NCBI RefSeq assembly: GCF_018398335.1
Contig: NZ_JAHBRX010000001.1
Span: 1,364,001-1,428,000 of the forward strand
DNA from: Chelatococcus sp. HY11
GTDB taxonomy: Bacteria > Pseudomonadota > Alphaproteobacteria > Rhizobiales > Beijerinckiaceae
DNA length: 64,000 nucleotides
Reading direction: 5' to 3'
Shown here: positions 1 through 64,000 of the stretch, in pieces
Position numbering within the stretch: the first letter of the stretch is position 1
Layout of the letters: each line of letters starts with the position of its first letter
Notes under the pieces: model-generated
What the model was told of the DNA's origin: nothing
The model's database searches: none
What the model saw: the letters and a program-made list of their open reading frames with translations, nothing else
Translations under genes and position numbers: made by a program

Positions 1-270
1 TCATGAGACCCCTCACAGACGCCATGACCGGCGCCTTCAGGGAACACTGACCGCAGCCAGGAAGATGGCGCGGAACGGTTGATCCGGCGCCGCGACGTCC
101 TCCCAAACGATCGACCACAAGACGACAGCCCCTGCCCGCGCGGCGAGGCCGCCCTCGGGTGCGTCTTGCTCTTTCCGTCATCACCTTCTCATACTATAGC
201 TTATGCTAGACGTCTGGGTTGCACAGCAAAAGCAATCCTGACGGTCTAGTGCTGAGACGTGGGAGGAACG
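1..270. other. Left-edge non-coding stretch
   Basis: I see no supportable complete gene here. An ATG on the minus strand at position 4, preceded on that strand by an AGGGG-like ribosome-binding site, could be the start of a gene leaving the window to the left, but only one codon is visible. A purine-rich GGGAGGAA at 261-268 serves the lipoprotein gene that follows. Confidence 0.3.
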
Positions 271-828
271 ATGCACGGGTTATACTCTATTGGCGGCCGA
301 GCCTTCATGGCGGCTCACCCGGACGAGCCTTCCCAACCGTTGCCCCCCCAGAACTTGCGGCGCTCTCGCGCAACTACCGTCGCCGCCCTTGTCCTGGCTG
401 CCCTGACGCTGGCCGGATGCGCCATGATGCCGGAAGAGCGGCAGAGTTTCAGCCAGGCAGCGCCCGCCGGACTGGTAATCACCCGCGATCAACTCGTCGG
501 GCGCTGGGGCATCGCCTCGTTCCACGAGGAGAAAGACCGCAAGCGCACGGAAGCCCAGGCACGCGCGCAATGCAGCCAGCCCTATGTCATCACCAAGGGC
601 CCGACCAACGGCGTGATGATGCATGTCGCCGATGACGCGCAGCTCTATGAGCTGGCCCTCAAGCGCAGCGCCGACGGCAGGACCTACATCGGCTTCGAGG
701 CTCCGGCCGGCCATCCGCAGGACCGCGAGGTCCTTTCCTACAACGGCGAATTTCTCGTGATGCGATTCGTCGATCCTGACGCGAATCGCCGGTATGGCAC
801 GTTCATTTTCGCGCGCTGCGGCAACTGA
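271..828 (+). CDS. Small putative lipoprotein, conserved hypothetical
   Basis: Encodes 185 residues with an unusually long basic N-terminal region, a hydrophobic segment near residues 36-48 and a lipobox LTLAGC whose cysteine is about residue 50, so it should be a lipid-anchored envelope protein. The ATG at 271 follows GGGAGGAA, although with short spacing; an ATG at 307 would give a more conventional signal peptide. The mature part has a lipocalin-like start (LVGRWGIASF) and ends in FARCGN with several Cys residues, but I cannot name a family. It lies 33 bases upstream of an L,D-transpeptidase and is probably co-transcribed, which suggests an envelope role. Confidence 0.6.
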   Translation: MHGLYSIGGRAFMAAHPDEPSQPLPPQNLRRSRATTVAALVLAALTLAGCAMMPEERQSFSQAAPAGLVITRDQLVGRWGIASFHEEKDRKRTEAQARAQCSQPYVITKGPTNGVMMHVADDAQLYELALKRSADGRTYIGFEAPAGHPQDREVLSYNGEFLVMRFVDPDANRRYGTFIFARCGN

Positions 829-861
829 GTGCGCTCGCAGCAGGTAAAAGTGGAGTACGGA

Positions 862-1515
862 ATGCTCAAGGACATCAACGAGACCCTTCGACGGTCTACG
901 CTGAGAGCGGCCTTTGCCGTTCTCGCCGGACTGTCGCTCTCGACTGCGGTGGCAGGGGCTGCCCTCGCCCAAAGCGCGCCGCGCATCCCGGGCAAGGAAA
1001 CCCTCGACATCGGCGATGAGCCCGGCCGCGTCTCGACCGAAGAGGTCGTGATCACCGACGGCCCCTACGCGCGCCAGATGGTCTTCTTCCGCAGCAACGA
1101 GAAGCCCGGCACGCTGGTCGTCCACACCTCGGAGCGCTTCGTCTATCTCGTCCAGGGCAACAACCGGGCGCTCCGTTACGGCATCGGCGTCGGCCGTGAG
1201 GGGTTCCAGTGGTCGGGTCTCGTGAATGTCAGCCGCAAGGCGGAATGGCCGGACTGGCGTCCGCCGCCGGAGATGATCGCCCGCCAGCCTTATCTGCCCC
1301 GCTTCATGGCGGGCGGCCCCGGCAATCCCATGGGTTCGCGCGCGCTCTATCTCGGCTCGACGGTCTTCCGCATCCACGGCACCAATCAGCCTGAGACGAT
1401 CGGACATGCAATTTCCTCGGGATGCTTCCGTCTGGCCAACGGTGACATCATCGATCTCTACGAGCGGGTGCCTGTCGGCACGAAGGTGATCATCCGCCAC
1501 GGCGCGACGATCTGA
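862..1515 (+). CDS. L,D-transpeptidase (YkuD/ErfK family)
   Basis: Encodes 217 residues. A signal peptide ends near AALAQ (about residue 37), then a YkuD catalytic domain. The active-site signature is clear: IHGTN (His172) followed 16 residues later by the SSGCFRLAN block with nucleophile Cys188. These enzymes form 3-3 crosslinks in peptidoglycan or attach proteins to it in the periplasm. The ATG at 862 has a GGAG at 852-855; a GTG at 829 directly abutting the upstream stop is possible but lacks a site. It pairs with the upstream lipoprotein gene. An imperfect terminator-like hairpin follows. Confidence 0.87.
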   Translation: MLKDINETLRRSTLRAAFAVLAGLSLSTAVAGAALAQSAPRIPGKETLDIGDEPGRVSTEEVVITDGPYARQMVFFRSNEKPGTLVVHTSERFVYLVQGNNRALRYGIGVGREGFQWSGLVNVSRKAEWPDWRPPPEMIARQPYLPRFMAGGPGNPMGSRALYLGSTVFRIHGTNQPETIGHAISSGCFRLANGDIIDLYERVPVGTKVIIRHGATI

Positions 1516-1539
1516 TCAGCGGCGGCTACGACAAAAGCT

Positions 1540-1563
1540 ACCCGGCGCAAGACGGCGCCGGGT
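1540..1563 (+). terminator. GC-rich hairpin after the L,D-transpeptidase gene
   Basis: ACCCGGCGC at 1540-1548 pairs perfectly with GCGCCGGGT at 1555-1563 around a six-base loop. There is no clear T tract, so it may be a weak terminator or an mRNA-stabilising hairpin. Confidence 0.4.
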
Positions 1564-1604
1564 TCTCGAACGACCACAGACGGGCGACCAGGAGAACGAA
1601 GACC

Positions 1605-2684
1605 ATGCTGCAAGCGGCACAATCCCGCGCCGGGTTCCACGCCATCACGCGGATAGCGCAAGGGCGCATGCGCCGCGTCCTCGCGGCAGCGGCCGGCGTC
1701 GCCGCCACATGCCTCCTGGCACCGGTCGCCTCAGCCGCGACGCTCGACACCGTGAAGCAGCGCGGCCAGCTTCAGTGCGGTGTCAGCGAGGGCCTTTTCG
1801 GCTTTTCTGAGAAGGATGCCCAGGGCCAGTGGTCAGGCTTCGATGTCGATTTCTGTCGCGCGGTAGCCGGCGCCATTTTCGACGATCGCACCAAGGTCAC
1901 CTTCGTGCCACTCTCGGCCAGCGAGCGCTTCAAGGCCTTGAAAGACGGCCGTGTCGACCTCCTCTCACGCAACTCCACCTGGACGCTCGAACGCGAAGCC
2001 GGCCTTGGCCTCACCTTCGCGGGTATAACCTACCACGACGGGCAGGGCTTCATGGTGGCGCGCAGCCTTGATGTCTCCTCGGCCCTCGAGCTGGACAAGG
2101 CGAAGGTTTGCGTGGAAGCGGGAACCACCACCCAGCTCAACCTAGGCGATTATTTCCGCGCCAATTCCATTACCTATGAGGAATTGAGCTTCCCGAGCGC
2201 CGCCGAAGCCTTGAAGGCTTTCGAGGCCGGGCAATGCAACGTTCTGACCCGCGACCAGTCTGCCCTCTACGCCGAACGGCTGAAGCTCGGAAAGCCTGGG
2301 GAGGCTGTCGTCCTGCCGGACGTGATCTCAAAGGAGCCGCTGGGGCCGGTCACCCGCAGCGATGATGTCGCCTGGTCGAACGTCGTGCAGTGGGTGAATT
2401 TCGCCCTCGTCAATGCCGAGGAATTGGGGGTGTCCAGCACCAATCTCACCGAGGCGCAAGGGTCCACCAAACCTGACGTACGCCGTTTCATGGGTGCGGA
2501 AGGCGGGCTCGGCAAGATGCTGGGGCTTAGCGACGGCTGGGCGCAGCAGGCGGTCAAAGCATCCGGCAATTATGCTGAGATGTATGAGCGCAATCTCGGC
2601 GTGCAATCGAAACTCGGCATTCCGCGCGGCCTCAACCAGCTCTGGAGCATGGGCGGCATTCTCTACGCCCCGCCGATGCGCTGA
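1605..2684 (+). CDS. aapJ: General L-amino-acid ABC transporter substrate-binding protein (AapJ/BztA-like)
   Basis: Encodes 359 residues. A long basic N-terminus and hydrophobic signal end near VASAA (about residue 46), then a family-3 periplasmic solute-binding fold. Visible hallmarks are the start TLDTVKQRGQLQCGV, GQWSGFDVDFCRAVAGAIF, and the LLSRNSTWTLEREAGLGL block typical of AapJ and BztA. Family knowledge: it captures a broad range of L-amino acids for the AapQMP permease. No permease or ATPase genes are adjacent, so it is an orphan copy or works with a transporter elsewhere. AGGAG at 1589-1593 lies a little far from the start; an internal ATG at 1668 is an alternative. A canonical terminator follows. 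Confidence 0.87.
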   Translation: MLQAAQSRAGFHAITRIAQGRMRRVLAAAAGVAATCLLAPVASAATLDTVKQRGQLQCGVSEGLFGFSEKDAQGQWSGFDVDFCRAVAGAIFDDRTKVTFVPLSASERFKALKDGRVDLLSRNSTWTLEREAGLGLTFAGITYHDGQGFMVARSLDVSSALELDKAKVCVEAGTTTQLNLGDYFRANSITYEELSFPSAAEALKAFEAGQCNVLTRDQSALYAERLKLGKPGEAVVLPDVISKEPLGPVTRSDDVAWSNVVQWVNFALVNAEELGVSSTNLTEAQGSTKPDVRRFMGAEGGLGKMLGLSDGWAQQAVKASGNYAEMYERNLGVQSKLGIPRGLNQLWSMGGILYAPPMR

Positions 2685-2723
2685 CGCCAGCAAGACTAGG
2701 ATGCAGTCCAGCATGGACGACGG

Positions 2724-2750
2724 CGGGGCTTTCGGGCCCCGTTGCATTTT
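2724..2750 (+). terminator. Rho-independent terminator of the aapJ-like gene
   Basis: CGGGGC at 2724-2729 pairs with GCCCCG at 2736-2741 and is followed by TTGCATTTT. It sits about 40 bases after the stop codon of the binding-protein gene. Confidence 0.7.
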
Positions 2751-3075
2751 CATAGGATCAGCATCGGACCATTGACGCCCCGACCGCGCGGTTCACCTTG
2801 CGAATCGCTCAAGGCAAGATCTCGAACGAGTCCGCCGACCGCCGGGGGGCGATCCGGTATGGCGCAAATCGTGAGATCAGGCACCAGCGACGGCCGGGGC
2901 GGCGGGCCCTCCCTCCCGCGCCATGCATCATGGCGACATCGCGGCTTACATCAACTTAAGCTTTTGAAATACGGTTGTAATCTTTCGGCAAGGATATCAT
3001 TGCCTTCCCAGCGCGCGGAGAGAAGCGCCCTTGGTCTCGCCTGCGTGGCAACCGCCCCATGCGACCGCAATGGCG
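2751..3075. other. Gene-free interval between converging genes
   Basis: This 325-base stretch separates the aapJ-like terminator from the 3' end of the BenE-type gene on the other strand. I see no plausible reading frame, RNA or repeat in it. A short AT-rich patch lies at about 2950-3000. Confidence 0.4.
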
Positions 3076-4311
3076 TCACGCGGCCCCGTGTTCCCGGCGT
3101 TCCAGCATCAGCATCAGGCCGCCCGCCACCAGTCCCCAGAAGGCCGCGCCGATACCGAAGATGCTGATGCCTGAGGCTGTCGTCACGAATGTCACGAGCG
3201 CCGGCAGGCGACCCGTCTCCCGGGAGAGCGCTCCAGCCAGGGCAGCGGCGAGACTGGTCAGCAACGCAAGGCCCGCGACTGCCTGGATCAGGAGCGGTGG
3301 CGAAGCCGCTATGAAAGCAGCGGCAAAGCCGACGCCGAGCCCGATCGGAATATACACCAGCCCCGTCGTGACACTGGCGATATAGCGCCGCGCCGGGTTA
3401 GCGCCTGCTTCGGGCCCCGCGCAAAGCGCGGCCGTAATGGCGGAGAGATTGAGGCCATGGCCGCCGAAAAGGGCCACGGCCCAACTCGCGATGCCTGTTG
3501 CAATGAAAACCGGCCTGACCGCGATCTCATAGCCGTTGCTGCGCAGCACCGCGAGACCGGGGACGTTCTGGGAGGCCATGGTGACGATGAACAGCGGTAT
3601 GGCGAGCCCAAACACCGGCACGAAATCCCAGACCGGCATGACGAAAACGGGCTCAGGCCACAAATGCGCCCAAGCCTCGGCCGGGATGGGTGTAGCGAGC
3701 GCCACGATCAACCCTGTCATCGCGACGGCGATGGGTACGGCGAAGCGCCGCGCGAAAGTCCAGCCAAGTGCCCAAGCCAGGACAATGGGGAGGGCGAGCA
3801 GCGGCGCCGCGGCGATGGCGCGGAAGGGCGCGAGGCATAATTCCAGCAGCACCCCGGCGAGCATTGCATTCGCGAGCGGCAACGGAATGGCGGATACGGC
3901 CCGGCCGAGCGGTCGCCAGATGCCCGCGATCACAATGAGCAGGCCCGTCAGCAGGAAGGCCGCGACGGCGACGCCGAAGCCGCCCTGCGGAACCCCCGCC
4001 CCCATGAGAAGCGCTGCTCCCGGTGTCGACCAGGCAAAGCTGATGGGCTTACGGCTGATCAGACCGAAGGTGATGGCCAGGATTCCCTGCCCGACACAGA
4101 GAACGAGCAGCCCGGATGCCGCCTGCTCGGGCGTGGCACCGACGCCGGCGAGGCCCTGCAGAACGATGGTGAAAGCGCTGGCGAAACCAACAACCGCAGC
4201 AAGTGCCCCTGCCGCGATCGGCTGAACAAGGTCGCTCTGCGGCGATTGAGCCGTCGCCGCGGCAGCCGCGCGCCGGCTCTCTTGCGAGGGATGTTTCGCC
4301 TGGTCATGCAT
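3076..4311 (-). CDS. benE: Benzoate/H+ symporter family (BenE-like) membrane transporter
   Basis: Encodes 411 residues with about 11-12 hydrophobic helices. The first 25-30 residues are hydrophilic, then come DLVQPIAAGALAAVVGFASA and ISRKPISFAWSTPGAALL, both characteristic of the BenE family (aromatic carboxylate uptake). The C-terminal block LVTFVTTASGISIFGIGAAFWGL also fits. It is divergent from a GntR-family regulator with an operator-like palindrome between them, a common layout for an inducible uptake gene. No benzoate catabolic genes are nearby, so the true substrate could be another hydrophobic acid. Confidence 0.86.
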   Translation of the reverse strand: MHDQAKHPSQESRRAAAAATAQSPQSDLVQPIAAGALAAVVGFASAFTIVLQGLAGVGATPEQAASGLLVLCVGQGILAITFGLISRKPISFAWSTPGAALLMGAGVPQGGFGVAVAAFLLTGLLIVIAGIWRPLGRAVSAIPLPLANAMLAGVLLELCLAPFRAIAAAPLLALPIVLAWALGWTFARRFAVPIAVAMTGLIVALATPIPAEAWAHLWPEPVFVMPVWDFVPVFGLAIPLFIVTMASQNVPGLAVLRSNGYEIAVRPVFIATGIASWAVALFGGHGLNLSAITAALCAGPEAGANPARRYIASVTTGLVYIPIGLGVGFAAAFIAASPPLLIQAVAGLALLTSLAAALAGALSRETGRLPALVTFVTTASGISIFGIGAAFWGLVAGGLMLMLERREHGAA

Positions 4312-4393
4312 GGGATTAGGCCCGCTGGAACGGCCTCGACGGATAACCGCACGGCCAACTTGGACAATGACAACGCCTCAGAGATATGTCACA

Positions 4394-4405
4394 ATTGGAT
4401 CCAAT
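4394..4405. promoter_or_regulatory. Palindromic operator between benE and the GntR gene
   Basis: ATTGGATCCAAT is a perfect 12-base palindrome 17 bases upstream of the regulator start codon. A TTGG...CCAA core suits FadR/VanR-type GntR regulators. A half-site-like ATATTGGAT overlaps the start region, consistent with autoregulation. Inferred from position and symmetry. Confidence 0.6.
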
Positions 4406-4422
4406 GAACAACCGGATATTGG

Positions 4423-5130
4423 ATGTCTTCTCTTCAGCCCATAGCTGACCTCATCGCGGCGAGCGGGACACGCCATAGGACCGCGACAGCCTTTGTCGAG
4501 GCCACCTTGCGCGATGCCATCCTGTCGGGGCGCCTGCCCGGCGGCACGCCGCTCCGCCAGGAGGATCTCGCGGCGGCTTTCGGCGTCAGCCGCATGCCGG
4601 TGCGCGAGGCCTTGCGGCAGCTGGAAGCGCAGGCGCTCCTCGACTTCGTGCCCCACAAGGGCGCCGTGGTGACGGAGATCTCGGCGGCTGATGCGGCGGA
4701 CACTTACGCGATCCGCATGGCGCTCGAGCCGGCGGCGCTCACGCTCTCCATTCCCCATCTGCGCGATGAGGATTTCACCTTGGCGGAGGATCTGATCGTC
4801 GACATGGACACGGTCAACGAGCCGGGACGCATGGGAGAGCTCAATCGCCGCTTTCACATGACGCTCTATGGCGCGGCGGGTCATCCCAAGCTGATCGCCC
4901 TGACCGAGAGCCAGCTGGCTTCCTTCGACCGCTACTTGCGCTTCCACCTGGCGGCCAAGGGGCGCGCCCACATGTCCCAGGACGACCACCGCGCGATGGT
5001 CGCGGCGGCGCGCCGCCGCGATGTCACGACGGCGGTCGAGGTTTTACGCAGGCACCTGACGACAGCCGCCCGCACGATTGAAGCGTTCTTCGCGCAGCGC
5101 GGCGATCCGGCTGCGGGCTCGCATGCCTGA
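4423..5130 (+). CDS. GntR-family regulator, FCD (FadR/VanR) subfamily
   Basis: Encodes 235 residues. An N-terminal winged helix (about 25-90) contains LREAIL-type DAILSGRLPGGTPLRQEDLA and AFGVSRMPVREALRQLEAQ, the classic GntR recognition block. The C-terminal FCD domain (about 100-225) is all-helical and shows EPAALTLSI, NRRFHMTLY and DDHRAMVAAARRRD with the D/H residues that usually bind a metal and ligand. It is divergent from the BenE-type transporter and probably represses it in response to an organic acid. The stop codon abuts that of the converging GNAT gene. Confidence 0.9.
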   Translation: MSSLQPIADLIAASGTRHRTATAFVEATLRDAILSGRLPGGTPLRQEDLAAAFGVSRMPVREALRQLEAQALLDFVPHKGAVVTEISAADAADTYAIRMALEPAALTLSIPHLRDEDFTLAEDLIVDMDTVNEPGRMGELNRRFHMTLYGAAGHPKLIALTESQLASFDRYLRFHLAAKGRAHMSQDDHRAMVAAARRRDVTTAVEVLRRHLTTAARTIEAFFAQRGDPAAGSHA

Positions 5131-5601
5131 CTATCGCGAGAGCGCGAGGATCGTGACGCCCGCGACATTCTCCTCGATAAGACGCCAGCCGAGGCCAATA
5201 TAGAAAGGCGCGTTGTCCGGCGAGGCGCAGAGATAGACCGTGTCGTTCCCAGCCGCGAAGGCCATGGTCGCCGCCGCCTCCACCAGGGCCGCGCCAATAC
5301 CCTGGCGGCGGTGTTCGGGATCCACCCAAAGCGCCGCGATCCAGGGGCTGTAAGCGGGGCGCTCGTCCATATCGCTGTCGATCAAGGACACCGTTCCCAG
5401 GAACTCGGTGCCGATGCTCGCCACAAGCGCTGACGGAACCGTCTCTGGTCCGAGGCTCTCGCTAACCCTTTGGTCGATCTGATCGAAGCTATAGCCTTCC
5501 TCACGCCACCACGCCTTCCAGATGCGGTCTGATACCGCCGCGCGGAAGTGGGGATCCTGCTGGAGGCTGGTAATCCGGATCGAGGAAGCTGCGGACGTCA
5601 A
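5131..5601 (-). CDS. GNAT-family N-acetyltransferase
   Basis: Encodes 156 residues in a single GNAT fold. The acetyl-CoA-binding motif A is clear: WIAALWVDPEHRRQGIGAAL (about 87-106), with the R-R-Q-G-I-G pyrophosphate loop. The C-terminal half carries DNAPFYIGLGW, the usual motif B. Substrate unknown. The 3' end touches the end of the converging regulator gene without overlap. No operon partner. Confidence 0.85.
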   Translation of the reverse strand: MTSAASSIRITSLQQDPHFRAAVSDRIWKAWWREEGYSFDQIDQRVSESLGPETVPSALVASIGTEFLGTVSLIDSDMDERPAYSPWIAALWVDPEHRRQGIGAALVEAAATMAFAAGNDTVYLCASPDNAPFYIGLGWRLIEENVAGVTILALSR

Positions 5602-5783
5602 AACGGCTCTCGCTACTTATGGCACGGCCGGCCACCGTAGCGGGCGCCCGGTTCAAGGCAACCCGCCATGCGTCATGCCGCACCGAGAGAAGGTAGGCTC
5701 GATAAGACCGTTGCGATCGGCGTGGGATGATGGCTCGGGGATGACTAGAGGAAGATAGCGGCCCGCCGGACCGGTGGTGATCC

Positions 5784-7391
5784 TCAGGCCGGCCGGCTGA
5801 CGTCCTCGAAGGTCAGCCCGAATTTCAGCAGGTATTTCCGCAGCCGGTCCGCGTCGTTGCCGGTGGATTTCTGCAGGCGTGATACGGCGAACAGCTGTCG
5901 TCCGGCGGCGCTGATCGATGAATGGCCGCGACAGGCCGCGATGACGGCCGCGAGTTGCGCCCGGTCGAACAGATCAAGCCCGGCGGCGCGCTCGGCCCCG
6001 AGAACGCCGATCAGCAAGTCCTCAGGCGTCCCACTGTCACTCGCGGAGGACCACAGCCACCTCAGGCGACCGATCTCTTGGCGCACCGTCTCCTCATTGA
6101 TCCGTGCCTGCGGCGCGAGCGTCGCCATGCGGGTGACCGATGCCGAGAGATCACGAAAATTGGCGCGCCAGGCCGCTTCCGGCGCCATGGCGAAGGTAAG
6201 GTAAAGCGCGCGCGCTTCCTTGTTGAAGGTGGCGTTCAGGCCTTCCCGTTCGCTGAAGCGCCGCAACTCGAAATCGAGATTGGGCTCGATGTCCTCACGG
6301 CGATCCTTGAGTGCCGGCAGTTGGAAGGTCCAGAGATTGAGCCGGGCGAACAGGTCCTCACGAAAGCGTCCCTCCCGGACGCTGACGGAGAGATCCCGGT
6401 TGGTGCCCGCGAGCAGCTGGAAATCGGAGGCGGTGTCGCTGTCGGCGCCGACCGGCAGGAAGCGCTTCTCCTCGATGGCGCGCAGGCACATGGCCTGTTC
6501 ATCAAGGCCTAGCTCGCCGATCTCGTCGAGGAACAGCACGCCCTTGTCGGCGGCTTTCATCAGCCCCGCGCGCGCCGTCTGCGCGCCAGTGAAGGCGCCC
6601 TTGACGTGACCGAACAGGGTCGACATCGCCTGGTCGCCCCTGAGCGTCGCACAATTGACCTCGACGAAGGCGCCGGAGACCTGTCGCTGGGCCTGTTTCA
6701 ACTCGTAGATGCGCCTGGCGAGCTGCGACTTGCCCGCCCCCGTCGGCCCGGTCAGGAGCACCGGCGCGCGCGAGCGGATCGCCACCTTCTCGATCTGGTC
6801 GATCATCTCATTGAAGGTGGCATTACGGGTCGCGATGCCGGACTTGAGGAACGATGTCGCTTCCGCGCGCTCCGCCGCGAAGCGCGTGGCGATCGCGTCG
6901 TAACGCGACAGATCGAGATCGATGATCGAATGCGTCCCGGAATAATCGCCGGGATCCTCGGTCTTCCTGGGCGGCGAGAGCTGCACCAGCCGCCCCGGGA
7001 TGTAACGCGCCTCGGTCAGGAGGAACCAGCAGATCTGCGCGACATGGGTGCCGGTGGTGATATTGACCAGATAGTCCTCGCGCTCGGGGTCGAAGCTGTA
7101 ACCATGCGCGAAGTCGCGCATGCTTGTGTAGACCTCGCTGAAATCCCATGGATCGCGCAAGGTGATCTCATGGAGCTTGACCTCAGTCGCCGGGGAAATC
7201 TGTTCGATATCGCGGGTAACCTGAATCGCGAGCGGCAGATGCTTGGCACCGTGGATGAGTTCAAGCCTGTCGATGAACAGGCCGGGTTGCTGGCAAAGCG
7301 CGACGGTTGGCCGCCAGCGCTTCCAGCGGTCCTTGCGCCCGCCGCTATCGAGTGTCGTGCCCAGAACGCTGATCGCGATGCGACGGCGCAT
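5784..7391 (-). CDS. rtcR: RtcR, sigma-54-dependent activator of RNA repair
   Basis: Encodes 535 residues. The N-terminal domain (about 1-180) begins RRRIAISVLGTTLD and contains YLVNITTGTHVAQICWFLL, a CARF-type ligand domain. The AAA+ domain has Walker A GPTGAGKS (215-222), the sigma-54 contact loop GAFTGA (265-270) and Walker B GVLFLDE (284-290). The C-terminal end holds a Fis-like helix-turn-helix. Family knowledge: RtcR senses RNA ends from damaged tRNA and drives the rtc operon through sigma-54 RNA polymerase. It is divergent from rsr-Y RNA-rtcB, whose promoter shows a -24/-12 element. Length is typical for the family. Confidence 0.95.
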   Translation of the reverse strand: MRRRIAISVLGTTLDSGGRKDRWKRWRPTVALCQQPGLFIDRLELIHGAKHLPLAIQVTRDIEQISPATEVKLHEITLRDPWDFSEVYTSMRDFAHGYSFDPEREDYLVNITTGTHVAQICWFLLTEARYIPGRLVQLSPPRKTEDPGDYSGTHSIIDLDLSRYDAIATRFAAERAEATSFLKSGIATRNATFNEMIDQIEKVAIRSRAPVLLTGPTGAGKSQLARRIYELKQAQRQVSGAFVEVNCATLRGDQAMSTLFGHVKGAFTGAQTARAGLMKAADKGVLFLDEIGELGLDEQAMCLRAIEEKRFLPVGADSDTASDFQLLAGTNRDLSVSVREGRFREDLFARLNLWTFQLPALKDRREDIEPNLDFELRRFSEREGLNATFNKEARALYLTFAMAPEAAWRANFRDLSASVTRMATLAPQARINEETVRQEIGRLRWLWSSASDSGTPEDLLIGVLGAERAAGLDLFDRAQLAAVIAACRGHSSISAAGRQLFAVSRLQKSTGNDADRLRKYLLKFGLTFEDVSRPA

Positions 7392-7551
7392 ACCTTATCC
7401 AATTTTCTAAAATGTTAGATATATGTATCATACGAGAAGAGTGCCGGCAACCGCGCCACACCTCAAAGGCAAGCGCCTCGATTAAAATAAATATAACAAA
7501 TTCATATATTTACGATATGTCCGAACTTTTTCGCCTGCCATCGCCGCCGAC
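7392..7551. promoter_or_regulatory. AT-rich control region between rtcR and rsr
   Basis: This region is strikingly AT-rich compared with its surroundings. Two short inverted repeats stand out: GTATCATAC at 7425-7433 (GTAT/ATAC around one base) and CATAT/ATATG at 7503-7519. The first lies at a distance typical of an activator upstream site for a sigma-54 promoter; the AT-rich tract nearer the promoter could bind IHF. These assignments are inference from position. Confidence 0.45.
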
Positions 7552-7567
7552 TGGCACGCCGCTTGAA
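7552..7567 (+). promoter_or_regulatory. Sigma-54 (-24/-12) promoter of the rsr-Y RNA-rtcB operon
   Basis: TGGCACG at 7552-7558, four bases, then TTGAA at 7563-7567: a near-perfect match to the RpoN consensus TGGCACG-N4-TTGC(A/T) with correct GG-to-GA spacing. Transcription should begin near 7578, giving a leader of about 20 bases before the ATG at 7600. It agrees with a divergent RtcR. Confidence 0.9.
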
Positions 7568-7599
7568 ATAGAAGAGGCGTGAACAGAAGGAACGGACCC

Positions 7600-9159
7600 A
7601 TGGCAAACAAATCCGTGTTTGCGACGATCGTAGGAAAACTCATTCCGCAGACGGACTGTGTGAACCATGAGGGCGCCAGGGCTTATGCCCTGACGCCCCA
7701 CCAGGCTCTCGCGCAGCTGGCGGCAACGGGCACGTTCAACACGACCTTCTACGCCGAGCCGCGCGAGCAACTCGACGAGGTTCTGAAGCTGGCCTGGCAG
7801 GTCGAGCCGGAATTCGTCGCCAAGACCGCCGTCTATGCCTTCGAGCGGGGGTTCATGAAGGACATGCCGGCGCTGCTTCTGGCAGCGCTATCGATGATGC
7901 CGGGACCGGAATTTTCACGGGCCTTCCCGCGTATCGTGAGGAACGGCAAGATGGTGCGCAACTTCGTGCAGGTCATGCGCTCCGGCGTGACCGGCCGCAA
8001 GTCGCTCGGAAGCCGGCCGAAGCGCCTGGTGCAGGGGTGGTTGGAGCAGGCTGACGACATCGAGATCATGCGCGCCGCCGTCGGCAATGATCCGTCGCTG
8101 GCTGACATCATCAAGATGGTTCACCCGAAGCCGTCATCGGCTTCGCGTGAGGCGCTTTATGGCTATCTCATCGGCAGGCCGTATGACGTGCTGGCGGTGC
8201 CGGACGTGGTCAAGGCCTTCGAGGCCTTCAAGCGCGATCCGTCCCTGCCGGTGCCGCCGGTGCCGTTCCAGATGCTCACCGCGATGCCGCTGTCCAAGGC
8301 GCATTGGGTGGAGATCGCGGACAAGGCCGGCTGGCAGATGCTGCGCCAGAACCTCAACACCTTCGCCCGCCATGGCGTGTTCGAAGCGGAGGGGTTCACG
8401 GAGCGGCTCGCCGGACGGCTCGCCGATGCGGACGAGGTCCGACGCGCCAGGGTCTTCCCCTACCAGCTCATGGTGGCCTTCACCATGGTGGAGACAGGCG
8501 TGCCGGTCGCGATCAAGGACGCGTTGCAGGATGCGATGGAAATCGCGCTGGCCAACGTGCCGGAGATCGAGGGCAATGTCGTGGTCTGCCCGGATGTGTC
8601 CGGCTCCATGCGCTCGCCCGCGACGGGTTATCGCCAGGGCGCGACCTCGACGGTGCGCTGCGTCGATGTCGCCACCCTCGTGGCCGCGGCGCTGCTGCGG
8701 GCCAACCGGACTGCGCGTGTGCTGCCGTTCGAGCAGGATGTGGTCGCCATCGACCTCAACCCGCGCGACACGGTGATGACAAACGCGGCAAAACTGGCGG
8801 CGATCGGCGGTGGCGGAACGAATTGCTCCGCGCCGCTCCAAAGGCTGGCGGACGAGAAGGCGAAGGTCGATCTCGTGGTGTTCGTGTCGGACAACCAATC
8901 GTGGGTAGACGGGGTGTCCCATAGCCACCACGGCACGGCGACCATGCAGGCGTGGAACAGGATCAAGGTCCGGAACCCGGCTGCAAAGCTCGTCTGCATC
9001 GATATCCAGCCTAACACGACGACCCAGGCGAAGGGCCGCGCGGACATCCTGAATGTCGGCGGCTTCTCGGATCAGGTTTTCACGCTGGTCGCCGCGATGG
9101 CGAGGAGCGGACAAGACAGGGATCATTGGGTGAAGACGATCGACGCCATAGAACTCTGA
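7600..9159 (+). CDS. rsr: TROVE-domain Ro60 orthologue (Rsr)
   Basis: Encodes 519 residues, the usual size of Ro proteins. The N-terminal half (about 15-310) is the helical-repeat TROVE ring that holds Y RNA and misfolded RNA ends, opening with QTDCVNHEGARAYALTPHQA. The C-terminal half is a von Willebrand A-like domain with an intact MIDAS motif DVSGSM starting at Asp332. The ATG at 7600 follows AGAAGGAAC and fits the predicted transcript start; a GTG at 7579 would lie on the first transcribed base and is unlikely. It is the first gene of the operon, followed directly by five Y RNA-like units and rtcB. Confidence 0.95.
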   Translation: MANKSVFATIVGKLIPQTDCVNHEGARAYALTPHQALAQLAATGTFNTTFYAEPREQLDEVLKLAWQVEPEFVAKTAVYAFERGFMKDMPALLLAALSMMPGPEFSRAFPRIVRNGKMVRNFVQVMRSGVTGRKSLGSRPKRLVQGWLEQADDIEIMRAAVGNDPSLADIIKMVHPKPSSASREALYGYLIGRPYDVLAVPDVVKAFEAFKRDPSLPVPPVPFQMLTAMPLSKAHWVEIADKAGWQMLRQNLNTFARHGVFEAEGFTERLAGRLADADEVRRARVFPYQLMVAFTMVETGVPVAIKDALQDAMEIALANVPEIEGNVVVCPDVSGSMRSPATGYRQGATSTVRCVDVATLVAAALLRANRTARVLPFEQDVVAIDLNPRDTVMTNAAKLAAIGGGGTNCSAPLQRLADEKAKVDLVVFVSDNQSWVDGVSHSHHGTATMQAWNRIKVRNPAAKLVCIDIQPNTTTQAKGRADILNVGGFSDQVFTLVAAMARSGQDRDHWVKTIDAIEL

Positions 9160-9165
9160 CAATAA

Positions 9166-9189
9166 GCCCCGGCGGTCCGCCGCCGGGGC
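9166..9189 (+). other. Intercistronic GC hairpin between rsr and the Y RNA array
   Basis: GCCCCGGCGG at 9166-9175 pairs perfectly with CCGCCGGGGC at 9180-9189 around the loop TCCG. No T tract follows, so it does not look like a full terminator. It could protect the rsr mRNA 3' end, attenuate read-through, or mark a processing point ahead of the RNAs. Confidence 0.65.
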
Positions 9190-9212
9190 ACTCACGAAGG
9201 ACCCATTAGACT

Positions 9213-9367
9213 GGCATGACGAATGCCGATGGAACTACAGGCTGTACCCCTCCAGGTCGCGGGTTCGAATCCCGCCGGGTCCACCAACTGCGGGCTCGTA
9301 GCTCAGTGGTCAGAGCGGGTTCCCGCTTTACGGTGGGAGAGGTTTCATCATCCCTTGTCGTCATGCC
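9213..9367 (+). ncRNA. Y RNA-like unit 1 with permuted tRNA module
   Basis: GGCATGACG (9213-9221) pairs perfectly with CGTCATGCC (9359-9367). The helix carries the Ro-binding signature GACGAATG (9218-9225) opposite CTTGTC (9354-9359). An inner helix pairs GATGGAACT (9228-9236) with GGTTTCATC (9341-9349). Within lies a circularly permuted tRNA: T arm GCGGG-TTCGAAT-CCCGC (9259-9275), acceptor 3' strand CGGGTCC then ACCA (9276-9286), a short linker, acceptor 5' strand GGGCTCG (9292-9298, 7 bp with two wobbles), TA, and D arm GCTC...GAGC (9301-9316). An extra hairpin at 9321-9338 follows the D arm. This order is that of YrlA-type bacterial Y RNAs. Confidence 0.87.
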
Positions 9368-9399
9368 TTCTTCATGAACAACGACGATCCGAGGCAACA

Positions 9400-9519
9400 G
9401 CCATGACGAATGCAGGCGAAACTACATCATGTCGCGGGTTCGATCCCCGTCGGGCCTCCTCTTCGGCCCGTAGCTCAGTGGTAGAGCAGAAGCGTTTCGC
9501 CGACCCTTGTCGTCATGGC
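9400..9519 (+). ncRNA. Y RNA-like unit 2 with permuted tRNA module
   Basis: GCCATGACG (9400-9408) pairs perfectly with CGTCATGGC (9511-9519); the signature GACGAATG is at 9405-9412 opposite CTTGTC at 9506-9511. The inner helix GGCGAAAC (9415-9422) with GTTTCGCC (9494-9501) is perfect. The tRNA module is the most regular of the five: T arm GCGGG-TTCGATC-CCCGT (9434-9450), acceptor CGGGCC (9451-9456) with GGCCCG (9465-9470), TA, then D arm GCTC-AGTGGTA-GAGC (9473-9487). The anticodon arm is replaced by the Ro-binding helices. At about 120 nt it is the shortest unit. Confidence 0.9.
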
Positions 9520-9570
9520 CTCAACCGGGCCACCTATAGACAGTAGACGGATAGAATAGAGACCTTTGAA

Positions 9571-9699
9571 GAACGGCGAATGCCGGATGAAACTACAGCA
9601 GCATAGTCGGGATGCTCCGTGAGGTTCGACTCCTCACCTTGCATGCGCTGTCTGGCACCAGCGGGACATCCCAAGTTTCATCCATCCTCGTCGCCGTTC
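9571..9699 (+). ncRNA. Y RNA-like unit 3, divergent internal module
   Basis: GAACGGCG (9571-9578) pairs perfectly with CGCCGTTC (9692-9699); the signature is GGCGAATG (9575-9582). The inner helix GGATGAAACT (9585-9594) with AGTTTCATCC (9674-9683) is 10 bp and perfect. A T-arm-like hairpin remains, GTGAGG-TTCGACT-CCTCAC (9619-9637). The D arm is not recognisable; instead there is a CGCTG/CAGCG hairpin (9646-9663) and a GGGATG/CATCCC helix (9609-9614 with 9667-9672). The paired covariation in the helices argues for function despite loss of tRNA likeness. Confidence 0.82.
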
Positions 9700-9713
9700 C
9701 TCGAAGACGAATT

Positions 9714-9856
9714 CCGCTGGCGAATGCCCGCAGGACTACAGGTAGAGCATCCGCCTCGCAGGGGCGGAAGGTCGGGTGTTCAAGTCATCCCTTCCTGTCC
9801 TCCCGGACTGGATGTAGCTCAGGAAACAAGTCTTGCGCCACGCTTGTCGCCAGCGG
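9714..9856 (+). ncRNA. Y RNA-like unit 4, tRNA permuted at the D loop
   Basis: CCGCTGGCG (9714-9722) pairs perfectly with CGCCAGCGG (9848-9856); the signature GGCGAATG (9719-9726) faces CTTGTC (9843-9848). The inner helix is GCAGGACT (9730-9737) with AGTCTTGC (9829-9836). The insert reads GGTA-GAGC (second half of a D arm, 9741-9748), an anticodon-like arm CCGCC/GGCGG with a 7-base loop (9751-9767), a T arm GGGTG-TTCAAGT-CATCC (9774-9790), acceptor 3' strand, a TCCC turn, acceptor 5' strand (9805-9814), TA and GCTC (9817-9820), which pairs back to GAGC. The acceptor helix has T-T mismatches. So the Ro module sits in the D loop. Confidence 0.82.
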
Positions 9857-9860
9857 CCGA

Positions 9861-10017
9861 TCAGGACGAATGCAGGCGCTACTCCATGGAAGACGCGATC
9901 CGGCATAACCGGATGCCGCGAGGCGTGAAGGTTCGACCCCTTCCCGTGTCAAGGGCTGTCAGAGGCCCCACGATGCGGTGGCGAAAAAGACGTTGCGCTC
10001 ACGACTTGTCGTCCTGA
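9861..10017 (+). ncRNA. Y RNA-like unit 5
   Basis: TCAGGACG (9861-9868) pairs perfectly with CGTCCTGA (10010-10017); GACGAATG (9865-9872) faces CTTGTC (10005-10010). The inner helix is weaker: GGCGC-T-AC (9875-9882) with GTTGCGCT (9992-9999), one mismatch and one wobble. A T-arm hairpin GAAGG-TTCGACC-CCTTC is at 9927-9943, and an ATCCGG/CCGGAT hairpin at 9898-9914 resembles an anticodon arm. I could not fold a convincing D arm. It ends 43 bases before the rtcB start codon. Confidence 0.8.
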
Positions 10018-10060
10018 ACGCCGAAGGCGGCCACCCCGGGTGGCCAGAAAGAACAATGAG

Positions 10061-11458
10061 ATGACCGAGATTTTGAGTGGACAGGACCTGATCGACGCCG
10101 GCATGCGGCAGGGCAAGTGGTTCGGCAAGGCGCTCGCCGCCGGCAATGCCGTGCTGGAAAGCGGCGGCTCCTTTGCTACCGCCTTGGAAGCCGCGCGCCA
10201 GTTCGAGCCACCGCCCGCAACCCCTTTGCGCCCGACCGGCACGGTGCCGTTCCACATCAATATCGATGCGGAGAACGAACTCGAGCAGGCCAATGTCGCG
10301 GCGGTCACGCGGAGCATGACCGAGCTGATGCGCACGCCGGTCGTGCGCGCGGGCGCCGTCATGCCCGATGCCTGCCCGGCGGGGCCCATGGGGACGATCC
10401 CGGTCGGCGGCATCGCGGTGTCCGAGGCTATTCATCCCGGCATGCACTCGGCCGACATCTGCTGCTCCATGGCGATCTCCGTCTATCCCGGCGTCGCGCC
10501 GCAGGCTCTGCTCGACACGGTGCAGGCAGTGACGCATTTCGGGCCGGGTGGACGCCCGCGCGGCCAGCAGTTCCGGCCGGAGCCGGCGCTGATGGAGCGC
10601 TTCGCCACGAACGCGCTGCTCGCGGACATCACCAGCGCGGCGATCGAGCATTTCGGCACCCAGGGCGACGGCAACCATTTCGCCTTCGTCGGAACCATCA
10701 AGTCCACCGGCGAGACGGCGCTGGTGACGCATCACGGCTCGCGGTCGCCGGGCGCTCGCCTCTACGGCAAGGGCATGAAGATCGCCAATGCCGTGCGCCT
10801 GGTGACGTCGCCGGAAACCCATCGCGACAACGCCTGGATTCCAGCCGACACCGAGGAGGGCGACCGCTATTGGGAGGCGCTTCAGACCATCCGGGCCTGG
10901 ACGAAGGCGAACCATATGCTGATCCACGACGCGGCCGCCGAACGGCTGTCCGCGAAGGTCGCCGATCGCTTCTGGAACGAGCATAACTTCGTCTTCCGGC
11001 GCTCGGACGGGCTGTTCTACCACGGCAAGGGCGCGACGCCGGCCTTCTCGGGCTGGGCCGACGACGCCACGGACCTGACGCTCATTCCGCTCAACATGGC
11101 GGAGCCGGTGCTGATCGTGCGTGGCAAGGATGCGCCGCATGGCCTTGGCTTCTCACCGCATGGGGCCGGCCGCAACTTCTCGCGCAGCCAGCACAAGCGC
11201 CTCCAGGCCGGGCGGACGGACGCGGAGATCTTCGCGGCGGAAACGCAGGGAATCGACGCGCGCTTCTTCTCGGGCGTGACCGATATCTCGGAGCTGCCGA
11301 GCGCCTACAAGAATGCCGCGTCGGTGCGCCGGCAGATCGAGCACTACGGCCTCGCCGAGATCGTCGACGAGGTCATCCCCTACGGCTGCATCATGGCCGG
11401 CGACTGGGCGGCCAACGCCCCATGGCGCAAGAAGAAGCAGGCCCGCGCTGCGGCGTGA
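10061..11458 (+). CDS. rtcB: RtcB-family 3'-phosphate/5'-OH RNA ligase
   Basis: Encodes 465 residues from the ATG at 10061, longer than the roughly 408-residue E. coli protein because of an N-terminal extension. Family knowledge: RtcB joins 2',3'-cyclic phosphate or 3'-phosphate RNA ends to 5'-OH ends using GTP and Mn2+. Metal-site residues are visible: SADICC (Asp132, Cys134/135), NHF (His206), HHGSR (His224/225) and the guanylylated-histidine motif HGAGR (His367). Several motifs depart from the canonical form (DICC for DIGC, GDGNHF for GTGNHF or GGGNHF), marking a divergent subfamily. A GTG at 10040 falls inside a hairpin arm and has no ribosome site. Last gene of the rsr operon. Confidence 0.92.
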   Translation: MTEILSGQDLIDAGMRQGKWFGKALAAGNAVLESGGSFATALEAARQFEPPPATPLRPTGTVPFHINIDAENELEQANVAAVTRSMTELMRTPVVRAGAVMPDACPAGPMGTIPVGGIAVSEAIHPGMHSADICCSMAISVYPGVAPQALLDTVQAVTHFGPGGRPRGQQFRPEPALMERFATNALLADITSAAIEHFGTQGDGNHFAFVGTIKSTGETALVTHHGSRSPGARLYGKGMKIANAVRLVTSPETHRDNAWIPADTEEGDRYWEALQTIRAWTKANHMLIHDAAAERLSAKVADRFWNEHNFVFRRSDGLFYHGKGATPAFSGWADDATDLTLIPLNMAEPVLIVRGKDAPHGLGFSPHGAGRNFSRSQHKRLQAGRTDAEIFAAETQGIDARFFSGVTDISELPSAYKNAASVRRQIEHYGLAEIVDEVIPYGCIMAGDWAANAPWRKKKQARAAA

Positions 11459-11506
11459 CCACGCGCAAAGGCGCCAATCCATGGCGCCTCACGCGCCTCA
11501 AGAGCA

Positions 11507-11536
11507 TCCCACCCGCGGCCACGCTCGCGGGTGGGA
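11507..11536. terminator. Strong terminator hairpin after rtcB
   Basis: TCCCACCCGCG (11507-11517) pairs perfectly over 11 bp with CGCGGGTGGGA (11526-11536) around an 8-base loop, followed by TTTGTGCTCTT on the plus strand. It lies between rtcB and the converging DUF2182 gene and probably serves both. Confidence 0.75.
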
Positions 11537-11554
11537 TTTGTGCTCTTCCCACCG

Positions 11555-12388
11555 TCAGACGAAACCGGCGGCTTGCGCGATAAGGATGCCCCCTGCTCCG
11601 GCCGTGACGGCGCCGATCGCTTCCGGCATGCGCAGACCAGCGGGTGCGAGACGCTCCGTGGTGATGGCGAGCGTCACGAGGATCATCGCGCGAAGGTCCA
11701 TCACACCGAGGACCAGAAGAACAGCGACAAGACCCGAGCAGCTGATGCAGCAGACGAGACCGAGCCGGAGCCCGTAGCCGGCGGCTGCGAACCTGTTCGC
11801 CAATTGTCCTATCCGACACGGCCCCTTTCGGCAGCAAGCCAGAAGACGGGCCTTCCATCGCGTGAACTGGAACGCGCCGGCCGTCAGAAGGCAGGCCCCC
11901 ATGAGCATCGGCATGGCGCGGGCGAGATCCGGACGCCGCATCGCGAGGGCCGCGAGTTCAGAGCCGATCGCAAAGATGAACAGACCCGACAGCGTCCAGA
12001 CGCCGAGATAGACGACACCGGCGAGCATGGCCAGCGAACCGGGCCACGACGCGCCGGACAGGCCGGCCGCCTGGTGGTAGCGCCCCAGCGCGGGCAGTAA
12101 CGACGGTACCATCATCGCGACCATCATGACGCTCCAGAGGCCGACGAAGCTCGCGGCGGCCTCCCTCCAGGTCTGCCCGCACATCGGCAACCATGCCGGC
12201 GACATCATCCAGCCACCGGGCATCGGTATCCCGTCCATGGAGGCCATCGACGCGCATCCAAGGATCGTCGCCGTCGTGCTGGCAGCGAAGATCAACGCTG
12301 CCGTACCCAGGAAAACTGGCTGACAACCTTGCCGGCATGCAGTTGCGCCGCGATGTGCCCGTTCAGCCGTGATACTGATCGCGCGCAT
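11555..12388 (-). CDS. DUF2182 integral membrane protein, putative metal-binding
   Basis: Encodes about 277 residues with six or so hydrophobic helices. It matches the DUF2182 pattern as I remember it: WSVMMVAMMVPSLLP in an early helix, TRWKARLLACCRKGP in a loop, and a late GLVCCISCSGLVAVLL helix with a Cys cluster. The Met- and Cys-rich segments suggest binding of a soft metal, but no function is established. A GTG at 12409 would extend it by seven residues and overlap the upstream DUF899 stop, so the two genes are probably translationally coupled. Function unknown. Confidence 0.8.
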   Translation of the reverse strand: MRAISITAERAHRGATACRQGCQPVFLGTAALIFAASTTATILGCASMASMDGIPMPGGWMMSPAWLPMCGQTWREAAASFVGLWSVMMVAMMVPSLLPALGRYHQAAGLSGASWPGSLAMLAGVVYLGVWTLSGLFIFAIGSELAALAMRRPDLARAMPMLMGACLLTAGAFQFTRWKARLLACCRKGPCRIGQLANRFAAAGYGLRLGLVCCISCSGLVAVLLVLGVMDLRAMILVTLAITTERLAPAGLRMPEAIGAVTAGAGGILIAQAAGFV

Positions 12389-12396
12389 GGCCGGGC

Positions 12397-13203
12397 TCAG
12401 GCACAACACGACGCACCCATGCTGCTCGCGGGTTGCCCGTATTCATCGTGGCGACGGAACCAGACGCCCGTTTCGTTGCGCCCCTTTGGCGCGCGATCGA
12501 GCCACTGATACATGCCCCACAGGCCATCCAGCCCTCGCGCATAGGTGGAGTAGCTGTGGTAGACAACGCCATCCTCCCGCACGAAGGCGCTCATGCCCGG
12601 CCTTTCGCGCTGGTACGTGGCCGTGTCCGTTCCGCAGGTCGCCGCCATATGCGCCTCCGCGCCGGCTCCACCGCCCTCTTGCCCGGGCCGCCAGACGAAT
12701 GCCTTCTCGGGCCGGTAGTTGTAGGAGATGCCACCCTCGCGTTGCTGGTCTTCGGAGAACCAGACACCGAAATCGGCATTGAAGTCACTCGCGAGAGACG
12801 ATGCCCAGGGGAAAGTCCAGCCCATGCGCCGCTTGTAAGCCTGCAATGTCGCGAACGGAGCGCGGGACACGGCCCATAGCATCACGTCATGATTGGCGAG
12901 ATGCGGGACAAAACCATTGAAGCCGTCCGCGATCGCCGAACAGGACGGACATCCCGCCGTATAGTCGGTCCCGAACATGAAATGATAGACGAGAAGTTGC
13001 GAGCGTCCGCGGAAGAGGTCGGCAAGCGATGCATCGCCTTCGCTCGTCTCGAAGCGGTAGGTCTTGTCAACGCGCACCCACGGCAGACGCTGGCGCCGCT
13101 GCGCCAGCGCGTCGCTCAACCGCGTGACCTCCTTCTCCGCGGCAAGCAGATCAAGCCGCGCCGCTTGCCACTCTTCCCGCGTTCCGATGCTATGTTGCGT
13201 CAT
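12397..13203 (-). CDS. DUF899 family protein (thioredoxin-like fold)
   Basis: Encodes 268 residues. The ATG at 13203 is preceded by GGGAG at good spacing; an upstream start at 13236 has no such site. Family signatures are visible: LPWVRVDKTYRFETSEG, LLVYHFMFGTDYTAGCPSCS with a CPSC pair near residue 90, and the C-terminal GLDGLWGMYQWLDRAPKGR. The thioredoxin-like core with C-x-x-C suggests redox chemistry, but the biochemical role is not established. The C-terminus ends in ASCCA. It forms an operon with DUF2182 and is divergent from a helix-turn-helix gene. Confidence 0.85.
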   Translation of the reverse strand: MTQHSIGTREEWQAARLDLLAAEKEVTRLSDALAQRRQRLPWVRVDKTYRFETSEGDASLADLFRGRSQLLVYHFMFGTDYTAGCPSCSAIADGFNGFVPHLANHDVMLWAVSRAPFATLQAYKRRMGWTFPWASSLASDFNADFGVWFSEDQQREGGISYNYRPEKAFVWRPGQEGGGAGAEAHMAATCGTDTATYQRERPGMSAFVREDGVVYHSYSTYARGLDGLWGMYQWLDRAPKGRNETGVWFRRHDEYGQPASSMGASCCA

Positions 13204-13320
13204 GGCTGTTACTCCCTCGATCATGTCTTCAGCCATGATGTGACGGCTGATCGCAGATCATGAGATAAGGTTAGGCGCCGGAGATCAGGGGGTGGGAGTG
13301 ACAAGTGTGGCGGGATTCCG

Positions 13321-14541
13321 ATGGACTCGCTGATTACGGCCGCCGCGCGTGCCCTCGCCGCCGGGGATCCCTTCCGCGCGCTGAACTATGTCGCCTTGCG
13401 TGAGGACGCCCCCGCTCTTGCACTGCGGGGTATCGCGATGGCGCAGCTTGGCGATCTCTCCCGCGCGCGGCTTCTCCTGCGCAGCGCCACGCGCTCCTTC
13501 AGCCCGAGGGAGCACGTGGCCCGCGCGCGCTGCGTCGTTGCCGAGGCGGACGTTGCTCTCGCCGCGCGCGATCTCGGTTGGCCGACGAAGGCTCTCGATG
13601 CGGCCCGAAAGATGCTTGAACGGCATGGAGATTGGGTCAATGCAGCCCATGCGCGGCATCTCAAGGTCCGGCGCCTCCTCCTGATCGGGCGCCTCGACGA
13701 GGCGGAGCAGGCCCTCGACGGACTTGATCCCGCCCCGTTGCCACCGGCGCTACGCGCTGTGCATGAGTTGGTGATCGCCGGGATTGCCATGCGACGGTTG
13801 AAGACCCGCGAGGCTCGCGCCGCGCTGGCGCGAGCCCAAGCGGCGGCACAGCACGCCCGTATACCCGCATTGACTGCGGAGGTCGCCGGCGTGGCGCTCG
13901 CCCTGGACGCGCCGGCGGCCCGTCTGATCGCCGATGAGCGTGTGCATACCCTCCTCCTCGATGACGTCGAGCGGCTGCTGGCATCGGACGCGCTCGTCAT
14001 CGACGCCTGTCGCCACGTCGTGCGGGATCAAAGGGCTGTCGTCTCACTCGCGACACGCCCGGTGCTGTTCGTCCTCGCGCGCGCCCTGGCGGAAGCCTGG
14101 CCGGGCGAGGTGACGCGCGACAGGCTCGTCGCGCGGGCCTTCCGGGCAAAGCGCGCCGACGAATCCCATCGGGCAAGGCTAAGGGTCGAGATCGGGCGGC
14201 TGCGCGCCATCCTCCGGGACGCGGCGGATATCGATGCGACAAAACAGGGCTTTACGCTGACGCCTCGGCGCGCGGGACGGGTCGTCGTTCTGGCAAGGCC
14301 GGTTGAAGAACGGCATGCAGCCGTTTTAGCCCTCCTCGCCGATGGGGAGGCATGGTCGAGCTCAGCATTGGCGCTGGCGCTCCACGCAAGCCAGCGCACC
14401 GTACAGCGCGCGCTAGACGAACTCGCCGCGGAGGCCAAGGTGCAGGCATTCGGGCAAGGGCGCGCGCGCCGTTGGCTCACCCCGCCCATGCCCGGATTCA
14501 CGACAACCTTGTTACTCCCGCCCTCGCTGCCAAGCGGCTAG
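13321..14541 (+). CDS. Helix-turn-helix protein with TPR-like N-terminus
   Basis: Encodes 406 residues, strongly Ala/Leu/Arg-rich. Residues 1-210 look like degenerate TPR helices (ALALRGIAMAQLGDLSRARL, AEQALDGLDPAPLPPALRAV). Residues about 235-320 resemble a winged-helix region (ATRPVLFVLARALAEAWPGE, DESHRARLRVEIGRLRAILR), and about 340-385 is a second helix-turn-helix (ALALALHASQRTVQRALDEL). This suggests a transcription regulator with two DNA-binding modules. It is divergent from DUF899-DUF2182 and ten bases upstream of a beta-propeller gene that is probably in the same operon. Specific family not recognised. Confidence 0.65.
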   Translation: MDSLITAAARALAAGDPFRALNYVALREDAPALALRGIAMAQLGDLSRARLLLRSATRSFSPREHVARARCVVAEADVALAARDLGWPTKALDAARKMLERHGDWVNAAHARHLKVRRLLLIGRLDEAEQALDGLDPAPLPPALRAVHELVIAGIAMRRLKTREARAALARAQAAAQHARIPALTAEVAGVALALDAPAARLIADERVHTLLLDDVERLLASDALVIDACRHVVRDQRAVVSLATRPVLFVLARALAEAWPGEVTRDRLVARAFRAKRADESHRARLRVEIGRLRAILRDAADIDATKQGFTLTPRRAGRVVVLARPVEERHAAVLALLADGEAWSSSALALALHASQRTVQRALDELAAEAKVQAFGQGRARRWLTPPMPGFTTTLLLPPSLPSG

Positions 14542-14550
14542 CCTCAAGCC

Positions 14551-15219
14551 ATGAAACAGATAGCTGAAATCCTCCACGAATACGGGCCCTTTCCGGGCGT
14601 TGACCAGGTGCATGGCGTCACGTTCGACGGCCGGCAGGTCTGGTTTGCATCGGGCGACAAGCTCAATGCCATCGATCCCGCAAGCGGGACGACGACAGGC
14701 TCAATCGACGTTCCCGCACATGCGGGCACGGCTTTCGATGGTGAGCACCTTTTCCAGATCGCGGCTGATCGCATCCAGAAGATCGATCCGCGCACAGGCC
14801 GCGTGCTCGCCACGATCCCGGCGCCTGGGGGCGGCAGTGACTCGGGCCTTACATGGGCTGAAGGGACACTCTGGGTGGGGCAATGTCGAGAGCGCAAGAT
14901 CCACCAGATCGATCCCGAAACGGGAGCCATTCTCCGCACCCTCGCCTCCAACCGTTTCGTCACTGGCGTGACCTGGGTGGACGGCGAACTCTGGCATGGC
15001 ACATGGGAAGGCGATGAGAGCGAACTGCGGCGCATCGATCCCGCAACCGGGACCGTCCTGGAGCAGGTCGACATGCCGCCCGGTGTAGGCGTATCCGGGC
15101 TTGAGTCCGATGGCGCCGACCGCTTTTTCTGCGGCGGTGGTCCGAGCGGAAAAGTGAGGGCGGTCCGGCGCCCAAGGCAGGAGGCTAAGGCCGACAGCGG
15201 CCTGGACATGTCCAGCTGA
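14551..15219 (+). CDS. Beta-propeller protein, glutaminyl cyclotransferase/YVTN-like
   Basis: Encodes 222 residues of repeating beta blades: FDGRQVWFASGDKLNAIDPA, FDGEHLFQIAADRIQKIDPR, WAEGTLWVGQCRERKIHQID and WVDGELWHGTWEGDESELRR. Each blade ends in an IDP-x-T-G turn, typical of YVTN/YncE or glutamine-cyclotransferase-like propellers. There is no signal peptide, so it should be cytoplasmic. The catalytic identity cannot be told from sequence. It follows the helix-turn-helix gene by nine bases, suggesting a sensor-regulator pair or an operon. Confidence 0.7.
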   Translation: MKQIAEILHEYGPFPGVDQVHGVTFDGRQVWFASGDKLNAIDPASGTTTGSIDVPAHAGTAFDGEHLFQIAADRIQKIDPRTGRVLATIPAPGGGSDSGLTWAEGTLWVGQCRERKIHQIDPETGAILRTLASNRFVTGVTWVDGELWHGTWEGDESELRRIDPATGTVLEQVDMPPGVGVSGLESDGADRFFCGGGPSGKVRAVRRPRQEAKADSGLDMSS

Positions 15220-15268
15220 TCCACGCGCATCAAACGTCTCGCGGCGTCCCTGAAACGCCGCGAGCGGA

Positions 15269-15740
15269 TCACATGCGAGGTGAGAGGCCTTGCGGCGCGG
15301 CCGCGCCACTGAGGAGATCAAGAAGGTCCTCCGGAAAAATGATCTCCGACGTCGTCCGGATTTCGTCGACAGACCACCAGTGATGTTCTGCCATCACCTC
15401 GCGTTCGATGGCGCTCCAGCCGCTGTCCGAGATTGCGGTCCGCGCAATCCGGAGGGCGAAGAACCTTTCCTCCGCCCACACGATCTCACCGTCCACGAGC
15501 TGAAGTTCGTAACTGCGGCGACCGATCTCGGCGCCGATCGCGTTCCTTATAAGCCCGGTCTCCTCCTCGAGCTCACGCAGCGCCGCTTCCTCGAAGGTCT
15601 CGCCCTCCTCCACCGCGCCCCCCCGGCGTCGCCCAGTAGATGCGTCCGGCGAGCGGTCCTGACCTGTGAACGAACTTGAAAAGAAGAACGCATCCCGACT
15701 GATCCAGCAGTAGGACGCGCGCGGACGGTCGTTCGCGCAT
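15269..15740 (-). pseudogene. Nudix hydrolase gene broken by a +1 frameshift
   Basis: Reading from the ATG at 15740 (GGAGAG just upstream) gives MRERPSARVLLLDQSGCVLL up to WATPGG. At the seven-base C run 15618-15624 (G7 on the coding strand) the frame must shift by one to continue as AVEEGETFEEAALRELEEET, the Nudix box G-x5-E-x7-REUxEExGU, and on to the stop at 15269. With six Gs the frame would be intact, giving about 156 residues. So this is either a recent inactivation, phase-variable slippage or a sequencing error. Predicted role if restored: hydrolysis of a nucleoside-diphosphate-linked compound. Confidence 0.8.
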
Positions 15741-15819
15741 CGAGCTCTCCGGTTGCACACCTGTCTCCCACGGTCTCTATGACACAGCCGATAACACGGG
15801 AGACGCGAGGCGGTCGATG

Positions 15820-16443
15820 TCATGCAAGGCCAGAGAAAGAGCCTTCGTCCGCGCGCGTATGAAGGACCCGGTCGATCAGGCCCCATTCCCGGGCCTCCTC
15901 CGCCGTCATGAAGTTGTCGCGATCGAGCGCGCGCTCGACCTCTTCGTAGGTACGGCCGCAATGCTCCGCGTAGAGGCGCGTCATGAGATGCTTGGTCCGT
16001 CGCGTCTCCTCGGCATGAATGAGAATATCGGAGGCCTGTCCCTGGAAGCCGCCCAACGGCTGATGAACGAGCAGACTCGCGTTGGGCAGCGCGGCGCGGT
16101 GACCGGGCTCGCCTGCCATCAACAGAAACGATCCCATCGAGCGCGCGGTCCCCATGCACAGGGTGTGCACCGGAGCACGGACGTGGCGCATGGTGTCATA
16201 CATCGCAAGGCCGCTGGTCACCACACCGCCGGGAGAATTGATATAAAGGTTTATGGGCTTCTTCGGGTTTTCTGCTTCGAGAAACAACAGTTGTGCGCAG
16301 ACAAGCGCGGATACGGTATCGTTCACCTCGCCGTTCAGGAAGATGATCCGTTCGCGCAGAAGACGAGAAAAGATATCAAAAGACCGTTCTCCCTTGCTCG
16401 ACTGTTCTATGACCATAGGCACGAGTTGCATCGCTTCGCGCAT
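15820..16443 (-). CDS. clpP: ATP-dependent Clp protease proteolytic subunit (solitary paralogue)
   Basis: Encodes 207 residues. It aligns along its length with Clp[70 protein letters not shown]. The catalytic triad is intact as Ser102, His127 and Asp176. Relative to the usual MGQAASMG the motif reads MGTARSMG. It stands alone without tig or clpX, so it is probably a second copy rather than the main housekeeping one. Family role: serine peptidase barrel that degrades substrates fed by ClpX or ClpA. Confidence 0.93.
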
Positions 16444-16486
16444 CGGCGAGTTCCAATCTTGCAGACGATTTGGGAATTTGAGCCTG

Positions 16487-16846
16487 TCAGGCCGCTCTCA
16501 GCACCGGCATCACGTCGTCGTTCGCCGCAGCCGCTTCCGTTGGTCGTGAGCTGACATCCGCGCGTTCGTGGATGATCCGCAGGCTGGTTCCACCCGCCGT
16601 ATCGGGAGAAATGCGAAACGTCACTGTACTTTCGAGAAAAGGCGGAGCGCTTTCGCGCATCCTGTAACTGACTTCTTCTCCCGGCGTCAGCGCAGTGGCC
16701 TCCTGATCCGCCAACGCATCTTTGGGAAGCCAGACGTCACGGAGCTCGGGAACGGTTATGGCACGCCAGACCTTATGAGGCGGTTCGTCGATATGGTATT
16801 CGAGCTCGATACTATTCTCCTTGTCTTCCGTCTTTCCACCGCTCAT
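16487..16846 (-). CDS. SRPBCC (AHSA1-like) domain protein
   Basis: Encodes 119 residues. The start ATG overlaps the stop of the upstream ArsR gene by four bases (ATGA), implying translational coupling. The [20 protein letters not shown] opening and the alternating beta pattern with a final helix fit the START/Bet v1-like AHSA1 family, which is commonly paired with ArsR repressors. It probably binds a hydrophobic small ligand, but its function is unknown. The C-terminus is short, so this is a compact member. Confidence 0.8.
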
Positions 16847-17157
16847 TGGTCCATATCCTTCAGCAATAACTTCAGGGCCTCGATACGAGCGGGCCAATAA
16901 ACGCGATACTTTGCCAACCACTGCGCGATGAGAGCCAAACCTTCAGGATCGACCTCATAATTCACAAACCGCCCCTGCCGTTCTTCCCGCACCAGTTTCG
17001 CACTCCGCAGAACCGCGAGATGCTGGGACATCGCAGGCTGGCTAATCTGCAGACCCGCGCGAAGAGAGGTCGCGTTCATTGCACCTGCCGCCAGCTTCTC
17101 GAAGATCGCACGGCGGGTTGGATCCGAAAGGGCCCGGAATATCTCGTTCTCGACCAT
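16843..17157 (-). CDS. ArsR-family regulator
   Basis: Encodes 104 residues. A single winged helix shows IFRALSDPTRRAIFEKLAAG, then LQISQPAMSQHLAVLRSAKL as recognition region, and EERQGRFVNYEVDPEGL as wing. No metal-binding Cys cluster is present, matching the subfamily found upstream of AHSA1/SRPBCC genes rather than arsenic sensors. The start at 17157 lacks a clear ribosome-binding site and may be leaderless; an upstream frame with AAGGAG exists but would need a rare ATT start. An operator-like palindrome lies just upstream. Confidence 0.85.
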   Translation of the reverse strand: MVENEIFRALSDPTRRAIFEKLAAGAMNATSLRAGLQISQPAMSQHLAVLRSAKLVREERQGRFVNYEVDPEGLALIAQWLAKYRVYWPARIEALKLLLKDMDQ

Positions 17158-17165
17158 GCCAATAG

Positions 17166-17181
17166 ATAAGCGATCACTTAT
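17166..17181. promoter_or_regulatory. Probable ArsR operator
   Basis: ATAAGCGATCACTTAT is a 16-base palindrome with one mismatched pair, eight bases upstream of the arsR start. Position and symmetry suggest autorepression of the arsR-SRPBCC operon. Confidence 0.55.
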
Positions 17182-17370
17182 ATTAATGGCAACTCCTTTT
17201 TCAGTTGCGGGCTGAGATGTCGGCACGGCCGACCGGTGGGGTCGACATACGCGCATCCCCGCGCGCCGTAGCCGTAGCCTTAGCCGTCCGATCTATCCGC
17301 CCGTGACCTCCGTCGTCGCGAGACTTTACGAGGATGCTTCGAAAGCAACTCGCGTGGTCCAAGGCGACAC

Positions 17371-17401
17371 AAAAAAGGAGCCATGGCGACCATGGCTCCT
17401 T
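17371..17401 (-). terminator. Intrinsic terminator of sodB
   Basis: AAGGAGCCATGG (17375-17386) and CCATGGCTCCTT (17390-17401) form a perfect 12 bp stem with a three-base loop. On the minus strand it is followed by a T run (the A tract at 17371-17376). It lies about 125 bases past the sodB stop codon. Confidence 0.85.
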
Positions 17402-17525
17402 CCATCCGGCTGTAGAAACCGGTCTTGGCTATGCTCGTCTCAAGGGAGCGCCCCTTGATCGCGGCCCCCCTTTCCGACCGGCGGCAATGTGCCGACCTGG
17501 GGAAGCCTGCCGACGAGAAAACCCC

Positions 17526-18134
17526 TCAGGCCTTGTTCAGCTCGGCTTCCGCGAATTCATAATTAGCCAGCTTGTCGAGGAAGTTGGTGGTGTAGTCGGG
17601 GCGGCGGTTGCGGAAATCGACATAGTAGCTGTGCTCCCACACATCGAGGCCGAGCAGTGCCCTGCCCTGTCCGGCTGCGAGAGGATTGTCGGCATTCGCG
17701 GTCTTCGTGACCTTCAGCTTGCCGTCATCGCCAAGGACAAGCCATGCCCAGCCCGAGCCGAACTGCGTCGTGGCGGCGGTCTTGAAAGCCTCCTTGAAGG
17801 CGTCGACGCTCCCGAAGTCGGCGACGAGCTTCTTTTCAAGGGTCCCAGGAATCTTGCCGCCCTGGGGCGAAAGGACCTGCCAGAAGAGGATGTGGTTCCA
17901 GTGCTGGCCCGCGTTGTTGAAGACCGGCGCCAGTTCCGCCTTGCCGGTGGCGAAGCGGATGATCTCCTCCAGCGACTTGCCCTTCAGGTCGTCGTTCTTC
18001 TCCACAAAGCCGTTCAGCGCCGTCACATAGGCCTGATGGTGCTTGCCGTGGTGGAGCTCAAGCGTCTCCTGGCTCATGCCGGCGGCGGCGAGGGCATTGG
18101 TGGAATACGGGAGGGCTGGAAGTTCGAAGGCCAT
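17526..18134 (-). CDS. sodB: Fe-type superoxide dismutase
   Basis: Encodes 202 residues of a Fe/Mn superoxide dismutase. Metal-ligand regions are intact: ELHHGKHHQAYV near residue 27, NNAGQHWNHILFW with ligand His81, and LGLDVWEHSYYVDF carrying the Asp and last His. The composition (AQFGSGWAW-type block here read as TQFGSGWAWLV) fits the iron type. Cytoplasmic, no signal peptide. It converts superoxide to peroxide and oxygen. Monocistronic with its own terminator. The upstream region has a 15-base direct repeat, CCGCAGGCAAGATCA, near 18210-18240. Confidence 0.95.
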   Translation of the reverse strand: MAFELPALPYSTNALAAAGMSQETLELHHGKHHQAYVTALNGFVEKNDDLKGKSLEEIIRFATGKAELAPVFNNAGQHWNHILFWQVLSPQGGKIPGTLEKKLVADFGSVDAFKEAFKTAATTQFGSGWAWLVLGDDGKLKVTKTANADNPLAAGQGRALLGLDVWEHSYYVDFRNRRPDYTTNFLDKLANYEFAEAELNKA

Positions 18135-18330
18135 GAAAGGCTCCTTTGAGAATGTCAGGCATCTCTCCGGTCGATCTCACAGGCGGACGTCGGCCTTCAG
18201 GCAATGTTACCGCAGGCAAGATCACCGCAGGCAAGATCACCGGAAGCTGATTGACCAAGCGCTGAATTTGATAAATGGGCGGCATAATTTGTCAAGCGAA
18301 CGCTTGCTAAATTACGCAGGCCCTGCCCCG

Positions 18331-18804
18331 CTAGGCGATGACCGGGACGACCCTCGCATCCAGCGTCGCGCGCGCATCATCAGGCGCAAGGCGAACCTGC
18401 AGGCCCCGCTGCCCGCCGTTGATATAAACAAGCGCATGCGCCAGCGACTGCTGTTCGATGGCGGTCGGCACCCTGCGCATCTGTCCGAAGGGACTGATTC
18501 CGCCGACCTTGTAGCCCGTCATCCGCTCCGCATCGGCCGGCTTCATCATCTCCGCCGACTTGCCGCCGAATGCCGCAGCGAGCTTTTTCATGGAGACTTC
18601 CCGATCAGACGGCACGATCACGCAAACGGGCTTGCCGTCCACGCGGGCCATCAGCGTCTTCAACACGCGCTCAGGCACCTCGCCGATGGCCTCGGCCGCC
18701 TGGAGCCCCACGCGTTCAGCCCCGGGGTCGTAGTCATAGCTATGGACCGTGAAGGCGACGCCTGCCTTCTCAAGCGCCATCGTCGCGCGCGTTGCCTTGG
18801 ACAT
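18331..18804 (-). CDS. ybaK: Cys-tRNA(Pro)/Cys-tRNA(Cys) deacylase, YbaK type
   Basis: Encodes 157 residues matching YbaK: TRATMALEKAGVAFTVHSYD at the start, LKTLMARVDGKPVCVIVPSD with the conserved Lys, the KKLAAAFGGKSAEMM block, and YKVGGISPFGQMRRVPT, the substrate loop. Family knowledge: it hydrolyses Cys mischarged on tRNA-Pro, so it is a trans-editing factor; notable since prolyl-tRNA synthetase of the short alpha type is encoded at 45.7 kb. Separate from sodB, probably monocistronic. Confidence 0.92.
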   Translation of the reverse strand: MSKATRATMALEKAGVAFTVHSYDYDPGAERVGLQAAEAIGEVPERVLKTLMARVDGKPVCVIVPSDREVSMKKLAAAFGGKSAEMMKPADAERMTGYKVGGISPFGQMRRVPTAIEQQSLAHALVYINGGQRGLQVRLAPDDARATLDARVVPVIA

Positions 18805-18856
18805 AGATAGTTCCTGTTGTCATGGCTCCCGGGCGGTCGACGGCCGCCCCGAACCC

Positions 18857-19750
18857 CTATCCGGTAAACGCGTCGATCTTTGTCGTTGCGATGCGATCGC
18901 GCAACCACCGCGCCGCCGGCCCCGCGGGACGCTGTTTGTGCCAAACCGCTTCAAGCGCGACGGGGTGCATGCCCTCGTCAAACTGCAGGGCCGGCGTCGC
19001 GAGGTTCTGGGTCACGGGAGAGTTCTTGAGGATGTGAACGGGCACAAGCGCCCAGCCGATGCCCTGCTTCAGGATCTGGAGGATGACCCAGTGGCTCTCC
19101 ACCCACCAGACCTCGGCGGCGACGCGCAACCTGTGCCGCTCGGTTCCCTCTGTGCGCACAGTCACCATGATCTGGCGATGCCGCTTGAGATCCTCCCAGT
19201 CGACCACGGCGTTGGCGAGTGGATGCTTTTTCCCGCAGACGAGGGCTAGGGGCACCCAGCCGATTGTATGGAAGCCCAGTTCCGTGGGCAGCACCTCCTG
19301 CCGCCACATCACGCCGATATCGGCTTTTCCATCCAGCACCAGGCGGCTCACATCCTCCATCATCGGAAACAGCAGTTCGAGCTCCACATGCGGGAAATGG
19401 CTCGCGAAATCAGCGAACAGCTCCCCCAACGCGGATTCGGGATAGAGCTCGTCGATCGCGACGACCAAGCGCTTTTCCACATGCGCCTCGAAGCTGGCGG
19501 CCATGCCGATCAGATGCTCGCGGCGGTCGAGGATAAGCCGCGCCTCGGGCAGGAGCTGTTCCCCGGCCGGGGTGAGGACAGGGTTACGACCGACGCGGCT
19601 GAACAGGGAGAGCCCGAGATCCTCCTCCAGGTTAGCGACCTGCGTGCTGACCGCCGATTGCGCCTTGCGCAGGACCCGGCCGGCCGCCGAGAACGAGCCC
19701 CTGTCAGCAGCCGTGACAAAAGCCTCCAACTGCTCCATCGAAATGCCCAT
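18857..19750 (-). CDS. LysR-family regulator next to a PACE efflux gene
   Basis: Encodes 297 residues. The N-terminal helix-turn-helix is MEQLEAFVTAADRGSFSAAGRVLRKAQSAVSTQVANLEEDLG. A two-lobe effector domain follows (about 90-295). It is divergent from the PACE-family gene that begins at 19848, an arrangement seen for AceR/AceI-type regulator-efflux pairs, so it probably activates that gene in response to a cationic biocide or polyamine-like compound; this is inference. Confidence 0.87.
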   Translation of the reverse strand: MGISMEQLEAFVTAADRGSFSAAGRVLRKAQSAVSTQVANLEEDLGLSLFSRVGRNPVLTPAGEQLLPEARLILDRREHLIGMAASFEAHVEKRLVVAIDELYPESALGELFADFASHFPHVELELLFPMMEDVSRLVLDGKADIGVMWRQEVLPTELGFHTIGWVPLALVCGKKHPLANAVVDWEDLKRHRQIMVTVRTEGTERHRLRVAAEVWWVESHWVILQILKQGIGWALVPVHILKNSPVTQNLATPALQFDEGMHPVALEAVWHKQRPAGPAARWLRDRIATTKIDAFTG

Positions 19751-19847
19751 CTATCTCATATCCAGATACTATCTAACTTTATTATCCCAAAAACATAGAT
19801 AGAAAGCCAGCCGTAACGTCAAATGGATTCATTCAACAGGTTTCATT

Positions 19848-20300
19848 ATGTCTATGCGTACATTCCCGGACCGGATGCGCCACGCGCTCATGTTCGAGGT
19901 TATCGGTCTTGCCATCTTCACGCCGATGGCCGCCCTCGTCTTCAACCAGCCGGTCGCCCATATGGGCGTCATCGGCGTGATCTCGGCGACGGTCGCCACG
20001 ACCTGGAACTTCCTGTTCAACCTCGGTTTCGACCACGCCCTGGTCCGGTTCAGAGGCCATACCGGCAAGACGATGATGATCCGTATCGCGCACGCCGTCC
20101 TGTTCGAAGGTGGCCTGGTCATCATGCTGATCCCGATGATCGCGTGGTATCTCGGGATCAGCCTTTGGGCAGCCTTGATGATGGATATCGCGATTGTCGG
20201 ATTCTATCTGGTCTACGCCTTCGTGTTCAACATCGCCTATGACCGGATATTCCCCGTGCCCGTTCAGAAGCCAGGGCTTAGCCTCGCCTCCGCGCGATGA
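19848..20300 (+). CDS. PACE-family (AceI-like) multidrug efflux protein
   Basis: Encodes 150 residues with four transmembrane helices arranged as two bacterial transmembrane-pair repeats. Visible hallmarks are RMRHALMFEVIGLAIFTPMA and ATTWNFLFNLGFDHALVRF in the first repeat, then RIAHAVLFEGGLVIMLIPMI and MDIAIVGFYLVYAFVFNIAYDR in the second. The conserved acidic residue in helix 1 (Glu of FEVIG) is present. Family role: proton-driven export of chlorhexidine-like compounds and short-chain diamines. Divergent LysR gene. Confidence 0.9.
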   Translation: MSMRTFPDRMRHALMFEVIGLAIFTPMAALVFNQPVAHMGVIGVISATVATTWNFLFNLGFDHALVRFRGHTGKTMMIRIAHAVLFEGGLVIMLIPMIAWYLGISLWAALMMDIAIVGFYLVYAFVFNIAYDRIFPVPVQKPGLSLASAR

Positions 20301-20396
20301 TACGACAGGTGGCCGCGGGCGGGGGCGCGGCCCAAGCGGCGCCCGCCCGCGGACCCGTGCCGGATAGTTGCGCCGCTTCACCGTCGCGGCTATAAA

Positions 20397-20431
20397 TCAA
20401 GCTATTACTTTGAATATCTTCGATAGCTTGA
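20397..20431. promoter_or_regulatory. Inverted repeat upstream of the Cys-cluster regulator
   Basis: TCAAGCTAT (20397-20405) and ATAGCTTGA (20423-20431) are perfect inverted repeats 17 bases apart, ending two bases before the ATG at 20434. A likely autoregulatory operator, and it supports choosing 20434 as start over the TTG at 20368. Confidence 0.55.
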
Positions 20432-20433
20432 TC

Positions 20434-21117
20434 ATGTCCATTATCGGTTCGGAAAGATTGCAGGGACGCCCGAGTCCGGATCGCTTCCTGGTGCTATTGA
20501 AGACCCGCGGGCCACTGACCGCGGCGGAGCTCGGGCGCGCGCTGGGCACGACCGGCGAGAACGCACGCCAGCAGTTGTCCAAGCTCGCGGCGGACGGCCT
20601 GGTCGAAACCGAAGCTGTCGCGCGCGGCGTGGGCCGGCCCGCGCAATACTGGCGTCTGACCGCATTTGGCAACACGCGGTTTCCGGATGCCCATGCCGAA
20701 CTCACCGCCGGCCTTCTGAGGAACATCCGTGATCTCCTTGGCGCCGATGCTCTTGAGCGGCTGGTCAGTGCCCGTGAAGAAGAGATGCGGGCCGCCTATC
20801 GCGCCGAATTGCGTCCGATCAAGGGGCTGGAGGCCCGTATCGCCGCGCTGGCCGCAATCCGCACCCGCGAGGGCTACATGGCCGAGTATCGGAAGGCAGA
20901 TGACGGCGATGGCTGGCTGCTGATCGAAAACCATTGCCCCATCTGCGCGGCCGCTTCAACCTGCCAGGGCTTCTGCCGGGCGGAACTCGCCATCTTCCGT
21001 GAAATGCTCGGGCCGGATTGTTCCATCGAACGGATGGAGCACATCGTCCTCGGCGCGCGCCGCTGCGCCTATCGCATTCGTGCTGACGCCGGCCGCGCGA
21101 TGGGTCGGGAACCTTGA
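20434..21117 (+). CDS. Helix-turn-helix regulator with SufR-like cysteine cluster
   Basis: Encodes 227 residues. The winged helix (about 10-75) contains LLKTRGPLTAAELGRALGTT and NARQQLSKLAADGLVETEAV, followed by a GVGRPAQYWRLT wing. The C-terminal half carries NHCPICAAASTCQGFCRAEL with Cys residues spaced C-x2-C-x6-C-x3-C, and CAYRI near the end. The arrangement resembles SufR-type [Fe-S]-sensing regulators. No suf or iron genes are adjacent, so the target is unknown; the inverted repeat just upstream suggests autoregulation. Confidence 0.8.
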   Translation: MSIIGSERLQGRPSPDRFLVLLKTRGPLTAAELGRALGTTGENARQQLSKLAADGLVETEAVARGVGRPAQYWRLTAFGNTRFPDAHAELTAGLLRNIRDLLGADALERLVSAREEEMRAAYRAELRPIKGLEARIAALAAIRTREGYMAEYRKADDGDGWLLIENHCPICAAASTCQGFCRAELAIFREMLGPDCSIERMEHIVLGARRCAYRIRADAGRAMGREP

Positions 21118-21254
21118 TGGAGGCGGTGTCATAAAGGCAGGCCTACCGCAACTCCTGAAAAGCTCGTAAGCGTCACGTCTTGGCGATCAGAGTCGATCAC
21201 GACGCTGCGCTGTGTCTCTTGGATGCGGATCGCACAGTATCGTTGTTCATGGCG

Positions 21255-21525
21255 ATCCTAGCGATGGCCCGATCTCGCATCTGAGGCCCACGTGACGACG
21301 CGCGGATGCCGTTCGCGCTTCAGCAGTAGCAGATGAGCGGTGAGCGCGAAGTGGCCGGGATAGTTCGTGCCGAACTGCAGCTCGAAGCGGTCGCGCCTTG
21401 ATCGCTGCGACGGCTTCATTGCCTTCCACGGATTGCACCCGGCGATCACGACATGCGCCGGCGCGCGAGCCAGCGTCAGGGCGTCCTTGTATCCCAGCCC
21501 GCCAGTGCCAGTGACGACATATCAA
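21255..21525 (-). pseudogene. Gutted short-chain dehydrogenase/reductase remnant
   Basis: On the minus strand one frame reads VVTGTGGLGYKDALTLARAP with AHVVIAGCNPWKAM, the Rossmann start of an SDR. It then jumps directly to FELQFGTNYPGHFALTAHLL and HPRVVTWAS, which in an intact protein lie some 60 residues later. The NNAG motif region between them is missing and the catalytic Y-x3-K and C-terminus are absent. So it is a deletion remnant, about 90 codons of a normal 300. Adjacent sequence 21118-21250 shows nothing supportable. Confidence 0.75.
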
Positions 21526-21588
21526 TGACCGTGCTGATGACTGAGGCAGCCGATAGAGTTCGCCGCCGTGCGAAAGGTCTCACCTAAA

Positions 21589-22035
21589 TCAGCGCAAGGC
21601 CTCGGTTATCCGTAGCAAGACTGAATTGATAATTTCTGGATCGTCTGGTGCAACGGCGTTGCGGATCACGATTTCGGCGTTGGCTGCAATCTCATGCGCA
21701 GTCCGCAATACCGACTGCCCCGCCGACGTAAGTTCTGTAGTTCGGATCCTACGGTTGGCTGGATGCGCCCTTCTCTGAATCAAGCCGGCTCGCTCGAGTG
21801 CCACTATGATGGCCTGCATCGTCTGCGGCGTTACGAATGCCCGCCGCGCGAGTTCCGCATTTGAGGATCCCGCACTTAACTCAAGTCCGGCGAGCACCGA
21901 GTATTGCGGGGTCGTCAGTCCGATGCTTCGAAGCTCGCTGTCGAGGTGGGCTCGCAGAGCTTGCTGCGCCCGCTTCAGGGCATATCCGAGCGTGCGGTAG
22001 GTATCCTCCGCCGGGGGGCTCATCAGGCTGGACAT
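21589..22035 (-). CDS. MarR-family regulator
   Basis: Encodes 148 residues. The winged helix-turn-helix is seen in LTTPQYSVLAGLELSAGSSN, ELARRAFVTPQTMQAIIVAL and RRAHPANRRIRTTELTSAG, with the D-x-R-style wing here reading N-R-R. Helical dimerisation ends flank it. It is divergent from a VOC-family gene, and an operator-like repeat lies between them. Probably a repressor of that gene and itself. Confidence 0.9.
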   Translation of the reverse strand: MSSLMSPPAEDTYRTLGYALKRAQQALRAHLDSELRSIGLTTPQYSVLAGLELSAGSSNAELARRAFVTPQTMQAIIVALERAGLIQRRAHPANRRIRTTELTSAGQSVLRTAHEIAANAEIVIRNAVAPDDPEIINSVLLRITEALR

Positions 22036-22047
22036 ATCAGTACCCTT

Positions 22048-22073
22048 ATATTATATCAGGCCCCTGATAATAT
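22048..22073. promoter_or_regulatory. MarR operator candidate
   Basis: TATCAGG (22054-22060) and CCTGATA (22063-22069) form a perfect inverted repeat within a wider ATATTAT...AATAT symmetry. A further ATATCAG copy lies at 22034-22040 inside the start of the marR gene. It sits in the divergent promoter region of marR and the VOC gene. Confidence 0.65.
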
Positions 22074-22103
22074 CGAATGACGAAGCAGAAGGAAAGACAG
22101 CTC

Positions 22104-22475
22104 ATGGCTCGTCTCATTGGACCGGACTTCATCGGCATCCAGACGAAAGATCTCGATGCGGCACTGGCATTCTATAGAGACACTGTGGGCCTCACGCCCT
22201 CAGCAAAAGGCCCCCCGGGCGCTGTTGTTTTCGAAACGCAGCCCATCCCATTCGCCGTCCGCACGCCAATCGAGGTCTTCGATGATGCGGCCAGACTGGG
22301 GATTGGCATCGCGATCTGGTTTGGATGCGACGATGCTGATGAATTGCACGCCCACCTGATCGAGCGCGGCGTTACTGTCGCTTTTCCCCCGAAGGACGGC
22401 CCATTCGGACGGTATTTCGCCTTCATCGATCCCTTTGGCTACACGATAACCGCGCACACCGTCTCCGCAAAGTAA
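22104..22475 (+). CDS. VOC (glyoxalase/bleomycin-resistance-like) protein
   Basis: Encodes 123 residues of a single VOC domain: IGPDFIGIQTKDLDAALAFY RDTVGL at the start and FPPKDGPFGRYFAFIDPFGY at the end, with paired beta-alpha-beta modules between. The ATG at 22104 is preceded by AAGGAAAG; an ATG at 22077 is in frame but less well placed. Enzymatic activity is unknown; regulation by the divergent MarR gene suggests a role with a toxic or aromatic compound. Confidence 0.85.
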   Translation: MARLIGPDFIGIQTKDLDAALAFYRDTVGLTPSAKGPPGAVVFETQPIPFAVRTPIEVFDDAARLGIGIAIWFGCDDADELHAHLIERGVTVAFPPKDGPFGRYFAFIDPFGYTITAHTVSAK

Positions 22476-22623
22476 TTGGGCGGTCCGGCTATCGCCCCGC
22501 TCCACGCGTGGAGCACATCCTGGCCTATCCCGATCAGGTGCGGCGCCGAGAGAAACGGATAAAGAAGACAGTCGTGGTGATGAAGCGGCAAAAAAGAGCC
22601 TTCGATCGAAATCGGCAACAACC

Positions 22624-23094
22624 TTAGCCGCATCCGTCGGCTCGTTGGTGCAGCCCGCGCGTGTACGAAATGATCTCTCCGTCGGAGAGCTGGATCCAAG
22701 AGCTACGAAGTTGATGCGGCGGCCGGCAGTTCATGAGCGCGACCACCATCACGCGGTCCCCAATGCGTATGCGTTCGCTGAGATTGAAAAAGTCACGCAC
22801 CGGCGAGAGCTCGATCTCGCGCACTGCGCCTACATCCTCGGGACGCACAGTCAATCGTCCCGTGATTTCGTCCGGACGATCAACATCGAGAGCTGGCACT
22901 TCGGCCAGGTCGACACGCACCGAGATAACCGGATGCGGCGGCGCGAAGGTCGTCCGGGTGACAGAGCCCCCCAGAAGAATGGGTCTGCTGGTATCGTATT
23001 GGCCGGTATAGCCGTGGTGCGCCAAAACGGCGCCAGCGGACAGCAAGATCAGAGCCAGGGCGGGAACAATCGTTCTTCTGCTCAACGGCATCAT
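22624..23094 (-). CDS. DUF6152-like exported protein
   Basis: Encodes 156 residues. A signal peptide MMPLSRRTIVPALALILLSA ends near VLAHH. The mature start HHGYTGQYDTSRPILLGGSV and TFAPPHPVISVRVDL are the recurrent features of the small periplasmic proteins now grouped as DUF6152. No catalytic motif is known. It is divergent from an AraC-family gene but separated by only about 130 bases, so the two may be functionally linked; this is inference. Confidence 0.7.
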   Translation of the reverse strand: MMPLSRRTIVPALALILLSAGAVLAHHGYTGQYDTSRPILLGGSVTRTTFAPPHPVISVRVDLAEVPALDVDRPDEITGRLTVRPEDVGAVREIELSPVRDFFNLSERIRIGDRVMVVALMNCRPPHQLRSSWIQLSDGEIISYTRGLHQRADGCG

Positions 23095-23228
23095 CCTTGC
23101 ACTCCTTCAATGTTCACGGGCTGGTCACGTGTTGTTGTCTATCAGTCTGGCGCTTCAGGCTATGTGGTCCGGATGATACGCTCTATACCGGAGCGTCCGC
23201 TTTATCTTCGCGATCGTCCGGGAAGCCT

Positions 23229-24191
23229 ATGGATCCACTGTCGGAAGTTCTCTCGCTGCTGAAACCGCGCAGCTATCTCTCCTCCGGCGTCGACGCGGGG
23301 GGTGACTGGGCGGTGCAGTTCAACAATCAGCACGACACGATCAAATGCTATGCAATTGTCTCCGGGGGATGCTGGCTTTCGGTCGAGGGTGTTCCCGAAC
23401 CGGTAAGGCTCGAGGCGGGGGACTGCTTCGTTCTGCCAAGCGGGCGCCCGTTTCGACTTGCGAGCGATCTGGCGCTTGTGCCGGTCGATTCGAAGACCAT
23501 CTTTCCGCCCGCGCATCCGGGTGGTGTTGTTCGTATCAACGACGGCGGTGGACTATTCCTGACCGGCAGCCGCTTCGCTGTGGCCGGCAGTCACGCCAGC
23601 CTGCTGCTGGGCATGCTTCCGCCAATCGTCCACATCCGCAAGGAGTCCGAACAGGCGGCTCTGCGCTGGTCGGTCGAGCGCATGAGAGAGGAAATGCGCG
23701 AGGGTCAGCCGGGCGGTGTCCTCATAGCGCAGCACCTCGCGCATATGATGCTCGTACAGGCCCTGCGGATGCATTTGAGCGACGAACTCAACGGCAGCTC
23801 CCGCTGGTTCGTCGCTCTGGCGGACAAGCAGATCGGCATCGCGATCAGGGCCATCCACGCCGATCCTGCCCGTCGTTGGACGCTACAGGAACTCGCCGAG
23901 CACGCTGGAATGTCACGCTCAACCTTTGCACAGAAATTCAGGGAGACGGCTGCCGAGACGCCGATGGAATATCTCTCGCGCTGGCGCATGCTGCTGGCTG
24001 CAGACAAGCTAGAAAACTCGGATGATCCCGTCGCGAGGATCGCGATCGCGCTCGGCTATGAATCGGAGAGTGCGTTCAGCACGGCCTTCAAGCGCATCAT
24101 GGGTTGCGCGCCGCGGCAATTTGGACGGAGCCGGCAGCCAGCGACACCGCCGCGCGGTGCTACAAGTAGCGTCGAGCAGGCCGCCGAGTAG
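23229..24191 (+). CDS. AraC-family regulator with cupin sensor
   Basis: Encodes 320 residues. The N-terminal cupin-like AraC-binding domain (about 15-190) includes HDTIKCYAIVSGGCWLSVEG and AGDCFVLPSGRPFRL. The C-terminal double helix-turn-helix (about 215-305) has RRWTLQELAEHAGMSRSTFA and ARIAIALGYESESAFSTAFKRIMG. The chosen ATG at 23229 has GGGAAG close upstream; a longer frame from 23097 lacks conservation features. It belongs to the subgroup that often controls neighbouring oxidoreductase genes, but no clear target adjoins it. Confidence 0.88.
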   Translation: MDPLSEVLSLLKPRSYLSSGVDAGGDWAVQFNNQHDTIKCYAIVSGGCWLSVEGVPEPVRLEAGDCFVLPSGRPFRLASDLALVPVDSKTIFPPAHPGGVVRINDGGGLFLTGSRFAVAGSHASLLLGMLPPIVHIRKESEQAALRWSVERMREEMREGQPGGVLIAQHLAHMMLVQALRMHLSDELNGSSRWFVALADKQIGIAIRAIHADPARRWTLQELAEHAGMSRSTFAQKFRETAAETPMEYLSRWRMLLAADKLENSDDPVARIAIALGYESESAFSTAFKRIMGCAPRQFGRSRQPATPPRGATSSVEQAAE

Positions 24192-24680
24192 TTTGGCGCA
24201 GAACCGCTTCGTTTATGTCTGCTCCACGGGAGGACGTCCTCACCAGCGTCAGCCATAACCGGCGAGCCCCAGGTTAATCAGACCCTCGCGGCCGATCTTA
24301 TGTCCAGTAATATCGGTGTGCGGGCGCTGCATCGACAATGTCTTCATCGAGCAATTGTGCGGGGCAAGAAGCGCGAGGCTCTCGACAAATGGTTCTCCGA
24401 ACCTGAAGGGCGCAAACGCTGTTTACAGCCGTTGCGCTGAGCCAAGCGCTCGACGCTTCTCTCGCCATAACCGGCACCCGTCAGAACGAAGGCGCCGGCC
24501 AGCAGGATCACGAATATCACTCAGCGCCGCGAGGCGAGCGGGGCGCCATCGTCCCGGGCCATAGCCGCCGCCAGGGTTACGGCTTCACATGTTGTCCCGC
24601 TCGCGGCATTTCACTCGAAGGCGCCGATCTTGGGCGAGCAAGATCATTTGAGATTGCCGACTGCCCCGGAGGGCGAAGGA
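24192..24680. other. 489-base intergenic region with decayed sequence
   Basis: No intact gene is seen. A short transposase-like scrap lies at 24322-24357 (listed separately). On the minus strand around 24420-24540 a hydrophobic stretch VILLAGAFVLTGAGYGERSV is visible without a proper start or full frame and may be the remains of a small membrane protein. Confidence 0.45.
24322..24357 (+). mobile_element. IS3-family transposase fragment
   Basis: The translation GRCIDNVFIEQL matches the highly conserved D-N-x-F-x-E-R-L block of IS3-type OrfB integrase domains (usually followed by W-R-S-x-K-Y-E). Here the following sequence diverges at once. No terminal repeats or other transposase blocks are seen, so this is a tiny relic at a place where sequence seems to have been deleted. 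Confidence 0.45.
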
Positions 24681-25064
24681 TCAGAACATGCCGTTCGAAT
24701 TGGCCGCATGTTCGGGGATGATCTGCAGCACATCCCAATGCTCGACGATCCTTCCCTGGTCGTCGAGCCGGAAAATGTCGATGCCGGCGTAGTCGTGATC
24801 GCCGGGCCAGTGCTGGAAGCAGTGCAGAACGACATACTCACCCTCTGCCAGGACCCGCTTTATCTCGACTCGTTTGCCCGGCCACTCCCGGGCCATACGC
24901 TCGAAATAGGCGATGAATCCCTCTTTTCCGGTGGCTACATGCGGGTTGTGCTGGATGTATTCGCCCCCGATGAAGCGCTTGACGGCCTCGGCGGGCCGGC
25001 TTGGGTTGAACATCAGCTCGTAGAAGGCAACCACATTCGCCTTGTTGCGTTCGAGATCGGGCAC
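24681..25064 (-). CDS. NTF2-like (SnoaL-type) domain protein
   Basis: Encodes 127 residues. The cone-shaped NTF2/SnoaL fold is suggested by [40 protein letters not shown] and the final [14 protein letters not shown], the typical metal-free ester-cyclase-like pattern. It lies 12 bases downstream of the RidA-like gene in the same orientation and is probably in one operon with it and the small DUF4177-like gene. Substrate unknown. Confidence 0.85.
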
Positions 25065-25076
25065 GGCAGCCTCCCT

Positions 25077-25469
25077 TCACCCGGGAATGCGGGCGATGAC
25101 CTTGATCTCGAAGTCGAACTCCGCGAGCCAGTTGACGCCGACCGCCGTCCAGTTCGGATAGGGCTCCTGCGGGAAGACCTCGCCTTTGATCTTCATGATT
25201 GTGCCGAACTGGTTTTCGGGATCGGTATGGAAGGTCGTCACGTCGACGATGTCGTCGAGCCCGCATCCGCCCGCCTTCAGCGTGGCTTCGAGATTGGCGA
25301 AGGCCAGGCGGACCTGGGCTTCGAAGTCCGGCTCGGGCGAGCCGTCGCCACGACTGCCGACTTGGCCGGACACGAACAGGAGATCGCCCGATCTGATCGC
25401 GGCGGAATAGGTCTGCGCCTTGTAGAGGTCATGCCGGCCGGCGGGGAAGACCGCGTCACGCTTGGCCAT
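25077..25469 (-). CDS. RidA/YjgF-family protein
   Basis: Encodes 130 residues. The start at 25469 has a GGAGA site; an upstream in-frame ATG at 25493 does not. Family marks include SAAIRSGDLLFVSGQVGSRG, ANLEATLKAGGCGLDDIVDV and PYPNWTAVGVNWLAEFDFEI. The canonical substrate-binding Arg in the R-x-C/x-V region is not obvious here: the segment reads YPNWTAVGV rather than the archetypal P-A-R-x-x-V, so it is not a standard imine deaminase. Middle gene of a likely three-gene operon divergent from a TetR regulator. Confidence 0.85.
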   Translation of the reverse strand: MAKRDAVFPAGRHDLYKAQTYSAAIRSGDLLFVSGQVGSRGDGSPEPDFEAQVRLAFANLEATLKAGGCGLDDIVDVTTFHTDPENQFGTIMKIKGEVFPQEPYPNWTAVGVNWLAEFDFEIKVIARIPG

Positions 25470-25523
25470 TGGGGATTCTCCATGGTGGTTCATTTGTAAG
25501 CGGTACCGGCGGATCGATGTCGG

Positions 25524-25670
25524 TCAGGCGCGCAGCTCACGCTTGAAGAAATAGTGCAGTATGAAATGCGCGGGAGAGACGACCGCGACGAGCTCCCATC
25601 CTTCAGCCCCCAGTTCCCCAAGGGCGGCGGAACCCAGGGTGGTTTCGACCACCAGATAGTCCCATTTCAT
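25524..25670 (-). CDS. Small DUF4177-like protein
   Basis: A 48-residue frame starts with ATG at 25670, with GGAG at suitable distance, and reads MKWDYLVVETTLGSAALGEL then GAEGWELVAVVSP and ends KRELRA. The pattern of a beta strand, the L-x-x-L-G-x-E-G-W-E-L-V core and a second strand is that of the small DUF4177/DUF1737 family. It precedes the RidA-like gene by about 55 bases on the same strand and faces the TetR gene across the intergenic region. Function unknown. Confidence 0.75.
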   Translation of the reverse strand: MKWDYLVVETTLGSAALGELGAEGWELVAVVSPAHFILHYFFKRELRA

Positions 25671-25778
25671 GGTCCGTTCTCCGGTTGCTGAGCCTGTCTC
25701 TGGACGGCGAAGATTGGCCGGGATTCATGCCCGTCGGAGGGCGCTTGCCCTCCTGCGATTCATCCGCTTCGGTATGGA

Positions 25779-25796
25779 CGAGACTCTATCGTCTCG
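25779..25796. promoter_or_regulatory. Possible TetR operator
   Basis: CGAGAC (25779-25784) and GTCTCG (25791-25796) form a 6 bp inverted repeat with six-base spacer, about 20 bases upstream of the tetR start and between the divergent units. Confidence 0.45.
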
Positions 25797-25816
25797 ACGA
25801 ATATGGGGTGGCATGA

Positions 25817-26428
25817 ATGGACCGCAAGAGTATCGACGGAAACTACAGGCGGAAGCCATCGGGCGCCGCCGTCATACGCCCCGAACTGACCGCCGCCCTG
25901 TTCCGGGCGCTGTTCGAAGAGTGGGCCCGGACCGGCTACGCGGCGATCAGCCTCCAGCGCGTGGCCGCGCGCGCCGGCGCGGGCAAGGCCGCCATCTATC
26001 GGCGCTGGCCGTCCAAGCGCGACTTTGCTTCCGACGCCATCGAGACGGTCGGGCTCCATCTCTCGGACTTTCCCGACCATGGATCGCTGGAAGCCGACAT
26101 CATCGCCTTTCTCGTGGCGACCCGCCGCACGCTGCGCCATCGGCTGGCGTGCCGCATCCTTCCCGACCTGTTCGCCGAGCGGATGCGATCCGGCGATCTG
26201 GCGCCGGTGCTCGAACGGCTGTCCGCCGCCCGTCGTCGCCGCGGCGCGGAACTCCTCGACCGGGCGGTGGCGCGGGGCGAGTTGCGCGCCGATCTCGACC
26301 GCGAACTGGCGCTCGATCTGATCCCGTCCGCACTCTATTGGCGTCTGGTCATCCTCGGCAAACCCGTCGGAAAGGCCGCGCTCCATCGGCAGGCCGCCGC
26401 CATTCTTGCCGCCTTGAGGGCGTGCTGA
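25817..26428 (+). CDS. TetR/AcrR-family regulator
   Basis: Encodes 203 residues. The N-terminal helix-turn-helix is clear: LFRALFEEWARTGYAAISLQ, RVAARAGAGKAAIYRRWPSK. The remaining helices (about 75-200) form a ligand domain with RLACRILPDLFAERMRSGDL and a late SALYWRLVILGKP. Divergent from the DUF4177-like/RidA/NTF2-like operon, which it probably represses. The effector is unknown. Confidence 0.88.
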   Translation: MDRKSIDGNYRRKPSGAAVIRPELTAALFRALFEEWARTGYAAISLQRVAARAGAGKAAIYRRWPSKRDFASDAIETVGLHLSDFPDHGSLEADIIAFLVATRRTLRHRLACRILPDLFAERMRSGDLAPVLERLSAARRRRGAELLDRAVARGELRADLDRELALDLIPSALYWRLVILGKPVGKAALHRQAAAILAALRAC

Positions 26429-26453
26429 GACAGGCGGCGGTGGTCGCACCGCG

Positions 26454-27341
26454 TCACGAGACGCCCGCGTGACGAGCCATCCAGTCCACGAAGGCGCGGA
26501 CCTTGGGCACGCGGAAGCGGCTCGCGGGCCACAGCATGGTCAAGACGCCGGTCTGCTCCATCTCGGCCTCGAGGACCGGCACGAGCGAGCCATCGGCAAG
26601 GGCCTCGTGCAACAGGAAGTCGGGCAGCGACGCTATCCCGGCGCCGGCACGCGCGAGGTCGAGCAAGGGATCGATCACGCTGGCGGTAAGGCCGACCGGA
26701 ACCTCATGGCCAGGCGCGGAGCGCAGCTGCCAGGGCATGATGCGGCCGGAGGAAAGCCGCTGCCGCAGGCAGACGTGCTGTGACAGGTCCTGATGCGTCG
26801 CCGGCCGGCCATGCCTGGCCAAATAGGACGGCGAGGCTACCAAGCGCCAGGCGAACCGGCCGAGCGTCTTGTGCAGCAACCGCGAGTCACCCGTGTCGCC
26901 ACTGCGGATGACGACGTCGAACCCCTCGTCGATGACGTCGACGAGCCGGTCGCTGTAATCAAGATCGAGCTCGACCCGCGGGTAGGCCTCGGCGAATGTC
27001 GCGAACGCCTTGGTCAGGAGCGAGCCGGAAAGCGGCAGACCGACGCGCAGGCGCCCTCGGGGACTGCCCGATGCTTCCGCGAGTTCCGCCTCCGCCGCCG
27101 CCAGCTCGTCCAACATGCGGCGGGCGCGCACCAGGAACAGACTGCCAGGCTCTGTCAGCGCAATCGTGCGGGTGGTGCGGTGGAACAGCGTCGTCGAAAG
27201 CTGGGCTTCCAACTTCGCGATGGACTTGCCGATCGCCGACGACGAGACGCCCAAAGCCTGACCGGCGGCCTTGAAACTGCGCGCGTCGGCGGCGGCAATA
27301 AAGGCGCGCAGCGCGCCGAGGCTTTCGACGGGTTCCGACAT
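26454..27341 (-). CDS. LysR-family regulator of the LLM/MFS unit
   Basis: Encodes 295 residues of the CrgA/DmlR-like branch: LGALRAFIAAADARSFKAAG, VSSSAIGKSIAKLEAQLSTT, FHRTTRTIALTEPG, then ASGSPRGRLRVGLPLSGSLL beginning the effector domain. Divergent from an LLM oxidoreductase and an MFS exporter, with an 11 bp inverted repeat between them. It probably controls both. Confidence 0.9.
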   Translation of the reverse strand: MSEPVESLGALRAFIAAADARSFKAAGQALGVSSSAIGKSIAKLEAQLSTTLFHRTTRTIALTEPGSLFLVRARRMLDELAAAEAELAEASGSPRGRLRVGLPLSGSLLTKAFATFAEAYPRVELDLDYSDRLVDVIDEGFDVVIRSGDTGDSRLLHKTLGRFAWRLVASPSYLARHGRPATHQDLSQHVCLRQRLSSGRIMPWQLRSAPGHEVPVGLTASVIDPLLDLARAGAGIASLPDFLLHEALADGSLVPVLEAEMEQTGVLTMLWPASRFRVPKVRAFVDWMARHAGVS

Positions 27342-27349
27342 TAGAGCGT

Positions 27350-27382
27350 TATAGGCCGCATTGTTTGGAATTGCAGCCTATA
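27350..27382. promoter_or_regulatory. LysR binding site candidate
   Basis: TATAGGCCGCA (27350-27360) and TGCAGCCTATA (27372-27382) are inverted repeats matching at 10 of 11 positions, separated by 11 bases, directly upstream of the lysR start and of the LLM gene. Size and spacing suit a LysR recognition site. Confidence 0.65.
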
Positions 27383-27445
27383 AATCTTCTCTGGCTTCAT
27401 TCCCAGATAGCGCTCCTGACACTCGCCATCTCAAGGAACGCGCCC

Positions 27446-28453
27446 ATGACTTTGATGCTGTCCGCCGATGCCCGCCCCCCTGGCCCGGCAATCGCAAGTC
27501 CCCCTTCCCTTTCCTCCCTCCAGGATCATTCCGGCTATAGCGGTGTGTTTCAGCCCGGCCGCTTGACCTTTGGGCTGGTCGCGCCGCTGGAATCCTACGC
27601 GACCGCACCATGGCCGACGCTCACCCGCCACGCGGATGCCGTGCGTCTGGTCGACGAGAGCGACTTCGCCGCCATCTGGCTGCGCGACGTCCCGTTCTAC
27701 GATCCAGGCTTTGGGGATACGGGCCAGGTCGTCGATCCGATGGTCTATGCCGGCTGGCTGGCGGCACGCACGAACCGGATCGCCATTGGCACCGCCGGTA
27801 TTGTGTCGCCCCTCCGCGACCCCTTGATCGTCGCCAAACAGGCAACGAGCCTCGATCGGCTGAGCGGCGGCCGCTTCATTCTCGGTCTCGCCAGCGGCGA
27901 CCGTCCCTCCGAGTTCGCCGCCTTCGGCAGCGACATCCGCAACCGCGCCGACCGCTATCGGGACGCGATCGGGCTGATCCGCGCCGCGACCGAACAGTCC
28001 TTTCCCCAGCATCGCTCGCAGTTTTACGGCGTCCTGGACGGAGCGCTGGACATGCTGCCCAAGCCTATGGCGCCGCGCCTGCCCATTCTCGCCATCGGAC
28101 GCGCCGGACAGGATTTCGACTGGCTTGCCGCGAATACGGACGGCTGGCTCTGGCATCTGAGCGACCCCCGACGGCTGGCGGCGGTCATTACCGAATGGCG
28201 GAACGCCGGCGACGGCCAATTCCGCCCCTATGGCTATGGCGCCATGTTCGACCTGCTGGCTGATCCGAACGCGCCGCTCGAGCTCAGGCACGTGACCCTG
28301 CGGGGCGGACGCGCGGCGCTGATCGAACACTGGAAGCGGCAGCGGGACGAAGGCGTAAACCATGTCGCGCTGCACATGAAGCCCTTGCAGCGCCCCTTCG
28401 CCGACGCGATCGCGGAGATGGCCGAACACGTCCTGCCCCAGTTCGCCGACTGA
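27446..28453 (+). CDS. LLM-class flavin-dependent oxidoreductase
   Basis: Encodes 335 residues, a luciferase-like TIM barrel. Typical elements are RLTFGLVAPLES, ESDFAAIWLRDVPFYDP, RIAIGTAGIVSPLRDPLIVA, LDRLSGGRFILGLASGDRPS and PILAIGRAGQDFDW. The ATG at 27446 follows AAGGA at proper distance. Such enzymes use reduced FMN or F420; this branch is annotated only broadly, and the substrate is unknown. It leads an apparent operon with an MFS exporter, both divergent from LysR. Confidence 0.88.
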   Translation: MTLMLSADARPPGPAIASPPSLSSLQDHSGYSGVFQPGRLTFGLVAPLESYATAPWPTLTRHADAVRLVDESDFAAIWLRDVPFYDPGFGDTGQVVDPMVYAGWLAARTNRIAIGTAGIVSPLRDPLIVAKQATSLDRLSGGRFILGLASGDRPSEFAAFGSDIRNRADRYRDAIGLIRAATEQSFPQHRSQFYGVLDGALDMLPKPMAPRLPILAIGRAGQDFDWLAANTDGWLWHLSDPRRLAAVITEWRNAGDGQFRPYGYGAMFDLLADPNAPLELRHVTLRGGRAALIEHWKRQRDEGVNHVALHMKPLQRPFADAIAEMAEHVLPQFAD

Positions 28454-28550
28454 CCCGTGCCAGCTCCGGTCAAGAAGGGTCCCGTGTGCATCGCGCCCCG
28501 ATCCCTTGGCCGATGACCCCTTCATAATCCAACCTCTGTAAGGACATTCC

Positions 28551-29735
28551 ATGCCTGCTGCACTTTGGGCGCTTGCGATCGCGGCGTTCGGGATCGGGAC
28601 CACCGAATTCGTCATCGCCGGATTGCTGCCCAACGTCGCCATGGAGTTCGCGATCTCCATACCCATGGCTGGAAACATGGCGACCAGCTATGCGCTCGGC
28701 GTCTTCGTCGGCGCACCTGTCACCATCATCTTGGGGGCACGCCTTCCGCGGAAGGCCATGCTCGCCTGGCTGCTGGTCCTGTTCATCATCGGCAACCTCG
28801 TCACCGCGATGGCGCCGTCCTACCCGATCGCTCTCCTTGGGCGCGTGATCACCTCGCTGACCCATGGCGCGTTCTTCGGCATCGGCTCCATCATGGCCGC
28901 CGACCTCGTCGCGCCGAATCGGCGGACAAGCGCCATTGCCTTCATGTTCACCGGCCTGACCCTCGCCACGCTGGTCGGGGCGCCCGCCGGAACCTGGCTG
29001 GCGCAGGCGGTGTCGTGGCGGGCGACCTTCTTCGCGATAACGGCGATCGGCGTCGTTGCCCTGGCCGGCGTCCTGTGGCTGGTGCCCCACGTCGAACGCC
29101 ATGAACGTCCGCATCTGCGCAAGGAGCTGGCGGCCTTCGCCGACATCCACGTGCTGCTCGCCATGGGCATCACCATCCTTGGCCCGGCGGCCTTCTTCAC
29201 ATCCATCACCTATGTCGCGCCGATGATGACGGAGATGGCCGGCTTCAGCGCGGGTGCGGTGACATGGCTGCTGGCGCTGTTCGGGCTAGGTCTGTTCGTT
29301 GGCAACATCCTCGGGGGACGGCTCGCGGACCTGGCGCTGATGCCGCTGCTCTACACCACGCTCGCCGCACAGGCGGCGGCCTTGCTGGCGTTCTACTTTC
29401 TCGTGGAAAGCCAGGTCGCGTCGGCCCTCTGCATTTTCCTCATGTCCGCCTTCGGCTTCGCCACGGTCGCGCCGATCCAGAAGCTGGTGACGGATAATGC
29501 CCGGGCGGCCGGCGCGCCCAATCTCGCCTCTTCCGTCAATATCGGCCTGTTCAACCTTGGCAACGCCATCGGGGCCTGGGCGGGCGGCGCGGTGATCGCC
29601 GTCGGCTTCGGCTATGCCGCTCCCAACTGGGCCGGCGCCCTGTTGTCCCTCGCCGCGCTCATCCTCGCCCTGCTGTCGGGCGGGCTGGCCCGCCGGGGCA
29701 GGCGATCGCCCGCGTCGACCCACCCGGCCGTCTGA
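28551..29735 (+). CDS. MFS transporter, AraJ/DHA1-type
   Basis: Encodes 394 residues with 12 predicted helices. The start LWALAIAAFGIGTTEFVIAG is the hallmark of the AraJ/YdhP/NepI subgroup of efflux MFS proteins. RITSLTHGAFFGIGS-like segment (here VITSLTHGAFFGIGS) and the second-half NIGLFNLGNAIGAWAGG support it. Probably exports a small organic compound or sugar; linked by orientation to the LLM enzyme 98 bases upstream. Confidence 0.88.
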   Translation: MPAALWALAIAAFGIGTTEFVIAGLLPNVAMEFAISIPMAGNMATSYALGVFVGAPVTIILGARLPRKAMLAWLLVLFIIGNLVTAMAPSYPIALLGRVITSLTHGAFFGIGSIMAADLVAPNRRTSAIAFMFTGLTLATLVGAPAGTWLAQAVSWRATFFAITAIGVVALAGVLWLVPHVERHERPHLRKELAAFADIHVLLAMGITILGPAAFFTSITYVAPMMTEMAGFSAGAVTWLLALFGLGLFVGNILGGRLADLALMPLLYTTLAAQAAALLAFYFLVESQVASALCIFLMSAFGFATVAPIQKLVTDNARAAGAPNLASSVNIGLFNLGNAIGAWAGGAVIAVGFGYAAPNWAGALLSLAALILALLSGGLARRGRRSPASTHPAV

Positions 29736-30022
29736 CGATGCCGGGTGGGAGGGCGCGAAAACCGATCCGCCCCGGCTTCGTCATCAGCGCCGGAGCAAGC
29801 GACGGGTGTGGGAGGCGAGCGGCCAGAAGGTATTAGCGACGCTCACACCGATCTGTTCGGCCCGCTCTCTCGGTATGGCGCTATCCCCGCCCGGGGCGGT
29901 GGCGGATGCGATCGTGGCGCTCGTCGGCATCGGCGGGTCGTGCCGGCACGTCCATGAGAATCGCGGACTGGGGAACACGTCAGCAGCGGGCCTGGCTTTG
30001 AAGGTAAAAGGATGGGGTGCGT

Positions 30023-31585
<1,563 letters not shown>

Positions 31586-31643
31586 GGCATTGAGCTACGG
31601 GATAGCTTCCGAAGATGCAAGGATCTCGAACGTGCCGGGGGCC

Positions 31644-33002
31644 ATGGATCGCCAATATTCTCACACGGAGGACGCGCAGCCTCCCCTCGCGGGTACTGAC
31701 ATGGCCGATGCCTCTCTGACACAGCCCTCAGGTCCGGCGGTCAAGGCGGATGCTGCCGCCCAGGACGTGGCGGCCAATCCAGAGCCGGCGGAGACCCAGG
31801 CTGCACCTGCGCCCGAGGTGGAGCTCCTTAACGGCCACGCCCTGACGGCAGGCCCGACGGCGCACGACCGCGCCCTGGCGCTTGTCGATCTCGCTGCCCG
31901 CGCGGCCGAGCCCAATCCCTTTCTCCATCCCGCCTTCATCACGGCAGCAGCGGCGGAACATGGTGCGGAAGCCATCGTCGTCATTCTCGCCTGGCGTGGC
32001 GAAGATCGCGCGCCGGCGGCCCTTGTCGGTGCGTTCGTCCTGCAGCGGCAACGCCGTGCCACGCGGCTCTGGACCGCGAGCCTCGAGGGGCGCTTCCACG
32101 ACTTCGCCTTCCTGTCGACCCCGTTGATCGACGCCGCCTGCATTGAGCCTGTCATCGAGACGGTCCTCGACGCGATCGTCGCGTCCGGTATGCCGACACG
32201 CCTTTCGTTCGCCATGATGGGCGACGAGTACTCCGTCATGTCGGGGCTGAAAGCCGTGCTTAATCGGCGACAGACCCCGCTTGCTGTTTCCGCCCGCCAT
32301 CGACGCGCTCTGGCGCGGAGCGAAGACGCCGCCGCCTTCACACCATCCGCCTCGACCCGCAAGAAGCTGCGGCAATACCGCCGACGGCTCGGCGAGAAGG
32401 GCTCAGTCACGACAACCCGCCATGCTAGGCCCTCGGAAATCGCCGACGCGCTTGAAGAGTTCCTGGCACTGGAAGCCTCCGGCTGGAAGGGCCGGGCTGG
32501 TACGGCGGTGCTGAGCGATCCAAGCGATACGCAATTCACGCGGGCGGTCTTTCCCTCGATGGCCGAGACAGACGATGTCGTCATCGAGGTGCTTCGGCTC
32601 GATGGGAAAGCGGCCGCCATCCAGATCCTGGCACGATCGGGCCGTGGTTATTTCACCTGGAAGATTGCCTATGACGAGGCCTTGCGGGACTACTCGCCGG
32701 GGGTCCTCCTGGTGGAGGATTATACGCTACGCCTCATGAACGATGCCACGGTGGCCTTCATCGATTCCTGTTCCCATGACGACACCGGCTTCATGGCCTC
32801 GCTCTGGAAGGGTCGGCAGCCTATCGCCGATGTGGGCTTTGACGCCCGCCCCGGGGAGCACGCCGGCACGGTGCTGATATCAGCCGTCGAGCGCAATCTC
32901 CTCGCGCTGCGCGGCCGGCTCAAAAGCCTCTACCACCGTTACAAGAACGGTCGCAAGGCGGCCAAAAACACCGGGGGCGAGGCCTCGGAGCCCAAGACAT
33001 GA
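31644..33002 (+). CDS. GNAT-fold protein of the BioF2/CelD-like type
   Basis: Encodes 452 residues. Residues 1-70 are a low-complexity Ala/Pro-rich tail. The remainder resembles double-GNAT proteins of the BioF2 (cellulose biosynthesis CelD-like) family: EPNPFLHPAFITAAAAEHGA at the first strand-helix, STRKKLRQYRRRLGEKGSVT in the middle, and the second-half GRGYFTWKIAYDEALRDYSP GVLL and DSCSHDDTGF. The exact start is unsure (ATG 31644 or 31701). It may transfer an acyl or aminoacyl group to an envelope polymer, which is inference. Confidence 0.72.
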   Translation: MDRQYSHTEDAQPPLAGTDMADASLTQPSGPAVKADAAAQDVAANPEPAETQAAPAPEVELLNGHALTAGPTAHDRALALVDLAARAAEPNPFLHPAFITAAAAEHGAEAIVVILAWRGEDRAPAALVGAFVLQRQRRATRLWTASLEGRFHDFAFLSTPLIDAACIEPVIETVLDAIVASGMPTRLSFAMMGDEYSVMSGLKAVLNRRQTPLAVSARHRRALARSEDAAAFTPSASTRKKLRQYRRRLGEKGSVTTTRHARPSEIADALEEFLALEASGWKGRAGTAVLSDPSDTQFTRAVFPSMAETDDVVIEVLRLDGKAAAIQILARSGRGYFTWKIAYDEALRDYSPGVLLVEDYTLRLMNDATVAFIDSCSHDDTGFMASLWKGRQPIADVGFDARPGEHAGTVLISAVERNLLALRGRLKSLYHRYKNGRKAAKNTGGEASEPKT

Positions 33003-33006
33003 ACTG

Positions 33007-34317
33007 TCAGGCCTGGCGGCGCAGCATGGCGATATAGAAGGCGTCCGTGCCGGTGCGATGAGGCGAAAGCAGCAAACCACCGCGCGGCGGCGTCCATTGC
33101 GTCAATTCGGCGAAGCCCGCCGCCGCCGCGACCTCCGCCGTCGGTAGCAGCGCAAAGCCGCTGTGACGGCTCTGGAAGGCCGATATGGCATCGTCGTTCT
33201 CGTCCGGCAAAACCGAACAGGTGATATAGGCAATGCGCCCACCCGGCCGGGCGAGCGCCGCGGCGCGATCGAGCACCACTGCCTGGTCGCGGCAACGCTC
33301 GGCCAGTCCGCCCGGCCGCAGGCGCCACTTGGCATCCGGGTTCCGCCGCCACGTGCCGCTGCCGGTGCACGGCGCGTCGACCAGGACGAGATCGACCGTC
33401 CCCGCCAGATCCGCCAGCGGGTCCGGCCGTCGCTGGTCATAACGGCCCCGCGGCGTGCGCACCGTGACGTTGGTCGCGCCGGAGCGCTGGAGCCGGGCGT
33501 GGCTGGCGACGAGGCGCCTTGCATCGACGTCGGTCGCGATGATCTCGCCCGTGTTCTCCATGAGCGCGGCGAGGGCCAAAGTCTTGCCGCCCGCGCCGGC
33601 GCAGAGATCGACCACGCGTGATCCCTGAGCGGGGCCGCTCAGCAGGCTCACAAGCTGAGAGCCCTCGTCCTGGATCTCGAACATGCCGTCCAGAAACTCG
33701 GGCTCCGCCTGCAGCGCCGGGCCGCGACCGTCATCCCCCACGGGAAAGCGCAGCCCGAATGGCGAAAGGGGCGTATCCTCCGGGCCGAGATGGGCGAGCG
33801 CCTCACGCAGCGCCCGGCGGCCCGACTTCAGGCTATTCACCCTGACGTCGAGCGGTGCGCGCGCCGTCAGCGCCAGCATTTCATCCCGCAGCGCGGAACC
33901 GAAAGCCTTGGTCAGTGATGGCAATAGCCATTCCGGACAGTCGCAGGCAACGGCCGCAGGGGCCTCATCGAGTCGACCCGCGCGATCGAGGCGCGCCATC
34001 TCGTCCGCGGACAGCGCCTCGGGCGCGAAACGCTCGCCGCTGAAAAGCGCTGTGATCGCCGCGCTGTCCAGTCCGCGCTGCACGGCGAGCATGCCGATCG
34101 TCAGAGCGCGCGCCGTCTCCCCCTCCATGACCCAGGCGCTGGAGGCTCGCCGCCGCAAGGCATCGTAGACAAGGCTGGCAATGGCCGCGCGGTCCTTGGA
34201 ACCAGCGAACCGCCGGGCCAGCCCCCAATCCTTCAGGGCATCGGGGGCGGGCCGGCGCCGTTCCAGAATGTCAGCCAGAACCTCGATGGCTCCGGCCACG
34301 CGCGCTGCGGGTGTCAT
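33007..34317 (-). CDS. RsmB/NOL1-NOP2-type RNA m5C methyltransferase
   Basis: Encodes 436 residues. An N-terminal NusB-like RNA-binding region precedes the RCMT Rossmann domain. SAM-binding motif I is VVDLCAGAGGKTLALAAL (about 235-252); motif IV DAPCTGSGTWRRNPD includes Cys317; motif VI TCSVLPDEN includes catalytic Cys367. Such enzymes methylate cytosine C5 in rRNA or tRNA. In alphaproteobacteria this gene often neighbours guaB, as here (34760-36253). The start at 34317 has an AGGA site; the longer frame to 34422 overlaps the MAPEG gene and is less likely. Confidence 0.88.
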   Translation of the reverse strand: MTPAARVAGAIEVLADILERRRPAPDALKDWGLARRFAGSKDRAAIASLVYDALRRRASSAWVMEGETARALTIGMLAVQRGLDSAAITALFSGERFAPEALSADEMARLDRAGRLDEAPAAVACDCPEWLLPSLTKAFGSALRDEMLALTARAPLDVRVNSLKSGRRALREALAHLGPEDTPLSPFGLRFPVGDDGRGPALQAEPEFLDGMFEIQDEGSQLVSLLSGPAQGSRVVDLCAGAGGKTLALAALMENTGEIIATDVDARRLVASHARLQRSGATNVTVRTPRGRYDQRRPDPLADLAGTVDLVLVDAPCTGSGTWRRNPDAKWRLRPGGLAERCRDQAVVLDRAAALARPGGRIAYITCSVLPDENDDAISAFQSRHSGFALLPTAEVAAAAGFAELTQWTPPRGGLLLSPHRTGTDAFYIAMLRRQA

Positions 34318-34333
34318 GCGAAAAATCCTGCCA

Positions 34334-34756
34334 TCACGCGCTCGCGAGAATCCGCACAGCGAAGATGATCCACATAACGGCCAGCACCAGCACGCCGAAA
34401 CCGAAGGCCGGTCCACGCACACCGATATTATTGGATGTTACGTGGATGAAGGCATGAACCAGCCGGCTTGCGACGAAGACCCATGACAACGCCACAAAGA
34501 GAAAGTCCGTCTGGCGCGTGATCAGCGCGAGGGCGACCAGTGCGTAGAACAGCACCGGCACCTCGAACTGATTCTTGAAGGCATTGCCGAACTGCTGCGC
34601 CCGCCCATGCCACTGGCGATCGTCAAGCGCGACGGCCGCGACATCAACCTTGCCCGACCTGAGGGCGGCCGCGCGTATCGGCGCGAGCGACAGCAGGAGA
34701 ACGAAAGCCAGCGCGACCAGCACGAAGACCGGCAACAACACCATTGGCACGGTCAT
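34334..34756 (-). CDS. MAPEG-family membrane protein
   Basis: Encodes 140 residues with four transmembrane helices. The MAPEG pattern is seen as FGNAFKNQFEVPVLFYALVA, the conserved N-x-x-E-x-P-x-F block, followed by SWVFVASRLVHAFIHV. Related eukaryotic proteins use glutathione and lipids; bacterial members are uncharacterised. It sits between guaB and the methyltransferase gene with minimal spacing (three bases after guaB and 16 before the methyltransferase gene), so all three are probably co-transcribed. Confidence 0.88.
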   Translation of the reverse strand: MTVPMVLLPVFVLVALAFVLLLSLAPIRAAALRSGKVDVAAVALDDRQWHGRAQQFGNAFKNQFEVPVLFYALVALALITRQTDFLFVALSWVFVASRLVHAFIHVTSNNIGVRGPAFGFGVLVLAVMWIIFAVRILASA

Positions 34757-34759
34757 CGA

Positions 34760-36606
<1,847 letters not shown>

Positions 36607-38043
36607 ATGGCCCGTCCGATGCTCGTCCCTCTCATCGTCGCCTGTGCGCTCTTCATGGAGAACACGGACTCGACGGTCATCGCCACGTCCCTGCCGGCGA
36701 TCGCCCTTGATCTCGGCGAAGACCCCATCGCGCTCAAGCTCGCCCTCACCTCCTATCTCGTCAGCCTCGCCGTGTTCATTCCGATCAGCGGCTGGATGGC
36801 GGACCGTTTTGGCGCCAAGACGATCTTTCGCCTCGCCATGGCGGTCTTCATGCTGGGATCGATCGGCTGCGCCTTCTCTCATTCGCTGGAGACATTCGTT
36901 CTCGCCCGCTTCTTCCAGGGCATGGGCGGCGCGATGATGGTGCCGGTCGGCCGGCTCGTGCTGCTGCGCAGCGTGCCGCGCAACCAGATGGTTCAGGCTC
37001 TCGCCTACCTGTCGATCCCGGCCATGCTGGGGCCCGTTTTCGGGCCTCCGCTCGGCGGCTTCATCACCACCTATTTCCACTGGCAGTGGATCTTCTTCAT
37101 CAACATCCCCATCGGGATTGCAGGTATCCTGCTCGCGACAGTTTTCTTCGAGAACATCCGCGAGGAGGATGTGCCTCCGCTCGATGTCACGGGTGCCCTG
37201 CTCTCCGCGGTCGGTCTCTCCCTCGTGATGTTCGGCCTCGCCACGGGCGGGCGTCATCTTGTGTCACCCTTCATCTCGGCGGGTGCCACGATCATCGGCG
37301 CGCTCTCCATCGCCAGCTATGTCTGGCATGCGAAGCGCACACCCCACCCGGTACTCGACTTCGCGCTTCTCAGCATTCCGACCTTCCGCATCGGAGTGAT
37401 CGCCGGCTTCCTGTTCCGCATCGGCATTGGCGCCATTCCTTTTCTCCTGCCGCTGATGCTGCAGATTGGCTTCGGGCTGGACCCGCTTCATTCCGGCTTG
37501 ATCACCTTCGCGTCGGCGGTCGGCGCTCTCTTCATGAAGACGCTCGCGGCCCAGATCCTCCGACGCTATGGCTTTCGCCGCGTCATGACCGTGAACGCGG
37601 TCGTCGGCTCGGCCTTTCTCATCATTCAAGGCTTTTTCACCGCAGACATGCCCTATTTGCTGATGCTGGGCTTGCTGCTCGTTGGCGGTTGTTTCCGGTC
37701 TCTGCAGTTCACCGGGCTTAACGCGCTGATGTTCGCGGATGTCTCCAAACGCAGCATGAGCCTCGCGACGAGCTTCTCCAGCGTCGCGCAGCAGCTCTCG
37801 CTCAGCTGCGGCGTGGCGATCGGCGCCTTCGTGCTGGAGATGGTCAGCAGCCGCCACCCCGCATCGGGTATCGTCGCGACCGATTTCTGGCCGGCCTTCC
37901 TGAGCGTCGCGCTGTTTTCGGCGAGTTCGGTCTTCGTCCTTCTCCGCCTCAGCCCCCATGCCGGAGCCGAGGTGTCGGGCCATGTGGATCCGCGCAAGGC
38001 GACCGCAAACAGCATCGAGGAACAACGTCAACCCGCTGAATGA
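36607..38043 (+). CDS. MFS multidrug transporter, DHA2 (EmrB/QacA) type
   Basis: Encodes 478 residues with about 14 predicted helices. Typical DHA2 motifs are MENTDSTVIATSLPAIALDL (motif D1), GWMADRFGAKTIF (motif A) and RFFQGMGGAMMVPVGRLVLL (motif B), and LGPVFGPPLGGFI (motif C). The start at ATG 36607 is preceded by a GAGG; the open frame begins earlier at 36490 without supporting signals. Probably a proton-driven exporter of hydrophobic compounds. No partner membrane-fusion protein nearby. Confidence 0.9.
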   Translation: MARPMLVPLIVACALFMENTDSTVIATSLPAIALDLGEDPIALKLALTSYLVSLAVFIPISGWMADRFGAKTIFRLAMAVFMLGSIGCAFSHSLETFVLARFFQGMGGAMMVPVGRLVLLRSVPRNQMVQALAYLSIPAMLGPVFGPPLGGFITTYFHWQWIFFINIPIGIAGILLATVFFENIREEDVPPLDVTGALLSAVGLSLVMFGLATGGRHLVSPFISAGATIIGALSIASYVWHAKRTPHPVLDFALLSIPTFRIGVIAGFLFRIGIGAIPFLLPLMLQIGFGLDPLHSGLITFASAVGALFMKTLAAQILRRYGFRRVMTVNAVVGSAFLIIQGFFTADMPYLLMLGLLLVGGCFRSLQFTGLNALMFADVSKRSMSLATSFSSVAQQLSLSCGVAIGAFVLEMVSSRHPASGIVATDFWPAFLSVALFSASSVFVLLRLSPHAGAEVSGHVDPRKATANSIEEQRQPAE

Positions 38044-38072
38044 CGGTTGCCGGTGCCCCGCCCGCAGCGGTG

Positions 38073-38810
38073 CTAGACGTCTTCGTCCAGGGTCGCTCCG
38101 GCGTCGGAAGGGCCGCGGCCTCTGAATCCCATGGCGAGCACATAAAGCTCCGAGGAATCGGAGCGGCTCGCCGCCGGTTTGACGTGGCGCACGTCCCGGA
38201 AATCTCGCTTCAGGTCGGCGAGCAAGGCATTCTCGGTGCCGCCCTGCAGCACCTTCGCCACGAAGACGCCGCCCGGCGCCAGGATCTGTCGCGCGAAATC
38301 GGCCGCGGTTTCCGCTAGGCCCATGATCTTCAGGTGATCGGTCTTCTTATGGCCGGTGGCATTGGCGGCCATGTCGGACATAACGACATCCGCCGGTCCG
38401 CCGAGCAGGGCGATCAGACGGTCAGGCGCTTCATCGGCCAGGAAATCGAGCTGGATAAAGTCGATGCCCGGCAGCGGATCGATCGGCAGGAGATCGATAC
38501 CGACGACACGCCCCGGCCCTTCCCCGTCTCCCTTGATCCCGACTTTCGCCGCCGCGACCTGGGACCAGCCACCGGGCGCGGCGCCGAGGTCAACGATGCG
38601 CTGGCCGCGCTTGAGGAAATGGAACTTGTCGTCCATCTCGATGAGCTTGAAGGCGGCGCGTGAGCGATAGCCCTCGCGCTTCGCGCGCGCGACATAGGGG
38701 TCGTTCAACTGACGAGCGAGCCACTTCTGGGAGGCAAGAGACCGCTTGCCCGCCGTCTTCACGCGCACCTTGAGCGCGCGGGGCGCATCGCCAGAACCCT
38801 TAGACTTCAT
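38073..38810 (-). CDS. rlmE: 23S rRNA 2'-O-methyltransferase RlmE (FtsJ/RrmJ)
   Basis: Encodes 245 residues. After a basic N-terminal extension comes the FtsJ fold: [20 protein letters not shown] (Lys55), [14 protein letters not shown] (SAM loop), [20 protein letters not shown] (Asp), [12 protein letters not shown] (Lys) and [15 protein letters not shown] (Glu), the K-D-K-E tetrad. It methylates U2552 of 23S rRNA. The ATG at 38810 overlaps the ppx stop as TGATG, implying translational coupling; an in-frame ATG at 38819 is possible. Confidence 0.94.
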
Positions 38811-39934
38811 CAGCCCCATCCACCACGCCAAACGCCATCCTCGCGCATAAGCGTCATGAGGATGCCCTCGCGCAAGCCCCTGTCGGCGATCCTGAGGCGC
38901 TCGCTCGGAAAGGCACGACGGATAGCCTCCAGTATCGCGCAGCCCGCCAGCACGAGATCAGCCCGTTCGCTGCCGATGCAAGGATTGGCCATCCGCTCCT
39001 CGTAACCGGTTTCGAGCAGGTGATCGATGACATCGGAGACTTCGCGGTCGGCCATCCACAATCCGTCCACGCGCCGGCGATCGTAACGCGGCAGAGCGAG
39101 ATGAACTCCCGCGATGGTCGTCACGGTTCCTGATGTCCCAAGGAGATGAAAGCCGCGCTTTGACGACGCGATACCCGCGCGCTCCACGAAACCGGCGATG
39201 AGGCGCGACACGTGGGACACCATGGCCTCGAAGGATTCGCGCGTAACGTCCGCCCCGCCATGCTGCTCGGCGAGCGTCACGACGCCGGTGGGCATCGATT
39301 CCCAGGCGCGCACGCGCTCACCGGTTTCCCTCCGGCCGGACAGGCCCATGCCCTCGAGCCAGATGATCTCCGTGGAGCCACCACCGATATCGAAGACGAT
39401 CACGGCATCGGCCTCGGGGTCGGCAAGATTGGCACAGCCCGTTACCGCGAGATAAGCCTCCGTCTGCCGATCGACCACCTCCAACGCGAGGCCGGTCTCG
39501 CGCTCGACCCGCTCAATGAACTGCCCTCCATTCACGGCCGCCCGGCAGGCCTCCGTGGCGATGAGGCGCGCGCGAACCACGCCATTGGCGTCGATCTTCG
39601 TGCGGCAAATCTTGAGCGCTTCAATGGCACGGGCGATCGCCGGCTCGCCGAGCTGGTTTTCGCGCGCCAAGCCCTCGCCCAGCCGCACGATGCGCGAGAA
39701 CGCATCAACCACGCGAAAGCCCCTGTAGGTCGGCTCGGCGACCAGCAGGCGACAGTTGTTGGTTCCAAGATCAAGTGCGGCGTAGGTAGCCGTCCTCACC
39801 CCGCTGCGGCGCCAACGCCGACGGCGGCCGCGCCGACGCGGCTTCCTGACCTGCCGAGGAAGCTCCTCCACAGCGTCGCCCTGTGACACCAAAACAGCAA
39901 TGCTGTCGGCGCCCGCATCATCCATGACCACCAC
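38810..39934 (-). CDS. ppx: Ppx/GppA-type exopolyphosphatase
   Basis: Encodes 374 residues. An Arg-rich N-terminal extension ([16 protein letters not shown]) precedes the ASKHA phosphatase fold: [19 protein letters not shown] (phosphate 1), [20 protein letters not shown], and [18 protein letters not shown] (phosphate 2). [20 protein letters not shown] and the late [23 protein letters not shown] support a Ppx/GppA enzyme that hydrolyses polyphosphate or pppGpp. It forms a two-gene operon with rlmE, a common alphaproteobacterial pairing. Confidence 0.93.
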
Positions 39935-40344
39935 GGCCGTAAATCCTTGCGCGGCATGCGGCAGAGGACCAACCGCCTCGCCACGCTCTCATTCACCGCC
40001 AGAGTAGCAGCGCAACGCATCCAATGCCAAGCGCTAACCCGTGGGATGCCACACGAGGGCGACCCGCAGAGGCAGGCGTCCCTAGTCGCGCTGAAACAAT
40101 ACCCGAGATTTACGCCTAGCAATCAGCTGACCAAATGCATTTTCATGACCTCGAAATTACAGTCACTTATAAACCATAAGACGAACAACAGGTAATAATA
40201 CCTTCGCAGCGGCACAATATCCCCATATACGCGCATAAACTGCAATGATAACCATCATTGTGCGCTCGATAATTTGCATCGAGAGGATAGTTATTGTCAT
40301 TCTGCGCTTCATTTTCCATTAATTATAATGAAATTGCGAGAAAT
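39935..40344. other. Intergenic region upstream of the outer-membrane protein gene
   Basis: A 410-base AT-richer region. It holds a 7 bp inverted repeat, CAATGAT/ATCATTG, at 40243-40260 and a wider GCACAAT (40212-40218) / ATTGTGC (40257-40263) pair; either could be an operator for the outer-membrane protein gene. I see no gene or RNA. Confidence 0.4.
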
Positions 40345-41250
40345 ATGATGCATATAGGTTATTTCACGGCGGGACTGGCCATTCTGGGCGCAATCGGAGT
40401 CTCTGCGCATGCGGCGGCGGCGGATTTTGCGAGACCCCGCCCATCACCACCGTCAGCCCCGATCCCGCCTGTTTTCACATGGACTGGCCCCTATGCTGGC
40501 GTGAACGCAGGCTATGCCATGGGACGCCTGCGTACGAAGATCGGCTGGGCCGGTCGGCAGGACGCCGTCGCCGCCGATCCCATATTCGTGACCGGGCTTG
40601 GGGCGGCCCGGCGAGAGCGCGACGGCTTCACGGGCGGCGCGCAAATCGGGTACAACTACCAAATGGGCTCGATCGTGCTCGGCATCGAGGCGGATTTCGA
40701 CGCCCTCAAGCTGCGGCACGGGGCCTTGGCCTCGGGCCGCCTCGTCAATGGAGAAACGGGGGAGATAGTCGACGCTGCCATGCGCAGCAGCCAGTCCCTG
40801 CATTGGTTGGCGACGCTGCGCCCACGCATCGGCTGGACGGTCTTCGACCGGTTTATGGTCTATGGCACCGGCGGCCTCGCCGTTGCGCGCGCCAGCCAGC
40901 GCTCCCAGGGCCTTCTCTCCGTCACGGGTGCGAGCGTTGCGCCAATTGCCGATCCGACCCTCGATCCGGCTGCGACCGAGACCGCCGCCGCCCCCGCACC
41001 CGTTCCCGGCCTTTTCGGCACGGTGGGTAAAAGCGGGTCGGGATATCGTTACGGCTGGGCTCTCGGAGCCGGCGCCGAATACGCCGTCACGGACGAGATC
41101 TCAGTGAAGGGTGAGTTCCTTCACATACAGATGAAAGGACGCAACGTCGCCGCAGCCCCGCTTGACCCCGCCACCGCCGGTGTTGCTTTCGGGGCCCGCA
41201 ATACGTCCAACGTCCAGATGATCCGCGCAGGCGTGAACTATCGGTTCTGA
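40345..41250 (+). CDS. Omp25/Omp31-type outer-membrane beta-barrel protein
   Basis: Encodes about 301 residues. A signal peptide (MMHIGYFTAGLAILGAIGVS) ends near AHAAAA. The mature protein shows FTWTGPYAGVNAGYAMGRLR, then alternating hydrophobic strands such as FTGGAQIGYNYQMGSIVLGI and LRPRIGWTVFDRFMVYGTGG, and ends in AGVNYRF with the C-terminal Phe typical of BAM substrates. It belongs to the rhizobial Omp25/31 group. An Ala/Pro/Thr-rich loop (about 195-225) sits in a probable external loop. A strong terminator follows. Confidence 0.9.
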   Translation: MMHIGYFTAGLAILGAIGVSAHAAAADFARPRPSPPSAPIPPVFTWTGPYAGVNAGYAMGRLRTKIGWAGRQDAVAADPIFVTGLGAARRERDGFTGGAQIGYNYQMGSIVLGIEADFDALKLRHGALASGRLVNGETGEIVDAAMRSSQSLHWLATLRPRIGWTVFDRFMVYGTGGLAVARASQRSQGLLSVTGASVAPIADPTLDPAATETAAAPAPVPGLFGTVGKSGSGYRYGWALGAGAEYAVTDEISVKGEFLHIQMKGRNVAAAPLDPATAGVAFGARNTSNVQMIRAGVNYRF

Positions 41251-41278
41251 CCAGCCTTCCCGCGAAAGCCCGGTTCAA

Positions 41279-41305
41279 CCGCCCGCGCTTAACAAGCGCG
41301 GGCGG
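41279..41305 (+). terminator. Terminator of the outer-membrane protein gene
   Basis: CCGCCCGCGCTT (41279-41290) and AAGCGCGGGCGG (41294-41305) form a perfect 12 bp stem with an AAC loop, followed by TCTGTC. The T tract is weak, but the stem is very stable and 28 bases past the stop codon. Confidence 0.65.
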
Positions 41306-41436
41306 TCTGTCATAGGAACATGTGCTGGGAAAATGCGCTGGCGCAACGTGGAGTCGAACGTCCCACCATGCCGGCCATCATGAACTGCCTCGTCCCGCGA
41401 ATGAAGTCCACCGTGCTCAGCATTCCGCGCGTTGGA

Positions 41437-41500
41437 GATCTTGCCGATTGACGATCTTGCCGATTGACGATCTTGCCGATTGGTGATCTTGCCGATTGCC
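41437..41500. repeat. Four tandem 16-base repeats
   Basis: GATCTTGCCGATTGAC occurs twice exactly (41437-41452, 41453-41468), then twice with two changed end bases (41469-41484, 41485-41500). It lies about 75 bases upstream of the small membrane-protein gene. The period of 16 is not a multiple of three, so it is not a coding repeat. Confidence 0.9.
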
Positions 41501-41574
41501 GAGACGGCTTGCCTTCGCCATAGTGCTCCATGAAATCCTTACGGCGCCTGCCGTCATTTTTGTATGGAGACCTC

Positions 41575-41703
41575 ATGGCCACCTCAGATCCCCATGGCTC
41601 GGTCGGCACGCCCGAAGAATCCGGTATGCCGGCAAGCCTTTTCATCACCACGATCGTGGTCTCTTTCGTGCTGATCGGCGTGTTTACGTTCAGCCATTTC
41701 TGA
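41575..41703 (+). CDS. Small single-span membrane protein
   Basis: A 42-residue frame begins at ATG 41575 with GGAGA four bases upstream. It reads MATSDPHGSVGTPEESGMPA, then SLFITTIVVSFVLIGVFTFS and HF. The single hydrophobic helix near the C-terminus with a polar N-terminal tail suggests an inner-membrane microprotein. A perfect terminator follows 14 bases after the stop. I cannot name a family. Confidence 0.75.
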   Translation: MATSDPHGSVGTPEESGMPASLFITTIVVSFVLIGVFTFSHF

Positions 41704-41717
41704 TTATCTCCTAAAAG

Positions 41718-41750
41718 AACGGCGCGCCCCACGTGGGGCGCGCCGTTTTG
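41718..41750. terminator. Strong terminator after the small membrane-protein gene
   Basis: AACGGCGCGCCCCAC (41718-41732) and GTGGGGCGCGCCGTT (41733-41747) form a perfect 15 bp inverted repeat followed by TTTTG on the plus strand; AAAAG precedes it, so it may also work for the minus strand. Confidence 0.85.
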
Positions 41751-41809
41751 ATTCACGTCGACCGCTCGATGCCCTTGCCTGAGCGACAGGCGAAGGCTGC
41801 TCTCGCAGG

Positions 41810-42262
41810 TTAGAGGGTGATGATACGCAGGACCTGGCGGGTCAGCGGGTTCACGAAAACCATCTTCCGGTCAGGCGAGATGAAATAGGAATAGCTCGCC
41901 ATGGCAGGCATGATCACGTGGCTGCTCCATCCACGCACTCCGAGGCGCATGAAACCTGTGCCCGTCGGCATCCATTCAAGTTGGCCGATACCGGGGGCGA
42001 AGGCCACGTAGCCAGTCGCGGGAATGGCGCTGACCGTATGGGTCAACGGGACATAAGCCGGCAGGATGCTGCCCGGTATCACCTTGATGCCACTGGCGAC
42101 GGTGGGAAGAACGCCCTCGACAAGGGTCGTTCCGAAGCCTGTGACGGCAACAGCACGCGTAGTGGCCACGACCGGGGCCGCGGTGGCGTAGGTCTGGGCG
42201 GATGCCCCGGCGATGCCAGCCATGAGGCCAGCTGCAACACCCATAATAAGAAATGACTTCAT
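41810..42262 (-). CDS. Small secreted protein, DUF1236-like C-terminus
   Basis: Encodes 150 residues from ATG 42262, which has AGGAG nine bases upstream. A signal peptide MKSFLIMGVAAGLMAGIAGA ends near SAQ. The C-terminus, SYSYFISPDRKMVFVNPLTR followed by QVLRII, resembles the P-x-R-x-V-V-x-P-x-T-R-x-V-x-x-I tail of DUF1236 proteins. No enzymatic motif is visible. Probably periplasmic. An upstream continuation of this frame to 43135 is an artefact of the overlapping DUF2189 gene. Confidence 0.72.
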   Translation of the reverse strand: MKSFLIMGVAAGLMAGIAGASAQTYATAAPVVATTRAVAVTGFGTTLVEGVLPTVASGIKVIPGSILPAYVPLTHTVSAIPATGYVAFAPGIGQLEWMPTGTGFMRLGVRGWSSHVIMPAMASYSYFISPDRKMVFVNPLTRQVLRIITL

Positions 42263-42441
42263 AGCAACAACTCCTGTGCACAATTGCATCAGCAGAACAA
42301 ACCGGGGAACCGGTTGTTCCGCCTCATAGATTGCAACCAACGAGGGAAGTCGGGCTATGAATGCATACAGACCCGCAAAGGCGCTTTCGCGCCTGATCAT
42401 GGTTAGCGAAAAGCTAACGCATCCGGCGCGGAGCCACTCAT

Positions 42442-43305
42442 TCAAGGTGCTGTAAGGCGTCGGTAGAGATGCCAGGTGGCATGGCCCAGGACCGGCATGA
42501 CGACGATCAGTCCCACAAGAAGCGGCACTGAGCCGAGCACGAGCGCGCCAGCGACGATCGCGCCCCAAGCGAGCATCGGCCCTGGATTGATCACGAAGGC
42601 ACGCACGGACGTCGCCACGGCAGCTACAATCCCGGCATGTCTGTCGATCAGAAGCGGGAAGGAGATGCTGGCGGTCATCAAGACCACGAGCGCAAAGGCG
42701 AATCCGACCCCGCCCCCGATCAGAATGAGCGCCCAGCCAGCCGGCGTGCCGAAGACATCGACAAGGAACTGGTCGATAGAGGTAGGATAGGCTGGCCCGA
42801 GCGTGAAGTGGTAGATGACCATCGCCACAAGCAGCCAAAGCAGGAAGAACAGGGTCATGACGAAGCCGAGCATAGCGACAGAGCCGAATGCCGGTGAGGA
42901 AAAAACCTTGAAGGCCTCGAACCAGCTGCTCTGCTGCCCCAGTTCGCGGCGCCGGCTGACCTCGTAGATTCCTGTCGCAGCGAACGGTCCGAGCAGCGCA
43001 AAGCCGGATGCGAGTGGGAAGATGAGATGAAGCATCGAGCGGCCGACCGCCAGCTGGCTCAACACGAGCCCGGCAATTGGATAGATCAGGACCACGAACA
43101 GCACATCCGAGCGATAGCTGATGAAGTCCTGCCATCCTCGGCGCAAAGCCTCGCGGAGATCACTGAAGCCGATACGGTTCACATGGAGCCGACGCGCACG
43201 GACGGCATCACCTGGGTGATAGATGGCATTGCCAAACCCGCCCGCGACCTGCGCGGTCTGGTTCAATTGAGACCACATCCACTCGACCGGATTACGTATC
43301 GTCAT
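42442..43305 (-). CDS. DUF2189 integral membrane protein
   Basis: Encodes 287 residues with about six transmembrane helices. It starts MTIRNPVEWMWSQLNQ, then the DUF2189 features RIGFSDLREALRRGWQDFIS, SDVLFVVLIYPIAGLVLSQL, and FALLGPFAATGIYEVSRRRE. The ATG at 43305 follows GGGAGTGGGCGAG. Function unknown. Monocistronic; downstream region to 42262 has an AT-richer gap with no gene. Confidence 0.86.
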   Translation of the reverse strand: MTIRNPVEWMWSQLNQTAQVAGGFGNAIYHPGDAVRARRLHVNRIGFSDLREALRRGWQDFISYRSDVLFVVLIYPIAGLVLSQLAVGRSMLHLIFPLASGFALLGPFAATGIYEVSRRRELGQQSSWFEAFKVFSSPAFGSVAMLGFVMTLFFLLWLLVAMVIYHFTLGPAYPTSIDQFLVDVFGTPAGWALILIGGGVGFAFALVVLMTASISFPLLIDRHAGIVAAVATSVRAFVINPGPMLAWGAIVAGALVLGSVPLLVGLIVVMPVLGHATWHLYRRLTAP

Positions 43306-43712
43306 CTCGCCCACTCCCGAACGAACAGTCCGCAGGGCCGCTGGAGCGAAACGGTGGAATCGATCTCAGGCCTGATGGCCGGCTCAAAAATGGCCGTCGT
43401 GCCTGTCCGATCAGTGCGGCCTCGATCCGGCGAGCGGGCGCTCTTCCCTGAACGTCCGACGCCGGGGAGCGAGGCTCCGTCTCACCACAGCGACGATTGA
43501 CGCGATGATACGCCTCCCCTTCGCCTGGATCAAATATCCCTCGGCGTCTCCACGTTCCTGGCAACGCGGGCTTTGCCGACCCGAGCGAACGATCTGATCC
43601 TGCGCGAGCCACACGTGCGCGGCCCTGGAACAAACTGCGAGAAGAAATGGCATTGACGGGTCGCGCAACGCTGGATGACATCCATCAGCGTGTTTCGTGG
43701 ACGCCGTAGCGT
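43306..43712. other. Gene-free interval between DUF2189 and lolD
   Basis: About 400 bases. I see no supportable reading frame, RNA gene or repeat. One long minus-strand frame covers it but has Arg/Ser-rich out-of-frame character and no start signals. Confidence 0.4.
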
Positions 43713-44411
43713 TCAATCCATCTGCACGACAAGGCCGTCATGGATCGTGACCCGACGATCCATCCGTCGCGCGAGATCAAGATTGTGCGTTGCTATAACG
43801 GCGCCCACGCGCGACGCGCGCACCAGGGCGATCAATGTATGGAAGACATGGTCGGCGGTGCTGGGGTCGAGATTGCCCGTCGGCTCGTCGGCGAGGAGAA
43901 CCCGCGGGCCATTGGCCACCGCGCGGGCAATGGCGACGCGTTGCTGCTCCCCGCCGGACAATTCGGCAGGGCGGTGCTTCAGGCGCTGCCCGATACCGAG
44001 AAAGGTGAGGAGATCCGTGGCGCGTTGCTCCGCGACCTTGCGGTCCAGCCCTCGGATGAGTTGCGGAAGCACCACGTTTTCGAGCGCCGAGAATTCTGGC
44101 AGAAGGTGGTGGAACTGGTAGACGAAGCCGATATCGACACGCCTGAGCCGCGTGCGCTCGCCGTCATCCAGTTCGACCGTGGGCCTCGCGCCGATATAGA
44201 CCTCTCCGGCATCCGGCCGTTCCAGCAGGCCCGCCACATGGAGGAGCGTGGATTTGCCAGTCCCGGAAGGGGCGACGAGTGCCACGATCTCGCCCGGCCA
44301 GACCGCGAAATCGGCGCCGCGCAGGATATCGAGCGTCGCCGATCCCTGCATGTAACGCCGCTCCACGCGGGACAGAAACAGGGCGGGAGGCGGAGGCGCA
44401 GCAGTACTCAT
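43713..44411 (-). CDS. lolD: Lipoprotein-release ABC transporter ATP-binding protein LolD
   Basis: Encodes 232 residues. Walker [11 protein letters not shown]-loop [17 protein letters not shown], signature [14 protein letters not shown] and Walker [13 protein letters not shown] are all intact. The HHLLPEF segment after the Q-loop is typical of LolD. It powers extraction of lipoproteins from the inner membrane to LolA. The ATG at 44411 is four bases past the stop of the permease gene upstream, so the two are coupled. Confidence 0.95.
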
Positions 44412-44415
44412 CCAT

Positions 44416-45699
44416 TCACCCGTAACGCAAGGCTTCGACAGGATCGAGCCGCGCGGCCCGCCAGCTTGGATAGAGCGTGGCAATAAGCGACAGCACGATC
44501 GCCATCGTAACCACCGTCACGACCTCTCCCGGCTCGATCACCGCCGGCAGCCGGCTGAGGAAATAGAGCTCCGCCGGGAAGAGGTTGGTGTTGGTGAGCC
44601 AGGACATGAAGGCGCGGATCCGCTCCACGTTGAGCGTGATGAGCAGGCCGAGGAAAAAGCCCGCGATCGTGCCCACGATGCCGATCGAGGCGCCGGTGAT
44701 CAGGAAGACCCGCATGACGGCGCCACGCGTCGCCCCCATCGTCCGCAGGATGGCGATATCCTCGCTCTTGTCCTTCACCAGCATGATGAGGCCGGAGATG
44801 ATGTTGAGCGCCGCCACCAGAACGATCAGCGTGAGGATGAGGAACATCACATTCCGCTCGACCTCGAGGGCCGAGAAAAACGTGCGGTTACGCTGGCGCC
44901 AATCGCTCATCATGATCGGGCGCCCGGCCGCCGCGTCGATGCGGTCACGTGCTGCGTCGACATCGTCCGCGTTGCGCAGGAAGACCTCGATGAGGCTTAC
45001 GTCGCCGTCGCGATTGAAGAAGGCCTGCGCCTCCTGCATCGGCATATAGACGAAGGATCCGTCGAACTCCGACATGCCGATCTCGAAGACCGCCACGACG
45101 GGATAGGCCTTGATGCGCGGTGCGACCCCCATGGGAGTCGCGGAACCACGCGGCGAGATGATGGTGACGGTGTCTCCTGTCCTGACGCCGAGGAACTCCG
45201 CAAGCCGCCGGCCGATGGCTATGCCGCCCTTCTCGTCGAAACCGGCAAGGGTGCCCTCTCGGATGGTATTGGCGATGAAGGGGATGCGCGTGATGTCCTG
45301 CTCACGCACGCCCCTTACGAGCGCGCCGCCATTGTTGCCACTCTGAGAGGCGGAAGCGAGCGCCTGGCCCTCGACGAGAGGCACCGCGAGCGTCACCCCC
45401 TCGACGCTGGCGATACGCTGCGCAACGGCGGCATAGTCGGTCAGCGGCTGCTCGATCGGCTGGACGAAGATATGCCCGTTCACGCCGACGATCTTGCTGA
45501 GGAGTTCCTCGCGAAAGCCGTTCATGACGGACATGACGACGATCAAGGTCGCCACGCCCAGCATGATGCCCAGAAAAGAGAAGCCGGCGATGACGGAGAT
45601 GAATCCCTCACGCCGCCTTGCCCTGAGATAACGCGATGCAAGCATCCACTCGAAAGCAGCGAAGGGACGCGTCGAATCCGACCCGGGTTCTGCGCTCAT
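44416..45699 (-). CDS. lolC: LolC/LolE-family lipoprotein-release permease (LolF type)
   Basis: Encodes 427 residues with four transmembrane helices: one near residues 20-50 and three after about 275, flanking a large periplasmic domain. Family marks are [64 protein letters not shown] and the final [19 protein letters not shown]. Only one permease gene accompanies lolD here, as in alphaproteobacteria where a single LolC/E hybrid (sometimes called LolF) replaces the pair. Operon proS-lolC/E-lolD. Confidence 0.92.
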
Positions 45700-45738
45700 T
45701 CTTTGCCCGTTTCCGGCTCCTCGGTTACGCACAAGGGA

Positions 45739-47061
45739 TCAACCAGCGACTTTGTTGACAGCCTCCTCGACGGAAAGCAGCTCTCGCTCGTCGCTGCCGC
45801 GCCGCTTCACTTCCACCTTTCCGTCCGCGAGCCCCTTGGGCCCGACGATGACCTGCCAGGGCAAGCCGATCAGATCGGCCGTCGCGAATTTGGCGCCAGG
45901 CCGCCCATCGGTGTCATCGTAGAGCACCTCACGGCCGCGCAGGTTCAGCGCCTGATAGATCTTGAGCGAGGCCTCATCGGTCGCCGCGTCGCCAACCTTC
46001 AGGTTGAGAAGCGCGACATCGAAGGGGGCGACCGCGTCCGGCCAGATGATGCCCTTGTCGTCGTGGCTCGCCTCGATCAGGGCGGCGACGAGACGCGACG
46101 GCCCGATCCCGTAGGAACCCATGTGAACGGGCACTTCGCGGCCATCCGGTGAGGTCACGGTCGCGCCCATCGGCGCCGAGTATTTCGTCCCGAAGTAGAA
46201 AATGTGGCCCACCTCGATGCCGCGGGCTGAAAGCTTCTCCCCTTCGGCGATGGCCGCATAACGCGCCTCATCGTGCTTCTCGGAGGTCGCGGCATAGAGC
46301 GAAGTCCAGGAATCAACGATGCCCTGGAGGCCGGCGACATCGTCGAAATCCGTCTCAGCGCCGGGAATCGGAAAGTCGAGGAAGTCCTTGTGGCAGAAGA
46401 CCTCGCTCTCGCCCGTGTCCGCCAGGATGATGAACTCGTGGCTCAGGTCACCACCGATCGGCCCTGTATCCGCCTGCATCGGAATGGCACGCAGGCCAAG
46501 CCTTGCAAAGGTCCTGAGATAGGCGACGAACATCTTGTTGTAGGAGTGGCGTGCGCCTTCCTTGTCCAGATCGAAGGAGTAAGCGTCCTTCATCAGGAAC
46601 TCGCGCGAGCGCATCGTGCCAAAACGCGGCCGGATCTCGTCCCGGAACTTCCACTGGATGTGGTAGAGATTGAGCGGCAGGTCCTTGTAGGATTTCACCG
46701 AGGCACGGAAAATCTCGGTGATCATCTCCTCGTTGGTAGGTCCAAACAGCATCTCGCGTTCATGGCGATCGGTGATGCGCAGCATCTCCTTGCCATAGGC
46801 GTCGTAACGGCCGGATTCGCGCCACAACTCCGCTGACTGGATCGTCGGCATGAGAAGCTCGACCGCGCCGGCGCGATTTTGCTCCTCGCGGACGATGGCC
46901 GAGATCCGGTTCAGGACTCTGAGGCCAAGCGGCAGCCAGGCATAGATCCCAGCCGATTCCTGACGAACCATGCCGGCGCGCAGCATGAGGCGATGAGAAA
47001 CGATTTCCGCTTCCTTGGGCGTTTCACGCAGGACGGGAAGGAAGTAGCGGCTGAGGCGCAT
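45739..47061 (-). CDS. proS: Prolyl-tRNA synthetase, short alphaproteobacterial type
   Basis: Encodes 440 residues of a class II synthetase. It begins [20 protein letters not shown]; motif 2 lies near [20 protein letters not shown] and motif 3 near [16 protein letters not shown]. The roughly 180-residue editing (INS) domain of the E. coli enzyme is missing, as is usual in alphaproteobacteria. Consequently mischarged Cys- or Ala-tRNA(Pro) must be cleared in trans, and a YbaK deacylase is encoded at 18.3 kb. First gene of proS-lolC/E-lolD. Confidence 0.96.
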
Positions 47062-47428
47062 CGGGACCTTGCATCAAGAGACTTTGGAGATCATTGAGAT
47101 TCGAGAGGACCGACACAACACCTCTGTCGCCAAAAATACAAGCAGTCCCCCGGCATATTGCCATTCTCGGCCTATTCTTTGCGCATCCAGCCTTCCGTCC
47201 TTCCGATAGAGCCTTGTTCCGATGGCCTTCACTTCATTCCTTAACCCTGATGGCCCAATCGGTGGCCCCGCGATAACCCAAGCGATGGCATCCGGCTGCC
47301 AAGCCTTCGCTCCGCCCCTGCCGCCCAATGTGCAGGCATTTTGATCGCCGCTTCGCCTTTGCGCCTCAAGGCCTCTCGCAACGCGCTGCCGGCGATTGCA
47401 AAAAATGCAGGCATGCTATGCTCAAAAG

Positions 47429-47620
47429 GATGACAACACGTTTTAGATCGACTATGGATTGTGGCGGATGAATGTCCTGGCCGGGATTTGCTGGTATCAG
47501 GATACGGTCCAGGTCTCGGGAGGAAATATCGCCGTTCAGAGAAAAGGCGCGTAGGCGCTTAGTCGAAGGCGATAAAAGAAAATCCATTCTCGAAAGCAAG
47601 GCGAAAGCCTTGCTTTTTTT
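47429..47620 (+). ncRNA. Candidate small RNA or leader-peptide transcript
   Basis: A textbook intrinsic terminator closes this interval: AAGCAAGGC (47594-47602), GAAA loop, GCCTTGCTT (47607-47615), then TTTTT. No protein gene on the plus strand precedes it. TTGCAA at 47396 and TATGCT at 47417 could be a promoter, though 15 bases apart. A 28-codon frame from ATG 47471 is present. So a transcript of roughly 190 bases is likely; its family is not recognised, and the 5' end is a guess. Confidence 0.45.
47594..47620 (+). terminator. Intrinsic terminator of the candidate small RNA
   Basis: Nine perfect base pairs, a stable GAAA tetraloop and at least five T residues immediately after the stem. Confidence 0.9.
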
Positions 47621-47781
47621 CTGTTCGGTGCGTCAGAGGCGCTCCATGGGACCTGACGCAGTGTCCGCCCGTCCTATAAAGCGATTCAGAAACGCGTTAT
47701 AATGCATTGATTTTCTGGAGTTTTTAATGCCGTCGCATCCGCCACACTGCGATCCGAGAACGGGCATGGCGTGCGGGCAGA

Positions 47782-48294
47782 TCACCGGAACATGGGGTGA
47801 ATGATACGATCCCCCGGCTTGGCACCGATGCGCGCAGCCGTGCCGGCATTCAGCTCGAGAACCCCCAGTACAGGCTCGCCTGAAGGGATAAGTCGCTCCG
47901 AAAAGGGCTCGGTATGCTCTTCAATGCGCGCGATGGTGCCGTCCTTGCGGATGAACAGCATGTCGAGGGGCAAGTACGTATTGCTCATCCACATGGTGAC
48001 CGGCTGCACTTCCTGGAAATCGAAGAGCATGCCGCGATCGGCGGGCAGGTAGCGCCGCTCCATCAGACCACGGCCACGCTGTGCCGCGGTGCGCATCACT
48101 TCCACCGAGAAGGCATGGCGGCCGCTTCCCGTGCTGATCGTCAGCTCCTCGAGCCCGGTCTGGACATTCACGAGCATGATGGCGTCGCCTGGATGCGGCT
48201 GGCCCTGCGCGGGTGGAATCCAGACGAGCGGCGCCAAAAGCGCCGAGATCAGCAAAAGCTTGAAGGCCGCAGCAACCCCGGTGAACACGACCAT
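47782..48294 (-). CDS. DUF192 family protein
   Basis: Encodes 170 residues. The ATG at 48294 is preceded by GAGGG. A hydrophobic N-terminal segment (about 5-30, ending near AQGQP) suggests export or membrane anchoring. The DUF192 core has FSVEVMRTAAQRGRGLMERR, DRGMLFDFQEVQPVTMWMSN TYLPLDMLF and GVLELNAGTAARIGAKPGDR. Function not established. Downstream of the double cold-shock gene, as often seen in rhizobia. Confidence 0.92.
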   Translation of the reverse strand: MVVFTGVAAAFKLLLISALLAPLVWIPPAQGQPHPGDAIMLVNVQTGLEELTISTGSGRHAFSVEVMRTAAQRGRGLMERRYLPADRGMLFDFQEVQPVTMWMSNTYLPLDMLFIRKDGTIARIEEHTEPFSERLIPSGEPVLGVLELNAGTAARIGAKPGDRIIHPMFR

Positions 48295-48706
48295 GAAACC
48301 CTCTTGAGCCAAAGCGCGGCGATGGTCGCTCCCGCTTCCATCGCTGACAAGATACGTCTTCTCGATCGCGCCTCACTATCACATCAGATCGGAAAAAAAT
48401 GATCTGAGCTTCCGTTCATTATTGGAAATCGGCATGAAGGCGCAGCTTCGCCGATGAAACAACAGGCTTGATGAAACAACACGCGAGCGCCGTTCGCGCC
48501 TTTGTCGGCCGAACGGACGCTCCCCCGATTGGAAAGGCAATTGGCTGCCCGCGCCGATAGCAAGCCGCGACGACGCCAGACACGCGCCCCGACACGTTGA
48601 CCACAAGCTACGATAATTCTGGAGAACAAAGCGGAAAATTGACTAAAATCAGTAATTTGGTCGTCAAATCAAATAAAATGATTCAAAAGGCGTCGCACAC
48701 CGAAAC
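48295..48706. other. Interval between cold-shock gene and DUF192 gene
   Basis: About 410 bases. AT-rich near 48640-48700. I see no supportable gene; small frames on the minus strand here do not resemble a protein family. It may hold the DUF192 promoter. Confidence 0.35.
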
Positions 48707-49333
48707 TCAATGAGACGCTGGCGCCGTGCCACCATCCAAGGGACGAACCTCTGCAGCCATCAGCCCTTTTGGACCATTACCAAAGCGTACGAGTACCATT
48801 TGCCCCGGCTTCAACTCCATCAGGCCATAGCGACGCAGCGTTTCCATATGGACAAAGATGTCAGGCGTTCCCTCGCCGCGCGTGACGAAGCCAAAGCCGC
48901 GCAGGCGGTTGAACCATTTGACCTCGACCTGCTCGAGCCCACTCGTCGGAACAACCGTAACGCGGGTGCGCGCGGGAAGCTCCGAGGGATGAATCGCCGA
49001 AGTTTCGTCCATGGAGATGATGCGGAAGGCCTGAAGGCCCCGCGCGCGCTGCACTGCCTCGCAAACCACCCGCGCGCCTTCATTGGCCGTTTCGTATCCG
49101 TCGCGACGAAGGCAGGATACGTGGAGAAGCACGTCCGGCATGCCGTTGTCCGGTACGATGAAGCCAAAACCCTTGGAAACATCAAACCATTTGATACGCC
49201 CAACCACTTCAACGAGATCGAGCGCGGGTTCTCCTTCGGCAACGTCGGTTGAGGGGAGGCCAGAAACTGCCTCATCTGCTTTCTGTTGTCCGATTTTCGG
49301 ACCAATTAAACTTGTTTCAAAATCGTTGGACAT
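48707..49333 (-). CDS. Double cold-shock-domain protein
   Basis: Encodes 208 residues with two CspA-type domains. The first has GRIKWFDVSKGFGFIVPDNG (about 45-64) and VLLHVSCLRRDG; the second has VEVKWFNRLRGFGFVTRGEG (about 136-155) and DIFVHMETLRRYG. Both RNP1-like KGFGFI / RGFGFV and RNP2-like motifs are kept. An acidic N-terminal tail precedes. Family role: single-stranded RNA/DNA chaperone. This two-domain layout with linker is common in Rhizobiales. Confidence 0.93.
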   Translation of the reverse strand: MSNDFETSLIGPKIGQQKADEAVSGLPSTDVAEGEPALDLVEVVGRIKWFDVSKGFGFIVPDNGMPDVLLHVSCLRRDGYETANEGARVVCEAVQRARGLQAFRIISMDETSAIHPSELPARTRVTVVPTSGLEQVEVKWFNRLRGFGFVTRGEGTPDIFVHMETLRRYGLMELKPGQMVLVRFGNGPKGLMAAEVRPLDGGTAPASH

Positions 49334-49539
49334 GGAACCACCAGCCGAATCACAAATGTCAATTTACAAGTGCGAGAATAACATCGCGTCCTAGGCGGCA
49401 AAGTCAGAAAGGCATGCGCTTGGCCCGCCCGCCATGGAGATATCTTAAGATCTTATTGCGCCGGGAAAAGAAAAAACGACAGTGGGAGCACAACTTTCCG
49501 TTGCGCTCCCGAATGTTAGACGGCGGGAAGCGTCATCAC

Positions 49540-50181
49540 TCAGTTACCACGCAAGGCGTCCACGCGATCGCGCGCCTCCTGGGCGAGCGTGCGAATCTGT
49601 CCCCAATTGCGCTCCGTGACAGCCTTTAGCGGAACGAGCCATGAACCGCCGACGCAGACGACCTGTGGCAAGGTAAGATAATCTTTCAGATTGTCCGGAT
49701 CGACCCCGCCTGTCGGACAGAAGGTGGCATCCGGGAAGGGGCCCGAGAGCGCCTTCAGCATCTTGACCCCTCCGGCAAGGCCCGCGGGAAAGAACTTCAC
49801 CAATGAGCGGCCGAGCGCCATGGCGCTCATCAGCTCGGATGCCGTCGCCACGCCTGGCAGCCAGGGCAATTCCGCCGCGACGGCGGCATGGTGCAGCGCT
49901 TCGTTGAAACCCGGGCTGACCGCCACGGCGGCGCCTGCGTTCTTCACCGCCGCGAAATGCTCCGGCAACGTCAGAGTGCCGGCAATGACGAGCACATTGG
50001 GGCATTTACTGGCCACCGCCTCGACAGCCTTGAGGCCGGCCGCCGTGCGCAGCGTCAACTCGACGACATCGATGCCGCCATCGGCCAAAGCCTGCGTGAG
50101 AGGGACTGCGGCTTCAATATCGGGAACCGTGACGACAGGCACAACGCCGCACCGCCGGATACGCTCTACATAACCTTGCAT
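49540..50181 (-). CDS. eda: 2-keto-3-deoxy-6-phosphogluconate aldolase family
   Basis: Encodes 214 residues. TIM-barrel aldolase with VVPVVTVPDIEAAVPLTQAL, the Glu41 region VVELTLRTAAGL, and Schiff-base Lys129 in LVKFFPAGLAGG. The GGVDPDNLKDYL end strand fits. It cleaves KDPG to pyruvate and glyceraldehyde 3-phosphate in the Entner-Doudoroff pathway; zwf at 55.2 kb is the pathway entry enzyme. The ATG at 50181 follows GGGA; the frame continues upstream with no support. Confidence 0.92.
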   Translation of the reverse strand: MQGYVERIRRCGVVPVVTVPDIEAAVPLTQALADGGIDVVELTLRTAAGLKAVEAVASKCPNVLVIAGTLTLPEHFAAVKNAGAAVAVSPGFNEALHHAAVAAELPWLPGVATASELMSAMALGRSLVKFFPAGLAGGVKMLKALSGPFPDATFCPTGGVDPDNLKDYLTLPQVVCVGGSWLVPLKAVTERNWGQIRTLAQEARDRVDALRGN

Positions 50182-50444
50182 CAGTCCATTCCCATTTACG
50201 CGTTCGAAACGGCCACGGCCGTGAGACCCATGGTAATCCATAGACCATAGCGACCGACTGCGACGTCAGTCACTATGCCTCATGCGACGGGGGCGTTCCA
50301 AGGATGATCCGCGACCTGTAATTGGTGACGCACCTGCGGTGCCCCCACGACCCGGGGACGTGCGGTGTCAGAATCATCCCGTATCTGTCACATGACTGAT
50401 CTTGCCTGTACCTTTTGCTAACCAGCATTGATGAAGAGCCACAC

Positions 50445-51446
50445 GTGGACTTCCCCCCGACTTCACCAGCACAGCCCGCAAGCCTCTCGCCTGGCTCCCT
50501 GTCACGTCCCCGCCTCCCGCTGGTCGATGTCGCGCGCGGCCTCGCCATCGTCGCAATGGTCATCTACCATTTCAGTTGGGACCTGAGCTTCTTCGGCCTC
50601 ATCGGAACGGATATCGCCACAGCACCGGGATGGCGGCTTTTCGCGCAGATGATCGCCGGGTCGTTCCTCGGTCTCGTCGGCATCGGACTGGTCCTTGCCC
50701 ATGGAGACGGGATCCGCTGGCGCCCCTTTCTGCGCCGCCTCGGCCTTCTCATCATGGCGGCAGCTGCGGTCACGCTGGGCTCCTACTTCCTTTTCCCAGA
50801 CAGTTTCATCTTCTTTGGTATCCTCCACGCCATCGCCTTGACGAGCGTGCTGGGTCTTGCATTCGTGAGGCTGCCCTGGTTCGTGACGGCCGCCGCCGCG
50901 GCGATCGCTTTCGCGCTCCCCGGCATCGCGTCATCATCCTTCTTCAACGCTCCCGGCTGGCTCTGGCTTGGCCTTGCGACCCGCGTTCCCACGACCAACG
51001 ACTATATCCCGCTCCTGCCGTGGTTCGGCTGCGTACTCGCTGGTATTGCGATCGCCAGGCTCCTCCTGCGACGCGCGACCCTGCCGGCCTGGTCCGGACA
51101 GAACGTCCCCGGCCCCATAGGCCGCGGGCTCGTCCTCGCGGGACGACACAGCCTCGCGATCTATCTCACCCATCAACTTGTCCTGCTTGGCATGCTTTGG
51201 GCCTTCGTGCAGGTGGTGCAGCCTGCCCGCATTACGCCATTCCAACGCAGCTGCGCCAAAGCCTGCATCGACAACGGCAGCGACGCAGCCACCTGCGCGC
51301 GCTATTGCAGCTGCGCCAGCGACGCCCTCGCCCGTCTCGACATGTGGGACAAGATGAGCTCCAACAGCCTCCTGCCGCAGGAGAGGCAACAACTGAGCGG
51401 CGCGTTCCGGCAATGCCGCGCCGGCGCGGAGCGGCCGACGCCATGA
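50445..51446 (+). CDS. DUF1624 acyltransferase-like membrane protein with Cys-rich tail
   Basis: Encodes about 333 residues with eight or so transmembrane helices. RLPLVDVARGLAIVAMVIYH and HFSWDLSFFGLIG are hallmarks of the DUF1624 / heparan-alpha-glucosaminide N-acetyltransferase-like family; GRHSLAIYLTHQLVLLGMLW is the usual late motif. Unusually, a C-terminal tail carries five cysteines in the order C-x3-C-x9-C-x3-C-x-C (from about residue 275). Start uncertain: GTG 50445 with a GAAGAG site, or a TTG at 50415. Substrate unknown. Confidence 0.82.
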   Translation: MDFPPTSPAQPASLSPGSLSRPRLPLVDVARGLAIVAMVIYHFSWDLSFFGLIGTDIATAPGWRLFAQMIAGSFLGLVGIGLVLAHGDGIRWRPFLRRLGLLIMAAAAVTLGSYFLFPDSFIFFGILHAIALTSVLGLAFVRLPWFVTAAAAAIAFALPGIASSSFFNAPGWLWLGLATRVPTTNDYIPLLPWFGCVLAGIAIARLLLRRATLPAWSGQNVPGPIGRGLVLAGRHSLAIYLTHQLVLLGMLWAFVQVVQPARITPFQRSCAKACIDNGSDAATCARYCSCASDALARLDMWDKMSSNSLLPQERQQLSGAFRQCRAGAERPTP

Positions 51447-51621
51447 GGACGGGTGCCATGAGGACGGGCCCCACGACGACCAGCAAAGGGCCGAATGTTC
51501 CTCAAAAAGCATTCAGGCGGACATGAGCCGTTGAGTAGCCGCAATTGCGGGCTTATACGTCCCAGTCCGCGCTACACGCCCGCACGTCAAGCCTCTGCTT
51601 TTGTCTGAACAGGTCGATCCG

Positions 51622-54600
51622 ATGAATCCGCTCCAGCGCGCCGTTGATGCCCTTCGGCGGGGCGACAGCCCGTTGCTCACCAGCGTTGCCGACGGTCAAG
51701 ACGGCCTCGTCATCGCTGATCTCGCGCGGGCGCTGGCGAGTGAGGACAAGGCCGCCTCGCTCGTCTATGTACTGCGCGATGACAGACGGCTGGCGGCGAC
51801 GGAGGCGGCGCTCAGCTTTATCGCACCCGAACTCGAGGTGCTGAGCCTGCCGGCCTGGGACTGCCAGCCCTATGACCGCGTTTCGCCAACCGCGGCGATC
51901 ACCGCACGCCGCATGATGGCGCTCGCGCGGCTTGCCTCCTCGCGCTCGTCGGCCGAGAAGCCGCGGCTCCTGCTCACCACGGTCAATGCCCTGTTGCAGC
52001 GCGTCCCACCCGTCGCGCTGATGGCCCGCGACAGCCTCTCGGCCGCCCCGGGCAATACGGTCGACATGGACGCGCTGGTACAATGGCTGGAGGTCAACGG
52101 CTTCCAGCGCACCGCGACCGTACGCGATACCGGCGAATATGCGGTGCGCGGCGGTATTGTCGATCTCTATGCGCCGGGCCTGCCCGAGCCGCTGCGCCTC
52201 GATTTCTTCGGCGATACGCTCGAGTCGATCCGCGCCTTCGACGCGGAGACCCAGCGCACCACGCATCAGCTGCGCTCGCTCGATCTCGTGCCGATGAGCG
52301 AGGTGAAGATCACCACCGAAACCATCCGGCGTTTCAGACAGGGCTATGTCACGGCCTTCGGCGCCGCGACACGCGATGACACGCTCTATGAGGCGGTGAG
52401 TGAGGGACGTCGCCATCCTGGCCTCGAACACTGGTTGCCGCTGTTCTATGAGGGGCTGGACACGCTCTTCGACTATGTGCCGGGCGTACCGCTTGCCTTC
52501 GATCCCCTGGCGGAGGATGCCGCCGGCGAGCGCCTTGCCCAGATCAAGGATTACTATGAGGCTCGCCGCGCGAGCCCGGCCTCCGGCGCGACGGGCGGAG
52601 CGCCGCCCTACAAGCCGCTGCCGCCGGATGCGCTCTATCTCGGCGAGCGCGAATGGAGCGAGCGGCTCAAGGCAGGAGCGACCTTGCGCTTCTCGCCTTT
52701 CGCCCAGCCCGAGAGTGAGGCGCGCCTCATCATCGACGCCGCCGGCAAGACGGGCCGGAATTTCGCGCCGGAACGCGCCGACGGCACCATCAATATCTTC
52801 GAGGCGGCCGTTGCTCATATCCGCCATCTCCAGGGACAAGGCCGCAAGGTCATCGTCGCGGCCTGGTCGGAAGGCTCGCGCGAACGTCTCGGCTCGGTCC
52901 TCGCCGACCACGGGCTGAAAAAGGCGACGGCCGTCGGGCGCCTGTCCGTCGCGCTCGGCCTGCCGGCCGGCGAGGTCGGGCTCGCCGTATGGGGATTGGA
53001 GGCCGGCTTCGAGGCCGGCGACCTCGCGGTCATCGGTGAGCAGGACATCCTCGGCGACCGGCTCGTCCGTCAGACACGCAAGTCGCGCCGGGCGCAGGAT
53101 TTCATCTCCGAAGTCTCGAGCCTCTCGGCGGGCGATCTCGTGGTGCATGTCGACCACGGCATCGGCCGCTTCGTCGGTCTGCAGACCATCGACGTCGCGG
53201 GCGCGCCGCACGATTGTCTTGAGCTGCATTATCTCGGCGGCGATAAGCTCTATCTGCCGGTCGAGAACATCGACCTGCTCTCGCGCTACGGCTCCGAGGA
53301 CACCGAGGTTGCGCTCGACAAGCTCGGCGGAGCCGCCTGGCAGGCACGCAAGGCCAAGCTCAAGCAGCGCATCCGCGAGATGGCCAGCGCGCTCATCAAG
53401 GTCGCCGCCGCCCGCGCCCTGAAGGAAGCCCCGCGCATCGTCCCGCCGCATGGCCTCTATGACGAATTCGCGGCGCGCTTCCCCTACGACGAGACCGAGG
53501 ACCAGCAGAACGCCATCGATGCGGTGCTGGAGGACTTGTCCTCGGGCCGCCCGATGGATCGCCTCGTCTGCGGCGACGTCGGCTTCGGCAAGACGGAAGT
53601 CGCCCTGCGTGCGGCCTTCACGGTCGCCCTCTCCGGCCGGCAGGTCGCGGTCGTCGTGCCGACGACGCTTCTGGCGCGCCAGCACTACCGCGCCTTCGAG
53701 GAACGGTTCCAGGGCCTGCCGATCAAGGTCGCGCAAGCCTCACGCTTCGTGCCGACGGCTGAGCTGAAAGCTGTAAAAGCCGGCCTCGCCGATGGCACCG
53801 TCGATATCGTGGTCGGCACCCACGCCCTTCTCGGAAAGGCCATCCGCTTCAAGGAACTCGGCCTCATCATCGTGGACGAGGAGCAGCATTTCGGTGTCAG
53901 CCACAAGGAGCGCCTGAAGGATCTGCGCGCCGAGGTGCACGTGCTGACGCTGACAGCGACACCCATCCCGCGCACGCTGCAACTGGCGCTGACTGGCGTG
54001 CGCGAGCTGTCACTGATCGCGACTCCGCCGGTCGATCGGCTGGCTGTCCGCACCTTCATTTCGCCCTTCGATCCGCTCTCGGTGCGCGAGGCGCTGCTGC
54101 GCGAGCGCTATCGCGGCGGCCAGTCGTTCTACGTCTGTCCCCGCATCGACGATCTGGCGGAAGTGAAGTCCTTCCTCGACCGCGAGGTGCCCGAGGTCAA
54201 GGTGGCCGTGGCGCACGGCCAGATGGCCGCGGGCCAGCTCGAGGATGTGATGACGGCCTTCTACGAGGGCAAGTTCGACCTCCTGTTGTCGACCACCATC
54301 GTCGAGTCAGGCCTCGACATTCCGCGCGCCAACACGCTGATCGTCCATCGCGCCGACATGTTCGGTCTCGCGCAGCTCTATCAGCTGCGCGGCCGTGTCG
54401 GTCGCGCGAAATTGCGCGCTTATGCGCTGCTGACGGTGCCTGCCAACCGGCGGCTGACCCAGAGTGCCGAGAGGCGCCTCAAGGTGCTGCAGTCGCTCGA
54501 CACGCTCGGGGCGGGCTTCCAGCTTGCCAGCCACGATCTCGATATCCGCGGCGCCGGCAACCTCCTCGGTGAGGAGCAGTCGGGCCATATCAAGGAAGTC

Positions 54601-55143
54601 GGCTACGAGCTCTACCAGCAGATGCTGGAAGAGGCGGTCGCCCAGCTCAAGGCGGGTGTCGAGGAGGCGGAAGAGGAAGCCTGGTCGCCGACGATCACCA
54701 TCGGCACGCCGGTGATGATCCCCGACAGCTTCGTGCCGGACCTCGACGTGCGGCTCGAACTCTATCGGCGGTTGTCGACGCTCGACACCGACGCCGAGAT
54801 AGAGGGCTTCGGCGCCGAGCTCATCGACCGCTTCGGCAAGCTGCCGGAAGAAGTGGAGCAGCTTCTCAAGATCGTCTCGATCAAGGCCTTGTGCCGCCGG
54901 GCCAATGTGGAGAAGGTCGAGGCGGGGCCGAAGGGCGTCATCGTCTCGTTCCGCGACAACGCCTTCGCCAATCCCGAAGGGCTCGTCGCCTATGTCGCGG
55001 AACAAGGTTCGCTCGCCAAGGTACGGCCGGACATGCGCATCGTCTTCATCGACGATTTCGCGACACCGGCTCATCGCCTCAAGGGAACGACCGTCATCAT
55101 GCGCGATCTGGCACGGATCGCCGAGCGCAAGAAGGCGGCGTGA
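51622..55143 (+). CDS. mfd: Transcription-repair coupling factor
   Basis: Encodes 1173 residues. An N-terminal UvrB-like region (about 1-400) is followed by the RNA-polymerase-interacting domain with GDLVVHVDHGIGRFVGLQTI, then a RecG-like translocase: Walker A GFGKT (654-658), DEEQ box at 752-755, TATPIPRTLQLALTGVRELS, and motif VI in QLYQLRGRVGRAKLRAY. The C-terminal TRCF autoinhibitory domain follows. It removes RNA polymerase stalled at lesions and recruits UvrA. Start at ATG 51622; a TTG at 51601 is in frame. Zwf follows by 78 bases. Confidence 0.97.
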   Translation: MNPLQRAVDALRRGDSPLLTSVADGQDGLVIADLARALASEDKAASLVYVLRDDRRLAATEAALSFIAPELEVLSLPAWDCQPYDRVSPTAAITARRMMALARLASSRSSAEKPRLLLTTVNALLQRVPPVALMARDSLSAAPGNTVDMDALVQWLEVNGFQRTATVRDTGEYAVRGGIVDLYAPGLPEPLRLDFFGDTLESIRAFDAETQRTTHQLRSLDLVPMSEVKITTETIRRFRQGYVTAFGAATRDDTLYEAVSEGRRHPGLEHWLPLFYEGLDTLFDYVPGVPLAFDPLAEDAAGERLAQIKDYYEARRASPASGATGGAPPYKPLPPDALYLGEREWSERLKAGATLRFSPFAQPESEARLIIDAAGKTGRNFAPERADGTINIFEAAVAHIRHLQGQGRKVIVAAWSEGSRERLGSVLADHGLKKATAVGRLSVALGLPAGEVGLAVWGLEAGFEAGDLAVIGEQDILGDRLVRQTRKSRRAQDFISEVSSLSAGDLVVHVDHGIGRFVGLQTIDVAGAPHDCLELHYLGGDKLYLPVENIDLLSRYGSEDTEVALDKLGGAAWQARKAKLKQRIREMASALIKVAAARALKEAPRIVPPHGLYDEFAARFPYDETEDQQNAIDAVLEDLSSGRPMDRLVCGDVGFGKTEVALRAAFTVALSGRQVAVVVPTTLLARQHYRAFEERFQGLPIKVAQASRFVPTAELKAVKAGLADGTVDIVVGTHALLGKAIRFKELGLIIVDEEQHFGVSHKERLKDLRAEVHVLTLTATPIPRTLQLALTGVRELSLIATPPVDRLAVRTFISPFDPLSVREALLRERYRGGQSFYVCPRIDDLAEVKSFLDREVPEVKVAVAHGQMAAGQLEDVMTAFYEGKFDLLLSTTIVESGLDIPRANTLIVHRADMFGLAQLYQLRGRVGRAKLRAYALLTVPANRRLTQSAERRLKVLQSLDTLGAGFQLASHDLDIRGAGNLLGEEQSGHIKEVGYELYQQMLEEAVAQLKAGVEEAEEEAWSPTITIGTPVMIPDSFVPDLDVRLELYRRLSTLDTDAEIEGFGAELIDRFGKLPEEVEQLLKIVSIKALCRRANVEKVEAGPKGVIVSFRDNAFANPEGLVAYVAEQGSLAKVRPDMRIVFIDDFATPAHRLKGTTVIMRDLARIAERKKAA

Positions 55144-55221
55144 CCAAAGGGCATCTGCGATGCAATCTTGTGGGAACGAGCACGGCGCAGCCGCCGGAGT
55201 ATGTGAGGAGAAAATGTCCGC

Positions 55222-56700
55222 ATGGCCAGTCGCGTGATCCCGGTACCGCCATTCACACTCGTCATCTTCGGGGCGACGGGCGACCTCGCCCAGCGCAAGC
55301 TCCTGCCCGCCCTCTTCCATCGTGACCTCGCGGGACAGCTGCCCGACGACGCCGTTATCATCGGCACGTCCAGGCGCGACTTGAGTGACGCGGAATTCCA
55401 GGCCTTCGCCCGCAAGGCGATCGCCGACCACGTGCCCGCGCACGAGCTGCAGGAAGAACCCCTCGGCCGTTTCCTCCACCGCCTGTCCTATGTCAGCACG
55501 GAGGCGGGCTCTGATCGGGGCTGGGACAAACTCGGCGAGCGCCTGTCCGGCGACAGCGGCCATATCCGCGTGTTCTATCTCGCGACCGGACCGGATCTCT
55601 TCGGGCCGATCTGCGAACGCATCGGCAGCCATGGCTTCGTGGACGAGCATACCCGCGTGGTCGTGGAAAAGCCTATCGGCAAGGATCTGGCTTCGGCGCG
55701 GGCTGTCAACGACGCCGTCGGCAAAGTCTTCCCCGAGGAGAGCGTCTACCGCATCGACCATTACCTCGGTAAGGAGACGGTGCAGAACCTGATGGCGCTT
55801 CGCTTCGCCAATACGCTGTTCGAGCCGGTGTGGAACGCCGCCCATATCGATCATGTGCAGATCACGGTCGCCGAGTCGCTCGGGCTCGAGGGGCGGGCCG
55901 GCTATTACGAGACGGCCGGCGCGATGCGCGACATGGTGCAGAACCACATCCTGCAGCTTCTCTGCCTTGTGGCCATGGAGCCGCCCACTTCGATCGCCGC
56001 CGATTCCGTACGCGACGAGAAGCTCAAGGTGTTGAAGTCCCTCGTCCCCATTGATGCCACCAACGCCGCCGCTCTCACGGTGCGCGGCCAGTACCGGGCG
56101 GGCGCCTCCGCCGGCGGGGCCGTGCCGGGCTTTCTGGAGGAACTTGGCGCGCCATCGAGCCGCACCGCGACCTTTGTCGCGCTCAAGGCCGAGATCGCCA
56201 ACTGGCGCTGGGCGGGCGTGCCCTTCTATCTGCGCACCGGCAAGCGGCTGGCGGGCCGCGTGTCCGAGATCGTCGTCACCTTCCGCAAGATCCCGCATTC
56301 GATGTTCGGCAATGATGCCGGGGACATCGAGAGCAACCGGCTCGTCATCCGCCTGCAGCCCGACGAGGGCGTGAAGCTGTGGCTGATGATCAAGGATCCC
56401 GGCCCCGGCGGCATGCGCCTCCAGCACGTGCCGCTCGACATGACCTTCGCGGAAGCCTTTGGCGCGCGCAATCCGGACGCCTATGAGCGGCTGATCCTTG
56501 ATGTGGTACGCGGCAACCAGACCCTGTTCATGCGCCGCGACGAGGTGGAGGCCGCCTGGACCTGGGTCGACCCGATCATCGACGCCTGGCGCAACACGAC
56601 CGAGGGGCCGAAGCCCTACACAGCCGGCACCTGGGGCCCCTCAGCCGCCATCGCCTTGATCGAACGCGACGGCCGCACCTGGTACGAGGACGGGGTTTAA
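55222..56700 (+). CDS. zwf: Glucose-6-phosphate 1-dehydrogenase
   Basis: Encodes 492 residues. The NADP-binding start FTLVIFGATGDLAQRKLLPA and the substrate motif RIDHYLGKE (177-185) are intact; EKPIGKDLASA is also typical. It oxidises glucose 6-phosphate to 6-phosphogluconolactone, feeding the pentose phosphate and Entner-Doudoroff routes. No pgl or edd is adjacent. Immediately downstream come palindromic intergenic repeats. Confidence 0.97.
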   Translation: MASRVIPVPPFTLVIFGATGDLAQRKLLPALFHRDLAGQLPDDAVIIGTSRRDLSDAEFQAFARKAIADHVPAHELQEEPLGRFLHRLSYVSTEAGSDRGWDKLGERLSGDSGHIRVFYLATGPDLFGPICERIGSHGFVDEHTRVVVEKPIGKDLASARAVNDAVGKVFPEESVYRIDHYLGKETVQNLMALRFANTLFEPVWNAAHIDHVQITVAESLGLEGRAGYYETAGAMRDMVQNHILQLLCLVAMEPPTSIAADSVRDEKLKVLKSLVPIDATNAAALTVRGQYRAGASAGGAVPGFLEELGAPSSRTATFVALKAEIANWRWAGVPFYLRTGKRLAGRVSEIVVTFRKIPHSMFGNDAGDIESNRLVIRLQPDEGVKLWLMIKDPGPGGMRLQHVPLDMTFAEAFGARNPDAYERLILDVVRGNQTLFMRRDEVEAAWTWVDPIIDAWRNTTEGPKPYTAGTWGPSAAIALIERDGRTWYEDGV

Positions 56701-56724
56701 CTTTTTTGCCTTCGCCGAAGGCGT

Positions 56725-56923
56725 CCCCTCACCCGTGCCTGCGGCACGACCTCTCCCCGCCGGGGAGAGGTAACAAGCGCCCCATATAGGCTGCGGGGCG
56801 AATCGCTGGCGTTCCCTCTCCCGATTGGGAGAGGGACAGGGTGAGGGTCCACAACCGGCGCCGGCACGCTTCCCCTCACCCGGACGCTACGCGTCCGACC
56901 TCTCCCCGACGGGGAGAGGTGAG
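56725..56923. repeat. Three palindromic intergenic repeat elements
   Basis: Copy A (56725-56771) runs CCCCTCACCC, a variable hairpin, then CCTCTCCCCGCCGGGGAGAGG. Copy B (56814-56848) is inverted, CCCTCTCCCGATTGGGAGAGGG then CAGGGTGAGGG-like end. Copy C (56873-56923) repeats the layout of A with a different inner hairpin (GGACGC/GCGTCC). Such dispersed palindromic units are common between genes in alphaproteobacteria. Confidence 0.85.
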
Positions 56924-57000
56924 AAGCGGCGGCCGCAGCACTTCACCTCATCGGGATAGACGGGACGAGCCCGGCCATGACGGAAGGATGCTCCCCGACC

Positions 57001-57759
57001 CTATTCCTGCGCCGGCGTGAAGGTCGCCGACATGTAGTAGAGGCTGCCGGGGAAAACCTGGCGGGCGTGGGTGATCGATTCGCCACCGCGCCAGGTGCGG
57101 CGCTCGACGACGAGGCAGGCCGTCTCCGGCGATATTTCGAGCGGCTCCGCATAGGCTTCGCCGGCATTGAGCGAGCGGATGCGGTGCTCGGCCTGCGTCC
57201 AGGGCACGTGGCCGAGCAGCCATGTGCCGGGCGGCTCCTGCGCAAAGTCGACCTCGGCGGCCAGGGGCACGGCGGCGAGATTGAGGCGCCGTTCCTCGAA
57301 GGCGAAGGGCACGCCTGCCGCCACGTGGCGGCAGGTCAGGACGAGAACGTCCGTCCCTGCCTCGACGACCAGGAGTTCCCGATCCTCTCGCGTGGCGCGC
57401 CGGCGGCGGCTCGAAAGGAGCTCGTAGCGATAGCTCTGGCCGCGCCTGATGATCTCGGCCTTGATATCGGGGATTTCCAGCACGGCTGACTGGACTTGCG
57501 GCCGTGCCACGAAGGACCCGGCGCGCCGCCGCCGCTCGATCAGGCCGATTTCCGCCAGCCGCGACATCACCTTGTTCACGGTCATGCGCGAGCAGCCATA
57601 TTCCTGCATCAGCTCATGTTCGAAAGGGATGCGGTAGCCCGGCGGCCAGACGCCTGACACGATGTTGCCCTCGATATCGGCCCTGATCCGCTGGTGAATG
57701 GAGTCGGGCTGCCCGCGCTTCAGCGGCGTAGTGACATCAGGAGCGGCACCGTCATTCAT
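57001..57759 (-). CDS. hutC: Histidine-utilisation repressor HutC
   Basis: Encodes 252 residues. GntR winged helix: SIHQRIRADIEGNIVSGVWP, FEHELMQEYGCSRMTVNKVM SRLAEIGLIERRRRAGSFVA. The UTRA effector domain follows (about 85-250), including ELLVVEAGTDVLVLTCRHVA and LGHVPWTQAEHRIRSLNA, the HutC-type block. It should release DNA on binding urocanate. It overlaps the hutF start-side gene end by four bases (ATGA at 57756-57759) and so is translated with hutF. Confidence 0.94.
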   Translation of the reverse strand: MNDGAAPDVTTPLKRGQPDSIHQRIRADIEGNIVSGVWPPGYRIPFEHELMQEYGCSRMTVNKVMSRLAEIGLIERRRRAGSFVARPQVQSAVLEIPDIKAEIIRRGQSYRYELLSSRRRRATREDRELLVVEAGTDVLVLTCRHVAAGVPFAFEERRLNLAAVPLAAEVDFAQEPPGTWLLGHVPWTQAEHRIRSLNAGEAYAEPLEISPETACLVVERRTWRGGESITHARQVFPGSLYYMSATFTPAQE

Positions 57760-59126
57760 TCAGCCAGCACCTTGGCGAGCGTCGCCTGGTAGCGCGCCGC
57801 GATGGCATCACGCGCCATATGGCGCCCAGCCTTGACTACCGGCCGACCATGGCGCCAGACGCAGTCCACAATGGGACGGCGCGCGGCAAAGATCCAGCTG
57901 TCGATGAAACGGTCCTCACGCTGCCCGTCCGCGAAGGCTGACGCCTCGAGGGAGACGATGTCGGCCGGCGCCCCGACCGCGAGATCCGCCTGCGCCACGC
58001 CGAGCGCCCGCGCGCCCCCCCGGCGTGCCGCGTTGAACAGGCTCGCCCCGGTCGATCGGTTAGCACCGGCCGCCATCACATTGCGGCTGCGCAGCGCCAG
58101 TCGCTGGCTGTATTCGAGCATGGCGAGCTCCCCGGGCACATCGATCAGAATGTTGGAATCAGTGCCGACACCATAATAACCGCCCGCGCCGACAAAACGA
58201 TCGGCCGGAAAAATTCCGTCGCCCAGATTGGCCTCGGTCAAGGGACAGAGCCCTGCGGTCGCGCCGCTCGCGGCGAGCGCCATCGTCTCGACCTCGGTCA
58301 TATGGGTGGCGTGGATCAGGCACCAGCGCCGGTCGATCGGCGCGCCGTTCGCGGCCATCGCCTCGATCAGCCATTCCACCGGCCGCTTGCCGCTGAAGGC
58401 GACGCTGTCCTCGACCTCCTTCACCTGCTCGGCAACGTGGATGTGGAGCGGCCCTTCCGGCGCGAGCTGCAGGACCTCCACCAGTTCGTCCGCCGTGACG
58501 GCTCGAAGGCTGTGGGGGGCCAGACCCATGTTGGCGGCGGGCAGATCCTTGATGCTCGCCCGCGCGCGCTCCATCAACAGTCCGAATTGATCGAGCGAAT
58601 TGATGAAGCGGCGCTGGCCCTCCGTCGGCGCCTGCCCGCCGAAACCGGCATGGGCATAGAACACGGGCAGCAAGGTCAGACCGATGCCGGTGGCTTCGGC
58701 GGCGGCGGCGATCCGCGCGCTCAGCTCGCCGATATCGGCATAAGCCGCGCCGTCACAGCCGTGGTGCAGATAGTGGAATTCGCCGACGCGGGTGAAGCCC
58801 GCCTCCAGCATCTCGGCATAGGCGAGCGCCGCGATGGCCTCCACGTCCTCGGGCGTCAGCCGGTCGAGGAAGCGGTACATCACCTGCCGCCAGCTCCAGA
58901 AGCTGTCGCGACTGTCGCCGCGCACCTCGGCAAGACCCGCCATGCCGCGCTGGAAGGCGTGGCTGTGGAGGTTCGGCATGCCGGGCAAGCCGATGGCATG
59001 GCGCTCATCACCGGGCTCGGCGAAGACGCCCTTCTCCAGCGCGGCGATCTGACCGGCCTCGATATGGAGGCGAACGCCGTCCTGCCAGCCGTCCGCCGTC
59101 AGGGCCGATTGAAACCACAGAACCAT
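57756..59126 (-). CDS. hutF: Formimidoylglutamate deiminase HutF
   Basis: Encodes 456 residues of an amidohydrolase. Metal site begins [16 protein letters not shown] (about 48-63), then [16 protein letters not shown] and [39 protein letters not shown] and [20 protein letters not shown] are HutF-type blocks. It converts N-formimidoyl-glutamate to N-formylglutamate and ammonia, which HutG then cleaves. Divergent from hutI, with hutC downstream. Confidence 0.95.
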
Positions 59127-59163
59127 GTCACTCTCCCATCGACTGCGCTTGACAGCATCTTAT

Positions 59164-59192
59164 ATGTCTATACAAAGAATATGTATAGGCAT
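59164..59192. promoter_or_regulatory. HutC operator in the divergent hut promoter
   Basis: ATGTCTATACA (59164-59174) and TGTATAGGCAT (59182-59192) are inverted repeats matching at 10 of 11 positions with a 7-base spacer, between the divergent hutF and hutI starts. The T-A-T-A-C-A type core suits a GntR/HutC dimer. Confidence 0.7.
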
Positions 59193-59232
59193 TATAGCCC
59201 AACTTCCGCCAGACCAGCAGAGGGTGAAAACC

Positions 59233-60480
59233 ATGGCAGGCGAAACAACGGCCAATGACGCAACTCGCGCCATATCCCAGACGGCCCCCCGCATCTGGCT
59301 GAACGCGCGCATCGCAACAATGGCTCCCGACCGCGAGGGTCTCGGCATCATCGAGGGCGCGGCGATCGCTGCCGAGGGCGGGCGGATCGTCCATGTCGGC
59401 GATGCCGCTGATCTGCCGGCGCTTCCCGACGCGGAGCGCATCGACTGCGAAGGCCGCTGGATCACGCCGGGCTTGATCGATTGCCACACCCATCTCGTTT
59501 TCGGCGGCGACCGCAGCCATGAGTTCGAGCTGCGCCTTGCCGGCGTGAGCTACGAGGAAATCTCGCGGGCGGGCGGTGGCATCAACTCCACCGTGACGGC
59601 GACCCGAACCGCGAGTGAGGACGCTCTGGTGACCGCGAGCCTCGCGCGGCTCGACCGGCTGATGGCGGATGGCGTCACGACCGTGGAGGTCAAATCCGGC
59701 TATGGCCTCTCGGCGGACGCGGAGCTGAAGCAGCTGCGGGCCGCGCGCCGTCTCGGCGGCTTGCGGCACGCTAACATCGTGACGACATTCCTTGGCGCGC
59801 ATGCGCTTCCGCGCGAGTTTGACGACAAGGACCGCTTCATCAATGTGCTGGTCCAGGACATCCTCCCGCGCGTCGCTGATGAGAAGCTGGCGGACGCGGT
59901 GGACGCCTTCTGCGAGGGCATCGCCTTCTCGCCCGCCCAGTGCGAGCGCTTCTTCAAGGCGGCCGCAGCGCTCGGCCTGCCTGTAAAGATCCACGCCGAC
60001 CAATTGTCGGATCTCGGCGGCGCAGCGCTTGCCGCGCGCCTCGGTGCGCTGTCCGCCGATCATCTCGAATATACGAGCGACGAGGGTGCGGCCGCCATGG
60101 CGGCCGCAGGCACGGTCGCGGTCATCCTGCCCGGCGCCTTTTACTTCCTTCGGGAAACGCACAAGCCGCCGATCGATTCTTTCCGCCGGCACGGCACGCC
60201 GATGGCCGTCGCGACCGACTGCAATCCCGGCACCTCACCGCTGACCTCGTTGCTGCTCGCCATGAACATGGCCGCGACCCTGATGCGCATGACCGTCGAC
60301 GAATGCCTGCTCGGCGTGACGCGCGAGGCCGCGCGCGCCCTCGGCCGGCTCGACCGCGTCGGCACCATCGAGGTCGGCAAGCAGTGCGATCTCGCCATCT
60401 GGGACATCGAGCGTCCCGCAGAACTCGTTTATCGCATGGGGTTCAGCCCACTCCATGCGCGCGTATGGAGAGCACAATGA
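59233..60480 (+). CDS. hutI: Imidazolonepropionase
   Basis: Encodes 415 residues. Amidohydrolase fold: [20 protein letters not shown] (metal), [60 protein letters not shown], and [20 protein letters not shown]. It hydrolyses imidazolone propionate to N-formimidoyl-glutamate. The ATG at 59233 is preceded by GAGGGTGAAA; an upstream in-frame extension crosses the operator and is not plausible. The stop overlaps the hutH start as ATGA. Confidence 0.96.
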
Positions 60481-62009
60481 CTGCGATTACTCTTGAGCCC
60501 GGCCGGATCCCGCTGGACGCCTGGCGCGCCATCTATCGCGGCGCGCGCGTTGCGCTCGACCCGGGCGTGCGCCCCGCCATCGCCCGTTCCGCCGAGGCCG
60601 TTGCCACCATCGTCGCCAAGGGCGAGCCGATCTACGGCATCAATACCGGCTTCGGGAAGCTCGCCTCGATCCAGATCGGCCTCGACGAACTGGAGACCTT
60701 GCAGCGCAACATCGTGCTCTCCCACGCCGCCGGCGTCGGCGAGCCGATGCCGGTGCCCGTCGCGCGGCTGATGATGGCGCTGAAGCTCGCAAGCCTGGCG
60801 CGCGGCGCCTCCGGCGTGAAGCTGGAGACCATCGACCTGCTGCTCGCCTTCCTCGACAAGGGCATCACCCCGGTCGTGCCGGCGCAGGGCTCGGTCGGCG
60901 CCTCGGGCGACCTCGCCCCCCTCGCCCATATGACGACGGTCATGATCGGCGTCGGCGAGGCCTTTGTCGACGGCGTGCGGATGCCGGCCACCAAGGCGCT
61001 GGAACAGGCTGGCCTCAAGCCGCTGACGCTCGGCGCCAAGGAAGGGCTCGCCCTTCTCAACGGCACCCAGTTCTCGACCGCCAACGCGCTTGCCGGCCTC
61101 TTTGAGGCCGAGCGCCTGTTCCAGACGGCGCTGATCACCGGAGCCCTGTCGACCGACGCGGCCCGTGGCTCGGATGCCCCCTTCGATCGGCGCATCCATG
61201 ACCTGCGTGGCCACGCCGGCCAGCGCGAGGTGGGTGCCGTTCTGCTCTCCCTGATGGAGGGGAGCGCCATCCGTCAGTCGCACCTCACAGGCGATGACCG
61301 GGTGCAGGACCCCTATTGCCTGCGCTGCCAGCCTCAGGTGATGGGCGCATGCCTCGACCTCCTGCGCCAGGCCGCCACCACGCTGACCATCGAGGCGAAC
61401 GGCGTCTCGGACAATCCGCTCGTCTTCGCCGAGGACGGCGAGGTGATCTCCGGCGGCAACTTCCACGCCGAGCCCGTGGCCTTCGCGGCGGACATGATCG
61501 CCATGGCCATCTGCGAGATCGGTTCCTTGTCGGAGCGTCGCATCACGCTCCTGACCGACCCCGCGCTGTCGCGCCTGCCGGCCTTCCTCACGCCAAAGCC
61601 CGGCCTCAACTCCGGCTTCATGATCCCGCAGGTGACGGCGGCCGCCCTCGTCTCCGAGAACAAGCAGAGCGCCTTCCCGGCGAGCGTCGATTCCATCCCG
61701 ACATCGGCCAACCAGGAAGACCATGTTTCCATGGCGGCCCATGGGGCGCGCCGCCTCATCCGCATGGCCGAGAACCTCACGGGCGTGCTCGGCATCGAGC
61801 TGCTGGCGGCCGCCCAGGGCTGCGACTTTCATAAGCCGCTCGCCTCGAGCGCGGCCCTCGAAGCCGTGCGCGCGCGGCTGCGCCGTGACGTGCCGACGCT
61901 CGAAGACGACCGCTATTTCCACCCGGACATGGCAGCGGCCAACGCGCTCATCACCGCCGGCGAGGTCATCAAGGCGGCCAATCACACCCTGCCCGGCCTG
62001 GAGGGCTGA
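60477..62009 (+). CDS. hutH: Histidine ammonia-lyase
   Basis: Encodes 510 residues. The ASG triad that cyclises to the MIO cofactor is at 142-144 within [15 protein letters not shown], exactly the usual position. [15 protein letters not shown], the substrate loop, and [16 protein letters not shown] are also intact. It deaminates histidine to urocanate. GGAGAG precedes the ATG. Four-base overlap with hutI; two bases separate it from hutG. Confidence 0.98.
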
Positions 62010-62011
62010 GC

Positions 62012-62836
62012 ATGGCGGAGACCTCACCCCCCTGGCTCAGCATAAGGCGGGGCAACGCTCCGCTTATCGTCAGCCTGCCTCATACAGGCACGGAAATACC
62101 GGCCGAGATCGAGAGCAAGCTTGTTTCGCCGTGGCTCGCCCGCAAGGATGCCGACTGGTGGATCGACAAGCTCTATGACTTCGCCGTCGATCTCGACGCA
62201 ACGATCATCCACACGGCGATCTCGCGCACGGTGATCGACGTCAACCGCGACCCGAGCGGCGCGTCACTCTATCCCGGGCAGGCGACGACCGAGCTCTGCC
62301 CGACGACGAGCTTCGACGGCGAGCCGCTGTACAAGGCCGGCGCCGCGCCTTCCGAGGCTGATGTCGCCGCACGCCGCGCGGCTTATTTCGAGCCCTATCA
62401 CGCGGCTCTCGCCGCGGAGCTCCAGCGTCTGCGCGCGGCCCACCCCAAGGTCGTGCTCTATGATTGCCACTCGATCCGCTCGACCATTCCCCGGCTGTTC
62501 GATGGCGAGCTGCCGCAGTTCAACATCGGTACCAACAGCGGCAAGAGCTGCGCCCCAGCACTCGAGAAGCTCGTTGCCGAGGCCTGCGCAGCATCTGGCC
62601 AGACCAGCGTCCTCAACGGACGCTTCAAGGGCGGCTGGATCACGCGTCATCACAGTCGGCCAGAGGCTGGAATTCACGCCGTCCAGATGGAGCTCGGCTG
62701 CCGGGGTTACATGCACGAGCCCGCCGCCGTGGACGAGGCCAACTGGCCCTCTCCTTACGACCCCGCCTATGCGGCGCCCATGCGCGCCTTCCTCAACCCA
62801 TTGCTGACATCCGTACTCGCCTTCGCGCGTTCGTGA
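62012..62836 (+). CDS. hutG: N-formylglutamate deformylase HutG
   Basis: Encodes 274 residues of the FGase family. [20 protein letters not shown] at the start, [45 protein letters not shown] and [20 protein letters not shown] carry the conserved His/Asp residues expected to bind zinc. It cleaves N-formylglutamate to formate and glutamate after HutF, so the five-step pathway II is complete in this cluster. Confidence 0.95.
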
Positions 62837-62849
62837 GAGGACCGCTCCC

Positions 62850-64000
62850 ATGACGACACAGACCCGCATCGACAATGCCCGCGTGATCCGCGCCCCGCGC
62901 GGCCCCGAGATCAGCGCCAAGAGCTGGCTGACCGAGGCCCCTTTGCGCATGCTGATGAACAACCTCGATCCCGATGTCGCCGAGAAGCCGCAGGAGCTCG
63001 TCGTCTATGGCGGCATCGGCCGCGCCGCGCGCGACTGGGAGAGCTTCGACCGCATCGTCGCCGCGCTGCGCCGGCTCGAGGACGACCAGACCCTGCTTGT
63101 CCAGTCCGGCAAACCGGTCGGCGTGTTCCGCACTCACAAGGATGCGCCGCGCGTCCTCATCGCCAACTCCAACCTCGTGCCGCACTGGGCGAACTGGGAC
63201 CATTTCAACGAGCTCGACAAGAAGGGCCTGGCCATGTACGGCCAGATGACCGCGGGCTCCTGGATCTATATCGGTGCCCAAGGGATCGTGCAGGGCACCT
63301 ACGAGACCTTCGTCGAGATGGGCCGCCAGCATTTCGGTGGCGACCTCTCCGGCAAGTGGATCCTGACCGCCGGTCTCGGCGGCATGGGTGGCGCGCAGCC
63401 GCTTGCCGCGACCATGGCCGGCGCCTCGTGCCTCGCCATTGAATGCCAGCCGAGCCGCATCGATTTCCGCCTGCGCACGGGCTATGTTGACGTGAAGGCC
63501 GATACGCTGGACGAAGCTCTGGCGATCATCGAGAAGTCCTGCGCGGACAAGAAGCCAATCTCGGTGGCCCTCCTCGGCAATGCGGCCGAAATCCTGCCCG
63601 AGATGGTCAAGCGCGGCATCAAGCCCGACGCGGTCACCGACCAAACGTCCGCCCATGACCCGGTCAACGGCTATCTCCCGGCCGGCTGGACGCTGGCCGA
63701 GTGGGAAGAGCGCCGCCAGTCCGACCCCAAGGGCGTCGCCAAAGCCGCCAAGGCCTCAATGGCCGTGCATGTGAAGGCGATGCTCGACTTTTTCCACGCC
63801 GGCATCCCGACCGTCGACTACGGCAACAACATCCGCCAGATGGCGCTGGAGGAAGGCGTCGCGAACGCGTTCGACTTCCCCGGCTTCGTGCCGGCCTATA
63901 TCCGGCCGCTGTTCTGCCGCGGCATCGGTCCCTTCCGCTGGGCGGCTCTCTCGGGCGATCCCGAGGATATCGCCCGGACGGACGCCAAGGTGAAGGAGCT
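62850..64000 (+). CDS. hutU: Urocanate hydratase (truncated by window edge)
   Basis: The first 383 codons are present; the gene leaves the window at the right edge (the full protein is about 555 residues). ATG 62850 lies 13 bases after the hutG stop. It starts [20 protein letters not shown] and has the NAD-binding loop [18 protein letters not shown] beginning at about Gly175. [17 protein letters not shown] is a UrocD hallmark. It uses NAD+ as an electrophilic cofactor to hydrate urocanate. Confidence 0.97.

Follow-up and report, generated by a model that had tools for sequence, protein, structure and literature searches.

Bacterial Y RNAs are reportedly encoded near the Ro60 gene in more than 250 species, with at least one per species carrying a tRNA-like domain, a survey attributed to Chen in 2014. 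To our knowledge, a single geometry has so far been ascribed to bacterial Y RNAs, that of a tRNA mimic borne on a stick. In the YrlA family (Rfam RF02553), the Y stem, or handle, takes the place of the anticodon arm, and the head runs in the order T-arm, acceptor, and D-arm. Rearranged tRNA bodies are also known from permuted tRNA genes and from the permuted (two-piece) tmRNA of Alphaproteobacteria, where the 3′ acceptor end is joined to the 5′ end by a linker.

The closest described operon is rsr-yrlBA-rtcBA of Salmonella, which has a divergent rtcR, sigma-54 control, and the order rsr, Y RNAs, rtcB (PMC7790460, PMC9879122); RtcR binds tRNA halves with cyclic phosphate ends, which switch it on, and controls this operon (PMC7790460). 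DusA and TruB modify YrlA, which also binds PNPase (PMC8394870). In the Deinococcus Rsr–Y RNA–PNPase complex (RYPER), the Y RNA tethers the Ro ring to the enzyme (PMC8394870, PMC8058203).

The locus reported here lies in a 64-kb window (the whole stretch of DNA that was analysed) of a 6.95-Mb genome. It shares with the Salmonella operon the divergent rtcR, the sigma-54 control, and the gene order, but has five Y RNAs with four kinds of head as compared to two Y RNAs in Salmonella, and the next annotated open reading frame (ORF) past rtcB (11555–12409) runs on the opposite strand and is a gene other than rtcA. Tethering, here predicted, is the point of likeness to RYPER, in which the partner is PNPase; the window has four head kinds in one array. 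Units 1 and 2 of the array have the YrlA order of parts. Units 3–5 have the handle in common with YrlA, but unit 3 has no acceptor stem, and units 4 and 5 carry the handle in the D-loop and leave an anticodon-like arm free. The likeness to permuted tRNA genes and two-piece tmRNA is circular permutation through a linker (the host also has an alpha tmRNA); the other end is here the Ro handle, placed at the anticodon arm (class A) or in the D-loop (classes D and F), and class D comes without a CCA end.

Results

The units had been predicted to sit between rsr and rtcB, and Pfam names rsr upstream and rtcB downstream (Table 1); rtcA was not among the five ORFs put to Pfam. All of rsr, the five Y units, and rtcB are on the plus strand, with rtcR on the minus strand. 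For comparison, related rsr loci were collected from titled genome records with six aligned Rsr proteins as query; we took the best 80 of at least 575, a set that is biased towards close relatives for that reason. RtcR is encoded on the strand opposite rsr in 74 of these best 80 of at least 575 loci; in 67 of them rtcB follows rsr in the same direction, at most 2.5 kb downstream. The closest Rsr proteins among the matches listed are from Mesorhizobium and other Rhizobiales. A loose sigma-54 pattern, designed with knowledge of the window site at 7552, precedes rsr at 37 of 78 related loci, whereas none of 80 control slices taken inside rsr contains it. Three features of RNA repair operons, namely a divergent rtcR, a downstream rtcB, and a sigma-54-like promoter, are found here. 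Because of the rtcR/rsr/Y units/rtcB order and the wide retention of the arrangement, we regard the locus as an RNA repair operon of the Salmonella kind. We also took 59 viral rsr loci and the regions of seven further genomes, two of those being duplicates; L017 and L018 were excluded as duplicates of L056 and L072.

Table 1. Features of the rsr–rtcB locus, in window coordinates
Feature	Position	Strand	Evidence or reading
rtcR	5784..7391	−	divergent sigma-54 activator with RtcR sensor domain; Pfam RtcR 267 bits, Sigma54_activat 168 bits
Sigma-54-like promoter TGGCACG-N4-TTGA	7552..7566	+	ends 33 bases 5′ of the rsr ATG
rsr (Ro60 orthologue)	7600..9159	+	Pfam vWA_Ro60 64.5 bits, TROVE 30 bits
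9-bp hairpin, G+C-rich, without T run	9167..9188	+	gap between rsr and unit 1; direct sequence reading
Unit 1, class A	9213..9367	+	YrlA 48.9 bits; T-arm/acceptor/D-arm order; 7/7 acceptor pairs, N-CCA
Unit 1 parts	acceptor 3′ strand 9276–9282, A-CCA 9283–9286, linker, acceptor 5′ strand 9292–9298, D-arm	+	
Unit 2, class A	9400..9519	+	Rfam RF02553 83.4 bits; canonical YrlA
Unit 3, class C	9571..9699	+	Y stem, extension helix GGGATG/CATCCC, T-arm, short linker, hairpin with loop TCTGGCAC
Unit 4, class D	9714..9856	+	Y RNA, head read as a D-loop-permuted tRNA body; R1 72.9 bits, R2 111.8 bits
Unit 4 tRNA-like domain, permuted order	9739..9822	+	alignment, pair counts, tertiary nucleotides
Unit 4 domain start	D-loop 3′ part, then D-stem strand GAGC 9745–9748	+	
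Unit 4 anticodon-like hairpin	9750–9768	+	
Unit 4 AGGTC	9769–9773	+	tRNA positions 44–48
Unit 4 T-arm	9774–9790	+	
Unit 4 acceptor 3′ strand, loop, 5′ strand	9791–9814	+	
Unit 4 domain end	U8 9815; D-stem strand GCTC 9817–9820; A14 and G15 9821–9822	+	
Unit 5, class F	9861..10017	+	Y RNA, head probably a D-loop-permuted tRNA-Leu-like body (variable arm); rotated form called tRNA by ARAGORN
rtcB, RNA ligase	10061..11458	+	Pfam RtcB 117 bits

Five real Y RNA units with tRNA mimics had been predicted at 9213–10017, and a strict scan of the window (CGAA-N-G plus an outer and an inner helix) returns exactly these five on the plus strand and none on the minus strand; the same scan gives one match in total on both strands of ten first-order Markov copies. 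The outer helices of all five are unbroken, measuring 9–10 bp with CGA/TCG counted. G-N-CGAATG is present in every unit, the 3′ strand reads CTTGTCG in four units and CTCGTCG in unit 3, and ACTACA follows in units 1–4, CTACTCCA in unit 5; the perfect helices and the CGAATG, CTTGTC/CTCGTC, and ACTACA motifs (the last absent from the final unit) thus re-read just as the original prediction had described them. The bacterial Y RNA signature GNCGAA/UUGUC near a Ro60 gene is found in five of five, unit 3 having UCGUC. We confidently describe the array as five predicted RNA units with one common handle (an outer helix with GNCGAATG and CTTGTC, an inner helix, and mostly ACTACA) and four kinds of head, termed classes A, C, D, and F. 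Our main point, which the original prediction overlooked, is that the heads sort into conserved classes of different structure, and that two of these classes have a D-loop permutation.

Folded as single sequences, units 2 and 3 are clearly better than dinucleotide shuffles (z −3.84 and −4.73) and units 1 and 4 moderately better (z −2.05 and −2.62), while the fold energy of unit 5 is ordinary (z −1.30, 23 of 200 dinucleotide shuffles being equally good). Only unit 2 passes the Rfam YrlA cut-off of 69 bits; unit 1 scores below it, as do units 3 (23.5 bits) and 4 (20.0 bits), and unit 5 is unlisted. ARAGORN calls no ordinary tRNA within the window, and none of 297 Y units in native order.

The view that five units in one operon are unusual did not hold up: in a tally of loci drawn mainly from the best 80 of at least 575, five or more units occur in 32 of 82. 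Counting the window, one unit is present at 7 loci, two at 11, three at 14, four at 18, five at 19, six at 12, and seven at 1, as scored by a relaxed detector, which at scores under about 16 points responds to shuffled sequence as well, with units kept at 13 points or more and downstream of rsr only. The 82 loci are those with kept units downstream of rsr, out of 86 sources, the filter having removed L088, L095, L098, and L101 entirely; L016 entered as one unit though its array has five, and the tally classes T, K, and ? are rough. Three to six units lie downstream of rsr at 63 of the 82 loci. With one to seven units per locus and 32 loci having five or more, multi-unit arrays are ordinary in this group.

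Class A, represented by units 1 and 2, can be assigned with confidence to the known YrlA head, predicted to be a tRNA in which the handle replaces the anticodon arm; units 3, 4, and 5 do not have this order. N-CCA stands directly 3′ of the 7-base acceptor strand in about 52 of 89 parsed class A units, an approximate figure since a few of the 89 (103 class A units by the array tally) are misparsed, and the linker past N-CCA spans 1 to 94 bases. Unit 1 of the window has A-CCA after a 7-bp acceptor. Three class A units (L025:7606-7831, L028:7600-7843, and L032:7599-7841) have acceptor loops of 96–98 bases that start with GCCA or GCCC, as if by an insertion in the acceptor loop.

Class C, to which unit 3 belongs, has no acceptor stem and is present at 45 of the 82 tallied loci (best 80 of at least 575). 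Its extension helix, of 4–12 bp, covaries: the mean over 36 aligned units is 8.1 pairs, whereas shuffling the partners 200 times gives a mean of 6.3 and at most 7.0, and the outer and inner helices have changes on both sides of pairs. A T-arm and then a short linker come after the extension helix. The second hairpin is almost invariant in these 36 units, with GG in its loop. It may be read as a D-arm, a reading for which little covariation is detectable because it concerns one nearly invariant hairpin. We considered the TCTGGCA hairpin of unit 3 as a tmRNA mimic and rejected it, no such loop being present in the region read of the host tmRNA (L254).

In unit 4 the order of parts is handle, GG-TAGAGC, hairpin, AGGTC, T-arm, acceptor hairpin, T-AGCTCAG, handle. 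The sequence comparisons lead us to assign class D to a whole tRNA body (D-stem, anticodon-like arm, positions 44–48, T-arm, and acceptor) with the handle inserted in the D-loop, a predicted structure that we consider well supported. RNAalifold returns a D-loop-permuted cloverleaf from a plain MAFFT alignment of 41 units alone. We built two covariance models (CMs), R1 for the tRNA-like domain only and R2 for the full class D unit. Among 40 domains (of 42, the near-duplicates L032 and L060 being removed), 91.6% of cells are paired (71.5 when shuffled) and covariation is 0.528 (0.164 when shuffled); both sides change in 7/7 pairs of the anticodon-like stem, 3/5 of the T-stem, and 6/7 of the acceptor, and in no D-stem pair of this set. 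The full-unit alignment holds 66 of 73 R1 matches, leaving out the near-duplicates L060, L029:8383, and L032:8451, as well as L057, L051:8302, which did not parse, and two with unclear ends (L087 and L097). Here 94.7% of cells are paired (79.4 when shuffled, 37–55 when slid), and changes on both sides are seen in 30 of 37 pairs (mean of 18.0 under shuffling, with 0 of 500 shuffles as high), including 7/7 pairs of the outer helix and 6/8 of the inner helix. The D-stem changes from A-U to C-G in 14 of the 66 units, and it is GAAC/GTTC in L209, L210, and L211, which were found by R2 outside this alignment; R1 moreover brought in class D units beyond our letter patterns, such as a subclass with D-stem GCGC/GCGC. 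Even the Ro motif changes in step, CGA/TCG giving way in 72 units to CAA/TTG in eight, CGG/CCG in two, and TGA/TCA in one. Compensatory changes in relatives, on which the original prediction had based its helix test, are therefore present for the classes of both unit 3 and unit 4.

The nucleotides that form tertiary contacts in tRNA are kept almost throughout the 66 units (U8 65, A14 66, G15 65, G18 61, G19 65, A21 65, G46 66, C48 65, T54 64, T55 65, C56 63, and A58 63), with the qualification that A9, A14, and the D-stem were partly selected, because the first letter patterns held GAGC and AGC-C/T-CA, and that later units came via a CM, which favours the same structure. N-CCA occurs in only 3 of the 66, as compared to the majority noted for class A, and a 7-base anticodon loop in 1 of the 66 versus 30 of 45 host tRNAs under the same arm folding. 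With arms folded singly, 4-base loops are found in 47 of the 66 on the anticodon side and in 43 on the acceptor side; the acceptor of unit 4 has two T-T mismatches. We reject class D as a working tRNA on account of its capped loops and missing CCA. Because both ends are capped, a role in translation or as a simple anticodon-nuclease decoy is disfavoured.

To return the units to tRNA order, the acceptor loop was cut where pairing was best, the D-loop joined, and ACCA added. ARAGORN then called 16 of 37 rotated class D units tRNAs with no base at the join, the window unit included, and missed 21; with one to three bases at the join it called 13–14 of 37. Of 740 dinucleotide shuffles made from the single-T form, in which the cut was not chosen for best pairing, it called none, nor did it call any of the 37 in native order.

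A covariance-model search of relatives had been proposed with the original prediction; run on the unit 4 class, it gives 73 R1 matches, spread over 53 of 86 sources. Both cut-offs, 44 bits for R1 and 75 bits for R2, were chosen after the scores were known, the R2 scores having a gap from 76.8 to 62.9 bits. Since tandem tRNA junctions match R1 equally well, R1 alone proves nothing, and the full-unit R2 was therefore used for genomes. In the host genome the R1 match next after unit 4 is a tRNA junction, at 39.8 bits, and on 385 genomes of the class such junctions reach 67.7 bits. Class D outside rsr loci, as proposed by R1, was rejected: 29 of 29 newly found loci overlap ARAGORN tandem tRNAs, with CGAATG upstream of none. 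In 297 genomes of the order, R2 at 75 bits or more finds 13 of 32 Ro60-positive genomes and 0 of 265 Ro60-negative ones, a result that is a linkage test more than a discovery because several of the genomes also supplied training sequences; G709, G713, and G614 are among the positives seemingly outside the training loci. Weaker R2 matches (38–63 bits) occur in Ro60-positive and Ro60-negative genomes alike, and we read L212, L213, and L214 (60.7–62.9 bits) as other Y RNA classes. A survey of 398 genomes of the phylum gave 94.6 bits for G190, from the same taxonomic class and another order. Near rsr, weak class D candidates come from one Bacteroidota and two Verrucomicrobia-type metagenome-assembled genomes (L085, L097, and L087, at 50, 48, and 44 bits).

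At least 91 R1 matches were listed near viral rsr genes, and class D copies in phages were rejected after one match near rsr in each of the best-scoring four loci (L160, L147, L123, and L135), four of the 91 in all, looked by eye like ordinary tandem tRNAs. Viral contigs with rsr and many R1 matches are L104, L135, L140, and L123. A further viral contig has five CGAATG units upstream of an rsr relative (L103:3106-3966), and phage Y arrays may exist.

The acceptor of unit 5, GATGCGG/CCGTGTC, has 7/7 pairs. When rotated unit 5 is compared with 45 distinct host tRNAs, its four best matches are tRNA-Leu, four of the five that the host has; the best is Leu(CAG), with 16 consecutive bases shared, and the fifth tRNA-Leu is outside the best five. 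Carriers of class F are the window, seven Mesorhizobium or Mesorhizobium-like loci, and a same-genus relative. ARAGORN calls three of eight rotated class F units tRNAs and does not call the other five. In the nearest relative, unit 5 has 5/7 acceptor pairs by eye, and its rotation, which used the wrong acceptor strand, gave no ARAGORN call. We consider class F likely to be a D-loop permutation of a tRNA-Leu-like body, as in class D; the assignment is likely and not proved because of the 3/8 ARAGORN calls and the weak acceptor in the nearest relative.

Further heads were seen in related arrays. A Y RNA head GGGGCCGCATCGCGCCAT..ATGGAATGCGTGCGG, without a T-arm, not tRNA-like, strongly conserved, and mostly from Rhizobium, is found at L049:8184-8280 and ten more loci (11 by pattern, 13 by cluster). 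Another conserved head, with CCGTTATCGG or similar, is present at seven loci by pattern, including L043:7609-7718, L044:7684-7797, L055:7682-7788, and L046:8256-8364. Short units in which a T-arm is joined by an acceptor-like hairpin but no D-arm, resembling a tRNA minihelix (L031:8321-8415 and others), fall in class T of the tally, whose 60 units are a rough grouping that mixes minihelix-like and other kinds. The locus L042, recorded as Mycobacterium sp. KBS0706, has, as does L041, an rsr 70% to the query, and its Y array is close to that of Inquilinus limosus (L041); its genome is probably mislabelled.

At its cut-off, the Rfam YrlA model has eight matches at ten loci; the units of classes D (17), C (9), and F (4) tallied at these loci receive none. 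Permuted Y RNAs were not found by title or abstract opening among the matches listed from the open-licence literature. As far as this search goes, D-loop-permuted Y RNA heads are new, whereas Y RNAs with a tRNA-like domain were already known.

Discussion

Taken as a whole, the array is probably best explained as one handle bearing four kinds of head in two geometries, the units being Ro60 adaptors that show different parts of tRNA. We infer this function from the sequences; the idea of different adaptors for one ring, raised in the original prediction, fits the diversity of heads. Under this explanation, tRNA damage would be sensed by RtcR, and sigma-54 would switch on rsr, the Y array, and rtcB. 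The Y RNAs, assumed to be discrete RNAs, would dock on the Rsr ring via the common handle, each head presenting another part of tRNA: acceptor/CCA together with the elbow, displayed from the anticodon side, the elbow only, or, as an alternative display, a whole capped tRNA body held by its D-loop. As adaptors that can stand in for one another, they would thereby recruit tRNA-binding enzymes to the ring, in two or more orientations, for use in tRNA decay and repair, without charging, translation, or anticodon cutting.

Alternatively, only units 1 and 2 might be working Y RNAs, with units 3–5 as decaying duplicates or captured tRNA-gene fragments. The class D layout does match a stretch of tandem tRNA genes that reaches from one D-loop to that of the following gene, and class D may therefore stem from a tandem-tRNA piece; the ordinary fold energy of unit 5 and the weak acceptor in its nearest relative point the same way. 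Yet decay would hardly leave both-side changes in 30 of 37 class D pairs or nearly invariant tertiary nucleotides, nor a spread in which class C is present at 45 and class D at 53 of the 82 tallied loci, although that argument is thinner for class F, and we think this account very unlikely. That the hairpins are mRNA elements tuning the rsr:rtcB ratio through stability or processing, with no role in trans, would suit units placed between two co-directional genes and the further hairpin after rsr; mRNA stability, however, needs neither tRNA tertiary nucleotides nor a Ro signature nor a presence tied to Ro60, and we hold this to be extremely improbable.

Two further proposals were considered. 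As decoys, the units would sequester toxins that cleave tRNA or phage proteins that bind it, protecting real tRNAs while RtcB repairs them. Anticodon nucleases would find no obvious target here, given the near absence of 7-base loops from class D and of any anticodon arm from canonical YrlA, so that decoys are improbable overall; a unit may yet act as a decoy for elbow- or core-binding proteins. Unit 1-type RNAs might instead undergo processing of the two-piece tmRNA kind, in which RNase P and trimming of the 3′ side take away the acceptor loop and leave a nicked RNA with a CCA end that could be charged. The retention of N-CCA in more than half of class A despite such variable linkers, and its rarity in class D, speak for such processing, as does a weak match of unit 1 to Rfam permuted tmRNA (26.6 bits, cut-off 47); the CCA may, however, be a remnant of origin in related sequences. 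We regard such processing as doubtful, though it is compatible with the adaptor explanation favoured above.

Tentatively, the adaptor explanation can be carried further: such arrays may constitute a standing kit of tRNA parts on one handle, seen from the anticodon side (classes A and C) or the D-loop/elbow side (D and F), with a class I or class II body, and with CCA kept (A) or ends capped (D), each head possibly recruiting another enzyme or class of damaged tRNA. Recruitment by Y RNA heads becomes testable by swapping or removing heads behind a constant handle, and the units form a ready set of RNAs for structural work. Many units of such arrays escape the present Rfam family. The second geometry, a stick that leaves from the D-loop of a body predicted to be intact but capped, suggests that more than one side of the tRNA core is needed by the ring; and if the kit of parts is real, one ring would become several machines upon tRNA breakage.
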